The position numbers and the translations under genes are program-made. The notes under the pieces are model-generated. The model did no database searches and had not been told where the DNA came from. It worked only from the letters and a program-made list of their open reading frames with translations. From Thermoanaerobaculia bacterium (GTDB lineage Bacteria > Acidobacteriota > Thermoanaerobaculia > Multivoradales > J023), in the NCBI GenBank assembly GCA_030431255.1, contig JAUIJL010000023.1:1-64000 (forward strand): 64,000 bases of DNA. Direction: 5' to 3'. Shown here in pieces: positions 1-64,000 of the stretch (position 1 is the stretch's first letter; each line of letters begins with the position of its first letter).

Positions 1-293
1 AGCGTCATCGAGAGAACGAGACCGCGCCCTTGGGGGTGGAAGCGATCCTGAGTCGTCATCCTCACTATCGTCCCGGAGAGAAACCGAGCTCGCCGCGTCC
101 TTGGTTCCACGCGATCGGTCGGGAGGTCCGGGAAGCGATGCGAACCGCGTTGATTTGGATCGTAGCGGCCTATCGGGAGGCGTCGGAGCGGTACCGGGCG
201 GGTGAATTTGACGTCGAGTTTCCGGAAGGCACGTTCCCGCCGGCCCGTCCTTTCATAAACCCTTGCCCCTTAGGTCCCTTAGTGCCTGGATAG
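1..293 (+). CDS. C-terminal end of a Y1 (REP-associated) transposase-like protein, partial
   Basis: The reading frame is open from the window edge (first full codon at 3) and stops at 291-293. The visible tail reads ENETAPLGVEAIL, HPHYRP, then REVREAMRTALIWIVAAYREA and FPEGTFPPARPF. From memory this is the typical C-terminus of single-domain IS200-like/REP-associated tyrosine transposases, where a helix rich in AAYREASER is followed by a FPxGxFPP-PF end. The catalytic HUH and Tyr motifs lie upstream of the window, so activity cannot be judged. These enzymes nick and join single-stranded DNA at REP-like hairpins; no REP sequence was noticed nearby. The family call rests on the C-terminal pattern only. 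Confidence 0.5.
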   Translation, partial: RHRENETAPLGVEAILSRHPHYRPGEKPSSPRPWFHAIGREVREAMRTALIWIVAAYREASERYRAGEFDVEFPEGTFPPARPFINPCPLGPLVPG

Positions 294-609
294 CTTCGAC
301 AATCGTCGTTTTTCGGCGGCCTTACACGGTTGGTAGGTGGATCGCCAAGTCCTGTCGAGGTTTGGGTAGGGGGAAGTGTGTTTGGATTCTTGGAATCGGA
401 AGGATTCGAGTTGGGTTTTGTGACGGTGCAAAGGTGTTGAAGACTCTTGTTCAAAAATCGAGTGACACTTGATTGGGATCATGACCCTTGAATCCAAGCC
501 CCGCTCCGCACAGAGCCCATAGGAGCCTTCCCAAGCTCTGCTCACACGTCTATTCCTCATTCCTCGACGTCTAGCTCGACCTGCATTCAGCTCCCACCTA
601 CGACAGCGC
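294..609. other. intergenic stretch, nothing recognised
   Basis: About 316 bp between the transposase-like tail and the end of the histidine kinase gene. Only short overlapping open frames on both strands are visible, without ribosome-binding sites or motifs. No hairpin with a T-run was seen. Confidence 0.5.
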
Positions 610-3183
610 TTACTCGCGTCCAGTCGCGGCTAGGCCCTTTTCCTCCATCGGCTCGGTGCCGAGCACGCCGTGGACGGCCGCTGTGAAGGCCTCGAAGTTG
701 AAGGGCTTTCGCAGCAGCGGACGGCCTTGGATGGCTTCAATGTAGGGGCCCTCGGCATAACCGGACATGAACAGGATCGAGAGCCCGGGAATGCGCCGGT
801 CGAGCTCCGTGGCGAGCTCGGGCCCGCTCATGCCCGGCAGCATGACGTCGCTGATCAGCAGGTCGACGGCACCGTTCAGGTCGGCGGCGATGGCGAGCGC
901 GTGGTCGCTGTCGGCCGCGACTTCGGCGCGGAGCCCCAGGCGGAGCAGAAATCTGGCGACGAGGCGGCCGAGCTCGCGTTGGTCCTCGACCACCAGCACT
1001 GTGCCGTCGTGGGACAACGCGCGCCATGTCGACACCTCGTCACCTCCCGATGGCGAGACCCGGTCTTGCTCGCCGGCGATGGGAAACAGCACCCGGAAGG
1101 TCGTCCCGCGCCCCAGGCGTGAATCGGCTTCGATCCGTCCACCGCTCTGGTGAACAATTCCGTGGACCGTCGCCAAGCCGAGGCCGGTGCCCTCACCTCG
1201 CTGCTTGGTGGTAAAAAACGGGTCGAAGATCTTGGGCAGGATTTCGGGAGAGATCCCTTGCCCGCTGTCGGCGACCGTCAGCTGAATTTGGGATGGGTCG
1301 ACCCTCGCGGTCTCGATGGTCAGCTCACCGCCGGCCGGCATGGCGTCTCGCGCGTTGATCGCGAGATTGAGCAAGACCTGGCCGAGCTGCCCAGGCTCGG
1401 CGCGGATGGGTGCCAAGTCTTCCGCCAGCCGGATCGTGACCACGATGTTCTCAGGAAGCAATCGACGCAAGAGCGGGTCGACCTCCCGGACGACCTCGTT
1501 GAGGTCGAGCGACTTCAGCTCCAGATGCTGCTGGCGGCTGAACGCGAGCAGCCGGCGGGTCATCGCCGCGGCGCGCTCCGCCGCCTGACGGATGTGCTCG
1601 ATGTCGACGTTTTCGGTTTCCGTTTGGATCAGGTCGCAGGAACCGATGATCACGGTCAGCAGATTGTTGAAATCGTGGGCGATGCCCCCTGCGAATCGGC
1701 CGACGGCTTCCATTTTCTGGGCCTGCCGTAGGGTCGCCTCCAGCTGTCGCTCGCGGGTGACGTCGCGCATCACGGCGACGCGCATGTCGGGCCCGAGCAA
1801 TGGCAGCTCGCGGGCCCGAACCTCGGCCACGAACGGCTCTCGATCGGCCCGATAGGCCTCGAATTCGAGCGGTCGCTCAGAGGTGCCGCTGCGGTCGATA
1901 CGATGGCGGACGGCTTCTTTGTAGGCCGCGGCGACACGGGCGCCGACCGGTGCGCCGATCACCTTGTCGAGGGTCGTGCCGAACATGCTCGCCAGCTGCT
2001 CGTTGGCGTCGAGGATCACCTTGCCGTCGTGGATCAGGACCCCTTCGGACGTGGCGGCGGCGAGGGTGCGGAAGCGCTCCTCGCTCACCTCCACCGCGCG
2101 CTCGGAGGTCGCGATATGTCGTTGCTGGGTCTCGCGCCCGATCCTGCGCAACCACTGGCGCTCCATCCAAAGGAGAGTCCCGAGTATCAACAACGAGCCG
2201 ACGATCAACCACTCCCGCGGCGTTTGGTAGGCCGGTTTTGCGATGCCGGTGGCCGAGAGAATTCCGTGGGTCAGGGGCAGTAAGAAGGCGCAACCGACCA
2301 ACGGGCTGCCCACTTGGAACAAACCGTCGAGCCATTCCGCGGATTGTGGTCTATCCGGCTTCCGGTCGTCGGGGAAGTCGCTATGGCGGAGGCGGGCCGC
2401 TGCGGCTAGCGCCAATACCGGAAGGTTCCACAGCAGGTTGACCGCGTCGCCGAAAGGCATCTCTCCGACCCGGCCCGATCGTTCCATGGCGTTGAGGCAG
2501 TCGAGGGCGAACCAGCACATCATGCTCGCCGCGATCAAACCGTAGAGGGTACGCCATCGACGGGAGCCGGCTCGCCACGCGAGCTGACCGTAGCGCACGC
2601 CCACCGCCAGATCGAGGACGGCGTAGAGGGTGGAGGAGGCTGCCCAAGAAGAGAAGTCTTGTGGGTCGAGGTGGCTCGGCACCGCGACGAAGTACAACGT
2701 GAGCACCAGCACGGTGACCGCAAGACCCAAGATATCGAGCCGGCGGCCGGTCGAGCCCGTGTCGGCATGTCGCCCGCCGTCGGGTCGCATTTCGGCGGCC
2801 ACCAGGCTGAGCAGAAAGAGCAGGAGGTAGGCGGCGTCGATGAAGAGATGCCAGGCGAGCGAGCGGCGGGCTTCCGGCACCAGCCAAATCACGCTCTCCG
2901 AGATCAGCCAGCAGCCGTAGGCGACGGCGGTCATGCGCCAGAACGAGCGCTCGGCCGCGCTCTCCAAGGTGTTGATCCGGAACAGCAGCAACCCGACCAG
3001 CAGCGCGGCGGCGGCGAGGTCGACCCCAGCGCTGTAACGGGTCATCATCGATCGCTCGAAGACCGGCACGAGGTACGGGATGCTGAGCGCAGCGAGCGCC
3101 GCCAGCAGCCACCGAAATCCCGAGTCTCGCAGCAGGGCTCGCACCATCCGATCGATCTCCAGGCCATCGGCGTCGTCGAGCAA
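610..3183 (-). CDS. membrane-bound hybrid sensor histidine kinase with receiver domain
   Basis: 857 residues. Residues ~20-350 are mostly hydrophobic, with roughly eight to ten membrane segments, and resemble an integral-membrane sensory region. A PAS domain follows (~365-480). The HisKA segment contains [12 protein letters not shown] with the phospho-accepting His at residue 503. The HATPase domain shows [10 protein letters not shown] (N box), DSGQGI and [14 protein letters not shown] (G boxes). A CheY-like receiver follows (~730-845) with VVEDQ, the phospho-acceptor Asp779 in [10 protein letters not shown], and the conserved FMSGY and LLRKPF. It should autophosphorylate and pass phosphate to its own receiver or to a separate regulator; no DNA-binding output domain is present. 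It is the last gene of a minus-strand run after the phosphatase and membrane genes. The signal sensed is unknown. Confidence 0.9.
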
Positions 3184-3191
3184 CGACGGAA

Positions 3192-4313
3192 TCAGGGCGT
3201 GAATCGAACCCGTTGCTCGCGGACGGGCCGGACGTCTAGGTCCGATTCACAGGGTGAGCCGAGCATATGTGTCGACTTAGGTAAATAGATAAGAAGTTTA
3301 TCACGAGCCGGGAGCTTGGCTTCGTAGGTCGTGCCATCGACCTCGTCCGGTGCCCTCGGGAAAGCGCGTCGAGGTAGGTGTGGACCCTCTCGGCGCGTTT
3401 GGTCCTCAGCGCTACGTGGCACCTTTCTGTGAGATTCGGCAACCAATGATGAAGCTCCCAGGCGACGATGGACAGCAGGCAAATCAAGATCATCGTCATC
3501 GCTGCCGGTGCCGCCCAGCGATGGCGGACGACAAACGGCCGCGGTGCCCAACGGACGAGCAAGAAGCTCACCGAAAAAGCGAAGATCGCTCGGCTGTACC
3601 AACCCATGACCACTGCGCCCTCCGGCGGTGTCCAGCTGAAGGCCCGGTGCTCCGGCAGGTAAAAGAGCAAGGGCAAGTCGAGGAGAGGCCAAGCGGAGTA
3701 GGTCAGGACAAAGCTCAATTCCGGCAAGAGCTCGCCCAAGTGATCCGCAAGAGCTCGTGATGATTTCGGGACAGCATCCCTTGGGGTTTCGGTAGGAAGC
3801 ATGTTTTTTCTCCGATTCGAGGGGATCCGGTATCGAGACTCGACCTTGCATGACGAGCCACAGGCCCGCGATGCATGAAAATGCCAACACTGCGACGAGC
3901 AAGGCGGCGAAGCCCCTTTGAAAGCGCCAAAAGCTCGGAGGTGGATTGCGCGGCTCGCGCGATCGGTAAAAGGGCAGCAGGCGCCGACGGGTGGCCCATG
4001 CGAGCACCAGAAGAATGGTGCCCCAATGTTCTTTGATTTCGAAAAGAGCTGTCATACCCGGCTGAGTCGTGTCCATCCAAGCGGCTCGGACGCCCACTCG
4101 AAAAGCTGGGTAGGCCAGCGCTCCACTGAGAATCGTCGCCGCGATCAACCAACCCAGGAGAGACGCGTAGCGGCCGGCCAGGTATCGATCACGCCGACGG
4201 GTCGCCGCCCGCCGCAGGGCGATCCAAAGATGGAGCGACACGGCCAAGGCGCCGACGCCGGCGAAGGTGTGGATCACCAACACCGGCTCGAAAATGCGCC
4301 ATTCCCAAGTCAT
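3192..4313 (-). CDS. multi-pass membrane protein, probable 5' half of a frameshifted gene
   Basis: The frame runs 373 codons but only residues 1-170 look like a protein: four hydrophobic segments (VLVIHTFAGVGALAVSL, ASLLGWLIAATILSGALAY, GTILLVLAWATRR, ALLVAVLAFSCIAGLWLVM). After the EKKH at the six-A run the frame becomes an out-of-register shadow of the overlapping membrane ORF at 3802-3236. Its ATG overlaps the stop of the upstream phosphatase gene as ATGA (4313-4310), which points to translational coupling and to the start being right. Family not recognised. The most economical reading is one gene from 4313 to 3236 with a one-base frameshift at 3804-3809. Confidence 0.55.
   Translation of the reverse strand: MTWEWRIFEPVLVIHTFAGVGALAVSLHLWIALRRAATRRRDRYLAGRYASLLGWLIAATILSGALAYPAFRVGVRAAWMDTTQPGMTALFEIKEHWGTILLVLAWATRRRLLPFYRSREPRNPPPSFWRFQRGFAALLVAVLAFSCIAGLWLVMQGRVSIPDPLESEKKHASYRNPKGCCPEIITSSCGSLGRALAGIELCPDLLRLASPRLALALLPAGAPGLQLDTAGGRSGHGLVQPSDLRFFGELLARPLGTAAVCRPPSLGGTGSDDDDLDLPAVHRRLGASSLVAESHRKVPRSAEDQTRREGPHLPRRAFPRAPDEVDGTTYEAKLPARDKLLIYLPKSTHMLGSPCESDLDVRPVREQRVRFTP
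3236..3802 (-). CDS. multi-pass membrane protein, probable 3' half of a frameshifted gene
   Basis: 188 residues with three clear hydrophobic segments (around LSFVLTYSAWPLLDLPLLFY, VVMGWYSRAIFAFSVSFLL and AMTMILICLLSIVAW). Family not recognised. The ATG at 3802 follows a run of six A on the coding strand (3809-3804), and no good ribosome-binding site precedes it. Removing one A would join it in frame to the upstream membrane ORF (4313 onward), giving a single protein of about 357 residues with seven membrane segments. It may therefore be half of one gene broken by a homopolymer indel or sequencing error, or a separate reinitiating gene. The tail after about residue 130 is basic and poorly hydrophobic. 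Confidence 0.55.
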   Translation of the reverse strand: MLPTETPRDAVPKSSRALADHLGELLPELSFVLTYSAWPLLDLPLLFYLPEHRAFSWTPPEGAVVMGWYSRAIFAFSVSFLLVRWAPRPFVVRHRWAAPAAMTMILICLLSIVAWELHHWLPNLTERCHVALRTKRAERVHTYLDALSRGHRTRSMARPTKPSSRLVINFLSIYLSRHICSAHPVNRT

Positions 4314-6226
4314 GGCTCGCGGATGGTGAACGGGCCGTCGATTACCGTGCCACTCGAGTTGTAGGTAGTTCCTCCGACATCCGAGCCGTCCACCTCGACT
4401 CGAACGTAGTGATGGCTATTCGAAGCCTTGGCCAACCAATTGGCGTAGCTCGACTGGGGCGGCACGTCGTACGCCCCGGCGCCGCCACCACCGGAAAGGA
4501 TATAAGTGATGCCTTGAGATTGGCTGCTGTCGATGGTGCACACCATGTCGGGGGCGCCGTCGGGCACGGTGCCGTCTGCTCCTTGGGCGCAAGATGCGAC
4601 CCCGGCTGTGCTGTTCGCGCAGGTGGGATCACTGGTCGGACAGATGTTCAGCAAGGATTTCGAGCGTTCATAGAAATGGTTGTGGCCGTTGAACACCGCC
4701 GCTACTTTTCCGCCTCCGGACCCTTGCAACAGAGGTGACAAGGTTTCGATTTGCACAAAGCTGCTGGGATGGCCCGAGCCACTGCGCACAGTTTGGGTGA
4801 CCATGGGGGCGTGGTAGAAAAGGAAAATATTGTTGATGTCTTCGGTATCGTCCGAAAGCGCGTCGACAAGCCAGTTATGGAAGCTCGTAGAGCTCAAATT
4901 GCCATCGTCCGTGTCCCAAATAAAATCGAGGGAAACAAATCGATTGCCGAGCAGATCGAAAGAGTACATTTGCTTGAGCTCACCCTTGTTGTCTCCTGAA
5001 GAAGGAGTGCCGTCGATATAGGAGATCTCGTCGAAATTTGAATAGTCAAAATAGTCGTAATAAAAAGAAGCTTGCTTACAGCTTCCTAGGCTGTGGTTGT
5101 AATAGTTGTGATATTCATGATTGCCTGGCGCCGTGTACATAGGAATATTCTTGAGCAAGGGCTGCGCTTGATTGAAGAACTGCTCGATCCACGCATCTTG
5201 ATCGCAACCACTGCCGGCAAAGTCGCCGGTATTCAGGATGAAACGAGGGTATGTCGGCGATGTCGACTGGCGCCCGGAAAGATCATGCAACATCTGTTGG
5301 GCTAAAATGCCCGTTGCCCCATTGTTGGTTCGGGTATCTCCGAAGACATAGAATCCGACCTGGTCTCCGGATGACGGTGGGGTGATGAAGTTGTAGTCGT
5401 TCTGAGAACCTACCAGATCGTTGGTGCCGTAGTACCCTACGTAGTACCAATATTTAGAATCGGGGCTCAGACGGTCGAAGCTTATTCGGGAGACGTTGGC
5501 GGGCGACAGCTCTTCACCCTTGGAGCGGGCGTGCAAGGATCGGCTTCGGGGACGAAGCTCTTCCTCGGTGAGAGATTCGTCGTCGGAGCAAGTAGAGCCT
5601 TGTCGAAGAGCAATGCCGAATAGAGCCTGGGCCGTGTCAGCGGTTTGCATGACCAACGTCGCCTCGCTACCGAGCACATTTTGAAGGAACGGCTGAACGT
5701 TGTAGAGCGGATTGGGGCTGGTGACCGCCTCTGTGGCTCCCTGTCCGGTGCTCAGGCCGTGAGCATCGGCGGAAGCTGTGGTATAGACCCCTCCGGCATT
5801 GTTGTCTACACCATCGATGACTATCCAGTAGTAATAAGTTGTGTCAGGGGTAAGGTCAACGAAGGTTACGAAATAGTCGACGTTCGAATCTCCTTTGTAG
5901 GTGATCGATCCCTGAGCGGCCCGGACTTTGCTCGTGGCGCTGGACGATGGCATTTCGAACGCTGAGGCGCCCGTGAGCAGATCATCGCCGGAACACGAGC
6001 CGACTGATGTCGGATCGCAACATGTCGCGCCTTCGGGGAAGTTGAAGCCCATACCGAGGCACGAGCTGTTGGTTTGGTAATTGATGGTGACCGACGTGGA
6101 GCTTACGGAAGACACAGAAGGGTTTTGGGTGAAGGAACACGCTTGAGCCGGGGCATGACCGAGCATGACCAAAACGGTAAGCGTTGCCAAAGGGGCTAGG
6201 CATGCGAGCTTTGAGCAGGGCCTCAT
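4310..6226 (-). CDS. secreted purple-acid-phosphatase-like metallophosphoesterase
   Basis: I chose the ATG at 6226 (638 residues), because it follows AGGAAA and opens a signal peptide (MRPCSKLACLAPLATLTVLV...APAQA) that an upstream in-frame ATG at 6283 would bury. Residues ~30-260 hold fibronectin-like strands of the kind that precede purple acid phosphatase catalytic domains. The metallophosphoesterase core shows the five blocks in order: VFGDTR, NTGDF, PGNHEYH, FYHAP and NGHNHFYER, which supply the Asp, Asn and His ligands of a two-metal site. It should hydrolyse phosphate monoesters outside the cytoplasm; the substrate is unknown. Its stop overlaps the next membrane gene by ATGA, so the two are probably co-translated. 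Confidence 0.85.
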   Translation of the reverse strand: MRPCSKLACLAPLATLTVLVMLGHAPAQACSFTQNPSVSSVSSTSVTINYQTNSSCLGMGFNFPEGATCCDPTSVGSCSGDDLLTGASAFEMPSSSATSKVRAAQGSITYKGDSNVDYFVTFVDLTPDTTYYYWIVIDGVDNNAGGVYTTASADAHGLSTGQGATEAVTSPNPLYNVQPFLQNVLGSEATLVMQTADTAQALFGIALRQGSTCSDDESLTEEELRPRSRSLHARSKGEELSPANVSRISFDRLSPDSKYWYYVGYYGTNDLVGSQNDYNFITPPSSGDQVGFYVFGDTRTNNGATGILAQQMLHDLSGRQSTSPTYPRFILNTGDFAGSGCDQDAWIEQFFNQAQPLLKNIPMYTAPGNHEYHNYYNHSLGSCKQASFYYDYFDYSNFDEISYIDGTPSSGDNKGELKQMYSFDLLGNRFVSLDFIWDTDDGNLSSTSFHNWLVDALSDDTEDINNIFLFYHAPMVTQTVRSGSGHPSSFVQIETLSPLLQGSGGGKVAAVFNGHNHFYERSKSLLNICPTSDPTCANSTAGVASCAQGADGTVPDGAPDMVCTIDSSQSQGITYILSGGGGAGAYDVPPQSSYANWLAKASNSHHYVRVEVDGSDVGGTTYNSSGTVIDGPFTIREP

Positions 6227-6359
6227 AAGAGATTTCCTTTCTATCGAGGTTAGTGGTTCACCGAACGATAGAGCAGAAATCATGCCAAAGATCGAACGTT
6301 TATTTTTAACTGGTTTCCGCGGGTTATGGGGATCAGAAGCGCGCGGGATGCGGGACCAG

Positions 6360-6402
6360 GGTGAGCCGATCGGTAGTGCTCGGGTGAACCGATCGGCTCA
6401 CC
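6360..6402. terminator. long hairpin after the giant-gene operon, possible terminator
   Basis: A perfect 15-bp inverted repeat, GGTGAGCCGATCGGT (6360-6374) and ACCGATCGGCTCACC (6388-6402), encloses a 13-nt loop. It lies about 30 bp after the stop of the minus-strand giant gene. There is no T-run on the minus strand, so it may stabilise the transcript end or mark a protein-binding site rather than act as a classic intrinsic terminator. Confidence 0.5.
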
Positions 6403-6430
6403 TGCCTGCGGCCTCCGTGGAGGCGCGTGC

Positions 6431-9400
6431 TCAAAGGTCGAAGACCAAGCTTCCGAAGCTGCGATAGTGATTGAGAGCATCGACGGCGGCCGTGGTCGAC
6501 CATCGGGGCCGCTCCATGGTGAGCCGCAGTCGATAGCGTCCGCTGTCGAGGGCTCGCGTCGCCGATTCGGACCTGGGGGCCACGATGATCCTGCGAGCGT
6601 CGGCATCTTGCAGCAGGCTTACCTCGAGGGTCTCGAAACCCACCAATGACCACCACGTTTCAAAGCAGAGGCCGGTGTCGGGATCGATGAAGAGCATGGA
6701 GCCGGTCGGCAGGTCGGCGAAGAGGGATCCCAGGGCGGAGCTCGGCTCGAGGGTGGCTCTTTCGCCCGCCTCGATGTCCACATAGGGAATTCCGCCGAGG
6801 TTGAAGGCCACGCTTCCGCTCCAAATCCTGAAGGCGGGATCTCCACCCACGGCACCGCCGCTCAGCTGAGCGCCGCGCGAGGTGTCGCCGCCCGTAGGGT
6901 CCGGCGCCAGCATTTCGAGCGCTACGATCGGTTGATCGGGCCTCAGCTCGCCGGCTAAAGCCGCATCGAAGTAGACCCGCAGGCCTTGGCCTTCGAGGGG
7001 CTCGATCAAGGTCGCGCCCGCCTGGGGATGGGTGGGAGTCTCAGCGACTTTGTGGGCGCTCCGTTGCGTCGACAGGTCGGAGCCGGCCAATAGGCTCAGC
7101 ACATCGGGCGCCAACGCTTCGAGCTGATCGAGCTGCGCTTGGTCGAGCGGACCATCGCCGTCGGTGCGGCGTTGGAGCTCGACGCTGATTTCCTCGATCA
7201 TGTCGAGGGGCTCGGGGGATTCGATCACCAACGCGGTCACTCCCGCGTCGTCCTCATAGCGGCTGACTTCGAGCGCCTCCGCGTTTTGCGCGAAAGGTAG
7301 CACCAACCCGGCCGTCCAACGGTCGAAGAGCCGCTGGCGTTGCTCCGCCGACCCGCCGGCAGCCATCAGCTCGGCGATTTGGTCCGCGGTGGCGGTCCAC
7401 AGGGAGCCCACGGTTTCGGTGGCGGTGGCGCCGAGGGCGTCGGGCTCGATCAACGGCAGGTTGCCGTCGAAGCTTTGAATGTGGTCGGTGAAGCTGCGGT
7501 AACGGCTCGCTTGGAAAGAGAATTCGTAGGCCTTCAAGCCGGCTACCCGCAGAGATCGTAAGGCCACCTCTCCTTCCGCCACCAGGGCCAAGCGACCCTG
7601 ACGCTGGGATCCACGATCGATTTCGATCGTCACCTCGCCGCAGGACCAACGAAGCCGATCGTCGAAAGCGGTGGCCACCACGTTCAGCGTCTCGCCTTCG
7701 TCCTGAAGCTCGGCTTCGGCCAACAGCTCCATTTGGGTGCCCGTGGCTCGGCGATAGAGGGCGAGGCGGCGTGCTCCGGCGTTGGTTTCGACCAAGGCGA
7801 ATAGGCCTTGGTCGGCATTGCCGGTCGGCAGGCCGAAGGCGATGCCGACCGCCGAGTCGGACGTCGGCTCGGCCGCTGAAGGATTGGGTCGGACCTCGAG
7901 ATGGACCTCCAGGTGGTTCCAATCCTCTTCGCCGAAACAGGCCAATTGCCGTGACGGGGCGTTGACCAGGAGCTCACCGTCGACCACCGACCAGGCGTCG
8001 CCACCACCGGCGCCGCCGTCGATGAGGAAGTCGAAGGCGCTGAGGTCGATGGGCAGGAAGGGCTCGCGATGCACGAAGGGGGAGCCTTCCGGGCGGACCG
8101 CGGCGGTGAAGCGCGCGTCGGCTCGCCACAGCTCGCCCTCGGGATCGAGGGGATCCTCAGTGCCTTGGGGTTGAGCGATCAAGACTCCGGTGGTGACGTC
8201 GTTGGGGTCGTCCAAGAGACAAACCGTTCCCGAGCGCTGGGTCAATCCACCCAGGCGAGCACGCCGCGGATCGACGGCACGTCCCGAGCTGACCACCAAA
8301 TCCGACGAGCCGGGGGTGGGCAGCCAGGGGAGCGGGAAGTCGAGGATGACCGGAGGTAGGTTCAAATTCCAATGGGCGACGATCCAATCGTCGGAGGTGG
8401 TGGTCAGCACGGTTTCCGGCTCGGTGGACAGGTCGGGTTGAGCCGTCAGCGCGAGGCGCAAGAGCTCTTGGCGCTCGTCGCTGGTGCCGGGCGGGCGCTC
8501 GCTTACCGGAACCACCAAGGAATAGTGCTCGTTGAAAGCGAGGGCCACGGGCTCCTCGCGATAGACCCGTCCGCGACCGCCGCGATAGACGTCGCGAACA
8601 TAGGGCTCGACCTCTTGTCCGACCCGTTCCACGGCGTTGAGCCCAGGGTGACCCTTGGTGGTGAAATAAAGGTATTCGTCGACCTCGGTAGAGCTCGTAT
8701 CCGTGCTCGGATGGGCGGCTTCGAGCCGGGACCTGACCCGCACCTCGTATTCGTGATTGGGCAGCAGGAAGAGCTTGCCCCGACCGGCGTACGAGCTTTG
8801 GAAGTCGTCGGCGGTGGAGTCGCAGAAGGTTTGGTCGCGTTGGTCTTGTAGCCATTCCTGGTACGTGACGTAAACCGCCTCGAAGATTTCGACCCGATAC
8901 GGGGTTCTTTCCTCCTCCGGCTGCTCGGTTTCCTCGAGCAGCTCCGCGCGCAGCTCGAAGCGGCGGAAGGGACGCAGCCCGAAGATCTCGACGTCCTGGA
9001 AAGGCGCGATGGTGCCGAGATCCATGGTTTTTCGTCCCGCTTCCACGGCCGTATCGTCGAAGGCGACGAGGTGGAGCTTAGCGGGAGCGGTGCCGCTCCA
9101 GGCCAGATGCACCCGGCAGAGCACGGTGTCGGCATCGAGCTCGGCGCGGGCGACGACCCCCGGCCCGGATATGTCGACCGCGGCCACCTGCCCCGCCGAG
9201 GATCCGGGCAGGGCGGGGGGGCGCACCACGGCGGGTTGCAGGAGACGCAGTCGGCTGTTGCTTTCCGTGAAGACCCGCGGACCGACCAAGGAGGTGCCGA
9301 GGGGCGGCTCTTCGTAGCCCACCCGATGAACGGGGGTTTGGCGATCGGGGGGGCAACAGGGCCAATTCGGGTTGTCGATGATGATGACGTCGTCGGTGTA

Positions 9401-12400
9401 GGGATCCACCGTGGAGTAGTCGAAGGGTGTGGACGCGTTGACCAACAGCCGCTTGGCCGCGGCCTGGGATCCGGAGCGCACGTCGGGGCTCCAGAATTTG
9501 CTGATCTCGTGGGGCTCGATGCTACCTTCCAGCTCCACACCGCTGGGATCGCTGAAGTCGCCGCTGAGCTCGATGCGCTCTTCCACGGTCTGCCAGGTCG
9601 GATCGCCGCCGAAACGGGGCCGACGCCGGATTTCGAATCCCACCAAGCCGTAGCCCAAGGAAAGATCGCCGGAAGCTTGGTTCCCTTGGCCCGGTGTGAC
9701 ACCGCCGATCTGCAGGTCGTCGTTCATGGACGAGGAGAAGTCGATGGCGATGGTCGAATCGGTGGCGATGGGACGGATCTCGTCATTGGCGTGGAATCGC
9801 TGGATCCGGGAGGTCTCGTCAAGCCCGCCGGCGGAGAAGTCCTCGATCGAATGAGTTTCCGCGGGAAGATCGTCGGTCCAAGCGGTGTCCCAGCGCTCCA
9901 CGTGGATCGGCAGCGTTGAGCTGGTCGCCTCGTGGAAGGCCGAGCCTCCTTGGAGCGGTGAGGTGAACAGGCCCAAGAGCTGTGGCTGGACTTCCCCGGA
10001 AGCGTGCTCGAGATCGAGGGTGACGTCTGGTAGGAACCAGGGGGTTTCGAAGCGCAGGCGCAAAGCGAGCTCCGTGCGGGCCGGACGCAAGCACACGTAG
10101 CGCAGCTCGATGGCGGCGCTGACGCCGAAGCGCAGGAATCCGAACAACACGGCGCGGATCGCGGCCTCGAGGAGAATCGCCAAACCCTGATCCTTGGAGC
10201 CGGTTTTGAACGTGCCGGCCTGAAATCCGAAGAGCACGTAATAGGAGAGCTCGGCCACGCCCCATTTCGACTCACCTTCGAGGCGCACGGTCAGGCCCAG
10301 GCCTTCCGGCCCTTCGTCCACCAGCTCGAGGCAGAAACCCACTCGCAGATAGGTTCGGAATTGCCAAAGATCGATATCCCACACCAACGAAAGCCACGAG
10401 CGCGGGTCGGCTAAACGCCCGAGCGCCAAGGTACCCGGCCGGTTGCCGATCAATAGGGTGCCGGTGAGCTTCGGGGCTCGTTGCAACCAATCGGAATTCG
10501 AATCGGCCAGGGTCTCTAAGGTCACCTCGACACCGAGCTGCAGCTTGTAGGCCGGGCTGTCGAGATCGATTTCCAAGATCCCCCAGGCGATGGGCTCTTT
10601 GGCCTTGAGCGCGAAGAATTCCACCGCCACCATCAGGGCGTCTTCCTCCGGCGAATCCAGCGCCAGCGCGAAGGCGCGCAAGTAGGCAACGCTGCCCAGG
10701 CCGGTCAGCGCGATGCTGCACCCCAAACCCAAGGACCAGGCATCGTTTTCACTCACCCAGGCCGCCAGTCTGCGGCTGCCCGGCACTTTGAGAGGATCGG
10801 ATTTTTGGTACCAATCGTAGTAGCGCAGCTCACCGGACGCGTTGTTCTCCGGCTCGAGCCGGGGCATCATGTTGTTGGCGAAGAGCAGGCGGATCCCCTT
10901 GAGCTCGGCGCCGAGGCACGGAATCTTGCCTTCCAAAATGAGCTGCATGAGCAGGTAGTGGAAGGAATCGTCGGTCCAGCTGATTTTTCCGCCCAGCACG
11001 TCGAGCATGATGCGCAGTTTTTTCGAGCCGTATTCGAGCTTCAGGTCGCCGGTGAAACCGAGCTCCGTTCGGCGGACGGGTCCGAGATCCGGGTCTTGAA
11101 CGTTCTCGTCGGATATAAAGCCGCCGATCTCGAGCTCGACGCGATCGCTTCGCCAGAAGCCGAAGAATCCGTCGAGCTTGAAGGGTGGCGCTCCCGCCTT
11201 GTCTTCCACCGGAAAACGTAGACGTTTGACCGTAAGCCCGCCTTCGAAACCTTTCGGAATCGGCAAGAGGGCTCCTCCGGAGACGCTCAAATAGGCGACC
11301 CCTTCCTCGGAGGCCAAGCCGATCTCTTGGAAGATCAAGCTCACCAAGTCGCCGATCGACCACACGAAGCCGTCGGGCAGGGCGAGCCCTTCCAAATGCA
11401 TGCCGCCGTCTTTCCAGCCGAGGCTGTGAACGGCGAAGGACGGCGGCGCGTTGTCGAGAGTCCGCAGCTTCAGCCACTTTTCCGAAGGTATGTAGGAGAC
11501 CCACAGGTCGACCAATAGCTCCACCGCGTCTTTGAAGCGGGCGTGGGGTTGGACATGGCGCCCGATGGAATATCCGGCGGTGAGGCTCAGGATATCGACG
11601 GTGATGCCGAAAAAGGTCCAGCTCATGAGCTCGAAACCGGCCGGGCCGGTCGCGATGTCGAGCTCCCTGCGATAGCCCAGCCGAGGGGTCAAATTTTCAC
11701 CCAGGCCGAGGGTCAGCGCGTTGTTCGGCGAGTTGCGATCCCCGAAGTAAATGGCCGCGTTGAGGCGCAAGCCCAAATCGAGATTTTGGGTAATCGCCTC
11801 CAAACCTTGGGATTCGTAAAACGCCGATTCGATCACCAAGCCCACCTTGGGGTCGTTGGAAAGGGGGAGTTGGATCGGCGCTTGCTCAAGATCGAAGAGG
11901 GCGGCGGCATCGAGCGGATTGTCGGGGTTGCGGCGAGCTCCCACGGTGATGTGGCGGGGCAACGGGGGCACTTGGAGGAGGTCGAAGGGCATGACGAGAT
12001 CATCGAGCACGAGCTGCGCGGTCGCGGAATCGGCGGTTCCGAGAGGAACATTGCGCTTGCCGAGCCAGTCGGCGATTTGCCGGGTCGGTGAGCCGTCGGG
12101 ATCGAGGTGCACGGTGCGGGCGGCAAAGCAGCCGGTGGTGATCTCGGAATGAAGGCTCGCCCAGGGCTCGATGCCGTGGCGGATCCAATCCAAATGATCT
12201 TGTGCCAGCTCCGGTGACGGAATCAGCAGGAAGTCGTGTACCGCCAGGCAAGAAATGCCCTCGAGGAAAAGACATCGGCCGAAGCTGATGGGAACCGCCG
12301 GGGTGAGCACCACGCCGAGGCCGTTCGTCACCTTGACCCGCATGTGTACGAAAATCGAGGCTCGCTCGTCTTTTCGCAACACCAGCTCTTGGCTGTCGAG

Positions 12401-12901
12401 CTTGCCGACGGTGAAGTCTCCGACTTTGTGCTCGCCACCGCCGCCGGGCGGCACATCCTCGGGATGGGGCTGCACCAGATCGATCGGCAGCAGAATCTCC
12501 ACCGGCAGCCCTTCCAAGAGCAGGTCGACCCCCGACGAGCCCTGGGAGAGAAAGAGATAAGCGGCGTGGGCGGGATCCATGGCCTTGACGCGAAATTCCA
12601 CGTCGGGCATGGAACTTAGGACGAAGGGCAAGCCGCCGGGCCGCAGGGCCGAGGCCTCGAGGGCCAAACGGGCTTCGAGGCCGACGCGACGATCGACGGG
12701 ATCGTTGGGGTCGGCTTGGAAGGGGTCGACACTGGCCGCGGTGCGCACGTCGAAGAGCCGCGACGCCGCGTTGAGCTCGGCGAGCCAGCCGTTGAGATCG
12801 ATGTTGGTGGGATCCCAGCCCGTGACGTCGCGAATTCGATCGACGGGCCAATCCGAGAGGAAATCTCCGAAGAGCTTGAAGAAATTGAGGGGTGTGGCCA
12901 T
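6431..12901 (-). CDS. giant beta-strand-rich protein of unknown function (2156 aa)
   Basis: Starts MATPLNFFKLFGDFLSDWP after an AGAGGAA ribosome-binding site; no signal peptide or membrane segment. Residues ~1-1000 are long alternating hydrophobic strands with motifs such as GFFGFWRSDRVELEIGGFI and ELGFTGDLKLEYGSKKLRIM, which I compare loosely to DUF6603-type large proteins. Residues ~1000-1400 contain FnIII-like segments. A later part (around DWNHLEVHLEVRPNP, VGIAFGLPTGN, LALYRRATG) reads like a concanavalin/LamG-type jelly roll. No catalytic motif was recognised. It is the third gene of a tight operon, 13 bp after a phospholipase D-fold gene, and probably forms a complex or pathway with its two neighbours. 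The domain assignments are visual impressions only. Confidence 0.75.
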   Translation of the reverse strand: MATPLNFFKLFGDFLSDWPVDRIRDVTGWDPTNIDLNGWLAELNAASRLFDVRTAASVDPFQADPNDPVDRRVGLEARLALEASALRPGGLPFVLSSMPDVEFRVKAMDPAHAAYLFLSQGSSGVDLLLEGLPVEILLPIDLVQPHPEDVPPGGGGEHKVGDFTVGKLDSQELVLRKDERASIFVHMRVKVTNGLGVVLTPAVPISFGRCLFLEGISCLAVHDFLLIPSPELAQDHLDWIRHGIEPWASLHSEITTGCFAARTVHLDPDGSPTRQIADWLGKRNVPLGTADSATAQLVLDDLVMPFDLLQVPPLPRHITVGARRNPDNPLDAAALFDLEQAPIQLPLSNDPKVGLVIESAFYESQGLEAITQNLDLGLRLNAAIYFGDRNSPNNALTLGLGENLTPRLGYRRELDIATGPAGFELMSWTFFGITVDILSLTAGYSIGRHVQPHARFKDAVELLVDLWVSYIPSEKWLKLRTLDNAPPSFAVHSLGWKDGGMHLEGLALPDGFVWSIGDLVSLIFQEIGLASEEGVAYLSVSGGALLPIPKGFEGGLTVKRLRFPVEDKAGAPPFKLDGFFGFWRSDRVELEIGGFISDENVQDPDLGPVRRTELGFTGDLKLEYGSKKLRIMLDVLGGKISWTDDSFHYLLMQLILEGKIPCLGAELKGIRLLFANNMMPRLEPENNASGELRYYDWYQKSDPLKVPGSRRLAAWVSENDAWSLGLGCSIALTGLGSVAYLRAFALALDSPEEDALMVAVEFFALKAKEPIAWGILEIDLDSPAYKLQLGVEVTLETLADSNSDWLQRAPKLTGTLLIGNRPGTLALGRLADPRSWLSLVWDIDLWQFRTYLRVGFCLELVDEGPEGLGLTVRLEGESKWGVAELSYYVLFGFQAGTFKTGSKDQGLAILLEAAIRAVLFGFLRFGVSAAIELRYVCLRPARTELALRLRFETPWFLPDVTLDLEHASGEVQPQLLGLFTSPLQGGSAFHEATSSTLPIHVERWDTAWTDDLPAETHSIEDFSAGGLDETSRIQRFHANDEIRPIATDSTIAIDFSSSMNDDLQIGGVTPGQGNQASGDLSLGYGLVGFEIRRRPRFGGDPTWQTVEERIELSGDFSDPSGVELEGSIEPHEISKFWSPDVRSGSQAAAKRLLVNASTPFDYSTVDPYTDDVIIIDNPNWPCCPPDRQTPVHRVGYEEPPLGTSLVGPRVFTESNSRLRLLQPAVVRPPALPGSSAGQVAAVDISGPGVVARAELDADTVLCRVHLAWSGTAPAKLHLVAFDDTAVEAGRKTMDLGTIAPFQDVEIFGLRPFRRFELRAELLEETEQPEEERTPYRVEIFEAVYVTYQEWLQDQRDQTFCDSTADDFQSSYAGRGKLFLLPNHEYEVRVRSRLEAAHPSTDTSSTEVDEYLYFTTKGHPGLNAVERVGQEVEPYVRDVYRGGRGRVYREEPVALAFNEHYSLVVPVSERPPGTSDERQELLRLALTAQPDLSTEPETVLTTTSDDWIVAHWNLNLPPVILDFPLPWLPTPGSSDLVVSSGRAVDPRRARLGGLTQRSGTVCLLDDPNDVTTGVLIAQPQGTEDPLDPEGELWRADARFTAAVRPEGSPFVHREPFLPIDLSAFDFLIDGGAGGGDAWSVVDGELLVNAPSRQLACFGEEDWNHLEVHLEVRPNPSAAEPTSDSAVGIAFGLPTGNADQGLFALVETNAGARRLALYRRATGTQMELLAEAELQDEGETLNVVATAFDDRLRWSCGEVTIEIDRGSQRQGRLALVAEGEVALRSLRVAGLKAYEFSFQASRYRSFTDHIQSFDGNLPLIEPDALGATATETVGSLWTATADQIAELMAAGGSAEQRQRLFDRWTAGLVLPFAQNAEALEVSRYEDDAGVTALVIESPEPLDMIEEISVELQRRTDGDGPLDQAQLDQLEALAPDVLSLLAGSDLSTQRSAHKVAETPTHPQAGATLIEPLEGQGLRVYFDAALAGELRPDQPIVALEMLAPDPTGGDTSRGAQLSGGAVGGDPAFRIWSGSVAFNLGGIPYVDIEAGERATLEPSSALGSLFADLPTGSMLFIDPDTGLCFETWWSLVGFETLEVSLLQDADARRIIVAPRSESATRALDSGRYRLRLTMERPRWSTTAAVDALNHYRSFGSLVFDL

Positions 12902-12914
12902 TGGGAAATTCCTC

Positions 12915-15800
12915 TCAGGGCAGGAGGGGGTCTAAGGAGCTGGTGGGGTCGACAATCGAGTCGAACATCGCCCGATGGGTCTGGTCGGTGGCGGTGACGG
13001 CGAATCCGGCGGCGGTCAACACATTCATCACCCACCCGTCGCCGCCGGTGAAGCTGCCGAACATGAGGTGGGAGGGCGTCGTGTCGATCGGCACCCAGGT
13101 ATTGCCGAGCAGCCAAGAACGGTCGAAGAGCCGCGACGCCGCCAAGGGATCGTCGAGCAAGGGCTCAACCGTTTCCCACGGCAGATCGAGCATCTCCGCC
13201 CACAGCCGCTTGCGCAGATATCGCACCGGGTTCGAGGGGGCCTTGCGCAGCTTCTCGGGAATGGTGATCAGGTTGCACTCGCCGTCGTGATAAACGCCCC
13301 GTCGATTGAGGTTGGCGGAGCCGATGCTGCCGAGGACGTCGTCCACCAGCAACGGTTTGGCGTGCACATAGATGCCGTCCAGGGAGATCACCGTCGCGGC
13401 GGCGTGTTTTTTATGCTCCCGCACCTCCGGCCCGAAATCGCCGAGATGGCTCGACAACAAGTGGGTGCCCGCTCCGCGCTCGACGCTCATGGCTTTGACT
13501 CCGGGCTCCGGCGGCGTCATGGGAACGGCTTCGTCGTAGACGTACATCAGCTCCCCCTCCACCGCCAGCCAGAAGGGGGGCGCGGGAACCCGCTGCGCCG
13601 GGCCGAGATGGACCACGGAATTCGGCCCCGTGGACGCGGCGAGGTCTTGCATCAGGATCAAACGGCCCGACGAGGCTCGCAAACCGTTGGCCGGCACGGT
13701 GTAACGCCGGCGCATGAGACCCACCCGCACCACCTCGCCCGAGGTATCCGCGGCGCGCAAGCGGGCCACCAAATCGTCGGTCACCAGACCCCCGAAGAGC
13801 TGGCCGTTTTCCGAGGCGGTGGTGATGATCACCTTGGCGACCGTGCCGCTCGCCACCTTATTTTCCAGCGCTTGGATCAGCTCTTCCGGCGGGCTCAGAT
13901 ATTGATCCTCGATGTGGATGTACTCGCGAGCCTGATCGATGGCGCGGAGCATGGTGTCGAGAATCGTGCGATCCCCCTGGGGCGCGAACTCGAGCGCCCG
14001 GGCGGGGTCGGAGGGCGCGAAATAGGTGCGGGCGATTTGCACGATGTCCTCACCGGCGTCGGGAATCACCGGCTCGGGCTGGCCCGCCTGCCAGACCTCC
14101 ACCAAATCCTGGTCACCGGCGTCGCGCTCCCAACGCTGCTGAAAGGTGATCGCCAAGTCGCGCACCGACGGCCCCTCCAACCGAGCGTGGATGTCGTGGA
14201 ACGGATAGGAGGCCAGATGCCTCTCGTCGTCCAAACGGTCGGTATTGATGTCCATGCCGCCGCAATAGCCGACGGGGCCGTCCGGGGTCCACACCACCCC
14301 CAGCTTTTGGTGGTATAAGCCGAATTGCCGAATCCAATCGAAAATCGTGCCGAAGGGGAAATCTCCCTCGGCGGCGGCCAGAGGATTGTCTTCGATGGTC
14401 GCCGGCAAGCTGGAATAGATGCACCGGACCGAGCTCAAGGCGTCGAGGTCTTCCACCGCTTCACCCGCCGGCTCGAGCTTGGTCGCTCCGTCGCTCAGCA
14501 GGAAATTGATGATGTGGGAATCGAAGAGCAGGATCAGCGCCATGATGATGAGACCGCTGCCGTCCGTGCGGAAATCCTTTAGGAAAGAGAACCGCGTGCT
14601 GAGCATGTTGAGGATGACGGCGAGATCCACCAAGCTGAAAAACACCAACGCCTCTTCGCTGGACAACTCTTGGATGTCCGCCACTTGGATGAAATCCGGG
14701 GCCAGAATGCGCGATTGGCCACCCGCCGCGCGGATGCGCTCCACCACCCCGAGAAAAGTGTTGGCGAAGTCTGGGTCGTTCTCCGGCTTGCGGGTCATCG
14801 GCTCGCGGTGCACCAGGGCGTAGCCCGCCCCGAGATGCACACCCCCGCCCGTAAAAGCGGCTTGGTTGAGGGCGCCGAAAAGGTCGGCAAAAAACTCCGT
14901 GCCGTTGATCAGGGGTGTGACTTTATTGCCGCGCAAAAAGCGCCGCAGGCTGAGGGGCACAGTCGGGTCATTGACCCCTTGGGGCGCGAGCCAGGCTCCG
15001 AGGTCCGTGAACGAAACATGTCGCAGGCCCGGCTCCACCTCGATCTGCCCGACGGCGGTGTGCAGGTCTTCGAGCCGCACCATTTGGATGTCGGTGGACG
15101 CGGGCAGGGGTCGGATCAGCGGGACTCCCGGTTGGGAGAAAAGAAAAGGGATCGATTGACCGCCGGCGTTCAGGCGGGCGACGGCTTTTTGGAGATCTCC
15201 TTGGTCCTGCGCCTGTAGGTCGACGGTATGGATCTGGCCTCCGATCTCCAGCTCGAAGCTGCCCGACGACACCGGCCGACCGGCGTGATCCAAAATCAGC
15301 ACCGCTCGGTCGTCACCGCCGCCGGTTTCGGCCGCCACCCGATCGCTGAACGTTTGCCAAGCACCGCCCGTGCCCAAGGCCTCGACCCACAAAAGGGGCT
15401 CGCGGACCATGCGATCGGGAAAGAGGGCGGCCAGAGTGACCTCGGTCACCCCCGGCCCGGAGGTCAGGTCTTCGCCTTGGGATACCGCGTCGTGCTCGAC
15501 CACGCCCAACGACGTGCCGGAGGTGAAAAATAGGTAGAACGTCGGCAATCCCCAAGGCAGCTCGAGCAGGGTTCCGCGCTCTAGGAAAGGCAGCACCTCG
15601 AGCTCCAAAACCTCGGCCTGAGGCAGGGCGGCCACCCGGACCACGGCGTCGCTCGGCGCTTGCACCGCCGCCGCTCCCTGGGTGGTCGCCCTGAGCGCCC
15701 GGGCGCTGTATCCGGCGTAGCGAAAGCCCCGGGGCACGGTGATTTCAACCACATCGAAGTCCCAGGTCGAGGGATCGAGAAAAGGCGATTCGAAGCTCAT
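12915..15800 (-). CDS. phospholipase D-fold protein with two HKD motifs (961 aa)
   Basis: Start MSFESPFLDPSTWDFD is preceded by GAGGAGA. The N-terminal ~300 residues are beta-rich, without a recognised family. The C-terminal two thirds hold a PLD superfamily core: first HKD site YHQKLGVVW followed by GYCGGMDINTDR (around residue 500), and second site VHAKPLLVDD followed by GSIGSANLNRRG (around residue 813). Both carry the His and Lys, and GG/GS-N stretches complete the site, so the enzyme should be an active phosphodiesterase or transferase. Possible substrates are phospholipids or nucleic acids; sequence alone does not decide. Two short hydrophobic stretches between the sites (around residues 400-430) could touch a membrane. 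No signal peptide. It is the middle gene of the giant-protein operon (37 bp after the first gene, 13 bp before the third). Confidence 0.85.
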   Translation of the reverse strand: MSFESPFLDPSTWDFDVVEITVPRGFRYAGYSARALRATTQGAAAVQAPSDAVVRVAALPQAEVLELEVLPFLERGTLLELPWGLPTFYLFFTSGTSLGVVEHDAVSQGEDLTSGPGVTEVTLAALFPDRMVREPLLWVEALGTGGAWQTFSDRVAAETGGGDDRAVLILDHAGRPVSSGSFELEIGGQIHTVDLQAQDQGDLQKAVARLNAGGQSIPFLFSQPGVPLIRPLPASTDIQMVRLEDLHTAVGQIEVEPGLRHVSFTDLGAWLAPQGVNDPTVPLSLRRFLRGNKVTPLINGTEFFADLFGALNQAAFTGGGVHLGAGYALVHREPMTRKPENDPDFANTFLGVVERIRAAGGQSRILAPDFIQVADIQELSSEEALVFFSLVDLAVILNMLSTRFSFLKDFRTDGSGLIIMALILLFDSHIINFLLSDGATKLEPAGEAVEDLDALSSVRCIYSSLPATIEDNPLAAAEGDFPFGTIFDWIRQFGLYHQKLGVVWTPDGPVGYCGGMDINTDRLDDERHLASYPFHDIHARLEGPSVRDLAITFQQRWERDAGDQDLVEVWQAGQPEPVIPDAGEDIVQIARTYFAPSDPARALEFAPQGDRTILDTMLRAIDQAREYIHIEDQYLSPPEELIQALENKVASGTVAKVIITTASENGQLFGGLVTDDLVARLRAADTSGEVVRVGLMRRRYTVPANGLRASSGRLILMQDLAASTGPNSVVHLGPAQRVPAPPFWLAVEGELMYVYDEAVPMTPPEPGVKAMSVERGAGTHLLSSHLGDFGPEVREHKKHAAATVISLDGIYVHAKPLLVDDVLGSIGSANLNRRGVYHDGECNLITIPEKLRKAPSNPVRYLRKRLWAEMLDLPWETVEPLLDDPLAASRLFDRSWLLGNTWVPIDTTPSHLMFGSFTGGDGWVMNVLTAAGFAVTATDQTHRAMFDSIVDPTSSLDPLLP

Positions 15801-15837
15801 GGCATCTCCTCAAAGACTGTGAAATCAGGCTGTGGAA

Positions 15838-18800
15838 TCAGGGATTCGTCGGGTCGGGCAATGGGGTGGCGTCGCCGGGGCTGAGCCCGCCGCCGCGGTT
15901 GCGGCTCACCAGGCGGTAGAGACGTGGGCCGGTGGGCGAGGGGAATTCCCGCTGGCCGGCGACCCCCGCCGACAACCAGGGGGTCAGTCGGCGCCAAGAG
16001 CCACCGTTGTCCACGCTCCGTTCCAAGGCCAGATCCACGGCACTCGTCTCCGCGGGCCAGCTCGCTTGGTCCAGACCGCCCGTGGCGGTGAGGGTGAGCG
16101 GCGGCACCGCGGCGGGAGACTCCGGCGTTACCACCACCTGGGGACCCGCGACCCAGGACGGCACGCCGTCGCGGGTTACGGCGACCGCCCACACCACCAC
16201 CCGTTTGAAGAATCCCGTCACCAGCTCATGCTCGAAGGTCAGGCGGCCGGCGTCGGCCGAGGCCAGGCTTCGGTCGAGGAATTGCGGCGCCACATACTCG
16301 CCACTGTCGAGCCGCAACCGAATACCGTTTTGCGGATAGAGGTCGGGGCGGCCCGGCACTCGGATCAGCCGCGGCTTTTGGCGAGATCCGTCCAGGCCTT
16401 GAGCGGCGTCGCCCTCGATGGAGAAAATCAACGCGCCGGCCAGGTCGAAGCTGTCTTCGGTGGTCAGCTCGACCTCCACCCGATCGCCCGCGGGGCTGAC
16501 CGACCGCAGCTCGGGCACACCCGGAACGCGCCTCGAAGGCACCCGGAACACCCGCGGCACGAGCGCCGTTTCCACCGATGAATGACCCGCGGCGTCGACC
16601 AAACGCAGCCGATAAAGGTAGCGCTCCGCCTTGTTGGGCACCGCTCGGGTCACCGCCACGGGCTCGACCCCCTCGGTGCCGTCGGGCTTCTGCCAGAGCG
16701 GGTCGAGCTCGGTGGGCAGGCGAATGACCGCATCCATCAGGAATTTGTTGGCGATTTGAGCCGGTCGACCGCTTCGGATCGCGGCCAAAAAAGCGGCTTG
16801 GTCTTGGGAATTCGGCAGCTCGTATACCGAGCTCGACCGATCGAAGAGGCGGACGCTGATCTGATCGCCGGCGGTGGCCGAAAGACGGGATGCCAGATCC
16901 GCCACCGACAGCCGTTCCACCATGAAGCGACGTCCGGCCGGGGATTGGAGCTGGGGCAAAAGGGCTTGTATATCGAGCTCGAAAAGCAGCGATTCCCCGT
17001 CGGCTTCCGGCAGCACCGTTTCCGGCACGTCGGCCAACGGCGGCGGTGGCGAAAAGGCGGGGCGTCCGCGATAGCGAGCCTCGGCGACCGCGGCCACAAT
17101 GCTGCTTTCATTGCCGGGTCGATCCCCGTTGGGCGCGCCGGCCGGCAGCTCGTCGGCGACATAGCTCTCGCTGTCGGCGGCGCTGACCCCCATCCAAATC
17201 CGCGCGCGGGGTGTCTCGGCGCTCAGCGCCAATCGGTCGTGCACGACGAATCGATAGCTCTCTTCGGCGGTGATCGGCAGCACGGCGAGCCGTTCCTCCC
17301 AGGCCGCCGGACGCAGCTCGGAGCCGTCGAGGCCGGGGGCCAAGGTAAAGCGGCCGGCGGCGGGCACCGCGTCCTCATCCGCCGGCGACTTCAAAAGCCG
17401 CAGCTCCACCGTGGCGCCGGCGTCGTTCGAAGCCACCCGGAACGCCCGCCCGCCGACCTCGCCGGTTTCGATGAACAGACCGGTCAGCTCGTCGAGGCCG
17501 ACCGCGCGGCTGAGCTCGGCCGACATCCGAAAGTGGTTGCCGTCCCAAACCGCCGTGCCGGTCAGCCGCCCGATCAGCAGATCCGGTGGGATGGATTGCC
17601 AATACACGCGCAGCTCATCGGCCAGGGGATCCTTGCGCCGCTCCTCGGGGCCCCATCCCCACTCCAAGACCACCGCGTTGTCGTGCCCGTCCAGCAGGGC
17701 CAGATCGGCGCTGCCGAGCTCGGGATCCGCGGCCTGTAAAACCCGGGCCTGAACCCCCACCGGCCGTAGGGCTTGGGGGTCGGGGCCAGGGGGTGGCCCC
17801 ACGGGCAGGGGCGGCGCCTCGTGTTTTTCGAGCCGTCGCCGCGGCCCTTCGGTGGCGGTCGCCGACCGCCGACCGGTGAGATCGAGGGAATAAATTCGGT
17901 ATTGGTGCTCGCTGCCGGGCGGTGGGCCGTTCGGAAAGCGATCACTGGTGAGCACGTCCTGGAGCTCCATATCCAACGGCACCGGCGGCGTCGGTCGGCG
18001 TTGCTCGGGATATAGCTCGAGCAGATCCGCCCCATAGCGGATGGGCTCGACCTCGGGAGCGCCCTGACGACCCCCGCCGACCCACGTGGGCCGACTCGGT
18101 GGGGATCCCGGATCCAAGGGTCCGTAGGGGTCTCCCGTGTCGGATCGCCGGCGCTCGACCTCAAAAGCCATTTCCTCAAAAGGCGGCGCCGCATCCAGAT
18201 CGTCGGGCCAGAACGGGGGCGTATTCGGGGGTTGCCAGCGCAATTGGAAGCCGAGCCCGTGGGGCGCCGCCGGGGCCCCACCCGGTGGGGTGGCGATCTG
18301 GAGATTCTCGGTGCTCAGAGAGGGCGGCGGCGCCGGCGGTTGCGTTTCCACGTAGGCCACATCGGACACCACCACGGCTAGGCTCACGGTCTCGTTTGGA
18401 TTCGTGCCGGCCGGTAACGACGAGATTCTCAACCCGTAGAAGAAGGCTTGGCCGTTGAGCTCCAGGCGATCGATCGGCTGGGAGAAGCTCACCTCCACCC
18501 GGGCGTCGGGCGGAACAGAGCCGGTTTCGGTGTGGGCGGGCAGCCCGGGAATAAGCTCTGTGCCGATCGCCTTGTACTCCAGGTCGTGGGGCGCGTCCGG
18601 CTCCAGCTCGAGCACCACGACCGTCACCGGAACGGCAAATTCAAGGGTGAGCCGTTGGGCGATGGAGATCCCCTTGCGCCCCTGATGTTGGAGCACGTCG
18701 AGCTCGGGCTCGGGAAAGGTGCGTACCACGGTGGCGTGATTCGAAGTCAGGCGCAGGGTGCCCAGGTGGAAGGCGGAGGGCAACCGGGCGCCGTTCGGCA

Positions 18801-19758
18801 CCGTGTGAAAGCCGAGCAGCCGCTCCTCCAGATCGCGGCGCCTGAATCTGCCTACGATCCGATAGTCGTAGCTCGCCCCCGGGGCGAGCCCGCTGCCCGG
18901 ATCCAAATAGCCCAAACCGAGGGCCCGACGCCACATGGCGTCAATCCCGAGACCGAGCCCATAACCCCAGGGCGCGAATTCCACGAAAGGGTCCGCCGGA
19001 TCCGCCCGCGTGGAGCCGCTCAACACCGGTGGTGGGGTCACATCCGCCACGCTCAAGGCCTCGTTCATCACCACGGACAAGGTCTTGAAATCGCCGTTGC
19101 CCAAATCTTCCCCCGGAACCAGCCGCGACAAGACGAGATCCAGCTCCTCTTGGACCGATCCCACACCGCTTTGGACCTCTTGAAACGGAAGCTGCAAACC
19201 CTGGGCGATGAGCTCGGCATTCTGCCAGTCCTGCTCCTCTTCCGCGGGAGATCGGCGGTCGTTGCGACAGACGATCAGCGATTCCGTCCGATCGACGGCA
19301 TAGATCGCGACCCGATCGGCCCCGCGATGGCGAAAGCTCGCGAGGGTCTGCGGCACGGAGGGATCGAAGGATTCAACCGCCACCGCTTTGGGACCGCGAA
19401 AGGCCACCGCCAAAACCGACGGCGCAAAGAGCTGAATCTCGATCATGTCGCGGGGCACTGAAAAGTCGAAGGTATATACCTGATATGCATAGGCCCCCAC
19501 GGGTCCGTCCGACTGGGGCGAAATCCTCAGACCGATCTCTCCGACCGGCGTGGATAGGCTCATCAGGGTGTGGAGCTGATCGAGCTCCGTAGAGGTCAGC
19601 CGATGACATACGGGCTCTGAGCTCTCCCGATGTTTGCGTCGCCAAATGTCGAAGCCGTCCACCGAATATCCGGCTTCGGCCGGAGGTGCCCAAAGTAGGT
19701 GCAGCCCATCGGCAGGCGATCCATCTTTACGGGAAACTGCATGGGCCCAGAGCATCAT
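15838..19758 (-). CDS. large FnIII-like protein, first gene of the giant operon (1306 aa)
   Basis: Starts at tandem ATG codons (19758) after GAGGAGT. No signal peptide. The N-terminus GLHLLWAPPAEAGYSVDGFDIWRR resembles a fibronectin type III strand pattern, and similar blocks recur (GLGFQLRWQPPNTPPF, AERYLYRLRLVDAAGHS, SWRRLTPW). Between them lie long Pro-rich and charged linkers (QPPAPPPSLS, PPLPVGPPPGPDPQ). No enzymatic motif was found. The architecture suggests a scaffold or binding protein that works with the phospholipase D-fold protein and the 2156-residue protein encoded directly downstream. The 5' end abuts a short-chain dehydrogenase gene on the other strand, so the promoter must sit in or very near that gene's disturbed start region. 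Confidence 0.75.
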   Translation of the reverse strand: MMLWAHAVSRKDGSPADGLHLLWAPPAEAGYSVDGFDIWRRKHRESSEPVCHRLTSTELDQLHTLMSLSTPVGEIGLRISPQSDGPVGAYAYQVYTFDFSVPRDMIEIQLFAPSVLAVAFRGPKAVAVESFDPSVPQTLASFRHRGADRVAIYAVDRTESLIVCRNDRRSPAEEEQDWQNAELIAQGLQLPFQEVQSGVGSVQEELDLVLSRLVPGEDLGNGDFKTLSVVMNEALSVADVTPPPVLSGSTRADPADPFVEFAPWGYGLGLGIDAMWRRALGLGYLDPGSGLAPGASYDYRIVGRFRRRDLEERLLGFHTVPNGARLPSAFHLGTLRLTSNHATVVRTFPEPELDVLQHQGRKGISIAQRLTLEFAVPVTVVVLELEPDAPHDLEYKAIGTELIPGLPAHTETGSVPPDARVEVSFSQPIDRLELNGQAFFYGLRISSLPAGTNPNETVSLAVVVSDVAYVETQPPAPPPSLSTENLQIATPPGGAPAAPHGLGFQLRWQPPNTPPFWPDDLDAAPPFEEMAFEVERRRSDTGDPYGPLDPGSPPSRPTWVGGGRQGAPEVEPIRYGADLLELYPEQRRPTPPVPLDMELQDVLTSDRFPNGPPPGSEHQYRIYSLDLTGRRSATATEGPRRRLEKHEAPPLPVGPPPGPDPQALRPVGVQARVLQAADPELGSADLALLDGHDNAVVLEWGWGPEERRKDPLADELRVYWQSIPPDLLIGRLTGTAVWDGNHFRMSAELSRAVGLDELTGLFIETGEVGGRAFRVASNDAGATVELRLLKSPADEDAVPAAGRFTLAPGLDGSELRPAAWEERLAVLPITAEESYRFVVHDRLALSAETPRARIWMGVSAADSESYVADELPAGAPNGDRPGNESSIVAAVAEARYRGRPAFSPPPPLADVPETVLPEADGESLLFELDIQALLPQLQSPAGRRFMVERLSVADLASRLSATAGDQISVRLFDRSSSVYELPNSQDQAAFLAAIRSGRPAQIANKFLMDAVIRLPTELDPLWQKPDGTEGVEPVAVTRAVPNKAERYLYRLRLVDAAGHSSVETALVPRVFRVPSRRVPGVPELRSVSPAGDRVEVELTTEDSFDLAGALIFSIEGDAAQGLDGSRQKPRLIRVPGRPDLYPQNGIRLRLDSGEYVAPQFLDRSLASADAGRLTFEHELVTGFFKRVVVWAVAVTRDGVPSWVAGPQVVVTPESPAAVPPLTLTATGGLDQASWPAETSAVDLALERSVDNGGSWRRLTPWLSAGVAGQREFPSPTGPRLYRLVSRNRGGGLSPGDATPLPDPTNP

Positions 19759-20772
19759 TCTGACTCCTCGCGCTCAAAGAAAGTTGTCCTCACATCCCGC
19801 GAGGCTCGTCTTCAAGGTCCGTCTAGGAGTTGGTACGCAAACTCTGGATCCGACCCGCCGGCCGATTCGAAAAAAACTGAGAAATCGTCATTCACCGGCG
19901 CCAACGCCGGCATAGGTTTCGAGTCCACCCTGGCATTGGCGAGAAAGGGCCTGAGCATCGTCATGGCTTGCCGCAGCCTCGACAGGGCGGAAGCGGCGAG
20001 ACAGCGCATCTTGGCGGAAGTGCCCGGCGCCGATCTGGAGATCCTGCAGATCGACCTGGGCAGGCTGGCGTCCGTTCGCGAAGCCGCGGAAACGTTTAAG
20101 AGTAAAACGAGTCGGTTGGATATTTTGATCAACAACGCGGGCATCATGTTTCCGCCCTATTCGAAAACCGAGGATGGTTTCGAGAGCCAAATGGCGGCCA
20201 ATTGCTTCGGGCATTTTCTTCTGACCTCGCTATTGATCGAGCTCATGCCCGACAGCCCCGACTCCCGCATTGTTTGGCTGAGCAGCAACGCTCACAAGAC
20301 GGGAAAAATCGCTTTTGACGACCTTCATTTCGAGAAAAAATACTCGAAAACGGCGGCCTATGCCCAGAGCAAGCTCGCTTGCTTGATGTATGCCCTCGAG
20401 CTGGATCGAAAGTTGAAGGCGTCGGGCAAGCGCATCCGATCCAACTGCGCCCATCCGGGCGGTGCTGAAACGGATCTGAGCCGCCATATGGCACCGTGGG
20501 TCCTTGGTTTGATGAAGATAACCATCCTGCCGTTCATCGTGCAGTCCGCAGCCGACGGCGCTCTACCGACGTTGGAAGCAGCGCTTTCTCCAACGGCGGA
20601 AGGCGGTCGATATTACGGTCCACAAGGTTTTTTGGAGATGCGGGGGCCTTCGGGTATCGCGACCATTGCGAAGCCGGCGTTGGATGTCGAGGCATCGAAG
20701 AAGCTTTGGCAATTGTCGGAGCAGCTTACAGGCGTGGGTGGGAAGATCGGTCCCGTCGGCGTGGCGCCTTGA
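19741..20772 (+). CDS. short-chain dehydrogenase/reductase with a doubtful 5' end
   Basis: From about 19890 the protein is a normal SDR of the retinol-dehydrogenase-like group: TGANAGIG nucleotide-binding loop, CRSLDRAE (suggesting NADP), INNAGIM, WLSSNAH and the catalytic YAQSK. It should be a cytoplasmic oxidoreductase using NAD(P). The start is a problem. Between the divergent gene's start (19758) and TGANAGIG there is no ATG, GTG or TTG in frame; the only ATGs (19741, 19699) lie inside the divergent coding region and give an unusual ~48-residue extension. The first beta strand (KKTEKSSF) is also weaker than the usual KxVLIT. Either a non-canonical start is used, or the 5' end was damaged when the neighbouring operon arrived. 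Confidence 0.65.
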   Translation: MGPEHHSDSSRSKKVVLTSREARLQGPSRSWYANSGSDPPADSKKTEKSSFTGANAGIGFESTLALARKGLSIVMACRSLDRAEAARQRILAEVPGADLEILQIDLGRLASVREAAETFKSKTSRLDILINNAGIMFPPYSKTEDGFESQMAANCFGHFLLTSLLIELMPDSPDSRIVWLSSNAHKTGKIAFDDLHFEKKYSKTAAYAQSKLACLMYALELDRKLKASGKRIRSNCAHPGGAETDLSRHMAPWVLGLMKITILPFIVQSAADGALPTLEAALSPTAEGGRYYGPQGFLEMRGPSGIATIAKPALDVEASKKLWQLSEQLTGVGGKIGPVGVAP

Positions 20773-20847
20773 CCGAAGACCGGCACGGCAAAGAGAATGG
20801 GCGGCGCATGAACGATCAGCGACGACACCCTCAATCCCTTTCGCTGG

Positions 20848-20967
20848 ATGGTGGAGTCGGGAAAAGGGGCCAGAGCTTTCTTCGTGGATGCCGAAGCCTT
20901 CGATGAAGGAGCTTTCGTGATCCATCATCATGATCCTGACGACGCGAACGAGACACCAGAGCACTAA
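20848..20967 (+). CDS. possible 39-residue small ORF or gene remnant
   Basis: ATG at 20848 opens MVESGKGARAFFVDAEAFDE and continues to HHHDPDDANETPEH before TAA at 20965-20967, 15 bp ahead of the next gene. The composition looks protein-like and the frame extends a little upstream (ISDDTLNPFRW) before a stop, but no ribosome-binding site precedes the ATG. It may be the tail of a lost gene. Family not recognised. Confidence 0.25.
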   Translation: MVESGKGARAFFVDAEAFDEGAFVIHHHDPDDANETPEH

Positions 20968-20982
20968 AGAAGCGGAGACCCC

Positions 20983-21432
20983 TTGATCACCACCCTATTG
21001 CTGAATCTGACCGTGCTGATCCTCGGCTTGTTCACCGGAAGCCTACTGACCGAAGCCGTGATCCTCGTCCCCTTCTGGCGCTCCCTCAAACCGGAGCTCT
21101 TCCTCGAGTTTCACGGCTCCATGGGACCACAGCTCTACAAATACTTTGCCCCCCTCACCATTCTGGCGACGTTGATCCCAACCGTGACCGCGGCCTATTG
21201 CATTTGGGATAGTGGCGAGGTCGTGACCTATTCCAGCTTGTCGTCACTCCTCATCCTGATCATTTTCGCCATCTATTTCATTTACTTCAAAGCGGCAAAC
21301 GAAAGCTTCGCCACGGGATCCGTCGGCGTTTCCGGGCTCCCTGCGGAGCTCAGGAGATGGTGCATTTGGCATTGGATCCGGACGGTGTTGGCGATGATTG
21401 CGTTCGTGTCCGCAACCCTGGCGATTGGTTAG
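20983..21432 (+). CDS. DUF1772 (anthrone oxygenase-like) membrane protein
   Basis: 149 residues from a TTG start preceded by GGAG. Four membrane segments: LLNLTVLILGLFTGSLL, FAPLTILATLIPTVTAAY, LSSLLILIIFAIYFIYF and a final VLAMIAFVSATLAI. The pattern of a long first helix, a central membrane pair and a C-terminal W-x-x-W-R-T helix fits the DUF1772 family of small inner-membrane proteins, some of which are related to anthrone oxygenases. The biochemical role is uncertain. It converges with the AbrB-type gene with only 2 bp between the stops. Confidence 0.6.
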   Translation: MITTLLLNLTVLILGLFTGSLLTEAVILVPFWRSLKPELFLEFHGSMGPQLYKYFAPLTILATLIPTVTAAYCIWDSGEVVTYSSLSSLLILIIFAIYFIYFKAANESFATGSVGVSGLPAELRRWCIWHWIRTVLAMIAFVSATLAIG

Positions 21433-21434
21433 CC

Positions 21435-21668
21435 TCAGTCTTCGACCGGACCGCGGGTTTCGTCGAGCCACCCATCACCCGGTTTTGGCAATCGGCCGCG
21501 AGTGCAACCGATGAGGTCTCTCATGGCCTGTTCGTCAAAAACGGGTGTCGCCTTGAGAAATGGAGCACTTTCGTCGAATTCTAAGACTTCGCCAGGTCTG
21601 AGGCCTAAACGCCGGCGGATGGGTGCTGGAATCGTGATCCGGCCTTTGGAAGTCATGGTTGCTTTCAT
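21435..21668 (-). CDS. AbrB/MazE-type DNA-binding protein (orphan antitoxin-like)
   Basis: 77 residues from ATG 21668. MKATMTSKGRITIPAPIRR followed by LGLRPGEVLEFD is the standard SpoVT/AbrB swapped-hairpin DNA-binding domain. The C-terminal 35 residues (AMRDLIGCTRGRLPKPG) resemble the toxin-binding tail of VapB-type antitoxins. Normally a PIN toxin gene follows, but downstream lies the end of a convergent membrane gene. It is therefore an orphan regulator or an antitoxin that lost its partner. The longer frame starting at 21752 adds residues unlike the family and was not used. Confidence 0.8.
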   Translation of the reverse strand: MKATMTSKGRITIPAPIRRRLGLRPGEVLEFDESAPFLKATPVFDEQAMRDLIGCTRGRLPKPGDGWLDETRGPVED

Positions 21669-22159
21669 GGTTTTAGTGTAATGCGAGCAAGTAGGGAATT
21701 GTCGGCTCGGTTCAGATCGTGGCCCCCGAATACTCCGCAGGCCCATCGCCAACTTGCGCTGCTCGCACCGAAGACCCGGAATCGTTGGGTCGAGCTCTGG
21801 TCTGAGCTAGGTTGCAGAGGTTGGTGACGGGGATTCGAGGAGATGGCCGATGGCTGCCAAGGTCGGAATACATGGCAAGCATTTCTCCAGCCTAGAGCTT
21901 CGACATGATGGCCTGGTCGAAGCCGACGTCGCCGGGCACTGAGGTTTGCCGAGAACCCGTCGTTTTTCAGTCTCGACGCTTTCCGCGGTGAGAGCCATGT
22001 GGGGGACGCGCCGATGCGGACGGCTGGACGGTGAAGATCTGTCGACTCGCCAGCCGAACGTGGACCCGAATCTTTTGTCCGACCGACGCAAGAAAAGCCG
22101 TTCCAGCTCCGGAAGCTGAGCTGAAGATAAAGTATAAATTCATCGTTCGGCAAGACCTC
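21669..22159. other. non-coding stretch upstream of integron platform 1
   Basis: About 490 bp. The minus strand has an open frame (22216-21665), but it shows no recognisable protein pattern. I looked here for a divergent integron integrase (intI) or its remains, because the platform that follows would normally have one, and found no tyrosine-recombinase motifs. Confidence 0.5.
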
Positions 22160-22288
22160 CATAGCGAACGTCGCCGAGCTGGTGCTCCAGGGTAGTACGT
22201 AGGGGCCGTAGGTCACGAAGAGGTTTGCTTATCACCAAGATTCGTCGAATAAACGATGAATATTCAATGCTTTGCGACGGTTCCGCTT

Positions 22289-22305
22289 AGCGAACGTTCG
22301 CTATG
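22289..22305. promoter_or_regulatory. operator-like palindrome upstream of platform promoter 1
   Basis: AGCGAACGTTCGCT (22289-22302) is a perfect 14-bp palindrome ending 8 bp before the -35 hexamer. Its right half, extended to CGTTCGCTATG (22295-22305), is the exact reverse complement of CATAGCGAACG at 22160-22170, giving a second site about 125 bp upstream. Both sites and their spacing are kept in copy 2, suggesting a regulator that may bridge them. Confidence 0.6.
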
Positions 22306-22310
22306 TGGCG

Positions 22311-22340
22311 TTGACTGTCCAGATAAGCAGCGGCTAAACT
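22311..22340 (+). promoter_or_regulatory. predicted Pc-like promoter of cassette array 1
   Basis: TTGACT (22311-22316), 18-bp spacer, TAAACT (22335-22340). The -35 sequence and the spacing are identical in copy 2 (TTGACT-N18-TAAGAT). It points into the cassette array, with a leader RNA of about 150 nt before the first gene. Confidence 0.55.
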
Positions 22341-22499
22341 TCGGGCAGGTCGACAGCTGTCAAGACAAAGTGCCGTTCGCAGGCATGCTCGCGGTCAGAA
22401 CGTGTTGTAGAACGAGGGTGATATTTCTGATACGCGAATATACCTAATCAAGGTTCTGCGGCCAGCTGAGAGCTGAGAACGTAGCTAGGACTGGTTTTT

Positions 22500-23657
22500 G
22501 TGATCATGGATGAAGTCGAGAAGGCTATCAGAGGCATTCAAGAAGGCGAAGATGGCAATGAACACTTCGAAGTGATCTTTCACGCCTACTACAGGGCTAT
22601 TAGCGATTTCTTCCAGCGTAGAGGCTATGACGACGAGCTAAGTCGAGACTTGGTTCAAGTAGTCTTCATGAGAAGCTTTGCTTCACTGAAGGAGTACCGA
22701 CGTGAGGGGTTCAATAATTGGATCTTGGCGATCGCTAGGCACACGCACCTGAATCAAATGCGGGACCAGCACGCTTTGAAGCGGAGAGCTGTCGAGGTTT
22801 CGATGTCTTCATTTGCTGAAGACACTATGCCAGCTAGCACGCCAGTTTTTTCTGATCCTCCTGAAGACCCATTGAAAGCGCTTCTCCAGAATGAAGGCAG
22901 CGAGCTTGTTTGGAATGCTGTTGAAGCTCTTCCTTCCCGGATGAGAGAGATGGTAAGAATGCGGTACGCTGGCGGCGAGACTCTTAGAAGTATCGCAGAA
23001 GCGACGGAAGTTCCGGTATCGACCGTAAAGTCCTTGCTTCATCAAGCTAGGCGAAAGGCGGCAGCCCTTGTCGAAAGCGCTGAGACTTCCTTGGTGCTCG
23101 GAGTGCCTTTGGATCCGGCGCAGGATACAGATGGAGATGCTAAAGAAACCACTCTCATATCTGGGCTGATTCAAACCTGCTCTTTTGAGTTAGTCAAATG
23201 GCTGGTTGCACATCCCGAGGATCTGTACGAGGTACATCCTGGAACATTCGAGAGGATTGTTGCTGAGATTTTCGAGTCCGAAGGATTCGAAGTGGAAGTG
23301 GTTTCGTCCTGGAATCAGGAGGATGGCGGAGTGGACCTGTTGGCAGTCAAGAGGTGCTCAGCCCTTGAGGATATCCGAATGGCGATTCAGTGTAAGCGAC
23401 ATGCAGCGTCAAATCGTGTTTCTGCCGAGCCAGTGCGCGCGCTCTCGGGGATTCTGGACCGATTCAGGGCCCATGCAGGAGTGGTAGCCACTACCAGCCA
23501 TTTCACGGTTCCAGCTCTTCAGGAAACCAAGAAATATCATTGGAGAATTTCTTTGAGGGATCATGACAACATCGTTCGGAGCCTAAGAGACCTTGGTGGA
23601 TACTCATTGACCGAGTCAGGGTTGTGGATGCCCAACGAATCGGTAGTAGAGGTATGA
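22500..23657 (+). CDS. ECF-type sigma factor fused to an Mrr-like PD-(D/E)XK nuclease domain
   Basis: 385 residues. Residues ~25-95 match sigma-70 region 2 (FEVIFHAYYRAISDFFQRRG, LSRDLVQVVFMRSFASL, FNNWILAIARHTHLNQMR). Residues ~135-195 match region 4 (ALPSRMREMVRMRYAGGETL, then IAEATEVPVSTVKSLLHQAR). After a linker, residues ~240-370 form an Mrr-like restriction fold: GTFERIVAEIFESEGFEVEV, then GGVDLLAV with Asp279, then IQCKRH with Gln297 and Lys299, and GVVATTSHFT. The nuclease site D...QxK is intact. I know of no described sigma-Mrr fusion. The protein might direct a nuclease to transcription complexes, or sense phage DNA and switch on neighbouring genes. GTG at 22500 sits 9 nt after AGGA; ATG at 22506 is the alternative start. 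First gene of cassette array 1. Confidence 0.85.
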   Translation: MIMDEVEKAIRGIQEGEDGNEHFEVIFHAYYRAISDFFQRRGYDDELSRDLVQVVFMRSFASLKEYRREGFNNWILAIARHTHLNQMRDQHALKRRAVEVSMSSFAEDTMPASTPVFSDPPEDPLKALLQNEGSELVWNAVEALPSRMREMVRMRYAGGETLRSIAEATEVPVSTVKSLLHQARRKAAALVESAETSLVLGVPLDPAQDTDGDAKETTLISGLIQTCSFELVKWLVAHPEDLYEVHPGTFERIVAEIFESEGFEVEVVSSWNQEDGGVDLLAVKRCSALEDIRMAIQCKRHAASNRVSAEPVRALSGILDRFRAHAGVVATTSHFTVPALQETKKYHWRISLRDHDNIVRSLRDLGGYSLTESGLWMPNESVVEV

Positions 23658-23667
23658 CGCATAAGCC

Positions 23668-23729
23668 GCAGGACCCAGAAATTCCAGCCGCACGCGCTGC
23701 GCGCGGCGCTGAATTTCGAGCCGTTAGAT
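23668..23729 (+). other. attC recombination site of cassette 1
   Basis: R'' GCAGGAC (23668-23674) and R' GTTAGAT (23723-23729) enclose an imperfect hairpin (GAAATTCCAGCCGCACGCG paired with CGCGCGGCGCTGAATTTC). Length is 62 bp, within the usual attC range. R'' matches the reverse complement of the cassette's first bases GTTCTGC at six of seven positions. Confidence 0.75.
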
Positions 23730-23789
23730 GCAAAGTGGCGTTGGGGCTAGGCCGGCGTAGTAGTTCTAGATAGGAGCAAAGACAGGAAA

Positions 23790-26700
23790 ATGGCGAATCT
23801 GCAGATGCGTTCTGGAGGAATCTCGGATCAAGGTTTAGGTGGAGACGTGCCTCGAATTGAGGTCGACAAGTTCGTTCGCTCGATAGGGGTGAACAAAACC
23901 TCTCCTCACGCTCTATTTCTGGGCGCTGGCTCATCCATGTCCTCTGGCGTCCCTTCAGCGGAGAGCTGCCTGTGGCAGTGGAAGAGATCGATTTTCTCGA
24001 CCAATAATCCAGGCCTGGAGGAGCAGGTTTCGGAGATCTCACTCCCCGCTGTCAAGAATAGAATCGACAAATGGCTCCGCTTAAATGGCTATCTCCCTGA
24101 CGAGGGCCAAGACGAATATTCATACTTTATCGAAGAGTGTCTCCCAATAGCCGATGATCGTCGTCGCTTCTTTCAGACTTGGGTTCGTAGAGCACGCCCA
24201 CATATCGGCTACCGGCTTCTTTGTCTCTTGGCAGAATCTGAGATCTTCCGGAGTGTCTGGACGACAAATTTCGACGGATTGGTAGCGCGCGCAGCGGCTG
24301 ATTCTGACTTAGTTCCTATCGAAATAGGGATTGATTGCAAAAAGCGAGTTTTCAGGCAGCCCGAGCGCAATGAGCTACTTTGCATTTCCCTTCATGGAGA
24401 CTATCGATACGATTCCCTAAAGAATACAAGTGAAGAGTTAAGGACCCAGGAAGCCGCACTTCAGAAATCGCTGATTTCGACTCTAAGAACCCATTCGCTC
24501 ATTGTCAACGGGTATAGTGGGCGTGACCCTTCTGTAATGCGTGCCCTCAAGCAGGCCATTATGCAGGAGGATGTTAGGGGAAAGTTCTATTGGTGTGGAT
24601 TTTCTGACGAGCCCAATGACGAGGTTGCTAACCTCCTTACCAAGGCCACGAAGGAAGGCAAGGAAATTTTTTATGTTCCAGGCGTTGCGTTTGATGACTT
24701 GATGTCTCGCTTAGCTCTGCATTGCCTCGAAGGGGCCGCTCTAGCCAGTGCAAGACGACTGCTTGGGGGAAATAGCGACAGTAGTAATGTTCGAAGGAGC
24801 AAGTTTTCAATCCCACAGGCTCGACCTACGGCGATCATCAAGAGCAACGCTTGGTCGGTTCGTTGTCCTTCGGAGATGTTTGAATTCCAGCTGAAAGAGT
24901 GGCCGTCGGAGAAAGTCTGGAGGTGGCTTGAGGAAAGAACCGCTGGCCATGATGTGGTTGCCGTTCCTTTTCGGAAAGTTCTCGCACTTGGCACCCTTGA
25001 TGGTGTTCGAGAAGCGTTTGGAGATCAAATTAGCGGAGAGATAGTAAGGGTTCCAATAGCCGAAAGAGATCTTCGATTCGAAGATGGCGCTGTGAACTGC
25101 CTGCTCCGAAGAGCGTTGATTCGGAGCATCGCTGCAACCAAAGGGCTGGAGACGGACGGAAACTGGCGTGTTTGGGAGAGACAGAGTACTCGAACTGAGC
25201 GTGAAGGCAATCGTTCTTACCAGGTGCATTCAGCTGCACATTTGGCCCTTCGTAAAATCGGTGATCAGTTGTACCTTACCCTAGATCCGACTGTGTTCTT
25301 CCCAGAAGAAGGGCCTGAGAATGCAGACTCGATCAGAAAACTACGGATGCGGATCCTCGGATACCAACATAATGACAAGTTCAATGCTGCGTTGAATTAT
25401 TGGCGAAAACTGCTTCTTGGAAAGAAAGGCTCGGTGGAGTTTGAATTCCCTGTAAATTCAGCAGCCTTCAAGTACACAGTAAGGTCCGCCCCAGCGTTCG
25501 CTGCTGTTCATCAGCCAGGGCGCAAGGCAGTGCAGCTGTCGAACCGGTTCAAGGGGCTAATCAGGCATCGCGGGATTGAAATTCCTGAGCAACCTCTTCG
25601 GTTCGCGGGAGGAGACAGGCCAGGAAGGGACTCCTTGCCGCTTCGCGGATTGTCCCAGAATGGCCCGTTTGATGGAGCCCCGACTCAGGGGTCAGTCTTC
25701 AATCGGATAAAGATTGGTGTAATTTGCCCCAAGCCTGAAGCGGTTTTTCTTGAACGCTTTCTTTCGGAAGCTAGCCAAAGGCATGCACCTTTGCGAGGAT
25801 CCAAGGAAGAGTACTTGGTTCTGTATGGCGGATTTGAGCAGATCTATCGGACCCCGATTTCGATTCCTAGCCGTTCTGACGAATTTTGGTACACCCTCCC
25901 TGAGATAGCTTCGAACTTGAGTGACAGCGAGGGTTCTTTGGAACTGTCTAGACAGATAAGAGATGGCGTTTCGGCTCTTTCATCGTTAGGGCATTCCGTA
26001 ATCCTTATCCACACCCCAGATCGATGGAGGCGTTGGCGAGGATATGAATCCGAAGATGAAGTCTTCGATGTGCACGACTTCATAAAGGCATTTTGTATTC
26101 AGCGTGGAATCGCGACACAGTTCTTGGACGAAGACACCACACGCTATACCGATAAATGCCGTGTGTGGTGGTGGCTGTCGGTTGCGTTCTACGCCAAGGC
26201 AATGCGTACCCCGTGGGTTCTAGATGGTATCAACTCTGAAACAGCTTTTGTTGGCCTCGGATACTCAATTGACAGACACGCCGCCAAGGGGCAACATGTC
26301 GTCCTTGGGTGCAGCCACCTCTACAATGCTCAAGGGCAAGGCTTGCAGTTTCGACTAAGTCGCATTGAGGATCCGATCATCAAGAACGGGAATCCGTTTC
26401 TCTCTTATCAGGATGCTCGGCGTCTGGGAGAAACGATACGAACCCTCTTTTGGGAATCACACCTAAAGCTCCCACGTCGTGTGGTAATTCACAAGCAGAC
26501 TCCATTTAGAAAAGATGAGCAACTAGGGTTGTATGCTGGCCTCGGGGGAATAGAGGAGTTAGAGCTACTAGAGCTAAGTTTCGATGCATCTCTTCGCTAC
26601 ATTAGCTCTCAACCAACAGCCAACGGAATTGTCGAAGGTCGTTTCCCGGTCCGTCGGGGCACCACCGTGAGGTTGACAGATCATGAAGCTTTGCTGTGGA

Positions 26701-26975
26701 TTCACGGCTCGGCTGAAGCGGCGAAGGCGAACTGGACCTATTTTCAAGGTAAACGGAGGATCCCAACTCCCATAATGCTTCGGCGATACGGCGGAACTTC
26801 AGATCTCGCTACCCTAACGAGTGAAATTTTAGGTCTATCAAAAATGGACTGGAATTCTGGTGATCTATACGCCAAGCTTCCAGCTACAGTTCAGTCTTCC
26901 AAGCGAATTGCTCGAATTGGGAAGTTGCTCGACAGATTCAGCAATGCTTCCTACGATTATAGGCTCTTCATGTGA
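23790..26975 (+). CDS. single-chain SIR2-APAZ-short prokaryotic Argonaute (SPARSA-type defence protein)
   Basis: 1061 residues. N-terminal SIR2 domain (~30-320): FLGAGSSMSSGVPS, WTTNFDGL, LHGDYR (catalytic His) and VNGYSGRDPS. The middle (~340-640) fits the APAZ region. The C-terminal ~370 residues fit a MID-PIWI domain: WRRWRGYESEDEVFDVHDFI, FVGLGYSIDR, HVVLGCSHLYNAQGQ, LPRRVVIHKQTPF and LYAGLGGIEELELLEL. The first PIWI catalytic Asp is replaced (GLGYS where slicers have G-x-D), as expected for inactive short Argonautes. In known SPARSA systems, guide-directed recognition of invader DNA triggers SIR2-mediated NAD+ depletion and abortive infection. Both split and fused forms are known; this is the fused form. 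It sits alone in an integron cassette between attC sites at 23668-23729 and 27015-27074. Confidence 0.88.
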   Translation: MANLQMRSGGISDQGLGGDVPRIEVDKFVRSIGVNKTSPHALFLGAGSSMSSGVPSAESCLWQWKRSIFSTNNPGLEEQVSEISLPAVKNRIDKWLRLNGYLPDEGQDEYSYFIEECLPIADDRRRFFQTWVRRARPHIGYRLLCLLAESEIFRSVWTTNFDGLVARAAADSDLVPIEIGIDCKKRVFRQPERNELLCISLHGDYRYDSLKNTSEELRTQEAALQKSLISTLRTHSLIVNGYSGRDPSVMRALKQAIMQEDVRGKFYWCGFSDEPNDEVANLLTKATKEGKEIFYVPGVAFDDLMSRLALHCLEGAALASARRLLGGNSDSSNVRRSKFSIPQARPTAIIKSNAWSVRCPSEMFEFQLKEWPSEKVWRWLEERTAGHDVVAVPFRKVLALGTLDGVREAFGDQISGEIVRVPIAERDLRFEDGAVNCLLRRALIRSIAATKGLETDGNWRVWERQSTRTEREGNRSYQVHSAAHLALRKIGDQLYLTLDPTVFFPEEGPENADSIRKLRMRILGYQHNDKFNAALNYWRKLLLGKKGSVEFEFPVNSAAFKYTVRSAPAFAAVHQPGRKAVQLSNRFKGLIRHRGIEIPEQPLRFAGGDRPGRDSLPLRGLSQNGPFDGAPTQGSVFNRIKIGVICPKPEAVFLERFLSEASQRHAPLRGSKEEYLVLYGGFEQIYRTPISIPSRSDEFWYTLPEIASNLSDSEGSLELSRQIRDGVSALSSLGHSVILIHTPDRWRRWRGYESEDEVFDVHDFIKAFCIQRGIATQFLDEDTTRYTDKCRVWWWLSVAFYAKAMRTPWVLDGINSETAFVGLGYSIDRHAAKGQHVVLGCSHLYNAQGQGLQFRLSRIEDPIIKNGNPFLSYQDARRLGETIRTLFWESHLKLPRRVVIHKQTPFRKDEQLGLYAGLGGIEELELLELSFDASLRYISSQPTANGIVEGRFPVRRGTTVRLTDHEALLWIHGSAEAAKANWTYFQGKRRIPTPIMLRRYGGTSDLATLTSEILGLSKMDWNSGDLYAKLPATVQSSKRIARIGKLLDRFSNASYDYRLFM

Positions 26976-27014
26976 CGCTTTACAGCCGAGAATATCTTGC
27001 ATGCCTTGAGCGAC

Positions 27015-27074
27015 ATCTAACCCCCGGCTCGAGCGCACGACGCGGCGCCGGCGCTCAGCCGCGAGGCGTTGGGC
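27015..27074 (+). other. attC recombination site of the Argonaute cassette
   Basis: R'' ATCTAAC (27015-27021) and R' GTTGGGC (27068-27074) both fit the consensus RYYYAAC/GTTRRRY. The interior is a GC-rich imperfect hairpin (GGCTCGAGCGC...GCGCTCAGCC). R'' is the exact reverse complement of GTTAGAT at the start of this cassette. Length is 60 bp. Confidence 0.85.
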
Positions 27075-27100
27075 GCCAGGCGGGAAAGTAAGGAATATCA

Positions 27101-27775
27101 GTGCCCATAGACAAGAATGACCTCATCCGCTTGCGCCCCTGCGCCTACCATGTGTGCAGTCACAGGAATCTGCCGTCAATTCGAGCAGCGGGTAGACTAC
27201 TCACCGCGAGTCATCTCCTCAGGAGTTGTTCGCTCCAGCCTGGAGAGAAAAGAATCGGCTCGGTCTCGCTGAGAGGCGCACACGGCGAGGTCGTTCTTAG
27301 AGACCATCGGCCGTTCGCCCTCGGAGCAGTGGACTTTGAAGCAGGATGGGGCGCGAAGGACTATATCGCCGAGCATCTCGACGGGCGGGTCTTCTTCTGG
27401 CCAGGATTCGAGGATCGTCCTATCGCCAGGGGCAGGAAGCACTTCGGGCGCTATTCGAAGATAGAGAAACTGGCGGTGCTTCGTATCACTACACGAGACC
27501 TAATACAGCACAATGAGTCGGTCCCGATGGAGGTGACGAAGTGCAATTCTGGATCTGCGCGGATGCAGAAGGGTCAAAAGGTTCGTCGCGGTCCTTCGAC
27601 CTTCCAGCGTCTCGACGCCGCTCCATGGCGGGCCAGCCAGGTGGTGGAACTTACATTTCAAGACTCGGTAGTTCTACCTGCCGGTACTCAACTAGCATTA
27701 AGCATAGAAGGTCCTTGGGTTTCACTCTGGAGCGGCCAACCCGGCCCTGCACCGGACGACAGAGCCCGCCGGTGA
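27101..27775 (+). CDS. DUF7002-like protein (possible ADP-ribosyltransferase-like fold), cassette gene
   Basis: 224 residues from GTG 27101, with AAGGA about 8 nt upstream. The pattern YHVCSHRNLPSIRAAGRLL near the N-terminus, GRVFFWP in the middle and KLAVLRITTRDLI later resembles DUF7002-type proteins, which share a layout with small ADP-ribosyltransferase-like folds (YHxT, NL-xI-xxGLL, RVFFW). Catalytic function is not established. It lies 27 bp after the Argonaute cassette's attC, as expected for the first gene of the next cassette. A role in defence or as a toxin is an inference from context only. Confidence 0.5.
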   Translation: MPIDKNDLIRLRPCAYHVCSHRNLPSIRAAGRLLTASHLLRSCSLQPGEKRIGSVSLRGAHGEVVLRDHRPFALGAVDFEAGWGAKDYIAEHLDGRVFFWPGFEDRPIARGRKHFGRYSKIEKLAVLRITTRDLIQHNESVPMEVTKCNSGSARMQKGQKVRRGPSTFQRLDAAPWRASQVVELTFQDSVVLPAGTQLALSIEGPWVSLWSGQPGPAPDDRARR

Positions 27776-27835
27776 GGGCCAGAACCTAATGCGGTCTTGT
27801 CCACGAGAGTTTATGTCCCCGGGGAAAAATTCTAG

Positions 27836-28504
27836 ATGACTCAGAATTCTAAGTCTCATTCGGATGAGTACAAAGCTCTAAGGGACGAGATACTGTTCTT
27901 GCTCCGGAGCCGGATTCAGTTTCAGATGCTCCTGGTAGTCGCTCCGGCAGCGCTGTTAGGAACAGCTCTGTCGCTGCCGGAGCCCGATCCTTTACTCTAT
28001 CTGGCTCCGGCCCTGATTGCACTTCCAGTAGTTGTCCGGCACTCCAGCCTGACGAAGCTCATGACTAGAAATGACACTTATCTAATGGTCTTTCATGATG
28101 TGGCCGGGAATGGTTCAACCTGGGAAACACGCCTTGCTGAATTAGAAGGCAAAGGGCGGCAGAGCTGGTCGAGTCTTCTTGCTCAGGGTTTTTTGAGCTT
28201 TCCGATGGTCTTGGCTGGCATCTATCTGCTCGTGTGCCTCTTCCTCTACAGAGACTACTGGCCTGGCTCTGGTCCTCTCCAGAGTATGGCTCCACTGATC
28301 GTCCTGTTTTTCTATCTCTTGTGCGGTGTTCATGCGGTCAACGCAGTGCGCTCGTTCGGTGGTTTATTGAGGGACTGGAAACAGGTTGCAGAAAAAGAGC
28401 AGCGTGATCCTTCCGGTGAGGGAGCTAGCTTGATGGCTGCCTCAATTGGAGAGGGCGGAATGTGCGAGGGAGCGAATTCCATAAGTGAGTCTGGTAGTCA
28501 ATGA
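27836..28504 (+). CDS. small membrane protein of unknown function, cassette gene
   Basis: 222 residues. A charged start (SHSDEYKALRDEILFLLRSR) leads into membrane segments at MLLVVAPAALLGTALSL, LLYLAPALIALPVVV, FPMVLAGIYLLVCLFLY and APLIVLFFYLLCGVHAV, with a polar C-terminal tail. The coiled N-terminus followed by four membrane segments is a frequent plan for membrane effectors or cassette-borne membrane proteins, but I do not recognise the family. It lies 60 bp after the DUF7002-like gene, possibly in the same cassette, and is followed by an attC-like hairpin. Confidence 0.6.
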   Translation: MTQNSKSHSDEYKALRDEILFLLRSRIQFQMLLVVAPAALLGTALSLPEPDPLLYLAPALIALPVVVRHSSLTKLMTRNDTYLMVFHDVAGNGSTWETRLAELEGKGRQSWSSLLAQGFLSFPMVLAGIYLLVCLFLYRDYWPGSGPLQSMAPLIVLFFYLLCGVHAVNAVRSFGGLLRDWKQVAEKEQRDPSGEGASLMAASIGEGGMCEGANSISESGSQ

Positions 28505-28508
28505 ACCG

Positions 28509-28565
28509 CAATCCAGCAGTTCCAGACGCAAGCGCTTCGCGCTGCGCTGAACCGCATCACGATAT
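28509..28565 (+). other. degenerate attC-like hairpin
   Basis: The segment aligns with the cassette 1 attC (CCGCA, CCAG, TTCCAG.CGCA.GCGCT.CGCGC.GCGCTGAA), so it is probably an attC. However, the R' position reads ACGATAT instead of GTTRRRY, and no R'' matching TTGGGC was found. It is likely a mutated, recombination-poor site. Confidence 0.4.
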
Positions 28566-28598
28566 GCGGAGTGGACCTCACGTGAGGCGTGGAGACGT

Positions 28599-29456
28599 AT
28601 GAGATCGAAGCCCTATTACTCGATGAGGACGGGGAAGAATCCTACCCCTGCTCGTTTTGACTTGCCTGCAGCGCGGGACATGTTTCAAAAACTCTTCCTC
28701 TACTTTGAAGACGAAGGTTATTTTCAAGAAGCTCTGGGATATGAGTGTGTAGACGAAGGGTTCGTCCCGGGCTCGCTCGGCGCTGATCTCCAAGGTACCG
28801 TTCTTCTTGAACTACGCAAAGAAAATTTGACGCCAATTCGAGATCGGATATTCGAATACTCAGAAGAAGATCTATTCGATATGGTCGAGTTTCTCTACGA
28901 TCATTGTTCGAAGCCGACACAGCGGCATTTCCACAATTTCAACAACTGCGGATGGCACTGCCAGGCGTTTGACAGCGACGTTGGTCGCGAGGAGTTCCGG
29001 CAGAAAACAAACAGAGTCTTGGCTTTGTACGAGGATGGATTCGAACTAGACAATGAAGGTGAGATTTTGGCGCTAGCAGAACAAGGGCTTGAAGAACTCT
29101 TTGACTCTCCGCTGCCGACCTCTGACCCGGACAATATAGGGGCTCGCGTTGACGCTGCTATCAGGAAATTTCGCCGCTATCGCTCTTCAGTAGAAGATCG
29201 CCGAGATGCAATTCGGGACCTTGCGGATGCTTTGGAGTACCTAAGGCCTCAGCTAAAGCAGGTCCTCTATAGACGGGATGAGGCTGACCTTTTCGATATC
29301 GCCAACAACTTTGGCATCAGGCATCATGAACCCAAGCAAAAGACCAAATACGACAAATCTATCTGGTACGATTGGATGTTCTATTACTATCTCGCGACTA
29401 TTCATGCTTCGGTCCGGTTGGTCGAACGAAAGGAAGCGCAAACTGACCCAGCCTGA
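28599..29456 (+). CDS. unknown protein, probable cassette gene (285 aa)
   Basis: No family recognised. The protein is soluble, acidic and rich in aromatic residues, with a mostly helical look. A central block carries HFHNFNNCGWHCQAFD, and the C-terminus carries NNFGIRHHEPKQKTKYD then YDWMFYYYLATIHASVRLVE. The final helix with H and R residues is reminiscent of HEPN- or Abi-type phage-exclusion proteins, but a clear R-x4-6-H motif was not identified. Orientation and composition match the cassette genes before it, and an attC-like hairpin lies 33 bp upstream. No attC was found after its stop, so the array border is uncertain. Confidence 0.5.
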   Translation: MRSKPYYSMRTGKNPTPARFDLPAARDMFQKLFLYFEDEGYFQEALGYECVDEGFVPGSLGADLQGTVLLELRKENLTPIRDRIFEYSEEDLFDMVEFLYDHCSKPTQRHFHNFNNCGWHCQAFDSDVGREEFRQKTNRVLALYEDGFELDNEGEILALAEQGLEELFDSPLPTSDPDNIGARVDAAIRKFRRYRSSVEDRRDAIRDLADALEYLRPQLKQVLYRRDEADLFDIANNFGIRHHEPKQKTKYDKSIWYDWMFYYYLATIHASVRLVERKEAQTDPA

Positions 29457-30046
29457 CTGTCCCACCATTTCAACTCCGCTTACCTTGGAACGTTGGGCGG
29501 CGGCCGCGGCGTTGCGGGTAGCCGGCAAAGAAGTGGAGCTCGAATGGCCTTCCAATTGATCGGCCCGAACACCATGGCCTCAATTGACGACCAAGGGGTG
29601 GAGATCTTCGAGTTACCGGATCGGTATGGCGAGCCGGTAGCATTTCTTCCTCGGCTCCAGGCTTTGTTCTACGAGTCATAGTCCATCCAGGCTTCGAGCG
29701 TCGCGCAGCTCCGGGATGAGGTCGAGCGGCTGAGGTCCAAACGGCGCGACGAGATCGGGGAGCCCACCAAAAGGCGAAAGGGCCTTCATTCGTCGGCAAT
29801 CGCTGGTCAACCCGGCTTGCTGGAGCGCTTCCTTCTAGAAGACCCGGCGTACCGGACGCTCTCTTCCATGCTCACGGTATGCGAAGACTGCCTCGAGTCC
29901 GGTGTCGGTGTGGCCTGCGAAGGGGACTAGACATTGCCGCAGCAAGCTCGCCAGTCGGTCTGCCGCGCCGCCCAACCAGGCGCTCCAAGGGACACCGCTC
30001 GGTGTCGGCACGGCGGTCAGCTTGGGCGTAGAACATCCGTGAATTC
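29457..30046. other. 590 bp without an intact gene, probably decayed sequence
   Basis: Short frames only. One plus-strand frame reads MAFQLIGPNTMASIDDQG to a stop, then VAQLRDEVERLRSKRRDE onward to a TAG at ~29929. The coiled-coil-like run looks like a piece of a larger coding region but cannot be assigned. A consensus-like GTTGGGC (29492) and GCCCAAC (29970) occur, without a convincing attC hairpin. Confidence 0.4.
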
Positions 30047-30703
30047 ATGACGAAACCACGTGGCGTCCAGGGTCTACGTCTGGTCTGTTCTGCCTCGGTA
30101 GACGTCGTAGCAGGAGATGGTGCGCCAATCCTTGTTCATAGTAGCCTCGAAGCAACGCGTTCCGACTTCGAAGTCTTATTCGGTGGGCTGTTCAACCGCT
30201 GGCACGACTGCTTTGTGGTCAATTCGTTCTATAAGTCCTACCTGGCCGACGGGACGCTGGAAGACTCTACAGATGACCTGAAGGTTTCGTATGGCTCAGG
30301 AAGCATTCACAGTATCGACCACGAATCCGGCTTGGTGATCCTCCACGGCAGCTCACTGCCTCGGTGGGCAATGCATTGCGGAGGCGAGTGGTGGCAGCTA
30401 CTGATTCTCGAAAGCGTGATTCCGTTTGAGGAGATCTCGCAGATTTATTTCGGCGGCGAATCTTATCTCGGCTCGGGTCGGTGGCCATCCGAGCTTCGCT
30501 GTGTGCCGGCTGAGTGGGATGACACCTTCTGGCAGTTCTTCAGCAGAGACCGAAGTGAGATCGAGTATCTCAAGAATGTGCATCGGGAGGATCCACGGAT
30601 TGAGCTCTTTGCTTCCGACATCCGAAGCGAATACCCACATCCGAGCGGGCAGCCGCTGAGAAGGATCTGGCCTGTTCTAGATGACTCTACAGAGGGTGAG
30701 TAG
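30047..30703 (+). CDS. unknown soluble protein (218 aa)
   Basis: ATG 30047 opens MTKPRGVQGLRLVCSASVDV. The sequence has mixed alpha/beta character with several Trp-rich stretches (GGEWWQLLILESVIPFEEI, WDDTFWQFFSRDRSEIEYL). No signal peptide, membrane segment or known motif was found. It stands alone: decayed DNA lies before it, and a strong bidirectional hairpin (30795-30830) separates it from the convergent RHS toxin/immunity pair. Codon use resembles the cassette genes more than the core genes, so it could be another acquired gene. Confidence 0.5.
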   Translation: MTKPRGVQGLRLVCSASVDVVAGDGAPILVHSSLEATRSDFEVLFGGLFNRWHDCFVVNSFYKSYLADGTLEDSTDDLKVSYGSGSIHSIDHESGLVILHGSSLPRWAMHCGGEWWQLLILESVIPFEEISQIYFGGESYLGSGRWPSELRCVPAEWDDTFWQFFSRDRSEIEYLKNVHREDPRIELFASDIRSEYPHPSGQPLRRIWPVLDDSTEGE

Positions 30704-30794
30704 GGGTGCTCTTCAGACGCCGGCTGGGACCGACACTGCACGGTGGTCGAGCGTGGACAAGACTCAGGGAAATAGAAACCGAAGCGTCGAAAGC

Positions 30795-30830
30795 GAAACG
30801 TCTCCGATCCGTCGGTAGATCGGAGACGTT
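30795..30830. terminator. bidirectional hairpin terminator
   Basis: Perfect 14-bp stem AAACGTCTCCGATC / GATCGGAGACGTTT with an 8-nt loop, placed between two convergent genes (stops at 30703 and 30852). The A-rich 5' edge and T-rich 3' edge let it act in both directions. Confidence 0.75.
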
Positions 30831-30851
30831 TTGGGTTCCGTGATCGTCGAC

Positions 30852-31370
30852 TCAGCGGACGCCGGCCCGGGAGCTCAAAGCTCCGAAGCACCAATCCCGA
30901 ATCCGGGTTTGCTCTTCGACCGGCACCGGATCCGACCAACCTCGGCCGCGGTCCGGTTTCGGTGAGGGAAAGAGCTCGGCGAAGGGCGGTGCCGCGACAC
31001 CGGCGGCCCCGAGCAATTCGAGGCTCTGGTGTAGGAATCGCAGCGGTAGGTCGGTATCGGCGCCGTACATATCCGCCATCCCGATTTCCACCACCCGGTC
31101 GACCAAGGTCTCGAGCTCATGGGCCAGGCCCGGCGCTAGGGCCGCCCGGAGCTCGGCCGGCAGCGGATCGCCTCGCCCCGGCAACGCCAGGCCGGCGCCG
31201 GCCGCCTCCCAAGCCCCCAGGTCGTCGGCCGTCAACACCTGCACGAGGTGGTCGACGAGCTCCAGCACCGGCTGGGCATCGATGTCCTTGACGGAACAGA
31301 AGCGAGCCAGGCACGCGGCTCCGTAGGCCTGCATTTCCCGGGTCGATAAGGCTTCGAGCTTCGCGTCCAT
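30852..31370 (-). CDS. candidate immunity protein for the RHS toxin
   Basis: 172 residues, starting MDAKLEALSTREMQAYGAAC. It is helical and acidic, with no signal peptide or known motif. The gene begins 3 bp after the stop of the large RHS toxin on the same strand, which is the standard position of the cognate immunity gene in polymorphic toxin systems; such proteins bind and block the C-terminal toxin domain. The assignment rests on position, size and acidity, not on family recognition. The transcript would end at the hairpin at 30795-30830. Confidence 0.6.
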   Translation of the reverse strand: MDAKLEALSTREMQAYGAACLARFCSVKDIDAQPVLELVDHLVQVLTADDLGAWEAAGAGLALPGRGDPLPAELRAALAPGLAHELETLVDRVVEIGMADMYGADTDLPLRFLHQSLELLGAAGVAAPPFAELFPSPKPDRGRGWSDPVPVEEQTRIRDWCFGALSSRAGVR

Positions 31371-31373
31371 GGC

Positions 31374-34300
31374 TCATTGTCCTTTCAAGCTCACGTCGAA
31401 GGTGTCCAACAACTGTTTGCACACGTTGCACGGAGGTTTGGGAGTACCGTGCAGCCCCGTGGTGCTGCCCGCCCCGCGGACGTTGACCACCTCGATGGTC
31501 GCGCCCTTGGTGTCGACCCCTTTGTTCAACGCCCGGGCGATGCAATTGGCCTCCGCACATTGGCCGCCGAATTTGTTGGACGGAATATTCTCCAGGGCTT
31601 CCTGCACCTTGGAGTGGGTCACCCCACCCTGGTTGCGTCCGACGACGACTCGGCCGTCCTTCGCTTTCAGCACCGCCACGGTATTCGGTCTCTTCGACGC
31701 CGGCAACTTTTGGGCTTTGTCCGCCAATCGCTTGGCCGCGCTGGCGCGGCGAGCGGCTTGCACGGTTTTCACACCCCGTTGCAGGATTTTGAAGGCGCCG
31801 AATCCCGTGGCACCCACCACGGCACCGCTGACGAAGGCCTTGCCGGTGCCCTTGAACGCCGAGTCGCCGCTGATGACGTTGAGGGCCACTTGGAAACCCG
31901 CGTCCGCGACGCCTCCCAGGAGAGCCGTGGCGAGGAAGCCGGCCTCACCGTCCGGATCGACCCGACCGATGGGGTTGTTGCCGACATAGGTGTAGAGATT
32001 CCACCCGTCTTTGCCCTGATGGTCGACGGAAGCGAAACGACCGAAGGGGAAGAGATAGGTGCGGCCCATCATGTAGTCGGTCAGGTTGTGCGGATCCCGC
32101 TCGTGACCGGTGAACTTCACCGTGGGCTCGTCGTCGCCGCTGCTCGAGGACACCCCCGTCCCGTAGGGATAGAAGTGACGCCAACCCCGGCGCACGCCCG
32201 CCTGATCGGTGATCGCCCGCGGGCTGCCGAGATGGTCGGAATGGAAGAAGCGCTGGGTGCCGTTGCGCGAGCGCGTGGCGATCAGCCCTTGCTCGCCGTA
32301 GATGAAGTCCTTCTCGAAGACCCAAGCTTCGCCCGGATCCGCCGGGCTGTTGTACGGTCCCCAACCGTTGACCTTGTATTCCCGCAGCACCCGACCTTCG
32401 AGATCGCGGAATTTGAAGGTCCGCTCGGCGGTGGTGCCGTCGAAAATGATCAGCCGTCGCTCGCCGGGGCCGAAGCCGTAGAGGTGGGTGGACTCTTGGC
32501 CGGCGACCTGATTGTCGAATTGGACTTGTTGGTTGAGGGCGTCGTATTGCATCCGGTACAGGACCGGCGAGCCGACGGTGGTCATATTGCCCGCGGCGTC
32601 GTAAGTGATGCCGGTGGACATGCGGTTGGTGGCGGTGTTGGCGTCGCGGGGGATCCAAGCGTTGCCGTTTTGTCGCAGGCTGCGGATGTTGTCCGCGGCG
32701 TCGTAGGTATACTCCTCCCGGAATCCGGCGCCGGCTTGGGCGACGGTGCCGTAGAGCAATCGATTGGCTCGGTCGTAGTAGTAGCGATCCGCGCCGATCT
32801 GCCAGATGTTGCCGGCCGCGTCGTAACCGAAGCTGCCGGAGTCGTAGACCGTGGTCGCTCCTTTGACGTACCGCAGCCGAGCGTGGCGGACCATGCCGTT
32901 GGTGCCTTGGTCGAAGATGCCGTCGACCCCGTTGGAGTAGTCGAGCCGCGACGGTTGCAGGTTGGGGTGATAGCTGTACTCGGCCCACGGACCGAGGCTG
33001 GAGCTCACGCGCCGCGGCAATCCCTGGTTGTAGGTCCGGGACACGGTGTGGCTCGGCGCCGGGATGTCGTTGGAGCCGTCGTTACAGAAGCGACGTCCGT
33101 TTTGCGGCGTGGTCTCACACACCGGGTAGCCGAAGCTGGTGGGATTGCCCAACGGGTCGTAGGCGAAGGTTTGAGAGAAGAAAACGTTGTAGCGATCGTC
33201 ACCGGGCTCGGTGAGATATTGCAGCTGCGTGGTTTTCTTCGACGCCTTACCCAACTTGCCGCGATATTCATATTCCTCGTAAATCGCCCAATCGGAAGGC
33301 CCGCCGGCCGGGTAGTTGTGGCGGATCTCACGGATGAGCTTGCCTTTTTGATAATTGCTGCCGGAGTTGGCGCTCGCCCACACGAAGTTGCGCCAATCCC
33401 TGCCGCCGGAGGTCTCTTCGATCAACGTCAGGCGGCCGGCGTCGTCGTAGCGATAGGTCAGGTCGCGTCCGCCGTCCTGCACCCGACGCGGATTGCCGAA
33501 CGCATCCGGCTGGAAGGTGATGTAACCGTTGCCGCTCGCGCCGACTTCGGGGTGGCGCTCGCTGAGCAACAAGCTGCGGGCGTCGTAGGTGTAGAAGCGG
33601 GTCTGGTTGATCCCGCCGCCGGTGCGCACCGCCTTGATTTTCTGGTCGTAGGGGTCGAAGGTGAAGGTGGTGGCATAGAGCGGATTCGACGATTGGGTGA
33701 TGCGCCCACGGCTGTCGAAGGTCGTGGTCGTGGTCACCGCGGTGGTGCCGCCCAAGGACGTACGCACGTTGACCCGGCTGCTCATCGCCCGCACGCCGTT
33801 GTAGGTGCGGTTTTCCACCTGACCGTCCGGCGCCTTGACCCGCCCGGGTCGACCGAAGGCGTCGTGCAACGAATACACCGTGGCGTGGTTGGTGTTGACG
33901 CTGCTCTTATTCTGCAGGGTGGTGACGCGGGTCACCGCCCCCAGGGCGTCGTAGAAGGTTTTTTGTTCCGACTCCGCCCACGACGCGTTGCCCGTCGGTC
34001 GGCGCGTGATCTTGCGGGTCGGTCGACCGAAGCCGTCGTAGACCTGCGTGTCTAGGGTCATCAAGGTGGAGCCGTTTTCCCGACGGATGTCCATGGACGG
34101 ATCGGCGCCGGCGGGGTTGCGGTAGACGTAAACGGTCTTCGCCTCACCCAGGGTCGATTCCGGCACGCTCGACGTCAGGCGGCCGAGCTGATCGAAGGAG
34201 TGGGTGGTGCGTTGATCCGCGGGATTGAAGGTCACATTGGGCAAGCCCGTATTGCGGTCGATGGTCGCCCGATAGGAATAGGGGAAACCCGAGATGCGCG

Positions 34301-37300
34301 AGCCGGCCAACTGAAAGTGTTGATAGTTGTGGGAGAAAATGAACCGGCTGCCGGCGGACGCCGAGCCGTTGGTGGCACATAGGGAGCCCGACAGATTGGC
34401 GGTTTCGCCCCCGGCCACGGTTTCGGAGGTCGGCAGGCCGCGGTCGACGCCGGCGGTAGTGCCGATACCGAGCTTGACCACCAGGTCCTTGGCGTTGCGC
34501 CCCCCGGACGTCTTCCACTTCCGGGAGCAAGTCAAGGAGCCTTGACCGTTGAATTGGAATTCGGTCACATAGGTGCGACCGCCCTCGGTGGTGGTCTGCT
34601 TGTTGAAGGGGTGCAAGATCCAGCCCTGGGACAGCGACGGTTGATAGCTGCTGGGGCTGCCGACGCTGATATATCCCGTCGTGCCGTTGATCCCCAGATT
34701 GGTGCCGCCGGTGGCGGTGTAGACCGTGGTTTCCGTCCGGGTCTGGGTGCCGGCGAAGTTGTCCTTGGTCACCACCCGGCGGAATTTGCCGGCGCCGTTG
34801 TACTGCGACGACTCCACGTCCACATAACGACCGCCGTCGTCGTGGTAGATGGTGCGCTCCGCCACTTTCATCGGATTGACTTGATAGCAGCGGGCGCTTT
34901 CGCCGAATCGAATGGCGCACGGACGCCAGGGCAGCTCACTGGCGTAACGCACGTAAACCGAGCGCTTGGCGCTACCACAGCTGTTGCCGGAGCAATGAAA
35001 GATTTGTTGAGAAAGGAATCGGCGGGTCGAGGTCGAGCTACCAGTCTTGAAATCTTTCGAAAACGGCAAGCCGTTGTCGGTGACCTGCCATTGATCGATG
35101 GGGGTGCTGGTGGACGGATAACGCGGCCCTTGGCGCACCGAGTGGTAGTAGACCGTGCGGGTGTGCTTGCCCTCCGAGTTGGCGGGGGCGTCCACCTGGA
35201 CCCTGCGATAGTTCGCCCGGGAGCAGTCCGCCCCGTAGAGCACCAATTCGTTGCGCGGTGGGTAGAGACTGCTGTCGTAATTCCAAACCCCTTCGACCGA
35301 GCCGTCCCCTCGCTTCGCCGTGCGGGTGGCGACACCGGTCGACGGGTAATCCCATTCCACAGACGCCGGATCCACGTTCTCGAACGTGCAGCGGGTCGGC
35401 ACCAGCCAACGGCTGCTGTTGTAGGTCCAGGCGATCGAGCCCCGAGAGGGCGCCGTCGCTTCGACGATGCGGCCGCTGTAGTAGCCGCTGCTCGAGGTGC
35501 TGTATTGGAATTGCCACGGCTGGGAATGCGGCACGGTGATTTGGGTCAGCAGCGGCACGCGGATGGTGTGGGCGCTTACCGGCAGTTGGTCCGTGTCGTG
35601 GGGTTTGCCACGATTCATGGTCCGGGGTGTGTAACCGAAGTTGTACACGGCGCGTTGGCCGTTGAACGCCGCCAGATCGACCTTCTTCACCACTTTGCGC
35701 AGGTCGCCCCATTCGTCGCCCTCGGGCGTGACGAAGGGCGAGACACCGTCACCGCCGGCGGTGTCGGCATTGGAGTGGCTGAATGTGATCGTGTGTTGAC
35801 GCCCGGTGCTGTCGGTGACGGTCCACGTTTCCGTGTTGCCGCTCAGGCCGTAGCTCACCCGCATGTAATTGCCGTAGGCGTCCCGCATCTCGTAGAAGCG
35901 GTAGCAATTGGCGGCGCCACCCCCGCCGCAGAAATCCGTGCCGGCCTTTTGGTTGGTCTTCCTGAAGACCGACACCAGGCCGTTGGGGAATTCGACGTGG
36001 GACTCCGTCGACGACACGTGTTTGAGTCGGATGAAGCTGCCGTCTTTGGAGTGCAACCCCGAGCGGTTGTTGAAATCGTGCAACGTGGTGGCCGCGCCAC
36101 TGGGTGCGACGTACATCCAAGCGCTGTTCATATCCGCCGAATCCGTCGGGCGATTGGGCCAGCGTTCCCAATCGTTGCCGCTCATGCCGCTTTGGGACAC
36201 CGGCTGATAGAGGCGGCCGAAGTGCAGCTCCCAACCGAGGCCGGCGTTGGTGGCGTGGTGGGTCAACGCGAAGGTGATCGGTTTCAGCGGCGGCGGGCAG
36301 CCGGTCTGCGGGCAGCCGGTCTGCACGTGCTCCCACAAGTTGGAGTTGTTGACCGGCGTCACTTGATATTTGAGCACCGGTCCCACCTCGTAGGTCTGGC
36401 CGAGAGGCACGGTGACCACCAAATTGCCCGAGGCGGTGTCGATGTGGTCGATCTCGCTCGCCGATTGGAAGGGCGTGTTGGGGCGGAATCCGCGGGGGGA
36501 GACCACGGGGGTGTAGGTCGCCGTACCCGGAATCGGCACCTCGACCTCGAGCCCTGTCTTTTGTTCGTCGCTCGGCGATTCGGAAGTCTCGCTTTTGTCC
36601 GAAGACCGTTCGGGCTCCGCGACTCGCATCATCACCGTCGCCGGTGCCGACACGTTGCCCATTTCGTCGCTGACGGAAACGATCAGCTCCGCGTCGCCGA
36701 TGGCCGGCTCGGAACCCAGCCGGCAATCGGCACCGCGGGTTTCGAAGCGGCACTCGAGCTTGATCTCGGAACCGTTGAGCGAGGCTTTGAGACCGTCCGG
36801 TCGCACACCGGACCGGTCGTCGTCGTAGTCGAGAACGAAACGCGGCCGGGTGCCGACTCGACGCAGGTGGGTCGGCTCGACGATCGACACGGTCGGCTCG
36901 ACGGTGTCGGGCTCGGTGGAGTCGACGGCGAGAGCGCGGATTTCACTCGCTGTGCCGTGAGTCGATGCGGCAGAAGGGGCGGCAAGCCGCTCGAGCGTCC
37001 GGCCGGAAGCGCTGATGCGCACCAGCTCGGCGCCGTCGGTCAGCCACAGAGAGCGGGTCGAGGGGTCCGTCGACCAAGCGACGATCTTTCGATCGGGGCC
37101 GAAGGGTGCAACCTCGATCGAGAGCTCGCCGTCCGCTCGGCGCAGGTGGGTCGGACCGATCTTCCACACGGGGCTGCCGTCGGCCGGCGCGTCGATCTCG
37201 GAGATCGATCGGGCCGGGTCGAGAACCGAGCGAGTCTTGCCGTCCAGGTCGAGCTGCTGCCGGCCTCGATCCGAAACCAGCCACAGCTCGACGCTTTCCG

Positions 37301-37895
37301 TATCCCCGGCCGACGACCGGTGGTCGAACGATTCGATCTCGAAGCCGGCGATGGCGTCGTAGGCGGTCGTGGCGTCCGCCGTCGCCACCCAAAGGGTCGA
37401 TTGCGAGGGATCGAGAGCCGCCCCTCGGAATTCACTCGTCAGCTCGATTTCCGTCAGCCGTTGCCCGCCGGGGCCGAAGGCCGACAACGTGCGGCCGCGG
37501 GCCAACCACAACGATCCGTCGCCGGGTACCGGCGTCAGGCTCGCCGGTGGGCGGGGCTCGCCGTCGAGGTCGATCCGCCAAAGCAGCTCGCCGCTGGAGG
37601 ACGAGCAGGTCAGCGAGCTCGGCGAAGCGCTCCACACCACACCGCGGGAGCTGTCCACCGCCAAGGCCGTCGCGCCCTCGGTTCCTTCGAGTCGGACGGT
37701 GGTGCCGCTGATTCGGTCGAGGCCTAGCACGCCGTCGGCCTGAGCCGTCCACAACACGTCGCGAGGCTCGGGGTCCGGGGCCGGGTCGAAGGCGGCCGTG
37801 ACAGCGGCCGGCCAAGCCGCTGAGATCAACAGCAAGTAGAGAAAGACGAGGGCCGAGGGGGCCCGGCCGAAGAACGTCGTAGATCGGGGGTTCAT
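31374..37895 (-). CDS. RHS-repeat polymorphic toxin with C-terminal deaminase-like domain
   Basis: I use ATG 37895, which follows GGAGA and opens a signal peptide (FLYLLLISAAWPAAVTA); total 2173 residues. Residues ~40-330 look like a beta-propeller. Middle and later parts carry many YD/RHS repeats (TYRYDDAGRLTLIEE, FTFDPYDQ, FGYDAAGNI), ending in the RHS core border MGRTYLFPFGRFASVD...GNNPIGRVDPDGEA. The variable C-terminus (~last 145 residues) holds GGQCAEANCIARALNKG and KPPCNVCKQLL, the C-A-E and P-C-x-x-C pattern of zinc-dependent deaminase toxins (YwqJ-like). It should be exported, with the RHS shell encapsulating the toxin, and act on nucleic acids or nucleotides of a target cell. A candidate immunity gene follows after 3 bp. 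Confidence 0.88.
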   Translation of the reverse strand: MNPRSTTFFGRAPSALVFLYLLLISAAWPAAVTAAFDPAPDPEPRDVLWTAQADGVLGLDRISGTTVRLEGTEGATALAVDSSRGVVWSASPSSLTCSSSSGELLWRIDLDGEPRPPASLTPVPGDGSLWLARGRTLSAFGPGGQRLTEIELTSEFRGAALDPSQSTLWVATADATTAYDAIAGFEIESFDHRSSAGDTESVELWLVSDRGRQQLDLDGKTRSVLDPARSISEIDAPADGSPVWKIGPTHLRRADGELSIEVAPFGPDRKIVAWSTDPSTRSLWLTDGAELVRISASGRTLERLAAPSAASTHGTASEIRALAVDSTEPDTVEPTVSIVEPTHLRRVGTRPRFVLDYDDDRSGVRPDGLKASLNGSEIKLECRFETRGADCRLGSEPAIGDAELIVSVSDEMGNVSAPATVMMRVAEPERSSDKSETSESPSDEQKTGLEVEVPIPGTATYTPVVSPRGFRPNTPFQSASEIDHIDTASGNLVVTVPLGQTYEVGPVLKYQVTPVNNSNLWEHVQTGCPQTGCPPPLKPITFALTHHATNAGLGWELHFGRLYQPVSQSGMSGNDWERWPNRPTDSADMNSAWMYVAPSGAATTLHDFNNRSGLHSKDGSFIRLKHVSSTESHVEFPNGLVSVFRKTNQKAGTDFCGGGGAANCYRFYEMRDAYGNYMRVSYGLSGNTETWTVTDSTGRQHTITFSHSNADTAGGDGVSPFVTPEGDEWGDLRKVVKKVDLAAFNGQRAVYNFGYTPRTMNRGKPHDTDQLPVSAHTIRVPLLTQITVPHSQPWQFQYSTSSSGYYSGRIVEATAPSRGSIAWTYNSSRWLVPTRCTFENVDPASVEWDYPSTGVATRTAKRGDGSVEGVWNYDSSLYPPRNELVLYGADCSRANYRRVQVDAPANSEGKHTRTVYYHSVRQGPRYPSTSTPIDQWQVTDNGLPFSKDFKTGSSTSTRRFLSQQIFHCSGNSCGSAKRSVYVRYASELPWRPCAIRFGESARCYQVNPMKVAERTIYHDDGGRYVDVESSQYNGAGKFRRVVTKDNFAGTQTRTETTVYTATGGTNLGINGTTGYISVGSPSSYQPSLSQGWILHPFNKQTTTEGGRTYVTEFQFNGQGSLTCSRKWKTSGGRNAKDLVVKLGIGTTAGVDRGLPTSETVAGGETANLSGSLCATNGSASAGSRFIFSHNYQHFQLAGSRISGFPYSYRATIDRNTGLPNVTFNPADQRTTHSFDQLGRLTSSVPESTLGEAKTVYVYRNPAGADPSMDIRRENGSTLMTLDTQVYDGFGRPTRKITRRPTGNASWAESEQKTFYDALGAVTRVTTLQNKSSVNTNHATVYSLHDAFGRPGRVKAPDGQVENRTYNGVRAMSSRVNVRTSLGGTTAVTTTTTFDSRGRITQSSNPLYATTFTFDPYDQKIKAVRTGGGINQTRFYTYDARSLLLSERHPEVGASGNGYITFQPDAFGNPRRVQDGGRDLTYRYDDAGRLTLIEETSGGRDWRNFVWASANSGSNYQKGKLIREIRHNYPAGGPSDWAIYEEYEYRGKLGKASKKTTQLQYLTEPGDDRYNVFFSQTFAYDPLGNPTSFGYPVCETTPQNGRRFCNDGSNDIPAPSHTVSRTYNQGLPRRVSSSLGPWAEYSYHPNLQPSRLDYSNGVDGIFDQGTNGMVRHARLRYVKGATTVYDSGSFGYDAAGNIWQIGADRYYYDRANRLLYGTVAQAGAGFREEYTYDAADNIRSLRQNGNAWIPRDANTATNRMSTGITYDAAGNMTTVGSPVLYRMQYDALNQQVQFDNQVAGQESTHLYGFGPGERRLIIFDGTTAERTFKFRDLEGRVLREYKVNGWGPYNSPADPGEAWVFEKDFIYGEQGLIATRSRNGTQRFFHSDHLGSPRAITDQAGVRRGWRHFYPYGTGVSSSSGDDEPTVKFTGHERDPHNLTDYMMGRTYLFPFGRFASVDHQGKDGWNLYTYVGNNPIGRVDPDGEAGFLATALLGGVADAGFQVALNVISGDSAFKGTGKAFVSGAVVGATGFGAFKILQRGVKTVQAARRASAAKRLADKAQKLPASKRPNTVAVLKAKDGRVVVGRNQGGVTHSKVQEALENIPSNKFGGQCAEANCIARALNKGVDTKGATIEVVNVRGAGSTTGLHGTPKPPCNVCKQLLDTFDVSLKGQ

Positions 37896-38241
37896 GTCGG
37901 TCTCCAGAAACGGTTCGGGTGTGTCCACCATGCGCGTTGGGGAGTGCGCACGACGGCCTTTCTGGAGCTGCTTGCGCCCTCCGATCTAGAATTGGATCAG
38001 CGCTCGACACGAAAGAGGACGAGCGGTTCGTCGGCCGATACCCGTGGGCGAATCGCGGTGCCCGGCGGCCGTCCGATCGTCGTCCTGAGGCCTTTGTCTC
38101 ATCGTGCAACAGGGGAAGCGGGTGTCAAGCTTTGCTCATGATTGCTCGGATGCGGGGTTCGTCGACATGGGAGAGAATCATCCGACCAAGAGGTAACGCT
38201 TCGGCGGTTGAAGGACGATCGGCAGGTTTAAAGGGTGGGCT
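37896..38241. other. divergent intergenic region between RHS toxin and propeller gene
   Basis: 346 bp that must carry both promoters. No convincing promoter, operator or small gene was identified. Confidence 0.4.
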
Positions 38242-40929
38242 ATGAAATACGTCCGGGTTCTGTGTTTGGGGATGCTCTTGGCTCCGATCGCTGCTTCGAT
38301 CGCTGCTTCAATCGCATGGGCGAACGAGCTCCGCCCCGTGGGCCCCGACGGTGGCCAAGGGGTCCGAGACGTGGTCTACGCTCCGTCGAACCCGGAAATC
38401 CTTTACTCCTTGGGTGGTCGGCACATCTACCGTTCCGAAAACGGGGGGGAGACCTGGCGCTCCATGACCCTGGGTAAGAACGTGCCGGCCTGGACTCTGG
38501 TGGTTCACCCCAGGGACGAAAATACCGTTGTCGCAGTGGTCGGTGCTTATGGTGGAGAGCCGGGCATGTCTATCTCCCAGGATGGGGGAGTGTCTTGGCA
38601 GACCCTTCAGGCGCCCCAGGATCCCGACCAGTTGTTGGGGGGCGAGCGGGCGTTCTTCAGTCCGGACGGCAGCACGCTCTATGTGCATCAATCGAATATC
38701 GACAAAGGCTACACGGGGCTGATCAAGAGCTCGGATCTCGGCGAGACGTGGTCCACCTGCGAAACCCCGGGGGCGATCCGTTCGATCGCCGGCAGCCCCC
38801 ACCAAGCGGGTCACTTGGTGGGCAGCTTCTACGGCGAAGGGACGTTGCTGACCCGCGACGATTGCGCCACATGGTCAGTGGTTCAGCACCATCAATATAC
38901 GTCCATGGAGTGGTTCGTTTACGGCCACTCAGCGCAGGAGCTTTGGGGGGTGAGTGGACGGTCTCTCTATCGATCCACGGATAGCGGTGGCAGTTGGTCG
39001 CTTGTGCTGGGCACCGATCAACCCATTGAAGACCTGGCCTTGGATCCGGACGACCCCAATCGCCTTTATGCCGTCACACTTTTGCATGTTTGGGTTTCCG
39101 CGGACCGCGGCAGCTCATGGGAGAAGCTCAATCTTCGGGGCGTTCCTTTTTCGCAGCGAGTAATCGCGCCACCGGGTCCAGAATTGGAAGTGGTGGCGGT
39201 GTCGCGGCGAGGAATCGAGAAAAGCATCGACGGCGGCCGTTCCTGGCGGGCCATAAATCGGGGCATCAACGCCGAATCGGTGGTTCGTATTCTGATGCAT
39301 CCCCAACGGCCGGAAGAGATGTGGGCCGCGGGGTGGGGAGGCCTATCCCGTAGCTTCGATAGTGGCCGTACGTGGCAGTGGGTGGACACGGGTTTGGAGC
39401 ACTCCCGTGGATTCACCGACATTCAAATCGACCCCGAGACCGGTGAGTTGTTTGCTGCCGGCTTCTCCAACCGCCTGATGCGCAGCTCCGATAATGGTGC
39501 GACTTGGGTCGCAAGTGACGACTCCATCAGATACCCCGGTCCGTTCCATATCGTGCTCGATCCCCATGAGCCCAGGCGAGTCTTTGCCACGGCCGATTGG
39601 ACCAGCCCTTTTCTCCTGGTATTCGAGAACGGTGGCGCCACCGTGGACACGCTCGATATGAACGGCACTATCGCCAACGAGGTCTTTGTGGATCCGGAAG
39701 CTCCCGGGCGGTTAATCGTCGCGGGTTTCGGTGGTGTTCAGGTGAAAGACACCCTGAACGCCGAGCCCCGGCCCACGTTCCTGACGCCCTACGACACCCT
39801 ATTGGCCCAGGTTCCCTCCCAGCCCAAGCACTTTCTTGTGCTGCATCCCGAAACCGGCAATATCTGGCGATCCACGGATAGTGCCGAGACATGGACCGAA
39901 GTCGAGGGGAATCTGGCTGCCCAAATCGGTGCCCGGAGCTACGGGGCTTGGAATTGGCAGCTGGTGGTTTCCCCCCATGATCCCGAAGATCTCTTTTACG
40001 CGACGGGTGCCGGCTTCGGGGGACTTTGGCGATCCAGGGATGCCGGCGTGACCTGGCAGCGCTTCTCCGACGCGTCCTTTTCCGCTCAGACCGTTACATT
40101 TTCTTCCCAAGATCCTGAGGAGCTCTGGGTCGGAAGCAACGGTCAGGGCTTGTTGCATGACCGGGGGGGACCCCTGCCGGCATGCGCAGAGGACGAAGCC
40201 CTCTGCTTGCGTTCCGGGCGTTTCGAGGCGGTGGTCGATTGGCAAACCGCGGACGGCCGGACCGGAAGGGCACGGCAGGTCCTGACCGAGATCGACACCT
40301 CAGGCTTGTTCTGGTTCTTCGAGGATCAAAATTGGGAGCTGATGGTGAAAGTCTTGGACGGTTGTGGGCTGAACGACAACTTCTGGGTTTTCTCCGCCGC
40401 CACCACCGACCTGGAATACCGCTTGCGGGTAGAGGATCGTTGGACGGGGCTTTCCCGCACCTACTTCAACCTGCAAGGGCAGCCGGCCAAAGCCAATACG
40501 GATACGGCGGCTCTACCGACTTGCCATGCCGCGCCGCCGGAAGGGGCTGATACATCACCCCCGGTGCAAGCCCAAGGAGATGCGGGCATGGCCGTCGATC
40601 TCCAGGGCGAGCGCTTTCGGGCCTCGGTAGTGTGGGACACGGGCACGGCCATGGGTGATGGTCACTTGGCCACCCTCGGCACCGAGGACTCGGCCATCTT
40701 CTGGTTCTTCGACCCGACCAATTGGGAGATGCTGATCAAAGTCTTGGACGGGTGCGCGATCAACGGCCACTTCTGGGTGCTTGCCGCCACCACCTCCGAT
40801 GTCGGCTATCGCCTGCGTATCGAGGATTTGCTCACCGGTGAGGTGAGACGCTTCGAAAATTCACCGGGCAGCCCAGCCCCGACCCTGACGGAAACCGAGG
40901 CCTTCTCGGGCTGCACGTTAGGCTCTTAG
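38242..40929 (+). CDS. secreted BNR/sortilin-like beta-propeller protein with duplicated C-terminal domain
   Basis: 895 residues with a signal peptide (VLCLGMLLAPIAASIAASIAWA). Residues ~30-640 contain many BNR/Asp-box type repeats: YRSENGGETWRSM, SISQDGGVSWQTL, IKSSDLGETWSTC, YRSTDSGGSWSLV, KSIDGGRSWRAI, RSFDSGRTWQWV, WRSTDSAETWTEV, WRSRDAGVTWQRF. These form a multi-bladed propeller like sortilin or Ycf48-type repeats. The last ~240 residues hold two copies of a domain with FWFF-x-x-x-NWE, KVLDGC, NFWVFSAATT and YRLRVED (copies begin near residues 655 and 790). That repeat is known to me only from large secreted proteins of similar bacteria. It probably binds glycans or surface structures outside the cell; no catalytic site was recognised. 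Confidence 0.75.
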   Translation: MKYVRVLCLGMLLAPIAASIAASIAWANELRPVGPDGGQGVRDVVYAPSNPEILYSLGGRHIYRSENGGETWRSMTLGKNVPAWTLVVHPRDENTVVAVVGAYGGEPGMSISQDGGVSWQTLQAPQDPDQLLGGERAFFSPDGSTLYVHQSNIDKGYTGLIKSSDLGETWSTCETPGAIRSIAGSPHQAGHLVGSFYGEGTLLTRDDCATWSVVQHHQYTSMEWFVYGHSAQELWGVSGRSLYRSTDSGGSWSLVLGTDQPIEDLALDPDDPNRLYAVTLLHVWVSADRGSSWEKLNLRGVPFSQRVIAPPGPELEVVAVSRRGIEKSIDGGRSWRAINRGINAESVVRILMHPQRPEEMWAAGWGGLSRSFDSGRTWQWVDTGLEHSRGFTDIQIDPETGELFAAGFSNRLMRSSDNGATWVASDDSIRYPGPFHIVLDPHEPRRVFATADWTSPFLLVFENGGATVDTLDMNGTIANEVFVDPEAPGRLIVAGFGGVQVKDTLNAEPRPTFLTPYDTLLAQVPSQPKHFLVLHPETGNIWRSTDSAETWTEVEGNLAAQIGARSYGAWNWQLVVSPHDPEDLFYATGAGFGGLWRSRDAGVTWQRFSDASFSAQTVTFSSQDPEELWVGSNGQGLLHDRGGPLPACAEDEALCLRSGRFEAVVDWQTADGRTGRARQVLTEIDTSGLFWFFEDQNWELMVKVLDGCGLNDNFWVFSAATTDLEYRLRVEDRWTGLSRTYFNLQGQPAKANTDTAALPTCHAAPPEGADTSPPVQAQGDAGMAVDLQGERFRASVVWDTGTAMGDGHLATLGTEDSAIFWFFDPTNWEMLIKVLDGCAINGHFWVLAATTSDVGYRLRIEDLLTGEVRRFENSPGSPAPTLTETEAFSGCTLGS

Positions 40930-41169
40930 ATCACCGATGGCATCTCAGCCGTGAGGGCCATAGCCCGGGCCGAGCGGGCCTGGGTCCGGGCCCACGAGGG
41001 CGAGGGAGCACCGCCGCCGTCGGTTCCGTTCAGCTCCGGCCCGGCGACCGTCGGGCCGTGAGCACGCGAGACGGTCGAAATAGCCTAGCGATCTTGGGGA
41101 CCGGACGTCGCTCTCGCAGGGCCCTGCAATGCTCGCGTGGCAAATTTGGTCATGAGTGAGAAACGGCAA

Positions 41170-41355
41170 ATGGTCTCGGTTCGCGTCATTCGTGGAACCA
41201 AGGACCCTGGCGGAGAGGCAAGCGGAGCTTCGCCGGCGGAGGGTCTTGAGCTCGTTTGGGGCTTAACCGTGGATTCGTGGGCATTCCGCGGAGTAGACCT
41301 TAGTGAATCCCGATTACAGAGACATGCTGTTACTGTTGTGCGAGGAGGGTGCTGA
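41170..41355 (+). CDS. small protein of an antitoxin-like pair (61 aa)
   Basis: From ATG 41170 the protein reads VSVRVIRGTKDPGG, then LELVWGLTVDSWAFRG and ESRLQRHAVTVVRGG. The end pattern LVWxLTxDxW followed by ESRLQR-VxRVVR is one I know from small proteins encoded just ahead of MNT-type nucleotidyltransferases. Here that partner is present only as a 43-codon fragment overlapping the 3' end (41303-41434). The gene may be intact but orphaned. Confidence 0.45.
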   Translation: MVSVRVIRGTKDPGGEASGASPAEGLELVWGLTVDSWAFRGVDLSESRLQRHAVTVVRGGC

Positions 41356-41434
41356 GTTTCTAGTGGTCAGGGCCTATGCCTTAGGCGGGTTTCCGACGGA
41401 CGGCGCCCTTAAAGGAAGTGCTGCTGTACAATAG
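41303..41434 (+). pseudogene. truncated MNT-type nucleotidyltransferase remnant
   Basis: GTG 41303 opens NPDYRDMLLLLCEEGAEFLV followed by VRAYALG. This matches the start of DUF6036/MNT-like nucleotidyltransferases, typically NPDFRDML...EFLVVGAYAL. After about residue 28 the similarity stops, and the frame ends at TAG 41432-41434. The catalytic GSxxxxxxDxD region is gone, so it is a stump left by a deletion that joined it to the VapBC-type pair. Confidence 0.5.
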
Positions 41435-41457
41435 CTTCAGGTCATAGGAGCTCATAC

Positions 41458-41745
41458 ATGCAAAACTACCCCCTCACCGTTCAAGTGTCTGCAGAGGCTG
41501 CGCGAGCCTATGAGATGGCTTCTCCCGAAGAGCGGCGCAGGGTCGACGATGCGCTCAGAAGGGGGCTACGGGAGCTCATGGAGACACCATCTGCTACTCC
41601 AGCCGAGCGCCCAGCGACCTCTCGGGCTGTACGCCATCAGTCCGCCGAGATTCATCCTGACGTTCTGGCAATCACTGGCCTTGTCCCGCCGGACTTCGAC
41701 GCCCGCGCTGAATATCGTGACCATCTCATGAAGAAGCATCGATGA
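41458..41745 (+). CDS. antitoxin-like protein of a VapBC-type pair
   Basis: 95 residues, with TAGGAG upstream of ATG 41458. The start NYPLTVQVSAEAARAYEMAS followed by PEERRRVDDALRRGLRELM fits a small regulator in which a strand and a helix bind DNA, with a disordered C-terminal tail (HPDVLAITGLVPPDFDARAE) binding the toxin. Its stop overlaps the PIN gene start as ATGA (41742-41745), so the two are co-translated. The exact antitoxin family is not certain. Confidence 0.65.
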   Translation: MQNYPLTVQVSAEAARAYEMASPEERRRVDDALRRGLRELMETPSATPAERPATSRAVRHQSAEIHPDVLAITGLVPPDFDARAEYRDHLMKKHR

Positions 41746-42146
41746 AGTGGCTCATCGATCTGAATGTCCTGTTGGACGTCATCCAGCAAAGGCTGCCTTT
41801 CTTCGATTCTTCCGCTCAGGTGATTAGCAAGACGGTTCGAGGAGAAGCCGCTGGATTCATCGCCAGCCATGAATTGACAACCATTTACTACATTGTGAAT
41901 CGGCACGCCAATCGCCAAGCGGCTGATGACATCGTTGATTGGCTCCTGGTCCACTTCGAGATCATTCCTCAGGGCGCAGAGGTTTTCAAACGTGCTCGTC
42001 AGTTGGCGTTTGCAGACTTCGAGGATGCGGCAGTTGCCAGTGCTGCCGAGGCAGCTCAGTGCGAATTCATCGTCACTCGCAATGTGGTGGACTTTACGAA
42101 TTCTCCCGTACCGGCTATCGCGCCTGCTGATCTGTTGGTGCTATAA
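41742..42146 (+). CDS. PIN-domain toxin (VapC-like ribonuclease)
   Basis: 134 residues. LIDLNVLLDVIQQR gives the first acidic residue of the PIN fold, FIASHELTTIYYIVNR the middle helix, and FEDAAVASAAEAAQCEFIVT plus RNVVDF the later acidic cluster and Asn/Asp positions. The canonical sequence FxDA is present. The family cleaves structured RNAs such as tRNA when freed from its antitoxin. The upstream gene is the likely antitoxin, overlapping by 4 bp. The pair stands beside remnants of another toxin-antitoxin-like pair, suggesting a small accumulation site. Confidence 0.8.
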   Translation: MKWLIDLNVLLDVIQQRLPFFDSSAQVISKTVRGEAAGFIASHELTTIYYIVNRHANRQAADDIVDWLLVHFEIIPQGAEVFKRARQLAFADFEDAAVASAAEAAQCEFIVTRNVVDFTNSPVPAIAPADLLVL

Positions 42147-42309
42147 GCGCCGCGGAATCAATCTGTGTCGTATCCGAGCTCTCACACAAATCATTCATAT
42201 CGTTGTGGTGTTTGTGATTGGGTATTCGAGATCAACGAGCTGAGGCGCGAGGCAAGGTGACGCGTGGCCCGACTAGGTCCTGATTCAGCGTGGAAAAGGC
42301 GCCGCGCCG

Positions 42310-45309
42310 CTAGCGTTCTGACTCGTGGCTCAACACTTCCAACCGACGCCTCAAATCGTCGGCCTGCCTACCCAGGGCCTCCTCGACCTGCATGAGGGCT
42401 TCGAGCACACTTTGGATCTGCTGTGAGCTTGCGGAGCCTTGAGCGTCGAGGTGCTCGAGCCGACGGCGCAGGATCGGCTCGGCCTCGCCGGCCCGGCCTA
42501 GGGCGACGAGGCAGCGGGCTCGCAAGACCTCGTTGCGCAGGCGATGGGAGTGCTCGTAGGGCAGGCCGGCTTCGAGCAACTCGCGGGCGGCTTCGGCTTC
42601 TTTCCACGCCAAGTCGACGTTGCCGGCGTCGAGCTCTAGGCGTGCCAGGTTGTTGCGGTACAAGCCCACCCGCGGATGGGTTTTGCCCCAGGCTTGCTCC
42701 ATGCCCTCGACCGCTTTGTGAAAGCTTTTTCGTCCGGCGTCCAGCTCCCCGAGCTGGTGGTGGGCGTATCCCAAGCTGTTGTGCAGGGCGGCCACGTGGT
42801 TGTTGGACGATCCCAGCCGTGGCTCCAAAACACCTTGAGCTTGCTCGAGGACTTCCAGGGCTTGCTCGTAGCGCTCCAGACGCAGCCAAGCGTTGCCTTG
42901 GTGTCGGAGGTAGACGCCGCACAGGGGATGCCCGGGCCCGAGGGTGGCGGCGATCACGGTGTAGGCCTGGGCGAAGCTTTCGATCGCTTGCTCGTCCTCA
43001 CCCCGGCGGACGTGCAACATGCCCATGTGCTCCAGGCTCTCCGCGACCTCGGGATGGCGCTCGCCATGGATGCCTCGACGCATGGTGAGGGCTTCTTGCA
43101 AGAGGGGCTCGGCCTCGTCGAAGCGTCGACGAATCGACAGCAGATTGCCCATCTCCGCGGCGGCTTCGGCCAGTCGAGGATCCGACTCGGAGGTCTGTGC
43201 TCTGAGCGCCACGAGAGCGCGGCGGAGGAGGGTTTCGGCTGGGTCGAGATCGCCGGCCAATCGCTCCACCCGGGCCGAGTGAACCCACACCGCGATCCGC
43301 TCGGGATGGCTCGGCCCGAGGTGAGTTTCCAGGGCGTGATCGGCGGCGGAAAGCAGCTCACGGGCTTGGTCGAAGTCACCTCGATCTCCCGCCAGGATGC
43401 CCAGGGAAAGACCGGCTCGGGTGGTGCGCGGATGGTTCGGGCCCCACAGCTCTTTGAGCAGCTCGAGGGCACCTCGCAGGAAGATCTCTGCTTCGTCGTA
43501 TCGGCCGTCCTCACGCAAGAGCATGCCCATCTTCCACTGCAGCTCGGCCCGCTCTCGACCGCCGGGAGGGGCGAGATCGTAGGCGCTTTGGAATAAGGGC
43601 TCGGCGTCTCGGAAATGGCCTCGGCGCTGCTCGGCGTGGGCGGAGCGGGTCAAGGCGAGGCTCTCCTCCCGGGGTCCCTGCGCCAGCTCCATGGCCCGAC
43701 GGGCCGCGTCCAGGGCTTGTTGGGGACGTCCCGCTTCCACCTCCAGCTCCGAGAGCAGGATGAGCGATTGGAAGAGGCCTTCCCGATCTCCGTCGCGGCT
43801 TTGACCGGCGATGGCGTTTTCCAGCAGATTCCGGGCGGTCGCCAGCTCTCCGAGACCCAGGTAGGCACGCCCCATGGCGGCTTCCAAATCGATTTGCACC
43901 GCGGCAGGGGCGTCCATGGTTCCCAGACGCTCGACGCTGCGGTCGAGCAGGGCGCGCACGGTGCGCGGGGCGGATTCGGCGAAGGGGTCGGCGTCGTGGA
44001 ATTGGCTCACCAGAAAGCCGGTGGTGAGCTCGGCGCGATCCCGTTCCGCGAACGTTGCCTGCCGTTGCAGCAGCAGGGCGATCAAGCTGCCGAGCAGCAA
44101 GGATAGGGCCAGTGCGGAGGCGGTCACCGCCAGGCGATGTCGACCGATGAATTTGGCGGCGCGGTAAGCAAAACCGGCGGAGCTCGCTTCCACGGGCAGG
44201 CCGTCGAGATGGCGCTCGAGATCCGCCGCCAGCTGCTCGGCCGAGGGGTAGCGACGGATCGGATCCTTCTCCAACGCCTTGAGCACGATGTGATCCACAT
44301 CACCCCGCAGTCGGCGGGCGAGCTTGCGTTTGGGAAGGCCGAGCAGGCTCTCGACCGATGACGAGCCCACGACTTGGGAGGGGCGGGTGGGCTCTTGCTC
44401 GCGGATCGCCCGAAGCAATTCGAAGGCCCCTTGATCGACGGCGACTTGGTGGGGTCGTCGACCGCTCAACAGCTCGTAGAGCAGCACACCCAAGGCATAA
44501 ACGTCGGTGGAGGTGGTCACCGCTCCGCCGGCGATTTGCTCCGGGCTGGCGTAGGCGGGGGTCATGGGGGTCAGGCCGGTGGCGGTCTCGGTGCCGCTCC
44601 GGGGCAGCGCCGCCTGGTCGAGCAATTTGGCGATGCCGAAATCCAGGAGCTTGGGCTCGCCGTCGGCGGTGACCAGGATGTTGCCCGGTTTCAAGTCCCG
44701 GTGCACCACCAGGTTTTGGTGGGCCGTGTGCACGGCGCCGCAGACCTTGACGAAGAGACGCAGACGGTCTTCCACGGAGGCCTGGCTCGTTTCGCACCAA
44801 CGGTCCACGGGCACGCCGTCGACCCATTCCATGACCAAATAGGGACGGCCGTCGTCGGTGGCGCCGCCGTCGAGCAGACGGGCGATGTTGGGGTGGCGCA
44901 GAGCGGCCAGAATCTCGCGCTCGGAGCGGAAGCGTTGGACCACCTCCGGGTCGAGCCAGCGCCCTTGCAGCAATTTGACCGCGACCCGTGTGGAATAGAC
45001 GCCGTCGGTCCGCTCCGCCAAATAGACCGCCCCCATGCCTCCTTTGCCGAGCAGCTCCAGGAGGCGATACGGCCCAACGGTTTCGGGCGCTTCGGACGAA
45101 GCCTCCCCACCCCAGAGCTCTTTGCCAGGCACATCGAATAGGGTGGGCTCTTCCTCGGCGGCTAGAATCAACGAATCTAGCTCGCGGCGTCGCTCAGCAT
45201 CCAGGTCGAGCCCGTTGAGGAAGATAGAACGTTCCTCCGTCTCCAGCTCGAGGGCGCGGTCCAGGATCTCCTCCAGCTCATTCCAGGGGTCGAGGGATTC
45301 CACGCTCAT
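42310..45309 (-). CDS. membrane serine/threonine protein kinase with TPR tail
   Basis: 999 residues. PknB-type kinase domain (~81-375): GKGGMGAVYLAE (P-loop), VAVKLL with Lys112, VVHRDLKPGNILV with catalytic Asp205, LLDFGIAKLL (DFG) and TPAYASPEQIAG. One membrane segment at ~395-417 (VTASALALSLLLGSLIALLL) separates it from a C-terminal region of about 580 residues made of TPR-like repeats (AMGRAYLGLGELATARNLLE, AAEMGNLLSIRRRFDEAEPL, HNSLGYAHHQLGELDAGRKS). The kinase is cytoplasmic and the TPR region probably faces the periplasm or binds partners. An ECF sigma gene lies 2 kb away; such sigma-kinase pairs are frequent in these phyla, so the sigma factor may belong to the same circuit. Confidence 0.92.
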   Translation of the reverse strand: MSVESLDPWNELEEILDRALELETEERSIFLNGLDLDAERRRELDSLILAAEEEPTLFDVPGKELWGGEASSEAPETVGPYRLLELLGKGGMGAVYLAERTDGVYSTRVAVKLLQGRWLDPEVVQRFRSEREILAALRHPNIARLLDGGATDDGRPYLVMEWVDGVPVDRWCETSQASVEDRLRLFVKVCGAVHTAHQNLVVHRDLKPGNILVTADGEPKLLDFGIAKLLDQAALPRSGTETATGLTPMTPAYASPEQIAGGAVTTSTDVYALGVLLYELLSGRRPHQVAVDQGAFELLRAIREQEPTRPSQVVGSSSVESLLGLPKRKLARRLRGDVDHIVLKALEKDPIRRYPSAEQLAADLERHLDGLPVEASSAGFAYRAAKFIGRHRLAVTASALALSLLLGSLIALLLQRQATFAERDRAELTTGFLVSQFHDADPFAESAPRTVRALLDRSVERLGTMDAPAAVQIDLEAAMGRAYLGLGELATARNLLENAIAGQSRDGDREGLFQSLILLSELEVEAGRPQQALDAARRAMELAQGPREESLALTRSAHAEQRRGHFRDAEPLFQSAYDLAPPGGRERAELQWKMGMLLREDGRYDEAEIFLRGALELLKELWGPNHPRTTRAGLSLGILAGDRGDFDQARELLSAADHALETHLGPSHPERIAVWVHSARVERLAGDLDPAETLLRRALVALRAQTSESDPRLAEAAAEMGNLLSIRRRFDEAEPLLQEALTMRRGIHGERHPEVAESLEHMGMLHVRRGEDEQAIESFAQAYTVIAATLGPGHPLCGVYLRHQGNAWLRLERYEQALEVLEQAQGVLEPRLGSSNNHVAALHNSLGYAHHQLGELDAGRKSFHKAVEGMEQAWGKTHPRVGLYRNNLARLELDAGNVDLAWKEAEAARELLEAGLPYEHSHRLRNEVLRARCLVALGRAGEAEPILRRRLEHLDAQGSASSQQIQSVLEALMQVEEALGRQADDLRRRLEVLSHESER

Positions 45310-45542
45310 CTTTGCATCCTACCGATTTCCGAAAAGACCGCGGTCCGGCCGTCGAATCAAATCCTCTGGCCCCGACTTCGATGATCCGAAGCCGGATCCG
45401 TTTTTCGCTACCCGAATGAACGCGGGCGAGCTGCCGTATCGGCACAAGAGCCGCTCGACTTCTTCTTTCAATGACCGTCCTCTTCGATGGTCATGGACTG
45501 TTCACTTCCTCTTCGACTTTTCCGACCTTAGGAGACTCTCCC

Positions 45543-47252
45543 ATGTTTTCTCCGTCTCTACATCTGAAGCATGTTCTCTCGACGACCGCGATCTTGCTCC
45601 TGCTCACCATCTTCTTGCTGCCCGTCCCAGCCTTGGCCCAAGTGCCCCAGGCGGCGGACGACTTCCACCGGGTATTGCTCGGCGAGGACACGAAAACCGT
45701 GACGTTTGCCGAGCTGCTGGCCAACGACGCGCACGTCGACGGCGCCACCGTAACCGTGGTGCGCCATGCCCTACGCGAGCAGAGCTCCGTGGAATCGAAC
45801 GCGATCGTCTTCACTCCCGACAACGATTTTTGGTCCGTGGGCAGCGACTTGGTGGTTTATCGGGTGGATACCGCGGCCGGCTCCTCGTTCGGAACGCTCT
45901 ACTTTGCCACCGAGCGCAATGCCTTTTTGCAACCTGCGGTCTTTGATTTCGAAGACCCCAATCAGCCGTTGCCCATGGGGGTCGGCTTGGTGCACGACCT
46001 CGGCGCCCCGCTGATCGGCACCGGCAGCATTCGAGTCCAGCCCGCGAGCACCGACGATGACGCTTATTTGGCGATACCCATCGACGGAGAGGGTGAATCG
46101 AATGTGGGCTCGGGAGAAACAGACGGCTGCGCCGGCGGCCTGGCGGAGATCCCGAGCGACGGCTCCGACGACATCAACGCCGCGGGTTATCTGCTCTTGC
46201 TGGGGGACGAAAACGCCGACGTGACGACCGCCCAGGCTCGGGTCGGGGTGACCCGCGGTCAGGGGGATCTCTTCATCGAGGTGCGCGTCTCGGACGCCAA
46301 CGGCCCAGGCGACTTTTCGAGGTCGGCGCTGCTGCCCAGGGGCAACGATAACGTCCGTTTTCGGGTGTCCTTCGCCCTTGAAAACAACTTCTTGATCGCC
46401 ATGTTGAGGGCGGACGGCCTCGCCGTCCGCTCACCGCAGGTCATGCATTTGGAAGAGGGACCGAGTCACATCAAAATCGGGTTTTTTCAGCCGGACGACG
46501 GCCCCGGTAGCGATCCCAGCCTGGTCTTCGACGACCTGACGCTCGGTGAAATTGGGCCGGATGTCGCGATGGATCGATGGATGCTCTACGACCCGATTCA
46601 GCAGGCGGACAACTTCGAGGACGGCACCCTCGACGCTTGGACGGACACCTGGGGAGCCGGGGTGGTCCAAGACGCCGCGTCGCTGATCACCGGCTCTCTG
46701 GGTCTCGGCATCACCCAATTCGATGCCAACGGCCCGACGTTCGTGTCGTACCAGCCGCCGGTCGGTGGTCCTGACGACAAGCGATTCCGCAAACTGACCG
46801 CCCGAGCGGAATTCGATCTGTCATCGTTCTCCATCCATTCGGGCTACCTCTTGCGTTTGATCGAGATCGGCTCCGACGAGCACGCAATCTTCGGCGTCAC
46901 AGATTTCGAGCTACGTGTCTTCGTCGATATCCACTCGCAGACGGGTTTTGGTCTCCGTCCCGCGTTTCGGCAAGACCACGGCAGCGGCTCCTACACCTGG
47001 TTCGACGGCGACGCGGTGCCATTGGACACTCTGTCCCCGAGGCTGGAGCTGCAGGTGGGTCGCTCCGACAGCTCCGCGGCCAACAACGGTTGGATACGCC
47101 TGTGGGTCGACGGCGAAAGGGTGTCGGAGCTCTTTGGTCTCGTCAATGACGATCAAATCCTGCGCACCGTGCACTTCGGAGCCAAAGCGTTCTCGACGGA
47201 GTCCGACGCGGAAGGACCGATCCGCATCGACGACGCCATGGTCACGCGTTGA
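45543..47252 (+). CDS. secreted protein with cadherin-like N-terminal domain
   Basis: I use ATG 45543, which follows AGGAG and opens the signal peptide STTAILLLLTIFLLPVPALA; 569 residues. After cleavage, AADDFHRVLLGEDTKTVTFA and ELLANDAHVDGATVTVV resemble the cadherin-like/VCBS domain of repeat proteins (ANDxDxDG...). The rest is rich in beta strands with two blocks (FRVSFALENNFLIAMLR and FDLSSFSIHSGYLLRLIEI) that may be jelly-roll modules. Many Asp/Gly turns suggest calcium binding. A GC-rich hairpin follows the stop. The function is probably in adhesion or at the surface; no enzyme motif was found. Confidence 0.65.
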   Translation: MFSPSLHLKHVLSTTAILLLLTIFLLPVPALAQVPQAADDFHRVLLGEDTKTVTFAELLANDAHVDGATVTVVRHALREQSSVESNAIVFTPDNDFWSVGSDLVVYRVDTAAGSSFGTLYFATERNAFLQPAVFDFEDPNQPLPMGVGLVHDLGAPLIGTGSIRVQPASTDDDAYLAIPIDGEGESNVGSGETDGCAGGLAEIPSDGSDDINAAGYLLLLGDENADVTTAQARVGVTRGQGDLFIEVRVSDANGPGDFSRSALLPRGNDNVRFRVSFALENNFLIAMLRADGLAVRSPQVMHLEEGPSHIKIGFFQPDDGPGSDPSLVFDDLTLGEIGPDVAMDRWMLYDPIQQADNFEDGTLDAWTDTWGAGVVQDAASLITGSLGLGITQFDANGPTFVSYQPPVGGPDDKRFRKLTARAEFDLSSFSIHSGYLLRLIEIGSDEHAIFGVTDFELRVFVDIHSQTGFGLRPAFRQDHGSGSYTWFDGDAVPLDTLSPRLELQVGRSDSSAANNGWIRLWVDGERVSELFGLVNDDQILRTVHFGAKAFSTESDAEGPIRIDDAMVTR

Positions 47253-47255
47253 GGC

Positions 47256-47276
47256 GGCCGGGGAAAAACCCCGGCC
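47256..47276. terminator. hairpin between convergent genes
   Basis: GGCCGGGG-AAAAA-CCCCGGCC, an 8-bp GC stem 4 bp after the stop of the secreted protein gene and 12 bp from the end of the convergent sigma gene. No long T-run, so termination strength is uncertain. Confidence 0.55.
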
Positions 47277-47288
47277 CTCGTTTGGCCC

Positions 47289-47945
47289 TTATTCACCGGC
47301 CTTGAGGTGATGGTGGAGCCAAGCCTTGGCGAGCTTGTATTGGCGGGTCACCGTCGGGCGTGAAATTCCCATCACCTCGGCGGTTTCTTCTTGGGTCAGC
47401 CCGCCGAAGACCCGCAGCTCGATGATCTTCGCCCGCTGAGGGTCGCGACGCGTCAGGTCCTCGAGGGCGTCGTCCAAGGCGACGAATTCATCGCTGCGGG
47501 CCTCAAAAGCATCCAACGCCTCGTTGATCGGCACTTTCTCGTCTCGACCTCCCCGTTTCCAGCTCGATCGCGCCCGGGCGTGGTCGACGATCACCCGTCG
47601 CATGATCCGCACCGCCACGGCGAAAAAATGCCCGCGGTCTTGGAATTTCAGGCGTTTTTGGTCCACCAGGCGCAGGAACGCTTCGTGGACCAAGGCCGTG
47701 GGTTGCAGGGTTCCGGGTCGCTCGCGTGCCATCAGACCCCCGGCGATGCGTCGCATCTCTTGGTAGACCAGGGGAACCAGCTCTTCGACGGCGTCGTCGG
47801 AGCCCCCGTGCCAATGCTGAAGCCAACGGGTCACGGTTCTGCCGTCCACCGGCGGAGCGTCGTCGAGGGTGAGCAGATGGGCCACGCCCACGCCGAGGGT
47901 CTCACCCGGCCCGCCTAATCCCGCCGCTCGATTGTTTGAGGCCAT
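47289..47945 (-). CDS. ECF-family RNA polymerase sigma factor
   Basis: 218 residues from ATG 47945, chosen because GGAGGAAGG precedes it; the upstream ATG at 47978 adds only a basic stub. Region 2: LVPLVYQEMRRIAGGLMARE, then LQPTALVHEAFLRLV and FFAVAVRIMRRVIVDHARAR. Region 4: DPQRAKIIELRVFGGLTQEE, then TAEVMGISRPTVTRQYKLAK. The sequence pattern fits the TIGR02999-type ECF group (long linker with the LQPTALVHEAF motif), usually encoded near Ser/Thr kinases, and a TPR kinase lies about 2 kb away. No anti-sigma gene is adjacent. Regulation may be by phosphorylation, as in related groups, but this is inferred. Confidence 0.9.
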   Translation of the reverse strand: MASNNRAAGLGGPGETLGVGVAHLLTLDDAPPVDGRTVTRWLQHWHGGSDDAVEELVPLVYQEMRRIAGGLMARERPGTLQPTALVHEAFLRLVDQKRLKFQDRGHFFAVAVRIMRRVIVDHARARSSWKRGGRDEKVPINEALDAFEARSDEFVALDDALEDLTRRDPQRAKIIELRVFGGLTQEETAEVMGISRPTVTRQYKLAKAWLHHHLKAGE

Positions 47946-48127
47946 ACGCCTTCCTCCCTTTCTATGTCTCGGCGCCATTTTAGCGCGGAAAAATTTTTCC
48001 GCACTCGATCCGATTCAATCTCCCGTTTCCGCGTCCCAGGGGAAGCGCGCGTACATCCTCACAATCACATCCAGTGTCAGTGTGCCGCCACTTTCGCTCT
48101 CCGGGCACCTTGTAAAGGAGATCGAAT

Positions 48128-48271
48128 ATGTCCGCCCTCTACCACCTCACCTGTTCGCCGGACCGTCGTCCGTTCCGGCGCGCCCTTCGTCGAGGAGATA
48201 TCGACCTTGGGGATTTCAATCCCTTTGACGATGATCTTCCTGAGCTCGACGATTGGGATGGGTACAACTGA
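48128..48271 (+). CDS. orphan 47-residue peptide gene
   Basis: ATG 48128 lies 7 nt after a near-perfect AAAGGAG. The peptide has a basic N-half (SPDRRPFRRALRRG) and a very acidic, aromatic C-half (DLGDFNPFDDDLPELDDWDG), ending YN. An intrinsic terminator follows 31 bp later, so this is a complete single-gene transcription unit. No signal peptide and no modification enzyme nearby. The charge switch and Asp-rich end could suit a RiPP precursor, a nucleic-acid mimic (anti-restriction or anti-repressor type) or a small regulator. I do not recognise a family. Confidence 0.6.
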   Translation: MSALYHLTCSPDRRPFRRALRRGDIDLGDFNPFDDDLPELDDWDGYN

Positions 48272-48302
48272 TCGTTGAGTCAAATACGATCTGAAACCTT
48301 TT

Positions 48303-48332
48303 CGAGCCGGGTACGCGCCCGGCTCGTTTTTT
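48303..48332 (+). terminator. intrinsic terminator of the small peptide gene
   Basis: Stem CGAGCCGGG / CCCGGCTCG (9 bp), six-nt loop, followed directly by TTTTTT (48327-48332). Confidence 0.9.
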
Positions 48333-48516
48333 ATATGCGAACCAAAAGACGACAAAGTAGAAGGTCTCCATCGCAAGCTGCTCGCATAGCGAACGTCGCC
48401 GAGCTCGGGCGTCGATGATCCTGGAATGGGGCCCGCAGCCCGTAAAGAGACTGTGTAGCGTCAGAGGTTGTCGAATAAGCGGAACATAATCAATGCTTTG
48501 CGGCGTTCCCGCTATA

Positions 48517-48531
48517 CGAACGTTCGCTATG
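48517..48531. promoter_or_regulatory. operator-like palindrome upstream of platform promoter 2
   Basis: The core CGAACGTTCG (48517-48526) is palindromic; the right half extended to CGTTCGCTATG (48521-48531) matches the reverse complement of CATAGCGAACG at 48385-48395. The arrangement and spacing equal those in copy 1. The left half differs by one base from copy 1. Confidence 0.55.
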
Positions 48532-48536
48532 GAGCG

Positions 48537-48566
48537 TTGACTGTTCGGTCAAGCTGCGGCTAAGAT
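48537..48566 (+). promoter_or_regulatory. predicted Pc-like promoter of cassette array 2
   Basis: TTGACT (48537-48542), 18-bp spacer, TAAGAT (48561-48566). The same -35 and spacing as copy 1, about 155 bp upstream of the CD-NTase start. Confidence 0.55.
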
Positions 48567-48720
48567 TTGGAAAGGGAGACCGTTATCAATGCAAAGGCCA
48601 AACGCAGGCATGTTCGCGGTTAGGTCGTGTCGTAGAGCATGGGGAATATCGTTGATACGCGAAATTTACCTAAACAAGGTTCGCTTCCGGGGATGACCTG
48701 ATGGTGAAAGGATCTGCAGT

Positions 48721-49617
48721 ATGACTATGGTTCAGGACACCAGGCTGGCGGCCTGGGCTCAAGGTCCATCTGTTACTGAAGAGCAACGAGTAGAGAATGC
48801 CCAGCGGATGGTTCGAGAAGCTATTCAGCAAAGCCCTGCGCTTCAGGCGAGGAACATCGCCGTCTTTGTTCAGGGTTCTCATCGCAATAGAGTCAATGTG
48901 GTGCAAGGCAGCGATGTAGATCTTGGGGTGCTTTGCTACGACACCTATTTCCCACACTATCCTGACGACAACGTCAAGGCCTTAGCCGAGAGGACTGCCC
49001 TGCCCGCGACCTATACATACTCGGTGTTTAAGGATGAGATCGAACAAGCGTTGGTCGCTAAGTTCGGCCGATTCTCCGTGAGTCGAGGGCGTAAGGCCTT
49101 TGATGTCACGGGAAACACTTATCGAGTTGAAGCCGATGTTGCAGCCTTCTTCGAACACCGTCGGTATACGAGCGCTACTCGCTATCACTCTGGCGTCGAG
49201 ATGATCCCTGACGATTACCAGCCCCCTAGGATTCGGAACTGGCCAGAACAGCACTACGGAAACGGTGTTGCGAAGAACCAACGGACGTACCGCAGATACA
49301 AGCGAGTTGTCAGGATGCTTAAGAAGCTACGGCTCGAGATGTCCGAGAATGGTATTCAGTCGGCGACAAACACTCCAGGGTTTCTGATTGAGTGTCTAGT
49401 CTTCAACGCTCCCGATACAACGTTTGGCAGCAGCGAAAACAGAGAGTTGCTCAAGTCCGCTCTCGCATGGCTGTATTCGAATACCCAGCGCGATGAGGAG
49501 TGCAACGAATGGGGGGAGGTGAGCGAGCTGAAGTACATCTTCAGAGGATCACAACCTTGGACGCGAGCTAGCGCAAACCAGTTCCTACTTGACGCATGGG
49601 CGTACTTCGGTTTCTAA
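48721..49617 (+). CDS. CBASS cyclic oligonucleotide synthase (CD-NTase)
   Basis: 298 residues. The nucleotidyltransferase signature is complete: FVQGSHRNRVNVVQGSDVDL gives the GS pair (52-53) and Asp65/Asp67, and RVEADVAAFF gives the third acidic residue (near 138). A helical C-terminal half with AKNQRTYRRYKRVVRMLKKL is the usual CD-NTase partner domain. On phage infection such enzymes make a cyclic di- or trinucleotide that activates an effector. The effector gene (Cap15-like) originally began 3 bp after this stop; an IS3 element now separates them. The clade cannot be fixed by eye, though Cap15 partners are often CdnE- or related enzymes. It is the first gene after platform 2. Confidence 0.88.
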   Translation: MTMVQDTRLAAWAQGPSVTEEQRVENAQRMVREAIQQSPALQARNIAVFVQGSHRNRVNVVQGSDVDLGVLCYDTYFPHYPDDNVKALAERTALPATYTYSVFKDEIEQALVAKFGRFSVSRGRKAFDVTGNTYRVEADVAAFFEHRRYTSATRYHSGVEMIPDDYQPPRIRNWPEQHYGNGVAKNQRTYRRYKRVVRMLKKLRLEMSENGIQSATNTPGFLIECLVFNAPDTTFGSSENRELLKSALAWLYSNTQRDEECNEWGEVSELKYIFRGSQPWTRASANQFLLDAWAYFGF

Positions 49618-49620
49618 AGA

Positions 49621-49623
49621 ATG
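49621..49623 (+). repeat. 3-bp target duplication (ATG), left copy
   Basis: ATG immediately before the left end of the IS3 element, repeated at 50971-50973 after its right end. Before insertion a single ATG stood here, the start codon of the Cap15 gene. Confidence 0.75.
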
Positions 49624-49649
49624 TGGACTTGCCCCGGTTCAGTGGACAG
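49624..49649. repeat. IS3 left inverted repeat
   Basis: Begins TGGACTTGCCCCGGTTCAGT and ends GGACAG. It pairs with 50945-50970 at 22 of 26 positions. Confidence 0.9.
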
Positions 49650-49657
49650 TTTAGTTG

Positions 49658-50605
49658 TTATGGGTTTTCAAATAGCTGAGGAAAATCAGTCGTAGTAGCT
49701 CCGGATTCCGGAACCGCGATTTTCCACAAATTTTCCGCAGGATATCCACAGGTTTCTTCACAGGTTGCGGATTCTTCATGCTCGAATTGCATCGGACTCC
49801 TCTGGCCCAGCGCCGAATGACGGCGGTATCGATTGTAAAAGCTCTCAATGAACTCGAACACCGCGCTCCGCGCCTCTTGTCGACTGCGGAAGGTGGACCG
49901 GTCGATGAGCTCACATTCCAGAGTCGCGAAGAAGCTCTCGCACATCGCGTTGTCGTAGCAGTCGCCCACCGAACCCGTAGATGGCTGCACTCCAGCCACT
50001 TTACAGCGCCTACCGAACGCGATCGACGTGTACTGGCTCCCTTGATCGGAATGATGGATCACCGAGGACGGACGCCGCTGCTCCAGGGCCATGTCCAAGG
50101 CCTCCAGCACCAACTCGGTTCGCAAGTGCGGGCGCATGCACCAGCCGACGACTCTTCGACTCCAGACATCCAGCACCACCGCCAGGTACAGAAAACCCGC
50201 CCAAGTCGGAATATAGGTGATGTCCGCGATCCACAGGCGATCCGGACCCTCCGCGGTGAAATCCCGGTCCACCAGATCCGGGATCGAACGACTCTCCGGA
50301 TTGCGAACGGTCGTGCGCCGGGCTTTCCGGCGGCACACGCCCCGCAAGTCGTCGGCTTTCATCAGTCTTGCCACCCGCTTTCGGCTCACCCGTTCACCCT
50401 CGGCCACCAGATCTGCGGTCACCCGCGGGGATCCGTAGGTCCCTCGAGATGCCTTGTGGAAGCCTCTGATTTTCTCGGTCAGCTCCCTGTCTCGCACCTC
50501 ACGGTCCGAAGGACGGCGGCCGAGCCATGCATAGTAGCCGCTCTTGGAGACTCCCAATACACGGCACAACGTGCTCACTTTGTGCTCGGCCCGGTGCGCG
50601 CTCAC
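49658..50605 (-). CDS. IS3-family transposase orfB (DDE catalytic subunit)
   Basis: 315 residues from GTG 50605, overlapping the orfA stop by 4 bp. HTH_21-like N-terminus (KVSTLCRVLGVSKSGYYAWL), then an RVE integrase core with the DDE triad: LWIADITYIPT, IHHSDQGSQYTS and DNAMCESFFATLECELI; the end FIESFYNRYRRHSALGQRSP is typical. The full enzyme is made as an OrfAB fusion by -1 frameshifting at a run of seven A (50668-50662), where the -1 frame is open straight into orfB. Confidence 0.93.
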   Translation of the reverse strand: MSAHRAEHKVSTLCRVLGVSKSGYYAWLGRRPSDREVRDRELTEKIRGFHKASRGTYGSPRVTADLVAEGERVSRKRVARLMKADDLRGVCRRKARRTTVRNPESRSIPDLVDRDFTAEGPDRLWIADITYIPTWAGFLYLAVVLDVWSRRVVGWCMRPHLRTELVLEALDMALEQRRPSSVIHHSDQGSQYTSIAFGRRCKVAGVQPSTGSVGDCYDNAMCESFFATLECELIDRSTFRSRQEARSAVFEFIESFYNRYRRHSALGQRSPMQFEHEESATCEETCGYPAENLWKIAVPESGATTTDFPQLFENP

Positions 50606-50916
50606 GAATTCGAACCCCGCGACGGGATCGACCCGGCCTCCTGCGCGAACCAGGCCGCGGCTTTTTTTAGGATTTCCTTTTCCTCGCGTAGCCGGCGATT
50701 CTCACGTCGCAATTGCCGTAGCTCCTCGCGTTCGGCGGTGGTCAAGCCGTCCTCACGGCGACCTTCGTCGAGGTCTGCTTGGGCGACCCATTTACGAATG
50801 GTGACCGCCGACGGCTCATACTGCTTGGCGAGTTTGGCAGGGCTGTTGCCGGCCCGAGCGAGCTCGACGATCTCTTTCTTGAATTCTGCTGGATATTCGG
50901 GGCGTGATTTCGGCAT
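50602..50916 (-). CDS. IS3-family transposase orfA (DNA-binding subunit)
   Basis: 104 residues from ATG 50916 with AAGGAGG upstream. Helix-turn-helix (YPAEFKKEIVELARAGNSPA, then AVTIRKWV) followed by a leucine-zipper-like coiled coil (ELRQLRRENRRLREEKEILK). Near its 3' end the codons CTA AAA AAA G form an A7 slippery site for -1 frameshifting into orfB. OrfA alone usually regulates transposition. Confidence 0.92.
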   Translation of the reverse strand: MPKSRPEYPAEFKKEIVELARAGNSPAKLAKQYEPSAVTIRKWVAQADLDEGRREDGLTTAEREELRQLRRENRRLREEKEILKKAAAWFAQEAGSIPSRGSNS

Positions 50917-50944
50917 CGGGACCTCCTTGCTCGAAAGAGCATAC

Positions 50945-50970
50945 CTGTCCACGAAACCGGGGCAACTTCA
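50945..50970. repeat. IS3 right inverted repeat
   Basis: Read on the minus strand it begins TGAAGTTGCCCCGGTTTCGT and ends GGACAG, matching the left repeat with four mismatches. The plus-strand ATG at 50971 follows directly. Confidence 0.9.
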
Positions 50971-51666
50971 ATGATATCAAGATTGCATATATCTTCTTTT
51001 GTCGGTCTCACGGTATTCTCGTGGCTACTGGTTCTTTGGGTTGATGGCCAGCCGGTTCTGAGCCTAGCTTTCTTGAAGCCCTTCAGCCTTGTCGTGAGTC
51101 TGATCGTCGGGTGTTCACTAGTCTTCAATCGGTGGGCATGGGCATGGCCGATCTTCTCAGGCTGGTATGTCAATCGCCCTGACTTGAGGGGCACTTGGCG
51201 TGTCCGGCTGGTCAGTGATTGGGTAGACCCAGAAACCAAGAAGCGGGTTGATCCCCAGGTTTGTTATTTGGTTGTAAGGCAGACCCTTGTGGGTCTATCT
51301 GCGCGTCTAGTGACGGCCGAATCAACATCGAAGTCGATTGCGTATTGTTTGACTGAAGAAGAGGAAGGGATCTATCGGCTAGCAGTGATCTATCGCAACG
51401 AGCCGAAGATTGAGTTACAGGGGAACCGCAGCGACATCCATCATGGTTCCTTCTTGGTAGAAGTTACTGGAAAGGATGTACTTGAAATGGACGGCCACTA
51501 CTGGACCGATCGTGGCACCCGTGGCGAGCTTACTACGCTAGGGTGGAAGAACGGCAGCTTCGACACATTTGGACGAGCACAAGAGGCTTTCGAATTGGAG
51601 CTCGAAAGCGAACCCAGCCCTTCCAGCGAAATCGCTGCGGCGCTTCGCGCCTCCGCGAATCGCTGA
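50971..51666 (+). CDS. Cap15-type CBASS effector (2TM plus beta-barrel)
   Basis: 231 residues. Two membrane segments near the N-terminus (SFVGLTVFSWLLVLWV and FSLVVSLIVGCSLVF) are followed by a beta-rich domain with LRGTWRVRLVSDW, LVVRQTLVGLSARLVTAEST, LAVIYRNEP, HHGSFLVEV and GHYWTDRGTRGEL. This is the pattern of the SMODS-associating 2TM, beta-strand-rich effector family (Cap15). Such effectors bind the CD-NTase product, oligomerise and damage the inner membrane, killing the infected cell. The ATG is the target duplication of the IS3 element, so the ORF is intact but now has IS-end sequence in place of its native leader. The last codons run into the cassette's attC (51607-51683). Confidence 0.87.
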   Translation: MISRLHISSFVGLTVFSWLLVLWVDGQPVLSLAFLKPFSLVVSLIVGCSLVFNRWAWAWPIFSGWYVNRPDLRGTWRVRLVSDWVDPETKKRVDPQVCYLVVRQTLVGLSARLVTAESTSKSIAYCLTEEEEGIYRLAVIYRNEPKIELQGNRSDIHHGSFLVEVTGKDVLEMDGHYWTDRGTRGELTTLGWKNGSFDTFGRAQEAFELELESEPSPSSEIAAALRASANR

Positions 51667-51683
51667 AGGGCGTAACGTTCGGC
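51607..51683 (+). other. attC recombination site of the CBASS cassette
   Basis: R'' AGCGAAC (51607-51613) is the exact reverse complement of GTTCGCT at the cassette start (48679-48685), 2.9 kb upstream across the IS. R' is GTTCGGC (51677-51683). The interior is an imperfect hairpin (CCAGCGAAATCGCTGCGG...). Length is 77 bp. The boxes deviate from RYYYAAC/GTTRRRY but keep AAC and GTT. Confidence 0.8.
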
Positions 51684-51728
51684 GGCGTGGAGCCTGACAG
51701 TTCGTCCTGAACTGACTCCATCAGTGAA

Positions 51729-52448
51729 ATGAATACCAACAACTTTAACGGCCTTCAGCGGGATGGTGATCCCTTTGAGGAGCTGCGTAGGACTCTTGAG
51801 GTCGGAGACTTGGACGCGGTCAAGCGAGCCGCCGATTTCCTTCATCGGACTGGTCGCGACCCCGTTGCCGGGTTGTCAAGCATCGCTAGGGAAGTAGGGC
51901 CAGAGTCTTCGCAGGGTCGTTGCGCACTCACTGCCCTGGCAGACCTGGACTCCGCGACCGCGCATAAGGTCGCTCAGCAACTAGGGGTCTCAGTTGGTGC
52001 GGCCCTTCCGGAGCGGGGACTCAGTAGCAGTGTGACGACCCCGCAGAAACGGGACGCTGACTCGACGCGGAACTGGGTGATCGCTTTCGTGGTAACGCTC
52101 GCAATCTTGTGGCCGCTATATTCGATATACCGCTTCCAAAATCCGATACCGCCAAAGCCGCCGGAGCCGAAGCCGCCGTGGACTGACGAGTACGTGGAGC
52201 TCGAGGCCGTTACGCTCTGCCAACTGGCCGCAAAGCGGCGACTGCGCGACCCTGACTCCGCGGACTTTCCCTTCCTCTCGCCTCCCAGTGTCGACGTCTC
52301 CTACTCCGACAAGGTGACCGTGAACGGCTACATGCATGCGAGCAACGGGCTTGGCTTGAAGGTTCGGGTGGACTTTTCCTGCTCTCTTCAGGCAGACCGC
52401 GAAGCTCGGAACATGTCACTGCTCGATGCTCAGCTCGTCCAGCGGTGA
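51729..52448 (+). CDS. unknown single-pass membrane protein, cassette gene (239 aa)
   Basis: ATG 51729. The N-terminal ~110 residues are soluble and helical (FEELRRTLEVGDLDAVKRAA, ALADLDSATAHKVAQQLG). A membrane segment follows (NWVIAFVVTLAILWPLYSIY), then a Pro-rich stretch (PIPPKPPEPKPPW) and a C-terminal ~80-residue domain (VTLCQLAAKRRLRDPDSADF, then NGYMHASNGLGLKVRVDFSC). The C-terminal part resembles small periplasmic beta-rich domains, but I cannot name a family. The cassette holds this gene only. A defence role is not shown. Confidence 0.65.
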   Translation: MNTNNFNGLQRDGDPFEELRRTLEVGDLDAVKRAADFLHRTGRDPVAGLSSIAREVGPESSQGRCALTALADLDSATAHKVAQQLGVSVGAALPERGLSSSVTTPQKRDADSTRNWVIAFVVTLAILWPLYSIYRFQNPIPPKPPEPKPPWTDEYVELEAVTLCQLAAKRRLRDPDSADFPFLSPPSVDVSYSDKVTVNGYMHASNGLGLKVRVDFSCSLQADREARNMSLLDAQLVQR

Positions 52449-52463
52449 ATGCCGAAAGATACC

Positions 52464-52524
52464 GCCGAACCAGGCCAGTGGAGCGGACTCGCTTCGCGCG
52501 CCGCTCATCGCCGAGACGTTACGC
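52464..52524 (+). other. attC recombination site of cassette B
   Basis: R'' GCCGAAC (52464-52470) is the exact reverse complement of GTTCGGC at the start of this cassette (51677-51683). R' is GTTACGC (52518-52524). The interior has an AGTGGAGCGG / CCGCTCAT stem. Length is 61 bp. Confidence 0.8.
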
Positions 52525-52545
52525 CGCACAAGGGAGCGCCGCAGA

Positions 52546-53070
52546 ATGACTGACGCAGTGTTTGAAACCGAGAGGCTGGTCGTTCGGCGTTGGCGCGACT
52601 CTGACCTGCCCTATCTGATGGCCGTCTACGGAGACGCCGAAGCCGTTCAGTGGGTGGGCGATGGTCAACCGATCACGGAGAGCGAATGTCGTGAGTGGCT
52701 TGTAGTAACCCGCCGAAACTACGAGAAGCGCGGCTACGGCATGTTCGCGGTCGAGCTCAAGTCTGAGCCTGGTGTCATAGGGTTCTGCGGCATCGTCCAT
52801 CCCGGAGGCCAAGAGGAGCCTGAGGTCAAGTACGCCTACCTACGCAGGTTCTGGGGGCAGGGCATAGCCACAGAAGCTCTGCGTGGCCTCGTTGGCTACG
52901 GCTCTGCCGCACATGGCATTACGCGTTTCATCGCCACCACTGCGCAGGAGAACAGCGCTTCGCACGCAGTGCTCGCGAAGGCGGGCATGAGCCGAGGCGA
53001 GCTGCGGCAAGACGAAGATGGCGAGTTTACGCAGCTCTTCGAGTACGAGGTGCCGGGAAGTGCGACCTAA
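52546..53070 (+). CDS. GNAT-family N-acetyltransferase, cassette gene
   Basis: 174 residues from ATG 52546, with GGAG upstream. RimJ/RimL-like: FETERLVVRRWRDSDLPYLM, VIGFCGIVHPGG, VKYAYLRRFWGQGIATEALR (Q-x-x-G-x-A acetyl-CoA loop) and FIATTAQENSASHAVLAKAG. It should move an acetyl group from acetyl-CoA to an amine or alcohol; the substrate is unknown. Acetyltransferases are common integron cassette cargo. The stop TAA lies inside the R'' box of the downstream attC, as often seen in compact cassettes. Confidence 0.88.
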   Translation: MTDAVFETERLVVRRWRDSDLPYLMAVYGDAEAVQWVGDGQPITESECREWLVVTRRNYEKRGYGMFAVELKSEPGVIGFCGIVHPGGQEEPEVKYAYLRRFWGQGIATEALRGLVGYGSAAHGITRFIATTAQENSASHAVLAKAGMSRGELRQDEDGEFTQLFEYEVPGSAT

Positions 53071-53128
53071 CCCCTCGCTCAAGCGCCGCCGGGCACGGAG
53101 CCCGCGCGGCGCTTTTCAGACGTTTCAG
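53065..53128 (+). other. attC-like site ending array 2
   Basis: R'' ACCTAAC (53065-53071) fits RYYYAAC; R' GTTTCAG (53122-53128) is degenerate. A long stem lies between (CTCAAGCGCCGC / GCGGCGCTTTTCAG). The next gene is a core gene on the minus strand, so this is the last visible cassette boundary. Confidence 0.65.
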
Positions 53129-53133
53129 ATGGC

Positions 53134-53445
53134 TCAGGCGCTCAGCACGATGAAGGAGAAGGGAGCGTCCTGAAAGGAGCCCTCGCCCACGCCACCCTGG
53201 GAGGAGGAATCCATCGAATAGACCTGGAATTCACTGGTGGAGGCTTTCTTCACGCTGAAGACGTTGTCCACCGAGTTATTCGTTCTGTCGCCGAAAGCGG
53301 AGACGAGGACCACCGGGGTGTTGTCGAGATTCGACTTGAAGGTGACCGTGTACTTGCCCGCCGAGCTCCGCTTCGAGGTCCAGCTGCCGGAACCAGCGTT
53401 GTTGATGGAGCCATTCGCGTTGATTGTCCCAAAATCCTGTTGCAT
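53134..53445 (-). CDS. small beta-sandwich protein (tail-fibre or lectin-like domain)
   Basis: 103 residues after AAGGAAAC; no signal peptide. QQDFGTINANGSINNAGSGS, then KYTVTFKSNLDNTPVVLVSA and FIVLSA make up a pattern of alternating beta strands. Similar short strands with GSG-xW and PVV are seen in C-terminal domains of tail-fibre or collagen-like surface proteins. It could be a carbohydrate-binding module or a free-standing fold of unknown use. It sits directly at the end of cassette array 2, in the opposite orientation. Confidence 0.5.
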   Translation of the reverse strand: MQQDFGTINANGSINNAGSGSWTSKRSSAGKYTVTFKSNLDNTPVVLVSAFGDRTNNSVDNVFSVKKASTSEFQVYSMDSSSQGGVGEGSFQDAPFSFIVLSA

Positions 53446-53654
53446 TGCCGCGTTTCCTTCTTAGTTGTTTTGGTTCTGTGTCAAGAGGATTGGAATGCGC
53501 ATTCCCTCGTCGTTCGGAATAGAAGACGCGAAATCCAACCATCGATCTGGTCATGCGAATCGAATTTTTATCGATTGGGGTGACGCGGAGCCCGCGCTGA
53601 GCTCCCGTTCTTGATCTCCCCTGCCGATCTGAGTACTGTGCAAGCACCACACTG

Positions 53655-54311
53655 ATGAATCATTCCAACCCATCAACATCCTCCGAAGGTCACACCGCAC
53701 CGACCACGCGGCGGACCGGCCGCTTTCGCCTCGGCATCGCCGGCCTGCTGTTGACGGCGGTGCTGGTGATCGTCATCTATTCCGCCACGTCAACGGTCCA
53801 GTCGGAAGGAAATGGCATGGAATACCTCGATCGGCTTCGAGCATTAGAGCAAGCCGGTCCTCAGCTCGAAGTAGGCAGTGAAGCGGAGAAGCGAGCGGTC
53901 GAGCGCTTTCAGGGTCTCCTGAGCGATTTCAAAGCGCCCGACTTCGCCGATCGGGTGACCGAGGTCTACGCCGAGGACGCGTTTTTCAACGACACCCTCA
54001 AGACGGTGCAGGGTGTCGAGCACATTCGGGAATATCTGGTGGAGAGCGGGGAAGCGATCGACAAGGGCGAGGTGGAATTCGTCGATCTCGTGGCCGACCA
54101 CGGGAATTATTATTTCCGTTGGGTGATGACGATCCGATTCAAGAAGCTCGCGAACGGCGAGGACAAGCGCTCGATCGGCATGACCCACGTCCGTTTCAAC
54201 GCTCAAGGCCGGGTCGTGCTGCACCAAGACTATTGGGATTCCTCCGCGGGTCTATTCGAGCATGTGCCGGCCTTGGGATGGGTGCTGAGGAGAGCCAAAA
54301 GCAGGCTCTGA
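53655..54311 (+). CDS. membrane-anchored NTF2/SnoaL-like protein
   Basis: 218 residues. A basic N-terminus precedes one membrane segment (GIAGLLLTAVLVIVIYSA). The rest is an NTF2-like cone fold: AVERFQGLLSDFKAPDFADR, VTEVYAEDAFFNDTLKTVQG, EHIREYLVESGEAID, NYYFRWVMTIRFKK and MTHVRFNAQGRVVLHQDYWD. This shape fits SnoaL-like or limonene-epoxide-hydrolase-like domains, which bind small lipophilic molecules; a catalytic role is not proven. The domain would face the periplasm. No operon partner is visible. Confidence 0.7.
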   Translation: MNHSNPSTSSEGHTAPTTRRTGRFRLGIAGLLLTAVLVIVIYSATSTVQSEGNGMEYLDRLRALEQAGPQLEVGSEAEKRAVERFQGLLSDFKAPDFADRVTEVYAEDAFFNDTLKTVQGVEHIREYLVESGEAIDKGEVEFVDLVADHGNYYFRWVMTIRFKKLANGEDKRSIGMTHVRFNAQGRVVLHQDYWDSSAGLFEHVPALGWVLRRAKSRL

Positions 54312-54427
54312 GCAGCTTTCACTCAGGCAGCCTGCCGATGGGCGGCTCGCGGATTCGTCGGTGCACGCAGAGATGCATGCCCATGAGCCATCGTTCGCTG
54401 TTCAGAGGGTCGAGATCCCCGGTGATG

Positions 54428-54484
54428 CCTACCAGCGAAAAGCTGAGCCGAGGGCCAGCTCCGTCTCGGTGGTGTCTTGACCGG
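54428..54484 (-). pseudogene. duplicated 3' end of the downstream beta-barrel gene
   Basis: About 55 bp almost identical to the last codons of the beta-barrel gene at 57767-58420. It reads QDTTETELALGSAFRW and a stop on the minus strand, against QDTTETELAAGLAFRW in the intact gene. The protease gene now lies between the two copies, so an ancestral copy was largely deleted or an insertion carried a fragment. Confidence 0.65.
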
Positions 54485-54513
54485 TCTCGATCTATGATCC
54501 TTCCAGCTGCCCC

Positions 54514-57500
54514 CTAAGGCACCGAGCTCGACCAGCGGGAGACATCTCCGCTTTCGAATCCGTCCGTGAATAGGGACATGGACGTGTCGACGAGGGTGAC
54601 GACGATGGATTCGAGGTTGTTGGGGTTGGAGCCGTCGGTTCCGACGTCGATGACCGCGAACCAGGCCGAGCCTCCGCTGAGATCGGGCTCGTTCCATTCG
54701 AGGGTGATGTCGAAGGGGTCGCCGATCGCGACGGTGGTGGGTCCGGTGACGGTGAGGTTGCCGACGTCGTCGGTGATCACGCCGTCGCGGATGTCGATGA
54801 GGTCGGGCTCGCCGGTGGCTCCAGTGAAAGTTTGCACCAAAATCCAGTACTGACCGGCGGCGGGGTTGTGGATCTCACAGCTTTCCTGGGCCACGGGATC
54901 CACCGATTCACAGATCTGGGTGCCTGAGCTCGGGGTGCTGCCCGTGCCGACGTAGAGGTCGACGTCGCGCACGTTTTCGGAGTCGGTGGCGGCAAAGAGC
55001 AGACGCGCGCCCGCGGCCACGTTGACCACTTTCACGTGCACGTCGTCGAGATTGTCGTAGGGATTATTGTTCGTGGGGTCCTGAGGTAGCTCGATGTCGA
55101 TGGCGGCACCTTCGTCGAGACCGGAGACGGTGAGCTGAAGGTCGGTGATCTCCAAAGCGCTGTGTAGACCGTCGATCGTGAAGGTGCCGACGGAGCTGAG
55201 GGTTTCGAGATGCAACAGCTCGGGTAGGTTCTCCGCGCCCGGGCGGACCACGATCGGCAGGTGGAGATCGTCCGGCAGGATACCCCGGGTGCCCTGGGGA
55301 GAGAGCTTGGCCCGCTCGTGGATCCACATGTCCAGGGGCTGGCCGATGACGTCGGCGGTGAAGTCCACGGTTTGGGAGGCTCCGGGCGCGAGGGTGAAGC
55401 TGCTGGGTTGTGCGGTGATGCTCGCTCCGCCGCGGGTGACGAGCTGGCCGACGTTCCAGGTCACGGATTGGTCGGCGACGCTGCGGAAGGTGCGGGAGAC
55501 GGTGCAGCGACCGTAGCACTGGATCTGGGCGCTCGCCGTGTTGAGGGTGGTGGGATCGCCACCGTCCTCGGGATTGGCGGCCAGGTAGTTGGCGGTGGTT
55601 TCGTCCATCACCAGGCCGACCCGGGCTGCTTGCTCCAGGTTGATGCGACCGGCCCCGCGGGAGAAGGAGTCCGCCGGGGCGGCGCCGTCGAACGTCACCG
55701 TCAGGTCTGAAGACAGCATCAGGGCGGATTTGACCTCGGAGGGGGTCCATCCGGGGTGCAGAGCGCGGAGCAGCAGGGCCGCGCCGGCGGCGGTGGAGCA
55801 GGCCATGGAGGATCCGCTGACCGTGACGAATTCCGGGAAGCCCGAGGAGCTGTTGATGGTGGCGGCGAAGATGCCCACACCCGGGGCGGTGACGTCCGGT
55901 TTGAGGGAGTCGAAGGATCGGTTGGGACCGGCGGGGGAGGTGCCGATCATGATGTCGCCGAGGGCCGGATCCCCTTGGACCACCGAATCCGTGATCGTCG
56001 CCGTATGCCCCGAGCCGCTCGCCAGCCACGCGCGCAAGGCGTTGCCGTCGGCCAGGTTGACGTGGATCGCCGGCAAGATGTGCAGGTCGGCGACCGGGTC
56101 GGATTGTCCGGCCTCGCGGTTGGCGAGCACGCAACCGGCCGCGCCGCCGGCTTGGGCATTGGCGCAGACCTGAAGACGGCTGAGGGTCCCGGGGCGATCG
56201 CAGACCACGATTTCGTCGGTCCAGGTGCCCGGGGGAAAGGCGCTTTCGCACAGCTCGGGATTGGCGTCACCGTTGGCATAGTTCCCAGCGTAAACGATCG
56301 GCGCCGGGCCGTAACCGAGGGTGCGGCTCTGGCCGTCGAGATCGGCGGGAGGTGAGCCTCCGCCGGCGGCGTCCACCAGTTGGTTGGCGACTCCGGCTCG
56401 ATCGTGGCTGCTGGCGGTGACCGTGGTCACCCAGGGCCCGTGATGATCGATGGAGGTCGGGATGGTGAGGGGCCCCGCCGAGGCCGCGACGAAGACCCCG
56501 GCGTCGACCGCGCCGAGCAGGACGTTGTCGACATCGTCCACTTGCCAAGGTCGAGAGCCGCCTTCCAGGGCGAGGCTGATGACGTCGACGCCGTCGAGCA
56601 CCGCCTGGTCGATGGCCGCGGAGATGGTGGAGAAAGCGCATTGGTCTAGGAAGGCCGTGAGGCAAGCGTCGTAGCTGATGATGTTGGCGTGGGGCGCCAC
56701 CCCCGACACCCGTGGGCTGAACAAGACGTTGCCGGCCGCGGTGCCGGCGGTGTGGCTGCCGTGGAAATGGCTGCCCTCGGGGCCGTCTTGCTCGCTGCAA
56801 ATATTCGGATTGGCCGCGCAGTAGGCGTCCATGTAGTCCCAGGCGCCGATCAGCTTGTCGTTGCAGGGATAGGCCGGGTCATAGTCCGGATGGGACGGAT
56901 CGCACCAGCCCAGGTAGTTGCCCGCGCCGTTGGGGTTGGTGTGGGTGAAGCCGTCGTCGCCGGTGGCGGCGAAGGACGGATGGTCCATGTTGATGCCGGT
57001 GTCGATGACCGCCAGCACCGTCCCTTCACCCTGGGTCGTCGTGCCGTTGGCGGAGCCGTCCCAGATGGTGGGAGCGCCGATCCAGGTGGGCCCTCGGTCG
57101 GAGCGGACGCTGTAGAGGGCGTCGGGCACCACCGCGACTACCCCTGGCAGGCGTCTCACGGTGGCTAGTTCTTTGGCGCTCAGGGCCACCGCGATGCCGT
57201 TGCGCACGGAGCGATAGCGGAACACGGGCCGGACCTCGCGTCCGAGGTCGTGGCTCAGGGCTTTGACGTACGCCTTGTGTCGACGATCGAGGTGCTCCAA
57301 ATAGGCGCGGGACGCGGGGCTGCGGGCATCGAGCCGACCTTCGCCCCGAGCGCTCGGGGACGTGGCCTCTAAGCCGTCCAGGCCTCCCGCGTACTTGACC
57401 AGCGGTGCGTCTTCAAAATAGATGATGACCAGCTTGCCGGCCTTTGCCGGTCCGTCTTGACCGGCCTTTGCCGGTCCGTCTTGACCGGCCTTTGCCGGTC

Positions 57501-57600
57501 CGTCTTGACCGGCCTTTGCCGGTCCGTTGTCTCGGGCGCCGGCGGCCGGGGACAAAGCTAGGAAAAGGACAAGGATGGTGAGCACTTTGGTGTAACGCAT
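54514..57600 (-). CDS. secreted subtilisin-like serine protease with PA domain
   Basis: 1028 residues, with a signal peptide (LTILVLFLALSPAAGA). A short repeated linker follows (GPAKAGQD, three and a half copies). Residues ~60-160 are a likely inhibitor propeptide. The S8 domain shows VIDTGINMDHPSF (Asp), HFHGSHTAGTAAG (His) and VSGSSMACSTAAG (Ser). A protease-associated (PA) domain with VVCDRPGTLSRLQVCANAQA is inserted before the Ser. Later regions carry beta-sandwich modules. The C-terminus ends FTDGFESGDVSRWSSSVP, a tag shared with two other secreted proteins here. It should be exported and cleave proteins outside the cell. AAGG-rich sequence precedes the ATG. Confidence 0.93.
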   Translation of the reverse strand: MRYTKVLTILVLFLALSPAAGARDNGPAKAGQDGPAKAGQDGPAKAGQDGPAKAGKLVIIYFEDAPLVKYAGGLDGLEATSPSARGEGRLDARSPASRAYLEHLDRRHKAYVKALSHDLGREVRPVFRYRSVRNGIAVALSAKELATVRRLPGVVAVVPDALYSVRSDRGPTWIGAPTIWDGSANGTTTQGEGTVLAVIDTGINMDHPSFAATGDDGFTHTNPNGAGNYLGWCDPSHPDYDPAYPCNDKLIGAWDYMDAYCAANPNICSEQDGPEGSHFHGSHTAGTAAGNVLFSPRVSGVAPHANIISYDACLTAFLDQCAFSTISAAIDQAVLDGVDVISLALEGGSRPWQVDDVDNVLLGAVDAGVFVAASAGPLTIPTSIDHHGPWVTTVTASSHDRAGVANQLVDAAGGGSPPADLDGQSRTLGYGPAPIVYAGNYANGDANPELCESAFPPGTWTDEIVVCDRPGTLSRLQVCANAQAGGAAGCVLANREAGQSDPVADLHILPAIHVNLADGNALRAWLASGSGHTATITDSVVQGDPALGDIMIGTSPAGPNRSFDSLKPDVTAPGVGIFAATINSSSGFPEFVTVSGSSMACSTAAGAALLLRALHPGWTPSEVKSALMLSSDLTVTFDGAAPADSFSRGAGRINLEQAARVGLVMDETTANYLAANPEDGGDPTTLNTASAQIQCYGRCTVSRTFRSVADQSVTWNVGQLVTRGGASITAQPSSFTLAPGASQTVDFTADVIGQPLDMWIHERAKLSPQGTRGILPDDLHLPIVVRPGAENLPELLHLETLSSVGTFTIDGLHSALEITDLQLTVSGLDEGAAIDIELPQDPTNNNPYDNLDDVHVKVVNVAAGARLLFAATDSENVRDVDLYVGTGSTPSSGTQICESVDPVAQESCEIHNPAAGQYWILVQTFTGATGEPDLIDIRDGVITDDVGNLTVTGPTTVAIGDPFDITLEWNEPDLSGGSAWFAVIDVGTDGSNPNNLESIVVTLVDTSMSLFTDGFESGDVSRWSSSVP
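57437..57527 (-). repeat. 24-bp tandem repeat in the protease gene
   Basis: Three perfect 24-bp units and a partial fourth, encoding GPAKAGQD repeated between the signal peptide and propeptide. Nearly identical units make copy-number change by slippage likely. Confidence 0.9.
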
Positions 57601-57766
57601 GGAGGACCTTCCTGTGGATGGAGTTGGCCGATGGGCCGGATTCTGACTCGCTCAATTATTGCGAAAAAAATGAATAAAAGAGAGGCGTCTGGGACGACGG
57701 GCCTTCGTTCAGTGATGCAATCGTGGAAAAGCTTCGTGATCGGCTCGGCGGTCGTCCGCGAGGTCC

Positions 57767-58420
57767 CTACCAGCGAAAAGCTAGGCCGGCGGCCAGCTCC
57801 GTCTCGGTGGTGTCTTGATCGAAGAGAAAGGCGTCGTCGGGTAGATCGAACCAATAGGCCCGGGCTTCAAGGCGCAGGGCGAGCAGATCGGTGAACGGAA
57901 TCGCCAGCCCTCCTGCGAGACTCGCGGAGGGCTGCTCGTCGTCGATATCGACCTCGAAAAACGACAAGGACCGGGTGGTCCATCGAGACATGCCGAGCCC
58001 CAAGGCCACGAACGGCTGGACCTTGGCGGCTTGCCAGCGCCGCTGCACCCCGATGTGCAGAGTCGTGGTTTCGAGATCCTCGAGAGCCAGGTCCACCGTG
58101 TTGCACTCCGGACAGAGGATGGGATCCACACCGAGCGGCGTCTCGCGACGGTTGAGCAAGATCTCGAAAAACCAGGCGCCGCTCAGACGTACGTCAAAAA
58201 TCAGACCTAGGGTGAGATCGTCGTCGGCCTCGGCGCGATCCGGGCACGGGGCGCCCGCCACCTCGATGCAGGCGATACCGGTGGAAACCTCGAGGGACGT
58301 CGCCCGATAGCCGAGCATGGGGGTGAGCTCGAATTCGGCGGCCTGGGCATCGGTGCAGAGGCAGAGAAGGATCGTGAGGCAGATCAGCCACAGAACGGAC
58401 AGCAGGTTCTTGGTTCGCAT
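57767..58420 (-). CDS. outer-membrane beta-barrel protein
   Basis: 217 residues from ATG 58420, chosen for its AGGAGCG site. The signal peptide is LSVLWLICLTILLCLCTDAQA. The mature chain has amphipathic beta strands (FELTPMLGYRATSLEV, LGLIFDVRLSGAWFFEIL, TTTLHIGVQRRWQAAKVQPF, ALRLEARAYWFDLP) and ends with AAGLAFRW, aromatic as expected for barrel insertion. It fits OmpW/OmpA-like eight-stranded barrels; function unknown. A fragment of its 3' end is repeated at 54428-54484 on the same strand. Confidence 0.75.
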   Translation of the reverse strand: MRTKNLLSVLWLICLTILLCLCTDAQAAEFELTPMLGYRATSLEVSTGIACIEVAGAPCPDRAEADDDLTLGLIFDVRLSGAWFFEILLNRRETPLGVDPILCPECNTVDLALEDLETTTLHIGVQRRWQAAKVQPFVALGLGMSRWTTRSLSFFEVDIDDEQPSASLAGGLAIPFTDLLALRLEARAYWFDLPDDAFLFDQDTTETELAAGLAFRW

Positions 58421-58550
58421 GGAGCGCTCCTGGGTCGGTCGATCGAGCGACGGCAGCACATCTCGCCGTCAGTCCGTTAGATCCGAAGCAAGGAGCGAGG
58501 GGTTAGAAGATGACGGCGAGATGATAGCTTTGGCTTCTACGGCTAGGGCG

Positions 58551-60224
58551 TCAAGGCGAGGACGAGCTCCAGGCGACGACATCGCCGGTTTCGAAGCCAT
58601 CCTCAAAGATTCCGCCGACGCTGAAGTCCCCGGCACGACCGAAGAGCAAATATTGCGAGGTCGCCGCGTTAGTGGTCAAAAACGCGAAGCAGGTGCCCAC
58701 GTACACCTTGTCGTTCGAGCTGTAGGGTCGAGTGGCCAAATAATCGCCGGAACGATTGAATGAGGGTCCCGAGGTGCCGGCGGTGGCGACCACGTGGTCG
58801 AGGGGATTGAAGCTCATACCGTTGACCGAATCCGCGACGAACGCGGAGCACTGCGGAAAGTGTGTGCCGCCGCCCCAGAGCACCGTGCCCCCAAAGCCAC
58901 CTTCTGAATTGGCCGCCAGGGACGGATAGGTCCAGGCGGCGTCGTTGGACCAAATCAGGGGCTGATCCACCACCGTCATGTTGTCGCCGGTATCAACCAC
59001 CACGCCCTGGGAATAGGGAAAGGGGAATCCGCCCGCTGGATTCTGCTGCGCGGTCCACACAAATGCCGCCAGATCTCCTGCCAGTGCGCCGCCGTAGATC
59101 CGCGAGTCGATGGAGCCACACCAATCTCTCGAGTCGGGTCCGGCACAAGCTCGGGTGCCGTTTAGAAATGGTTGGATCGAGCGAGTGACCACGCTCGGCG
59201 CCGGATTCGCATCAGGCCACGACCAAATGCGGATCGACGCCGTGGATTCAAGATCCGCAAAAAACATGGTGTCACCGGCACCTTGGGTGGTCCGGAAGCT
59301 GCCGAAGCTCGTTTCGGTGTGGAAATCGGCGGTGGTCGGGGAGCAAGCGGTGATGTCTGCCAACGGCAAGCGACCGACGAAGGCGCCCATGAAGCCACCA
59401 GCGGTGGAGCCGAAGACGTTCGAGGTCACGAAGAGATGACCGTTGCTGATGGAAAAGTCCGGATAATCCGCCAGGCTCGGCTCGTCGAATCCCGCGGCTT
59501 GGGGGGTGACGTCGTAGAAGCAATCCCAGGTGCCGTCGGATCCTCGGTCGACATTGACCCGCTGGGTGCCGTTGTCCGAATCGCCGACGGGAATCAGCTG
59601 CTGCAACCAAAACATCGTATTCGAGCTCGGGTCGTGGTGGACTTGCTGATCGCAGCAAACGTCTTGACCGTCGGGCTCCGGAAACGGACCGGTGAAGGGA
59701 TTGACGTAGCTCCAGGTGGAGCCGGCGTCTGTGGAGGCAGCGGCAAACCAATTGGCGGTGTAAAACACGTAGTCTCCTACCGCTGCCACGCTCGGCTCGT
59801 TGACCGTCGCCGATGCCCCCGGCTGAGCCGTGCTCGGCGTGCCGTTGGTGGTCACTTGGAGCATATTGCCCTGGGTTACGGACGATTGGGTCACAGACGG
59901 TGCCGTCCACGGACGGATCTTCTCTGGAACGGTCTGCTCTTGCCGCAGCAGGTTGTGCCGATGGGAGCGATTCATGGTGGTCATCAAGTGTTTCCACTTC
60001 TCATGCACCAGCTCGAGCGTCTTCACATCGAGTGTCGCCATGGCCGAATTCGGCACCGGCTTATCCGCCTTGCCAGGCTCGAGGCGCGCGGATGTGGTTT
60101 TGCCCCGGCCATCGACGGCTTCAACAGCCGCCGGATCGTCGGCCGCGGCGGCAGCAGGGACAAAAGCGATGAGCAGCAGTTGAGCTGCGATCGACAAACG
60201 TGCTTGAAAACGGATGAGCTGCAT
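58551..60224 (-). CDS. secreted protein, sialidase/BNR-propeller-like, with C-terminal tag
   Basis: 557 residues from ATG 60224 after AAGGAGAT, with a signal peptide (IAAQLLLIAFVPAAAA). After a helical segment (LDVKTLELVHEKWKHLMTTM) the sequence is beta-rich with propeller-like units (VGDYVFYTANWFAAASTDAG, STWSYVNPF, NTMFWLQQLIPV, LFVTSNVFGS). No catalytic sialidase residues could be assigned. The C-terminus ends GIFEDGFETGDVVAWSSSSP, the shared tag. It probably acts outside the cell as a binding or hydrolytic protein. Confidence 0.6.
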   Translation of the reverse strand: MQLIRFQARLSIAAQLLLIAFVPAAAAADDPAAVEAVDGRGKTTSARLEPGKADKPVPNSAMATLDVKTLELVHEKWKHLMTTMNRSHRHNLLRQEQTVPEKIRPWTAPSVTQSSVTQGNMLQVTTNGTPSTAQPGASATVNEPSVAAVGDYVFYTANWFAAASTDAGSTWSYVNPFTGPFPEPDGQDVCCDQQVHHDPSSNTMFWLQQLIPVGDSDNGTQRVNVDRGSDGTWDCFYDVTPQAAGFDEPSLADYPDFSISNGHLFVTSNVFGSTAGGFMGAFVGRLPLADITACSPTTADFHTETSFGSFRTTQGAGDTMFFADLESTASIRIWSWPDANPAPSVVTRSIQPFLNGTRACAGPDSRDWCGSIDSRIYGGALAGDLAAFVWTAQQNPAGGFPFPYSQGVVVDTGDNMTVVDQPLIWSNDAAWTYPSLAANSEGGFGGTVLWGGGTHFPQCSAFVADSVNGMSFNPLDHVVATAGTSGPSFNRSGDYLATRPYSSNDKVYVGTCFAFLTTNAATSQYLLFGRAGDFSVGGIFEDGFETGDVVAWSSSSP

Positions 60225-60332
60225 GGGATCTCCTTTGTGGATGAACGCGACAGGGTCACGATTATCCGCAATGGAGCCCGGCTCGGACCCAGGAAAGCAA
60301 ATCGGAGCTCAGTGCTGCTCCGTCGTTCCGTT

Positions 60333-61769
60333 TCAAGGAATCGTGGTGGTCCAGCCGGCCGTCGAGCTCGACTCAAAACCGTCGGCGAAAATCTGATCCG
60401 CTGAGCCGACGATCACGGTCAGGGTGGCCGCAGCGTCGTCCGCGCCCACGTTGCTCCAGCGGATTTTCTGTGGGCTAGCCGGGTCTAGGCGGGGGGACGT
60501 AAGGAAGAGGACCTGCATCTCCGACGCCGAGGCGGGCACGGACACGACGACATCGTCGCCGGGGGCGAGGGTCGAAAGATCTCCGCCGCAGCCTTGCTCC
60601 GTACACACCTGCACCACATAGGGACAGTGGGCGGCGCCTGTATTCTGGACCGTGATGGCGACGTGGCCGGCGTCCTGGCGCACCGCCTCGATGGCGGTGA
60701 ATTTGTAACCCATCATCTGCGAGGCGGCCAAGAGATCCTCGGACGAAATCGAGCCGTCGTGGAAGGCAGGGCTACCCAACATATAGCTCAAACCGATGCG
60801 GGCGGCTTGCGCTCCGAGGCTTTCACCATTGCCACAGTCGTGGGGCGGGAAGACCCAAAGGCTGTTCATGTTGCAGGGGTTCCAGAACGCTTCGCCACCC
60901 CAACCATGGTGCTTGTGCAGGAGCAGCTGCTCGGCAGGATGCTCGCCCTGCCGCCAATTGCCCGGCGCGCCGTGATTTGCGATCAGTAGGCTGTCGTCGA
61001 AGAAACCGACCCGTGCGGCGTCGAAGGCGGGGTCGTCTGATCCGAAGAAACCGTGTGCTTGGGCCGCGTCCAGGGATAGGGAGGAAAGTAGGTCCGACGA
61101 GGTGCTACCGAAACCCGCCAGGTAATGGCTGATCATGGTTTTCTGAAAGGCGATGGAGGGGAAATTGGAGGCCGTGTAGGTCGCGCCGTCGAGGTGGTGC
61201 TCGCCCCACAGGCCGGCTAAACCCATTTGGATGAAGGCCACCCGCAGATCGTCTTTGTAGCGTTCGGCAAAGCCGTCGATGAAATCCAGGACGCAGTTTT
61301 GAACCGTGGCGAGGTCCCACCGTGGGTTGTCGTAGGTGCTGTCTCCGTAGCTGAAATCCGCGACGGCAAGGTCGTCTGGGGCGAAGTTTTCGACACCGTA
61401 TCCTGGCCCGAAGAAAACAGGGCGGAGGATCGCCTGGTGCCCGCGGGACGCCACTCTGGCGAGGAACATGTCGACGACCGTCCAGTCAAAAGGCCCCGCG
61501 CAAAGAGGCAGCACCTCATTGACCCCGATGAATGCCCATTCCATGGCGAGCACATCGGTGCTCAGGTCGGTTTCCCAGGCGACGCCTCCGGTGAATGGGT
61601 TCACAAAGCCGTGGTCCTCGAAAGCGAGCCCTGTCGACCCATCCGAAAGCTGACCGCGTCCGTCGGCGCCTGCCGGCGGTACACACATGATCAGCAGCAG
61701 GACCGCGAGGCGGGTCCATCTCAGGTTCCGAATTCTAAGGTGTCGGTGCAGATGTGAACGAGTCTCCAT
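60333..61769 (-). CDS. secreted DUF4832-like (glycoside hydrolase-like) protein with C-terminal tag
   Basis: 478 residues, with a signal peptide (LAVLLLIMCVPPAGA). GLAFEDHGFVNPFTGGVAWE, MEWAFIGVNEVLPLCAGPFD, LRPVFFGPGYG, LRVAFIQMGLAGLWGEHHLD and LLIANHGAPGNW resemble a TIM-barrel-like DUF4832 family with the conserved G-x-W-G-E segment, in which the Glu is a catalytic candidate. The C-terminal ~90 residues form a beta-rich domain (VAITVQNTGAAHCPYVVQV). The chain ends QIFADGFESSSTAGWTTTIP, a variant of the shared tag. Substrate unknown. Confidence 0.6.
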   Translation of the reverse strand: METRSHLHRHLRIRNLRWTRLAVLLLIMCVPPAGADGRGQLSDGSTGLAFEDHGFVNPFTGGVAWETDLSTDVLAMEWAFIGVNEVLPLCAGPFDWTVVDMFLARVASRGHQAILRPVFFGPGYGVENFAPDDLAVADFSYGDSTYDNPRWDLATVQNCVLDFIDGFAERYKDDLRVAFIQMGLAGLWGEHHLDGATYTASNFPSIAFQKTMISHYLAGFGSTSSDLLSSLSLDAAQAHGFFGSDDPAFDAARVGFFDDSLLIANHGAPGNWRQGEHPAEQLLLHKHHGWGGEAFWNPCNMNSLWVFPPHDCGNGESLGAQAARIGLSYMLGSPAFHDGSISSEDLLAASQMMGYKFTAIEAVRQDAGHVAITVQNTGAAHCPYVVQVCTEQGCGGDLSTLAPGDDVVVSVPASASEMQVLFLTSPRLDPASPQKIRWSNVGADDAAATLTVIVGSADQIFADGFESSSTAGWTTTIP

Positions 61770-62028
61770 GGCGAGAGCTTAGAGCGATGGCGGCGGCCGT
61801 GCAACTCGCTGGGCTGTCGGGTCTTGAGCCGCAATGGGCTGGGGTCGATCTGAAGAAGAGAATCATCCGAGTGGAAAAGTGGTCCGCTCATCGCTCGAGC
61901 TCCCCGTTGGGGGCGAGGGATGAGGCGCTATCGGGGGTCGTCGCTGTCAGGGTCATGGAATCATTGCGACCCTGAGAGGCGTTGGGTAGACTCCGCGCCG
62001 AGCACCCCAACCACTCGCCCGAGGATTT

Positions 62029-63189
62029 ATGGCTTTTTTGCTCCCGCTCGCCACGACCACCACCGACGCGTCCAACACATCCGCGGACCTCATGCTGCTC
62101 CTCGTCTTCGTCGGCATTGCGTTGGCGATTTCTTTTTTGTGCTCGATTCTGGAGGCGGCCCTGCTGTCGATTCGGGAAACCGAGCTCGAGGACCGCGCCC
62201 AAAAAGGCAATGCCGGCGCGATCAAGCTGCTGAGCATCAAGAAAGATCGGCTCGACGACGCCATCAGCGCCATCCTGATCCTCAACACCATCGCCCACAC
62301 GGCGGGTGTCGCCGGAGCGGGTCTGCAGGCGGGCAAGATCTGGCCGGAGAGCCCTTTCGTGCTCGGTGTGGTCTTTCCGTCGGTCCTGACCCTGTTGATC
62401 CTGGTAGGCACCGAGATCATTCCCAAAACCCTCGGTGCCGTGCACGCCACCCGCTTGGTGCGCCCGGTGGCCTGGATCCTCGGTTTGATGCTGTGGACCA
62501 TGACCCCGCTGCTCTTCCTCACCCGCATGGTGACGGGCGCGCTCGCCTCCCACGAGCGTCCGCCCGTTTCCCGGGGTGAGCTGGCGGCGATGGTGGCGGT
62601 GGCCGCCAGTCAGGGCACCCTAGCCCGCCAGGATTCTCGGTTGGTGTCGAACGCTCTCAGCTTCCACAAGATTCGAGTGGAAGACGTCATGACCCCACGC
62701 ACGGTCGTGGCCATGATTTCGAACGACGCCACCCTACAAGACTTCCTCGACGACGAAGCCTCGATTCAATATTCACGCATCCCGGTTTATGGCGAGGATC
62801 GCGATCACGTGTTGGGTTATGTGGTGCGTCGGGATGTGCTGGCCGCGGCCGCTCAAGGGGCCGCCACGGATCAACGGCTCGACGCCTTCCGCCGGGAGAT
62901 GCTCTTCGTCGACCACGAGGTGCCCGTTTCCGAAGCCATGCGCAAGCTCATCGAGGAGCGAGAGCACCTGGCCATGGTGACCGACGCCTACGGCGGGGTG
63001 GCGGGATTGCTGACCCTCGAGGACTTGGTGGAAACCCTGCTCGGTGTCGAAATTCTCGATGAGACCGACAAGGTCGCCGACTTGCGCAAAGAGGCGGTCG
63101 CCCTGCGGGAGAAACGGCTGAAGAGTCGGCTGGTGACCCGTAGCGATCTTGCTCCGAGGGAGCCGGGGCAGGAGGAGGCCAAGCCTTGA
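62029..63189 (+). CDS. CNNM/CBS-domain membrane protein (HlyC/CorC-like)
   Basis: 386 residues after GAGGA. Four membrane segments make up the CNNM domain (LLLVFVGIALAISFLCSILE, AISAILILNTIAHTAGVAGA, PSVLTLLILVGTEIIPKTLG, WILGLMLWTMTPLLF), with the family signatures ESALLS-like EAALLSIRE and TEIIPKTLG. Then come two CBS motifs: VEDVMTPRTVVAMISN...SRIPVYGEDRDHVLGYV and VDHEVPVSEAMRKLIEERE...GGVAGLLTLEDLVETLLG. No CorC/HlyC C-terminal FAD-like domain is seen. The family moves divalent cations, often Mg2+. Confidence 0.88.
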   Translation: MAFLLPLATTTTDASNTSADLMLLLVFVGIALAISFLCSILEAALLSIRETELEDRAQKGNAGAIKLLSIKKDRLDDAISAILILNTIAHTAGVAGAGLQAGKIWPESPFVLGVVFPSVLTLLILVGTEIIPKTLGAVHATRLVRPVAWILGLMLWTMTPLLFLTRMVTGALASHERPPVSRGELAAMVAVAASQGTLARQDSRLVSNALSFHKIRVEDVMTPRTVVAMISNDATLQDFLDDEASIQYSRIPVYGEDRDHVLGYVVRRDVLAAAAQGAATDQRLDAFRREMLFVDHEVPVSEAMRKLIEEREHLAMVTDAYGGVAGLLTLEDLVETLLGVEILDETDKVADLRKEAVALREKRLKSRLVTRSDLAPREPGQEEAKP

Positions 63190-63305
63190 CCACGGGGTGA
63201 GCGCCCCGCAGGCCGCCCTGCATCTGATCCGGCCCCTTCGGACGCCTTTCCTCAACCTTGCCATTCCAAATCCGTACCTCTGGGCACATCCAACCCGGAG
63301 GGCCC

Positions 63306-64000
63306 ATGCTGCCAAACGCACGCTGTTTCTTGTCGATGCTTCCGATGGTTTTTCTGCTCGGATCCGCGACGTCCGTGGCTCCGATCCGAGCGGACGATTG
63401 GCCGGGTTGGAGAGGACCCCATCAGGACGGCACGGCCACTGCCGAAGGCGCCTTGGACGCCGCCGGTGAGCGCGGGCTGAGGATCGTCTGGAAGCGCGAG
63501 ATCGGATCCGGATATTCCAGTGTGTCCGTGGCCGGAGGCCGAGCGGTGACCCAATTTTCGGCCGCCGGCTCGGATGTGGTGGCTGCTTTCGATGGGGCCA
63601 CTGGCAGAGAGCTTTGGCGGGCTCGCATCGCGGACACCTTCGCCGGGGTCGACGGCGCCCATGACGGTCCGCGATCGACACCTTTTATCGACGGTGATCG
63701 GGTGGTGGCGGTGGGGCCCGAGGGGCATCTTTTGATGCTCGACGTCGCCGACGGCCGGGTGATCTGGTCCAAGCATTTGGTGGACGAGCTCGGCGGCAAG
63801 CCACCCAGCTACGGGGTGTCGGCCTCGCCGACGGTGATCGGAGACGTGGTGGTGGTGGCCACGGGCAACGAAAAAGCGGGTTTCAGCGGGCTCGATCGGC
63901 GAGACGGGCGCGTCCTTTGGTCTTTCGGGGAGGCGCGGGTGGACTATCACTCGCCGGTGAGGGCACAGCTCCTCGGCCGGCTTCAGGTGGTGGCACCGGC
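63306..64000 (+). CDS. PQQ-type beta-propeller protein, 5' part (runs off the window)
   Basis: Open from ATG 63306 to the window end (231 codons), after CGGAGGG. A signal peptide (LSMLPMVFLLGSATSVAPIRA) leads to DDWPGWRGPHQDGTA, a standard start of PQQ-like repeat proteins of this type. Blades follow: GRELWRARIADTFAGVDGAH, STPFIDGDRVVAVGPEGHLL, DGRVIWSKHL, SASPTVIGDVVVVATGN and DGRVLWSFGEARVDYHS. Proteins of this layout (PQWPxWRGP) are secreted or periplasmic propellers often without enzymatic PQQ use. The rest of the gene lies beyond 64000. Confidence 0.85.
   Translation, partial: MLPNARCFLSMLPMVFLLGSATSVAPIRADDWPGWRGPHQDGTATAEGALDAAGERGLRIVWKREIGSGYSSVSVAGGRAVTQFSAAGSDVVAAFDGATGRELWRARIADTFAGVDGAHDGPRSTPFIDGDRVVAVGPEGHLLMLDVADGRVIWSKHLVDELGGKPPSYGVSASPTVIGDVVVVATGNEKAGFSGLDRRDGRVLWSFGEARVDYHSPVRAQLLGRLQVVAP

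Follow-up and report, generated by a model that had tools for sequence, protein, structure and literature searches.

Restriction nucleases of the Mrr family such as EcoKMrr, together with the nuclease domains of MspJI and AspBHI, share a PD-(D/E)XK domain in which E, D and K are conserved, and their N-terminal modules are winged-helix or SRA-like DNA readers. According to PMC3874153, EcoKMrr shows a variant of the motif and the nuclease domain of MspJI belongs to the Mrr family; Mrr-like REases also serve as effectors in conflict systems (PMC7159879). ECF sigma factors with a C-terminal extension, in which sigma2-sigma4 is followed by a further domain, are covered in PMC8999054, and neither "nuclease" nor "restriction" is mentioned in that source. 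An ECF-like domain is found as an exchangeable N-terminal module in the TRADD-N conflict proteins, which have TRADD-N and C-terminal repeats; no ECF-Mrr protein is named in that passage (PMC8195603). A sigma-HTH-like domain is present in BrxL (PMC12839542) and a YciI-sigma fusion was described (PMC7641849). The earlier note on the DNA analysed here, made from its letters alone, knew of no characterised protein combining a sigma factor and an Mrr-like nuclease. Our sequence searches and a survey of the open literature agree with this, and among the matches listed in that survey none describes a fusion of sigma with Mrr or of NusG with a nuclease.

The gene compared with these systems lies in a stretch of 64,000 nucleotides (the window), which is part of a contig of 142,873 bases from a genome with a completeness rating of 98.83%. 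Regions 2 and 4 of an ECF-type sigma factor had been read from its letters as being joined in frame to an Mrr-like domain, and this description holds: in the domain search, the models Sigma70_r2, Sigma70_r4_2 and Mrr_cat each exceeded the Pfam cut-off within a single frame of 385 aa (Table 1), Mrr_cat matching residues 244-361 (E 3.4e-23, 82.4 bits, cut-off 21). The NCBIfam model sigma70-ECF spans residues 23-186 (E 2.8e-21), and residues 7-186 align with the best two ECF sigma factors of solved structure. In contrast to the Mrr restriction nucleases, the N-terminal module is a sigma factor and not a winged-helix or SRA-like reader (at E up to 0.1, the fusion had 11 Pfam families listed, with neither SRA nor Mrr_N among them), and PGT replaces PRK before the first acidic residue. 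In contrast to the extended ECF sigma factors, the extension is a nuclease-type domain which keeps its catalytic residues. The PADLOC models PDC-S02 and type IV mREase match the Mrr part (best PDC-S02, E 3.5e-14), but only over about residues 240-362, with the sigma part outside. The protein is a real and rare fusion, a variant of the modular Mrr nucleases; the mechanism proposed for it below is attractive, but not proven.

Table 1. Features of the sigma-Mrr gene and of the DNA following it, in window positions.
Feature	Residues	Position	Strand	Basis or remark
Sigma-Mrr fusion gene		22500..23657	+	One open frame, 385 aa; Mrr_cat after sigma regions 2 and 4
Sigma region 2	27-90	22578..22769	+	Pfam Sigma70_r2, E 4.4e-6, 26.8 bits (cut-off 24)
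Sigma region 4	135-186	22902..23057	+	Pfam Sigma70_r4_2, E 5.8e-13, 48.7 bits (cut-off 25.7)
Linker region	187-228	23058..23183	+	Residues 193-210 pLDDT <50; helix from 211 (AlphaFold2)
Mrr-type PD-(D/E)XK domain	229-365	23184..23594	+	E251, D279, Q297, K299; Pfam and AlphaFold2 fold
C-terminal tail with GLWMP		23595..23654	+	Pattern search and AlphaFold2
Hairpin with GTTAGAT		about 23660..23735	+	Directly after the fusion stop; if an attC at all, a degenerate one
SIR2 domain and prokaryotic Argonaute, one 1061-aa protein		23790..26975	+	SIR2_2; PADLOC models
Best attC-like site of the window		27015..27074	+	After the Argonaute gene; extra unpaired base, L'' side

The frame starts with GTG, ends with TGA and contains no internal stop codon. 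GC content is 0.504 in the sigma half, 0.505 in the linker and 0.513 in the Mrr half, compared to 0.613 in the window; the three parts being alike, there is no compositional seam where the halves join. A frameshift or seam uniting two separate genes was ruled out by the uninterrupted frame and the uniform GC content. More generally, the fusion might be without function, as a decaying gene, an assembly join or a recent chance event, and a single known copy as well as the long branch of the Mrr half in a tree of 29 rows would fit this assumption. We consider it very improbable, since the 385-aa frame is open throughout, GC is uniform over both halves, the catalytic residues are conserved and the join is located at a boundary where other members of the Mrr family also change module.

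The C-terminal half is, with confidence, an Mrr-type PD-(D/E)XK nuclease domain in which the catalytic residues are present and activity is predicted. D279, Q297 and K299 are found at the positions previously claimed, with the correction that E251 also belongs to the conserved acidic/lysine set. E251, D279 and K299 are invariant in 20 of the 20 rows of alignment A8 (query included; L075, L082 and L084 of the 22 Mrr rows were omitted) and also in all seven rows of alignment A1. At the position of Q297, the other 19 rows of A8 contain E (17) or D (2), and in a wider set of 53 Mrr frames the query itself accounts for one, Q is found in 20, E or D in 28, and four yielded no motif. A catalytic QxK is present in MspJI. 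The near-invariant residues R248, K249 and E252 of the Mrr family are lost in the fusion (A8). In the AlphaFold2 model, block pLDDT for residues 231-360 is 86-98, but 60 at 271-280; the tail forms short strands at 368-370 and 376-378 (block pLDDT 77 and 59). The best Foldseek matches of the Mrr half are MspJI (E 6.4e-6) and AspBHI (E 1.0e-5), and VIA-align superposed it on AF1548 (Z 15.3, rmsd 2.5, 113 aligned), AspBHI (Z 13.6, rmsd 2.9, 130 aligned) and MspJI (Z 13.0, rmsd 3.5, 137 aligned). With a sequence profile of the family, AspBHI is detected (E 5.8e-6), which has E where the fusion has Q297, followed by dehydrogenases, which are unlikely to be related, at about 2e-3 and MspJI at 0.086. 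RPB5 subunits also appear among the fold matches; the REase-like fold which they have was not counted as evidence.

The sequences nearest to the sigma half, among those searched, are those of ECF sigma factors from the host genome and family, the best being the resident ECF C6:76084 with 37% identity. Judged by similarity, the sigma half may have come from an ECF gene of the host; GC content speaks mildly against a recent local origin, as eight ECF genes checked (six from the host genome) have 0.54-0.63 compared to 0.50 in the fusion. The fusion agrees with the consensus at 25 of 34 conserved sigma columns, the median of 37 related ECFs, which were chosen as matches of the query, being 29 with only three of them lower. 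D50, Q53, F56, W74, V176, K177 and R184 are kept. In region 2.2, the fusion has V54 in a column which contains E (26), D (7), A (3) or T (1) in the 37 ECFs. The part of region 2.2 around this position contacts RNA polymerase, thus V54 and the below-median column agreement indicate that polymerase binding may be weakened. Structure prediction gives a divided result: AlphaFold2 returns a confident PD-(D/E)XK fold for the Mrr half, but the sigma half is mostly of low confidence (block pLDDT about 82 for residues 1-50 and 32-66 for residues 51-200). The latter is explained by a prediction without sigma relatives, since the two sigma rows of alignment A7 were aligned wrongly and A7 was discarded; further scans for sigma rows gave one locus in one scan and none in two others.

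V54 and the other departures at conserved columns would also be expected if the sigma part had lost RNA polymerase binding and were reused as a DNA-binding or adaptor domain giving the nuclease its target specificity only. The TRADD-N conflict proteins, which use an ECF-like HTH as N-terminal module (PMC8195603), offer a parallel. However, such a reuse appears unlikely, as both regions (2 and 4) are present with ECF sigma scores, Q53, W74, V176 and K177 are kept, and it is not obvious why a module for DNA binding alone should have region 2.

Most Mrr relatives start aligning at about residue 199-234 of the fusion, and what precedes the nuclease differs among them. In a genome of the host's family, a STAS domain (41.6 bits, cut-off 22.6) is joined to the same Mrr family (L038, 2584-3471); in L068 (3584-4447) and L070 (3593-4459), TIR (also matched as ThsB_TIR) is joined to Mrr and DxK is found in place of ExK. 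Both STAS and TIR exceed the Pfam cut-offs; another N-terminal part is AAA/STAND-like, under the cut-offs in the one protein shown. The census of these modules covered 36 proteins. Since the N-terminal modules differ, it is the nuclease which stays constant in this family and its N-terminal partner which is exchanged.

The best-scoring Mrr relative is L065 (ORF 1214-2332) from an Ignavibacteriales MAG, which had the lowest E-value of 22 confirmed loci in a GTDB scan of low recall. It shares with the fusion the Mrr family (36% identity over 200 aligned positions) and a GLW[ML]P tail, which was absent from the other Mrr frames covered by a pattern search; it differs by ExK in place of QxK and by a likely elongation-factor module in place of the sigma factor, which would also come from a family binding RNA polymerase. 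Residues 216-332 match Mrr_cat and residues 22-98 match Pfam NusG with 22.8 bits (cut-off 22.2). For residues 23-174, the NCBIfam models UpxY (E 2.1e-10, 40.8 bits, cut-off 100) and RfaH (E 3.8e-8, 33.5 bits, cut-off 144.5) gave matches below their cut-offs. Among solved structures, one chain, an Spt5, matched the second part of this N-terminal region in sequence (E 0.019). The structure model of the N-terminal half is poor; nucleases and RPB5 subunits make up most of the 50 fold matches listed for L065, which also include two chains of Spt5/DSIF (E 0.04-0.08) and do not establish a NusG fold. The N-terminal module of L065 is likely, but with a score near the threshold, to be NusG/UpxY-like. 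Phylogenetically, the pair of fusion and L065 was neither recovered nor rejected in the tree of 29 rows (p-AU 0.446), in which the branch of the query is long. This tree omitted L108, L030, L088, L029 and the near-duplicate L082. In the first tree (34 rows), the query grouped with L108, both on branches flagged as long. Both trees omitted copies of the query, L117, the truncated L084 and frames of <45 bits.

The reading we put forward as the likeliest of those weighed, still tentatively and as somewhat less than probable, is that the fusion is a mobile single-gene Mrr-type defence nuclease, tethered to RNA polymerase by an exchangeable ECF sigma module. The sigma part would bind core RNA polymerase, the flexibly linked Mrr domain would thereby be brought to promoter or transcribed DNA, and it would cut invading DNA which is not accepted as self. 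Within an ECF holoenzyme, sigma region 4 ends close to the -35 DNA, thus a flexible linker at this point would place the nuclease on upstream DNA. RNA polymerase binding, nuclease activity, target, mobility and defence role of the fusion are what we infer from the following. A defence nuclease is favoured by the domains, the fold, E251/D279/K299, the defence genes nearby and the low GC content unlike that of the window. The tether finds its main support in the NusG-Mrr protein, in which the same nuclease type is paired with what is likely the module of a second RNA polymerase-binding family. L065 also lends indirect support to the suggestion in the earlier note that the nuclease might be placed at promoters. 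Against the tether stand V54 and the low agreement at conserved sigma columns, the lost R248/K249/E252, the near-threshold NusG match with its poor model, the tree which does not recover the pair and gives the query a long branch, the mostly low confidence of the sigma model and the single examples, as one protein each was found of sigma-Mrr and NusG-Mrr. A wider class of nucleases riding on RNA polymerase, in which sigma as well as NusG/UpxY factors are joined to the same Mrr type and transcription of the invading DNA decides both whether and where it is cut, is speculative and on the doubtful side. If it existed, transcription-coupled restriction could recognise foreign DNA by its active expression, with no need for a reader of sequence or methylation, and the two small single-gene proteins make this idea testable.

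As a rather unlikely alternative to the tethered nuclease, the protein may be an ECF sigma factor which is regulated through its C-terminal extension; the Mrr fold would then sense DNA (breaks or modified bases) and switch the sigma factor, and the output would be transcription instead of cleavage. At least 26 ECF groups have members with N- or C-terminal extensions which are predicted to be regulatory (PMC8999054), a non-exhaustive scan of the neighbours showed no anti-sigma gene, and Q297 in place of E/D together with the lost R248/K249 could indicate a domain for binding only. However, E251, D279 and K299 are retained, Q at the position of Q297 is frequent among the Mrr proteins of greater distance (20 of 53 frames, query apart), and the nuclease is constant across the relatives while the N-terminal modules vary. 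An ECF-like promoter pattern was absent upstream of the fusion and Argonaute genes and present in 2 of 7 intergenic stretches; this is a weak test without random control, and the pattern may not reflect the specificity of this sigma factor. The control of cassette expression which had been considered for the fusion likewise gains no support from this weak test.

A database search for the same fusion was run and, within its scope, revealed no second sigma-Mrr protein. None was present among the matches listed in 59 genomes of relatives (up to 32 candidates scored per genome), in 396 genomes of the phylum (seven candidates scored per genome), in the same 396 genomes searched with the Mrr profile (four scored per genome; about the best 30 of 63 places), in 148 genomes of the class or in 72 of the order. 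In the phylum of L065, 8 of 296 genomes had an Mrr match, none of them sigma-Mrr; in that of L069, 34 of 294 genomes had one, without a sigma-Mrr in the best 30 of 39 places. Of the PLSDB plasmids, 23 records matched, none covering 80% of the fusion, and no record covers 80% of L065; 13 phage records matched, again none covering 80% of the fusion. Three scans of viral contigs gave no sigma-Mrr, one of them yielding one Mrr relative. Among GTDB contigs, a first scan gave no locus and the second gave the 22 confirmed loci, none of them sigma-Mrr; recall was low, as 533 stretches had matched the two peptide patterns used. Conversely, Mrr was absent in twenty stretches chosen mainly for long ECF open frames. 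Over all fetched loci, a sigma domain is found on 1 of 105 sequence-distinct Mrr-matching frames, namely the fusion itself, which is not an unbiased rate since loci were chosen as best matches.

Concerning the surroundings, the Argonaute mentioned in the earlier note is encoded by the next gene, in one protein with a SIR2 domain: the PADLOC pAgo model matches over nearly the full length with 1256.5 bits and Aga_SIR2-PNTD1-PNTD2 with 639.8 bits. A DUF7002 gene is located further along. The GC content of the Argonaute gene is 0.506, like that of the fusion gene and unlike the window, and the uniform low GC of the fusion fits its acquisition as one unit. The gene at 28599-29456, with a match to PDC-S32 (E 2.3e-14) and a sub-threshold match to AbiJ_NTD4, is possibly another defence gene.

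That the fusion is the first gene of a cassette array was borne out in part. The hairpin after its stop codon is a poor attC match and is outside the 12 best attC-like sites per strand, but the top site of the window follows the Argonaute gene; it scored 21.3, the next two (19.5 and 19.3) being inside distant long frames (own score, without shuffled control). One integron integrase was found over the cut-off in the host genome (415.2 bits, cut-off 265), on another contig (C51:27385-28335), and a scan judged by eye gave no convincing attC sites beside it. Integron cassettes are therefore a plausible, not a proven, reading of the locus. Another, weak attC-like site, on the minus strand at 53065-53130, is at the end of an acetyltransferase gene (52426-53070) and its score of 18.3 falls within the scan background. 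Elsewhere in the host genome, at C50:191571-213805, four recombinase-like frames of 384-385 aa are arranged in a row about 7 kb apart; the integrase model matches every one of them in two separate pieces, with scores below its cut-off. Further along the window, at 48721-51666, CBASS-like genes are found, an oligonucleotide cyclase (PADLOC, 390.8 bits) and a 2TM effector of the Cap15 type, separated by a 398-aa gene with zero Pfam or PADLOC matches.
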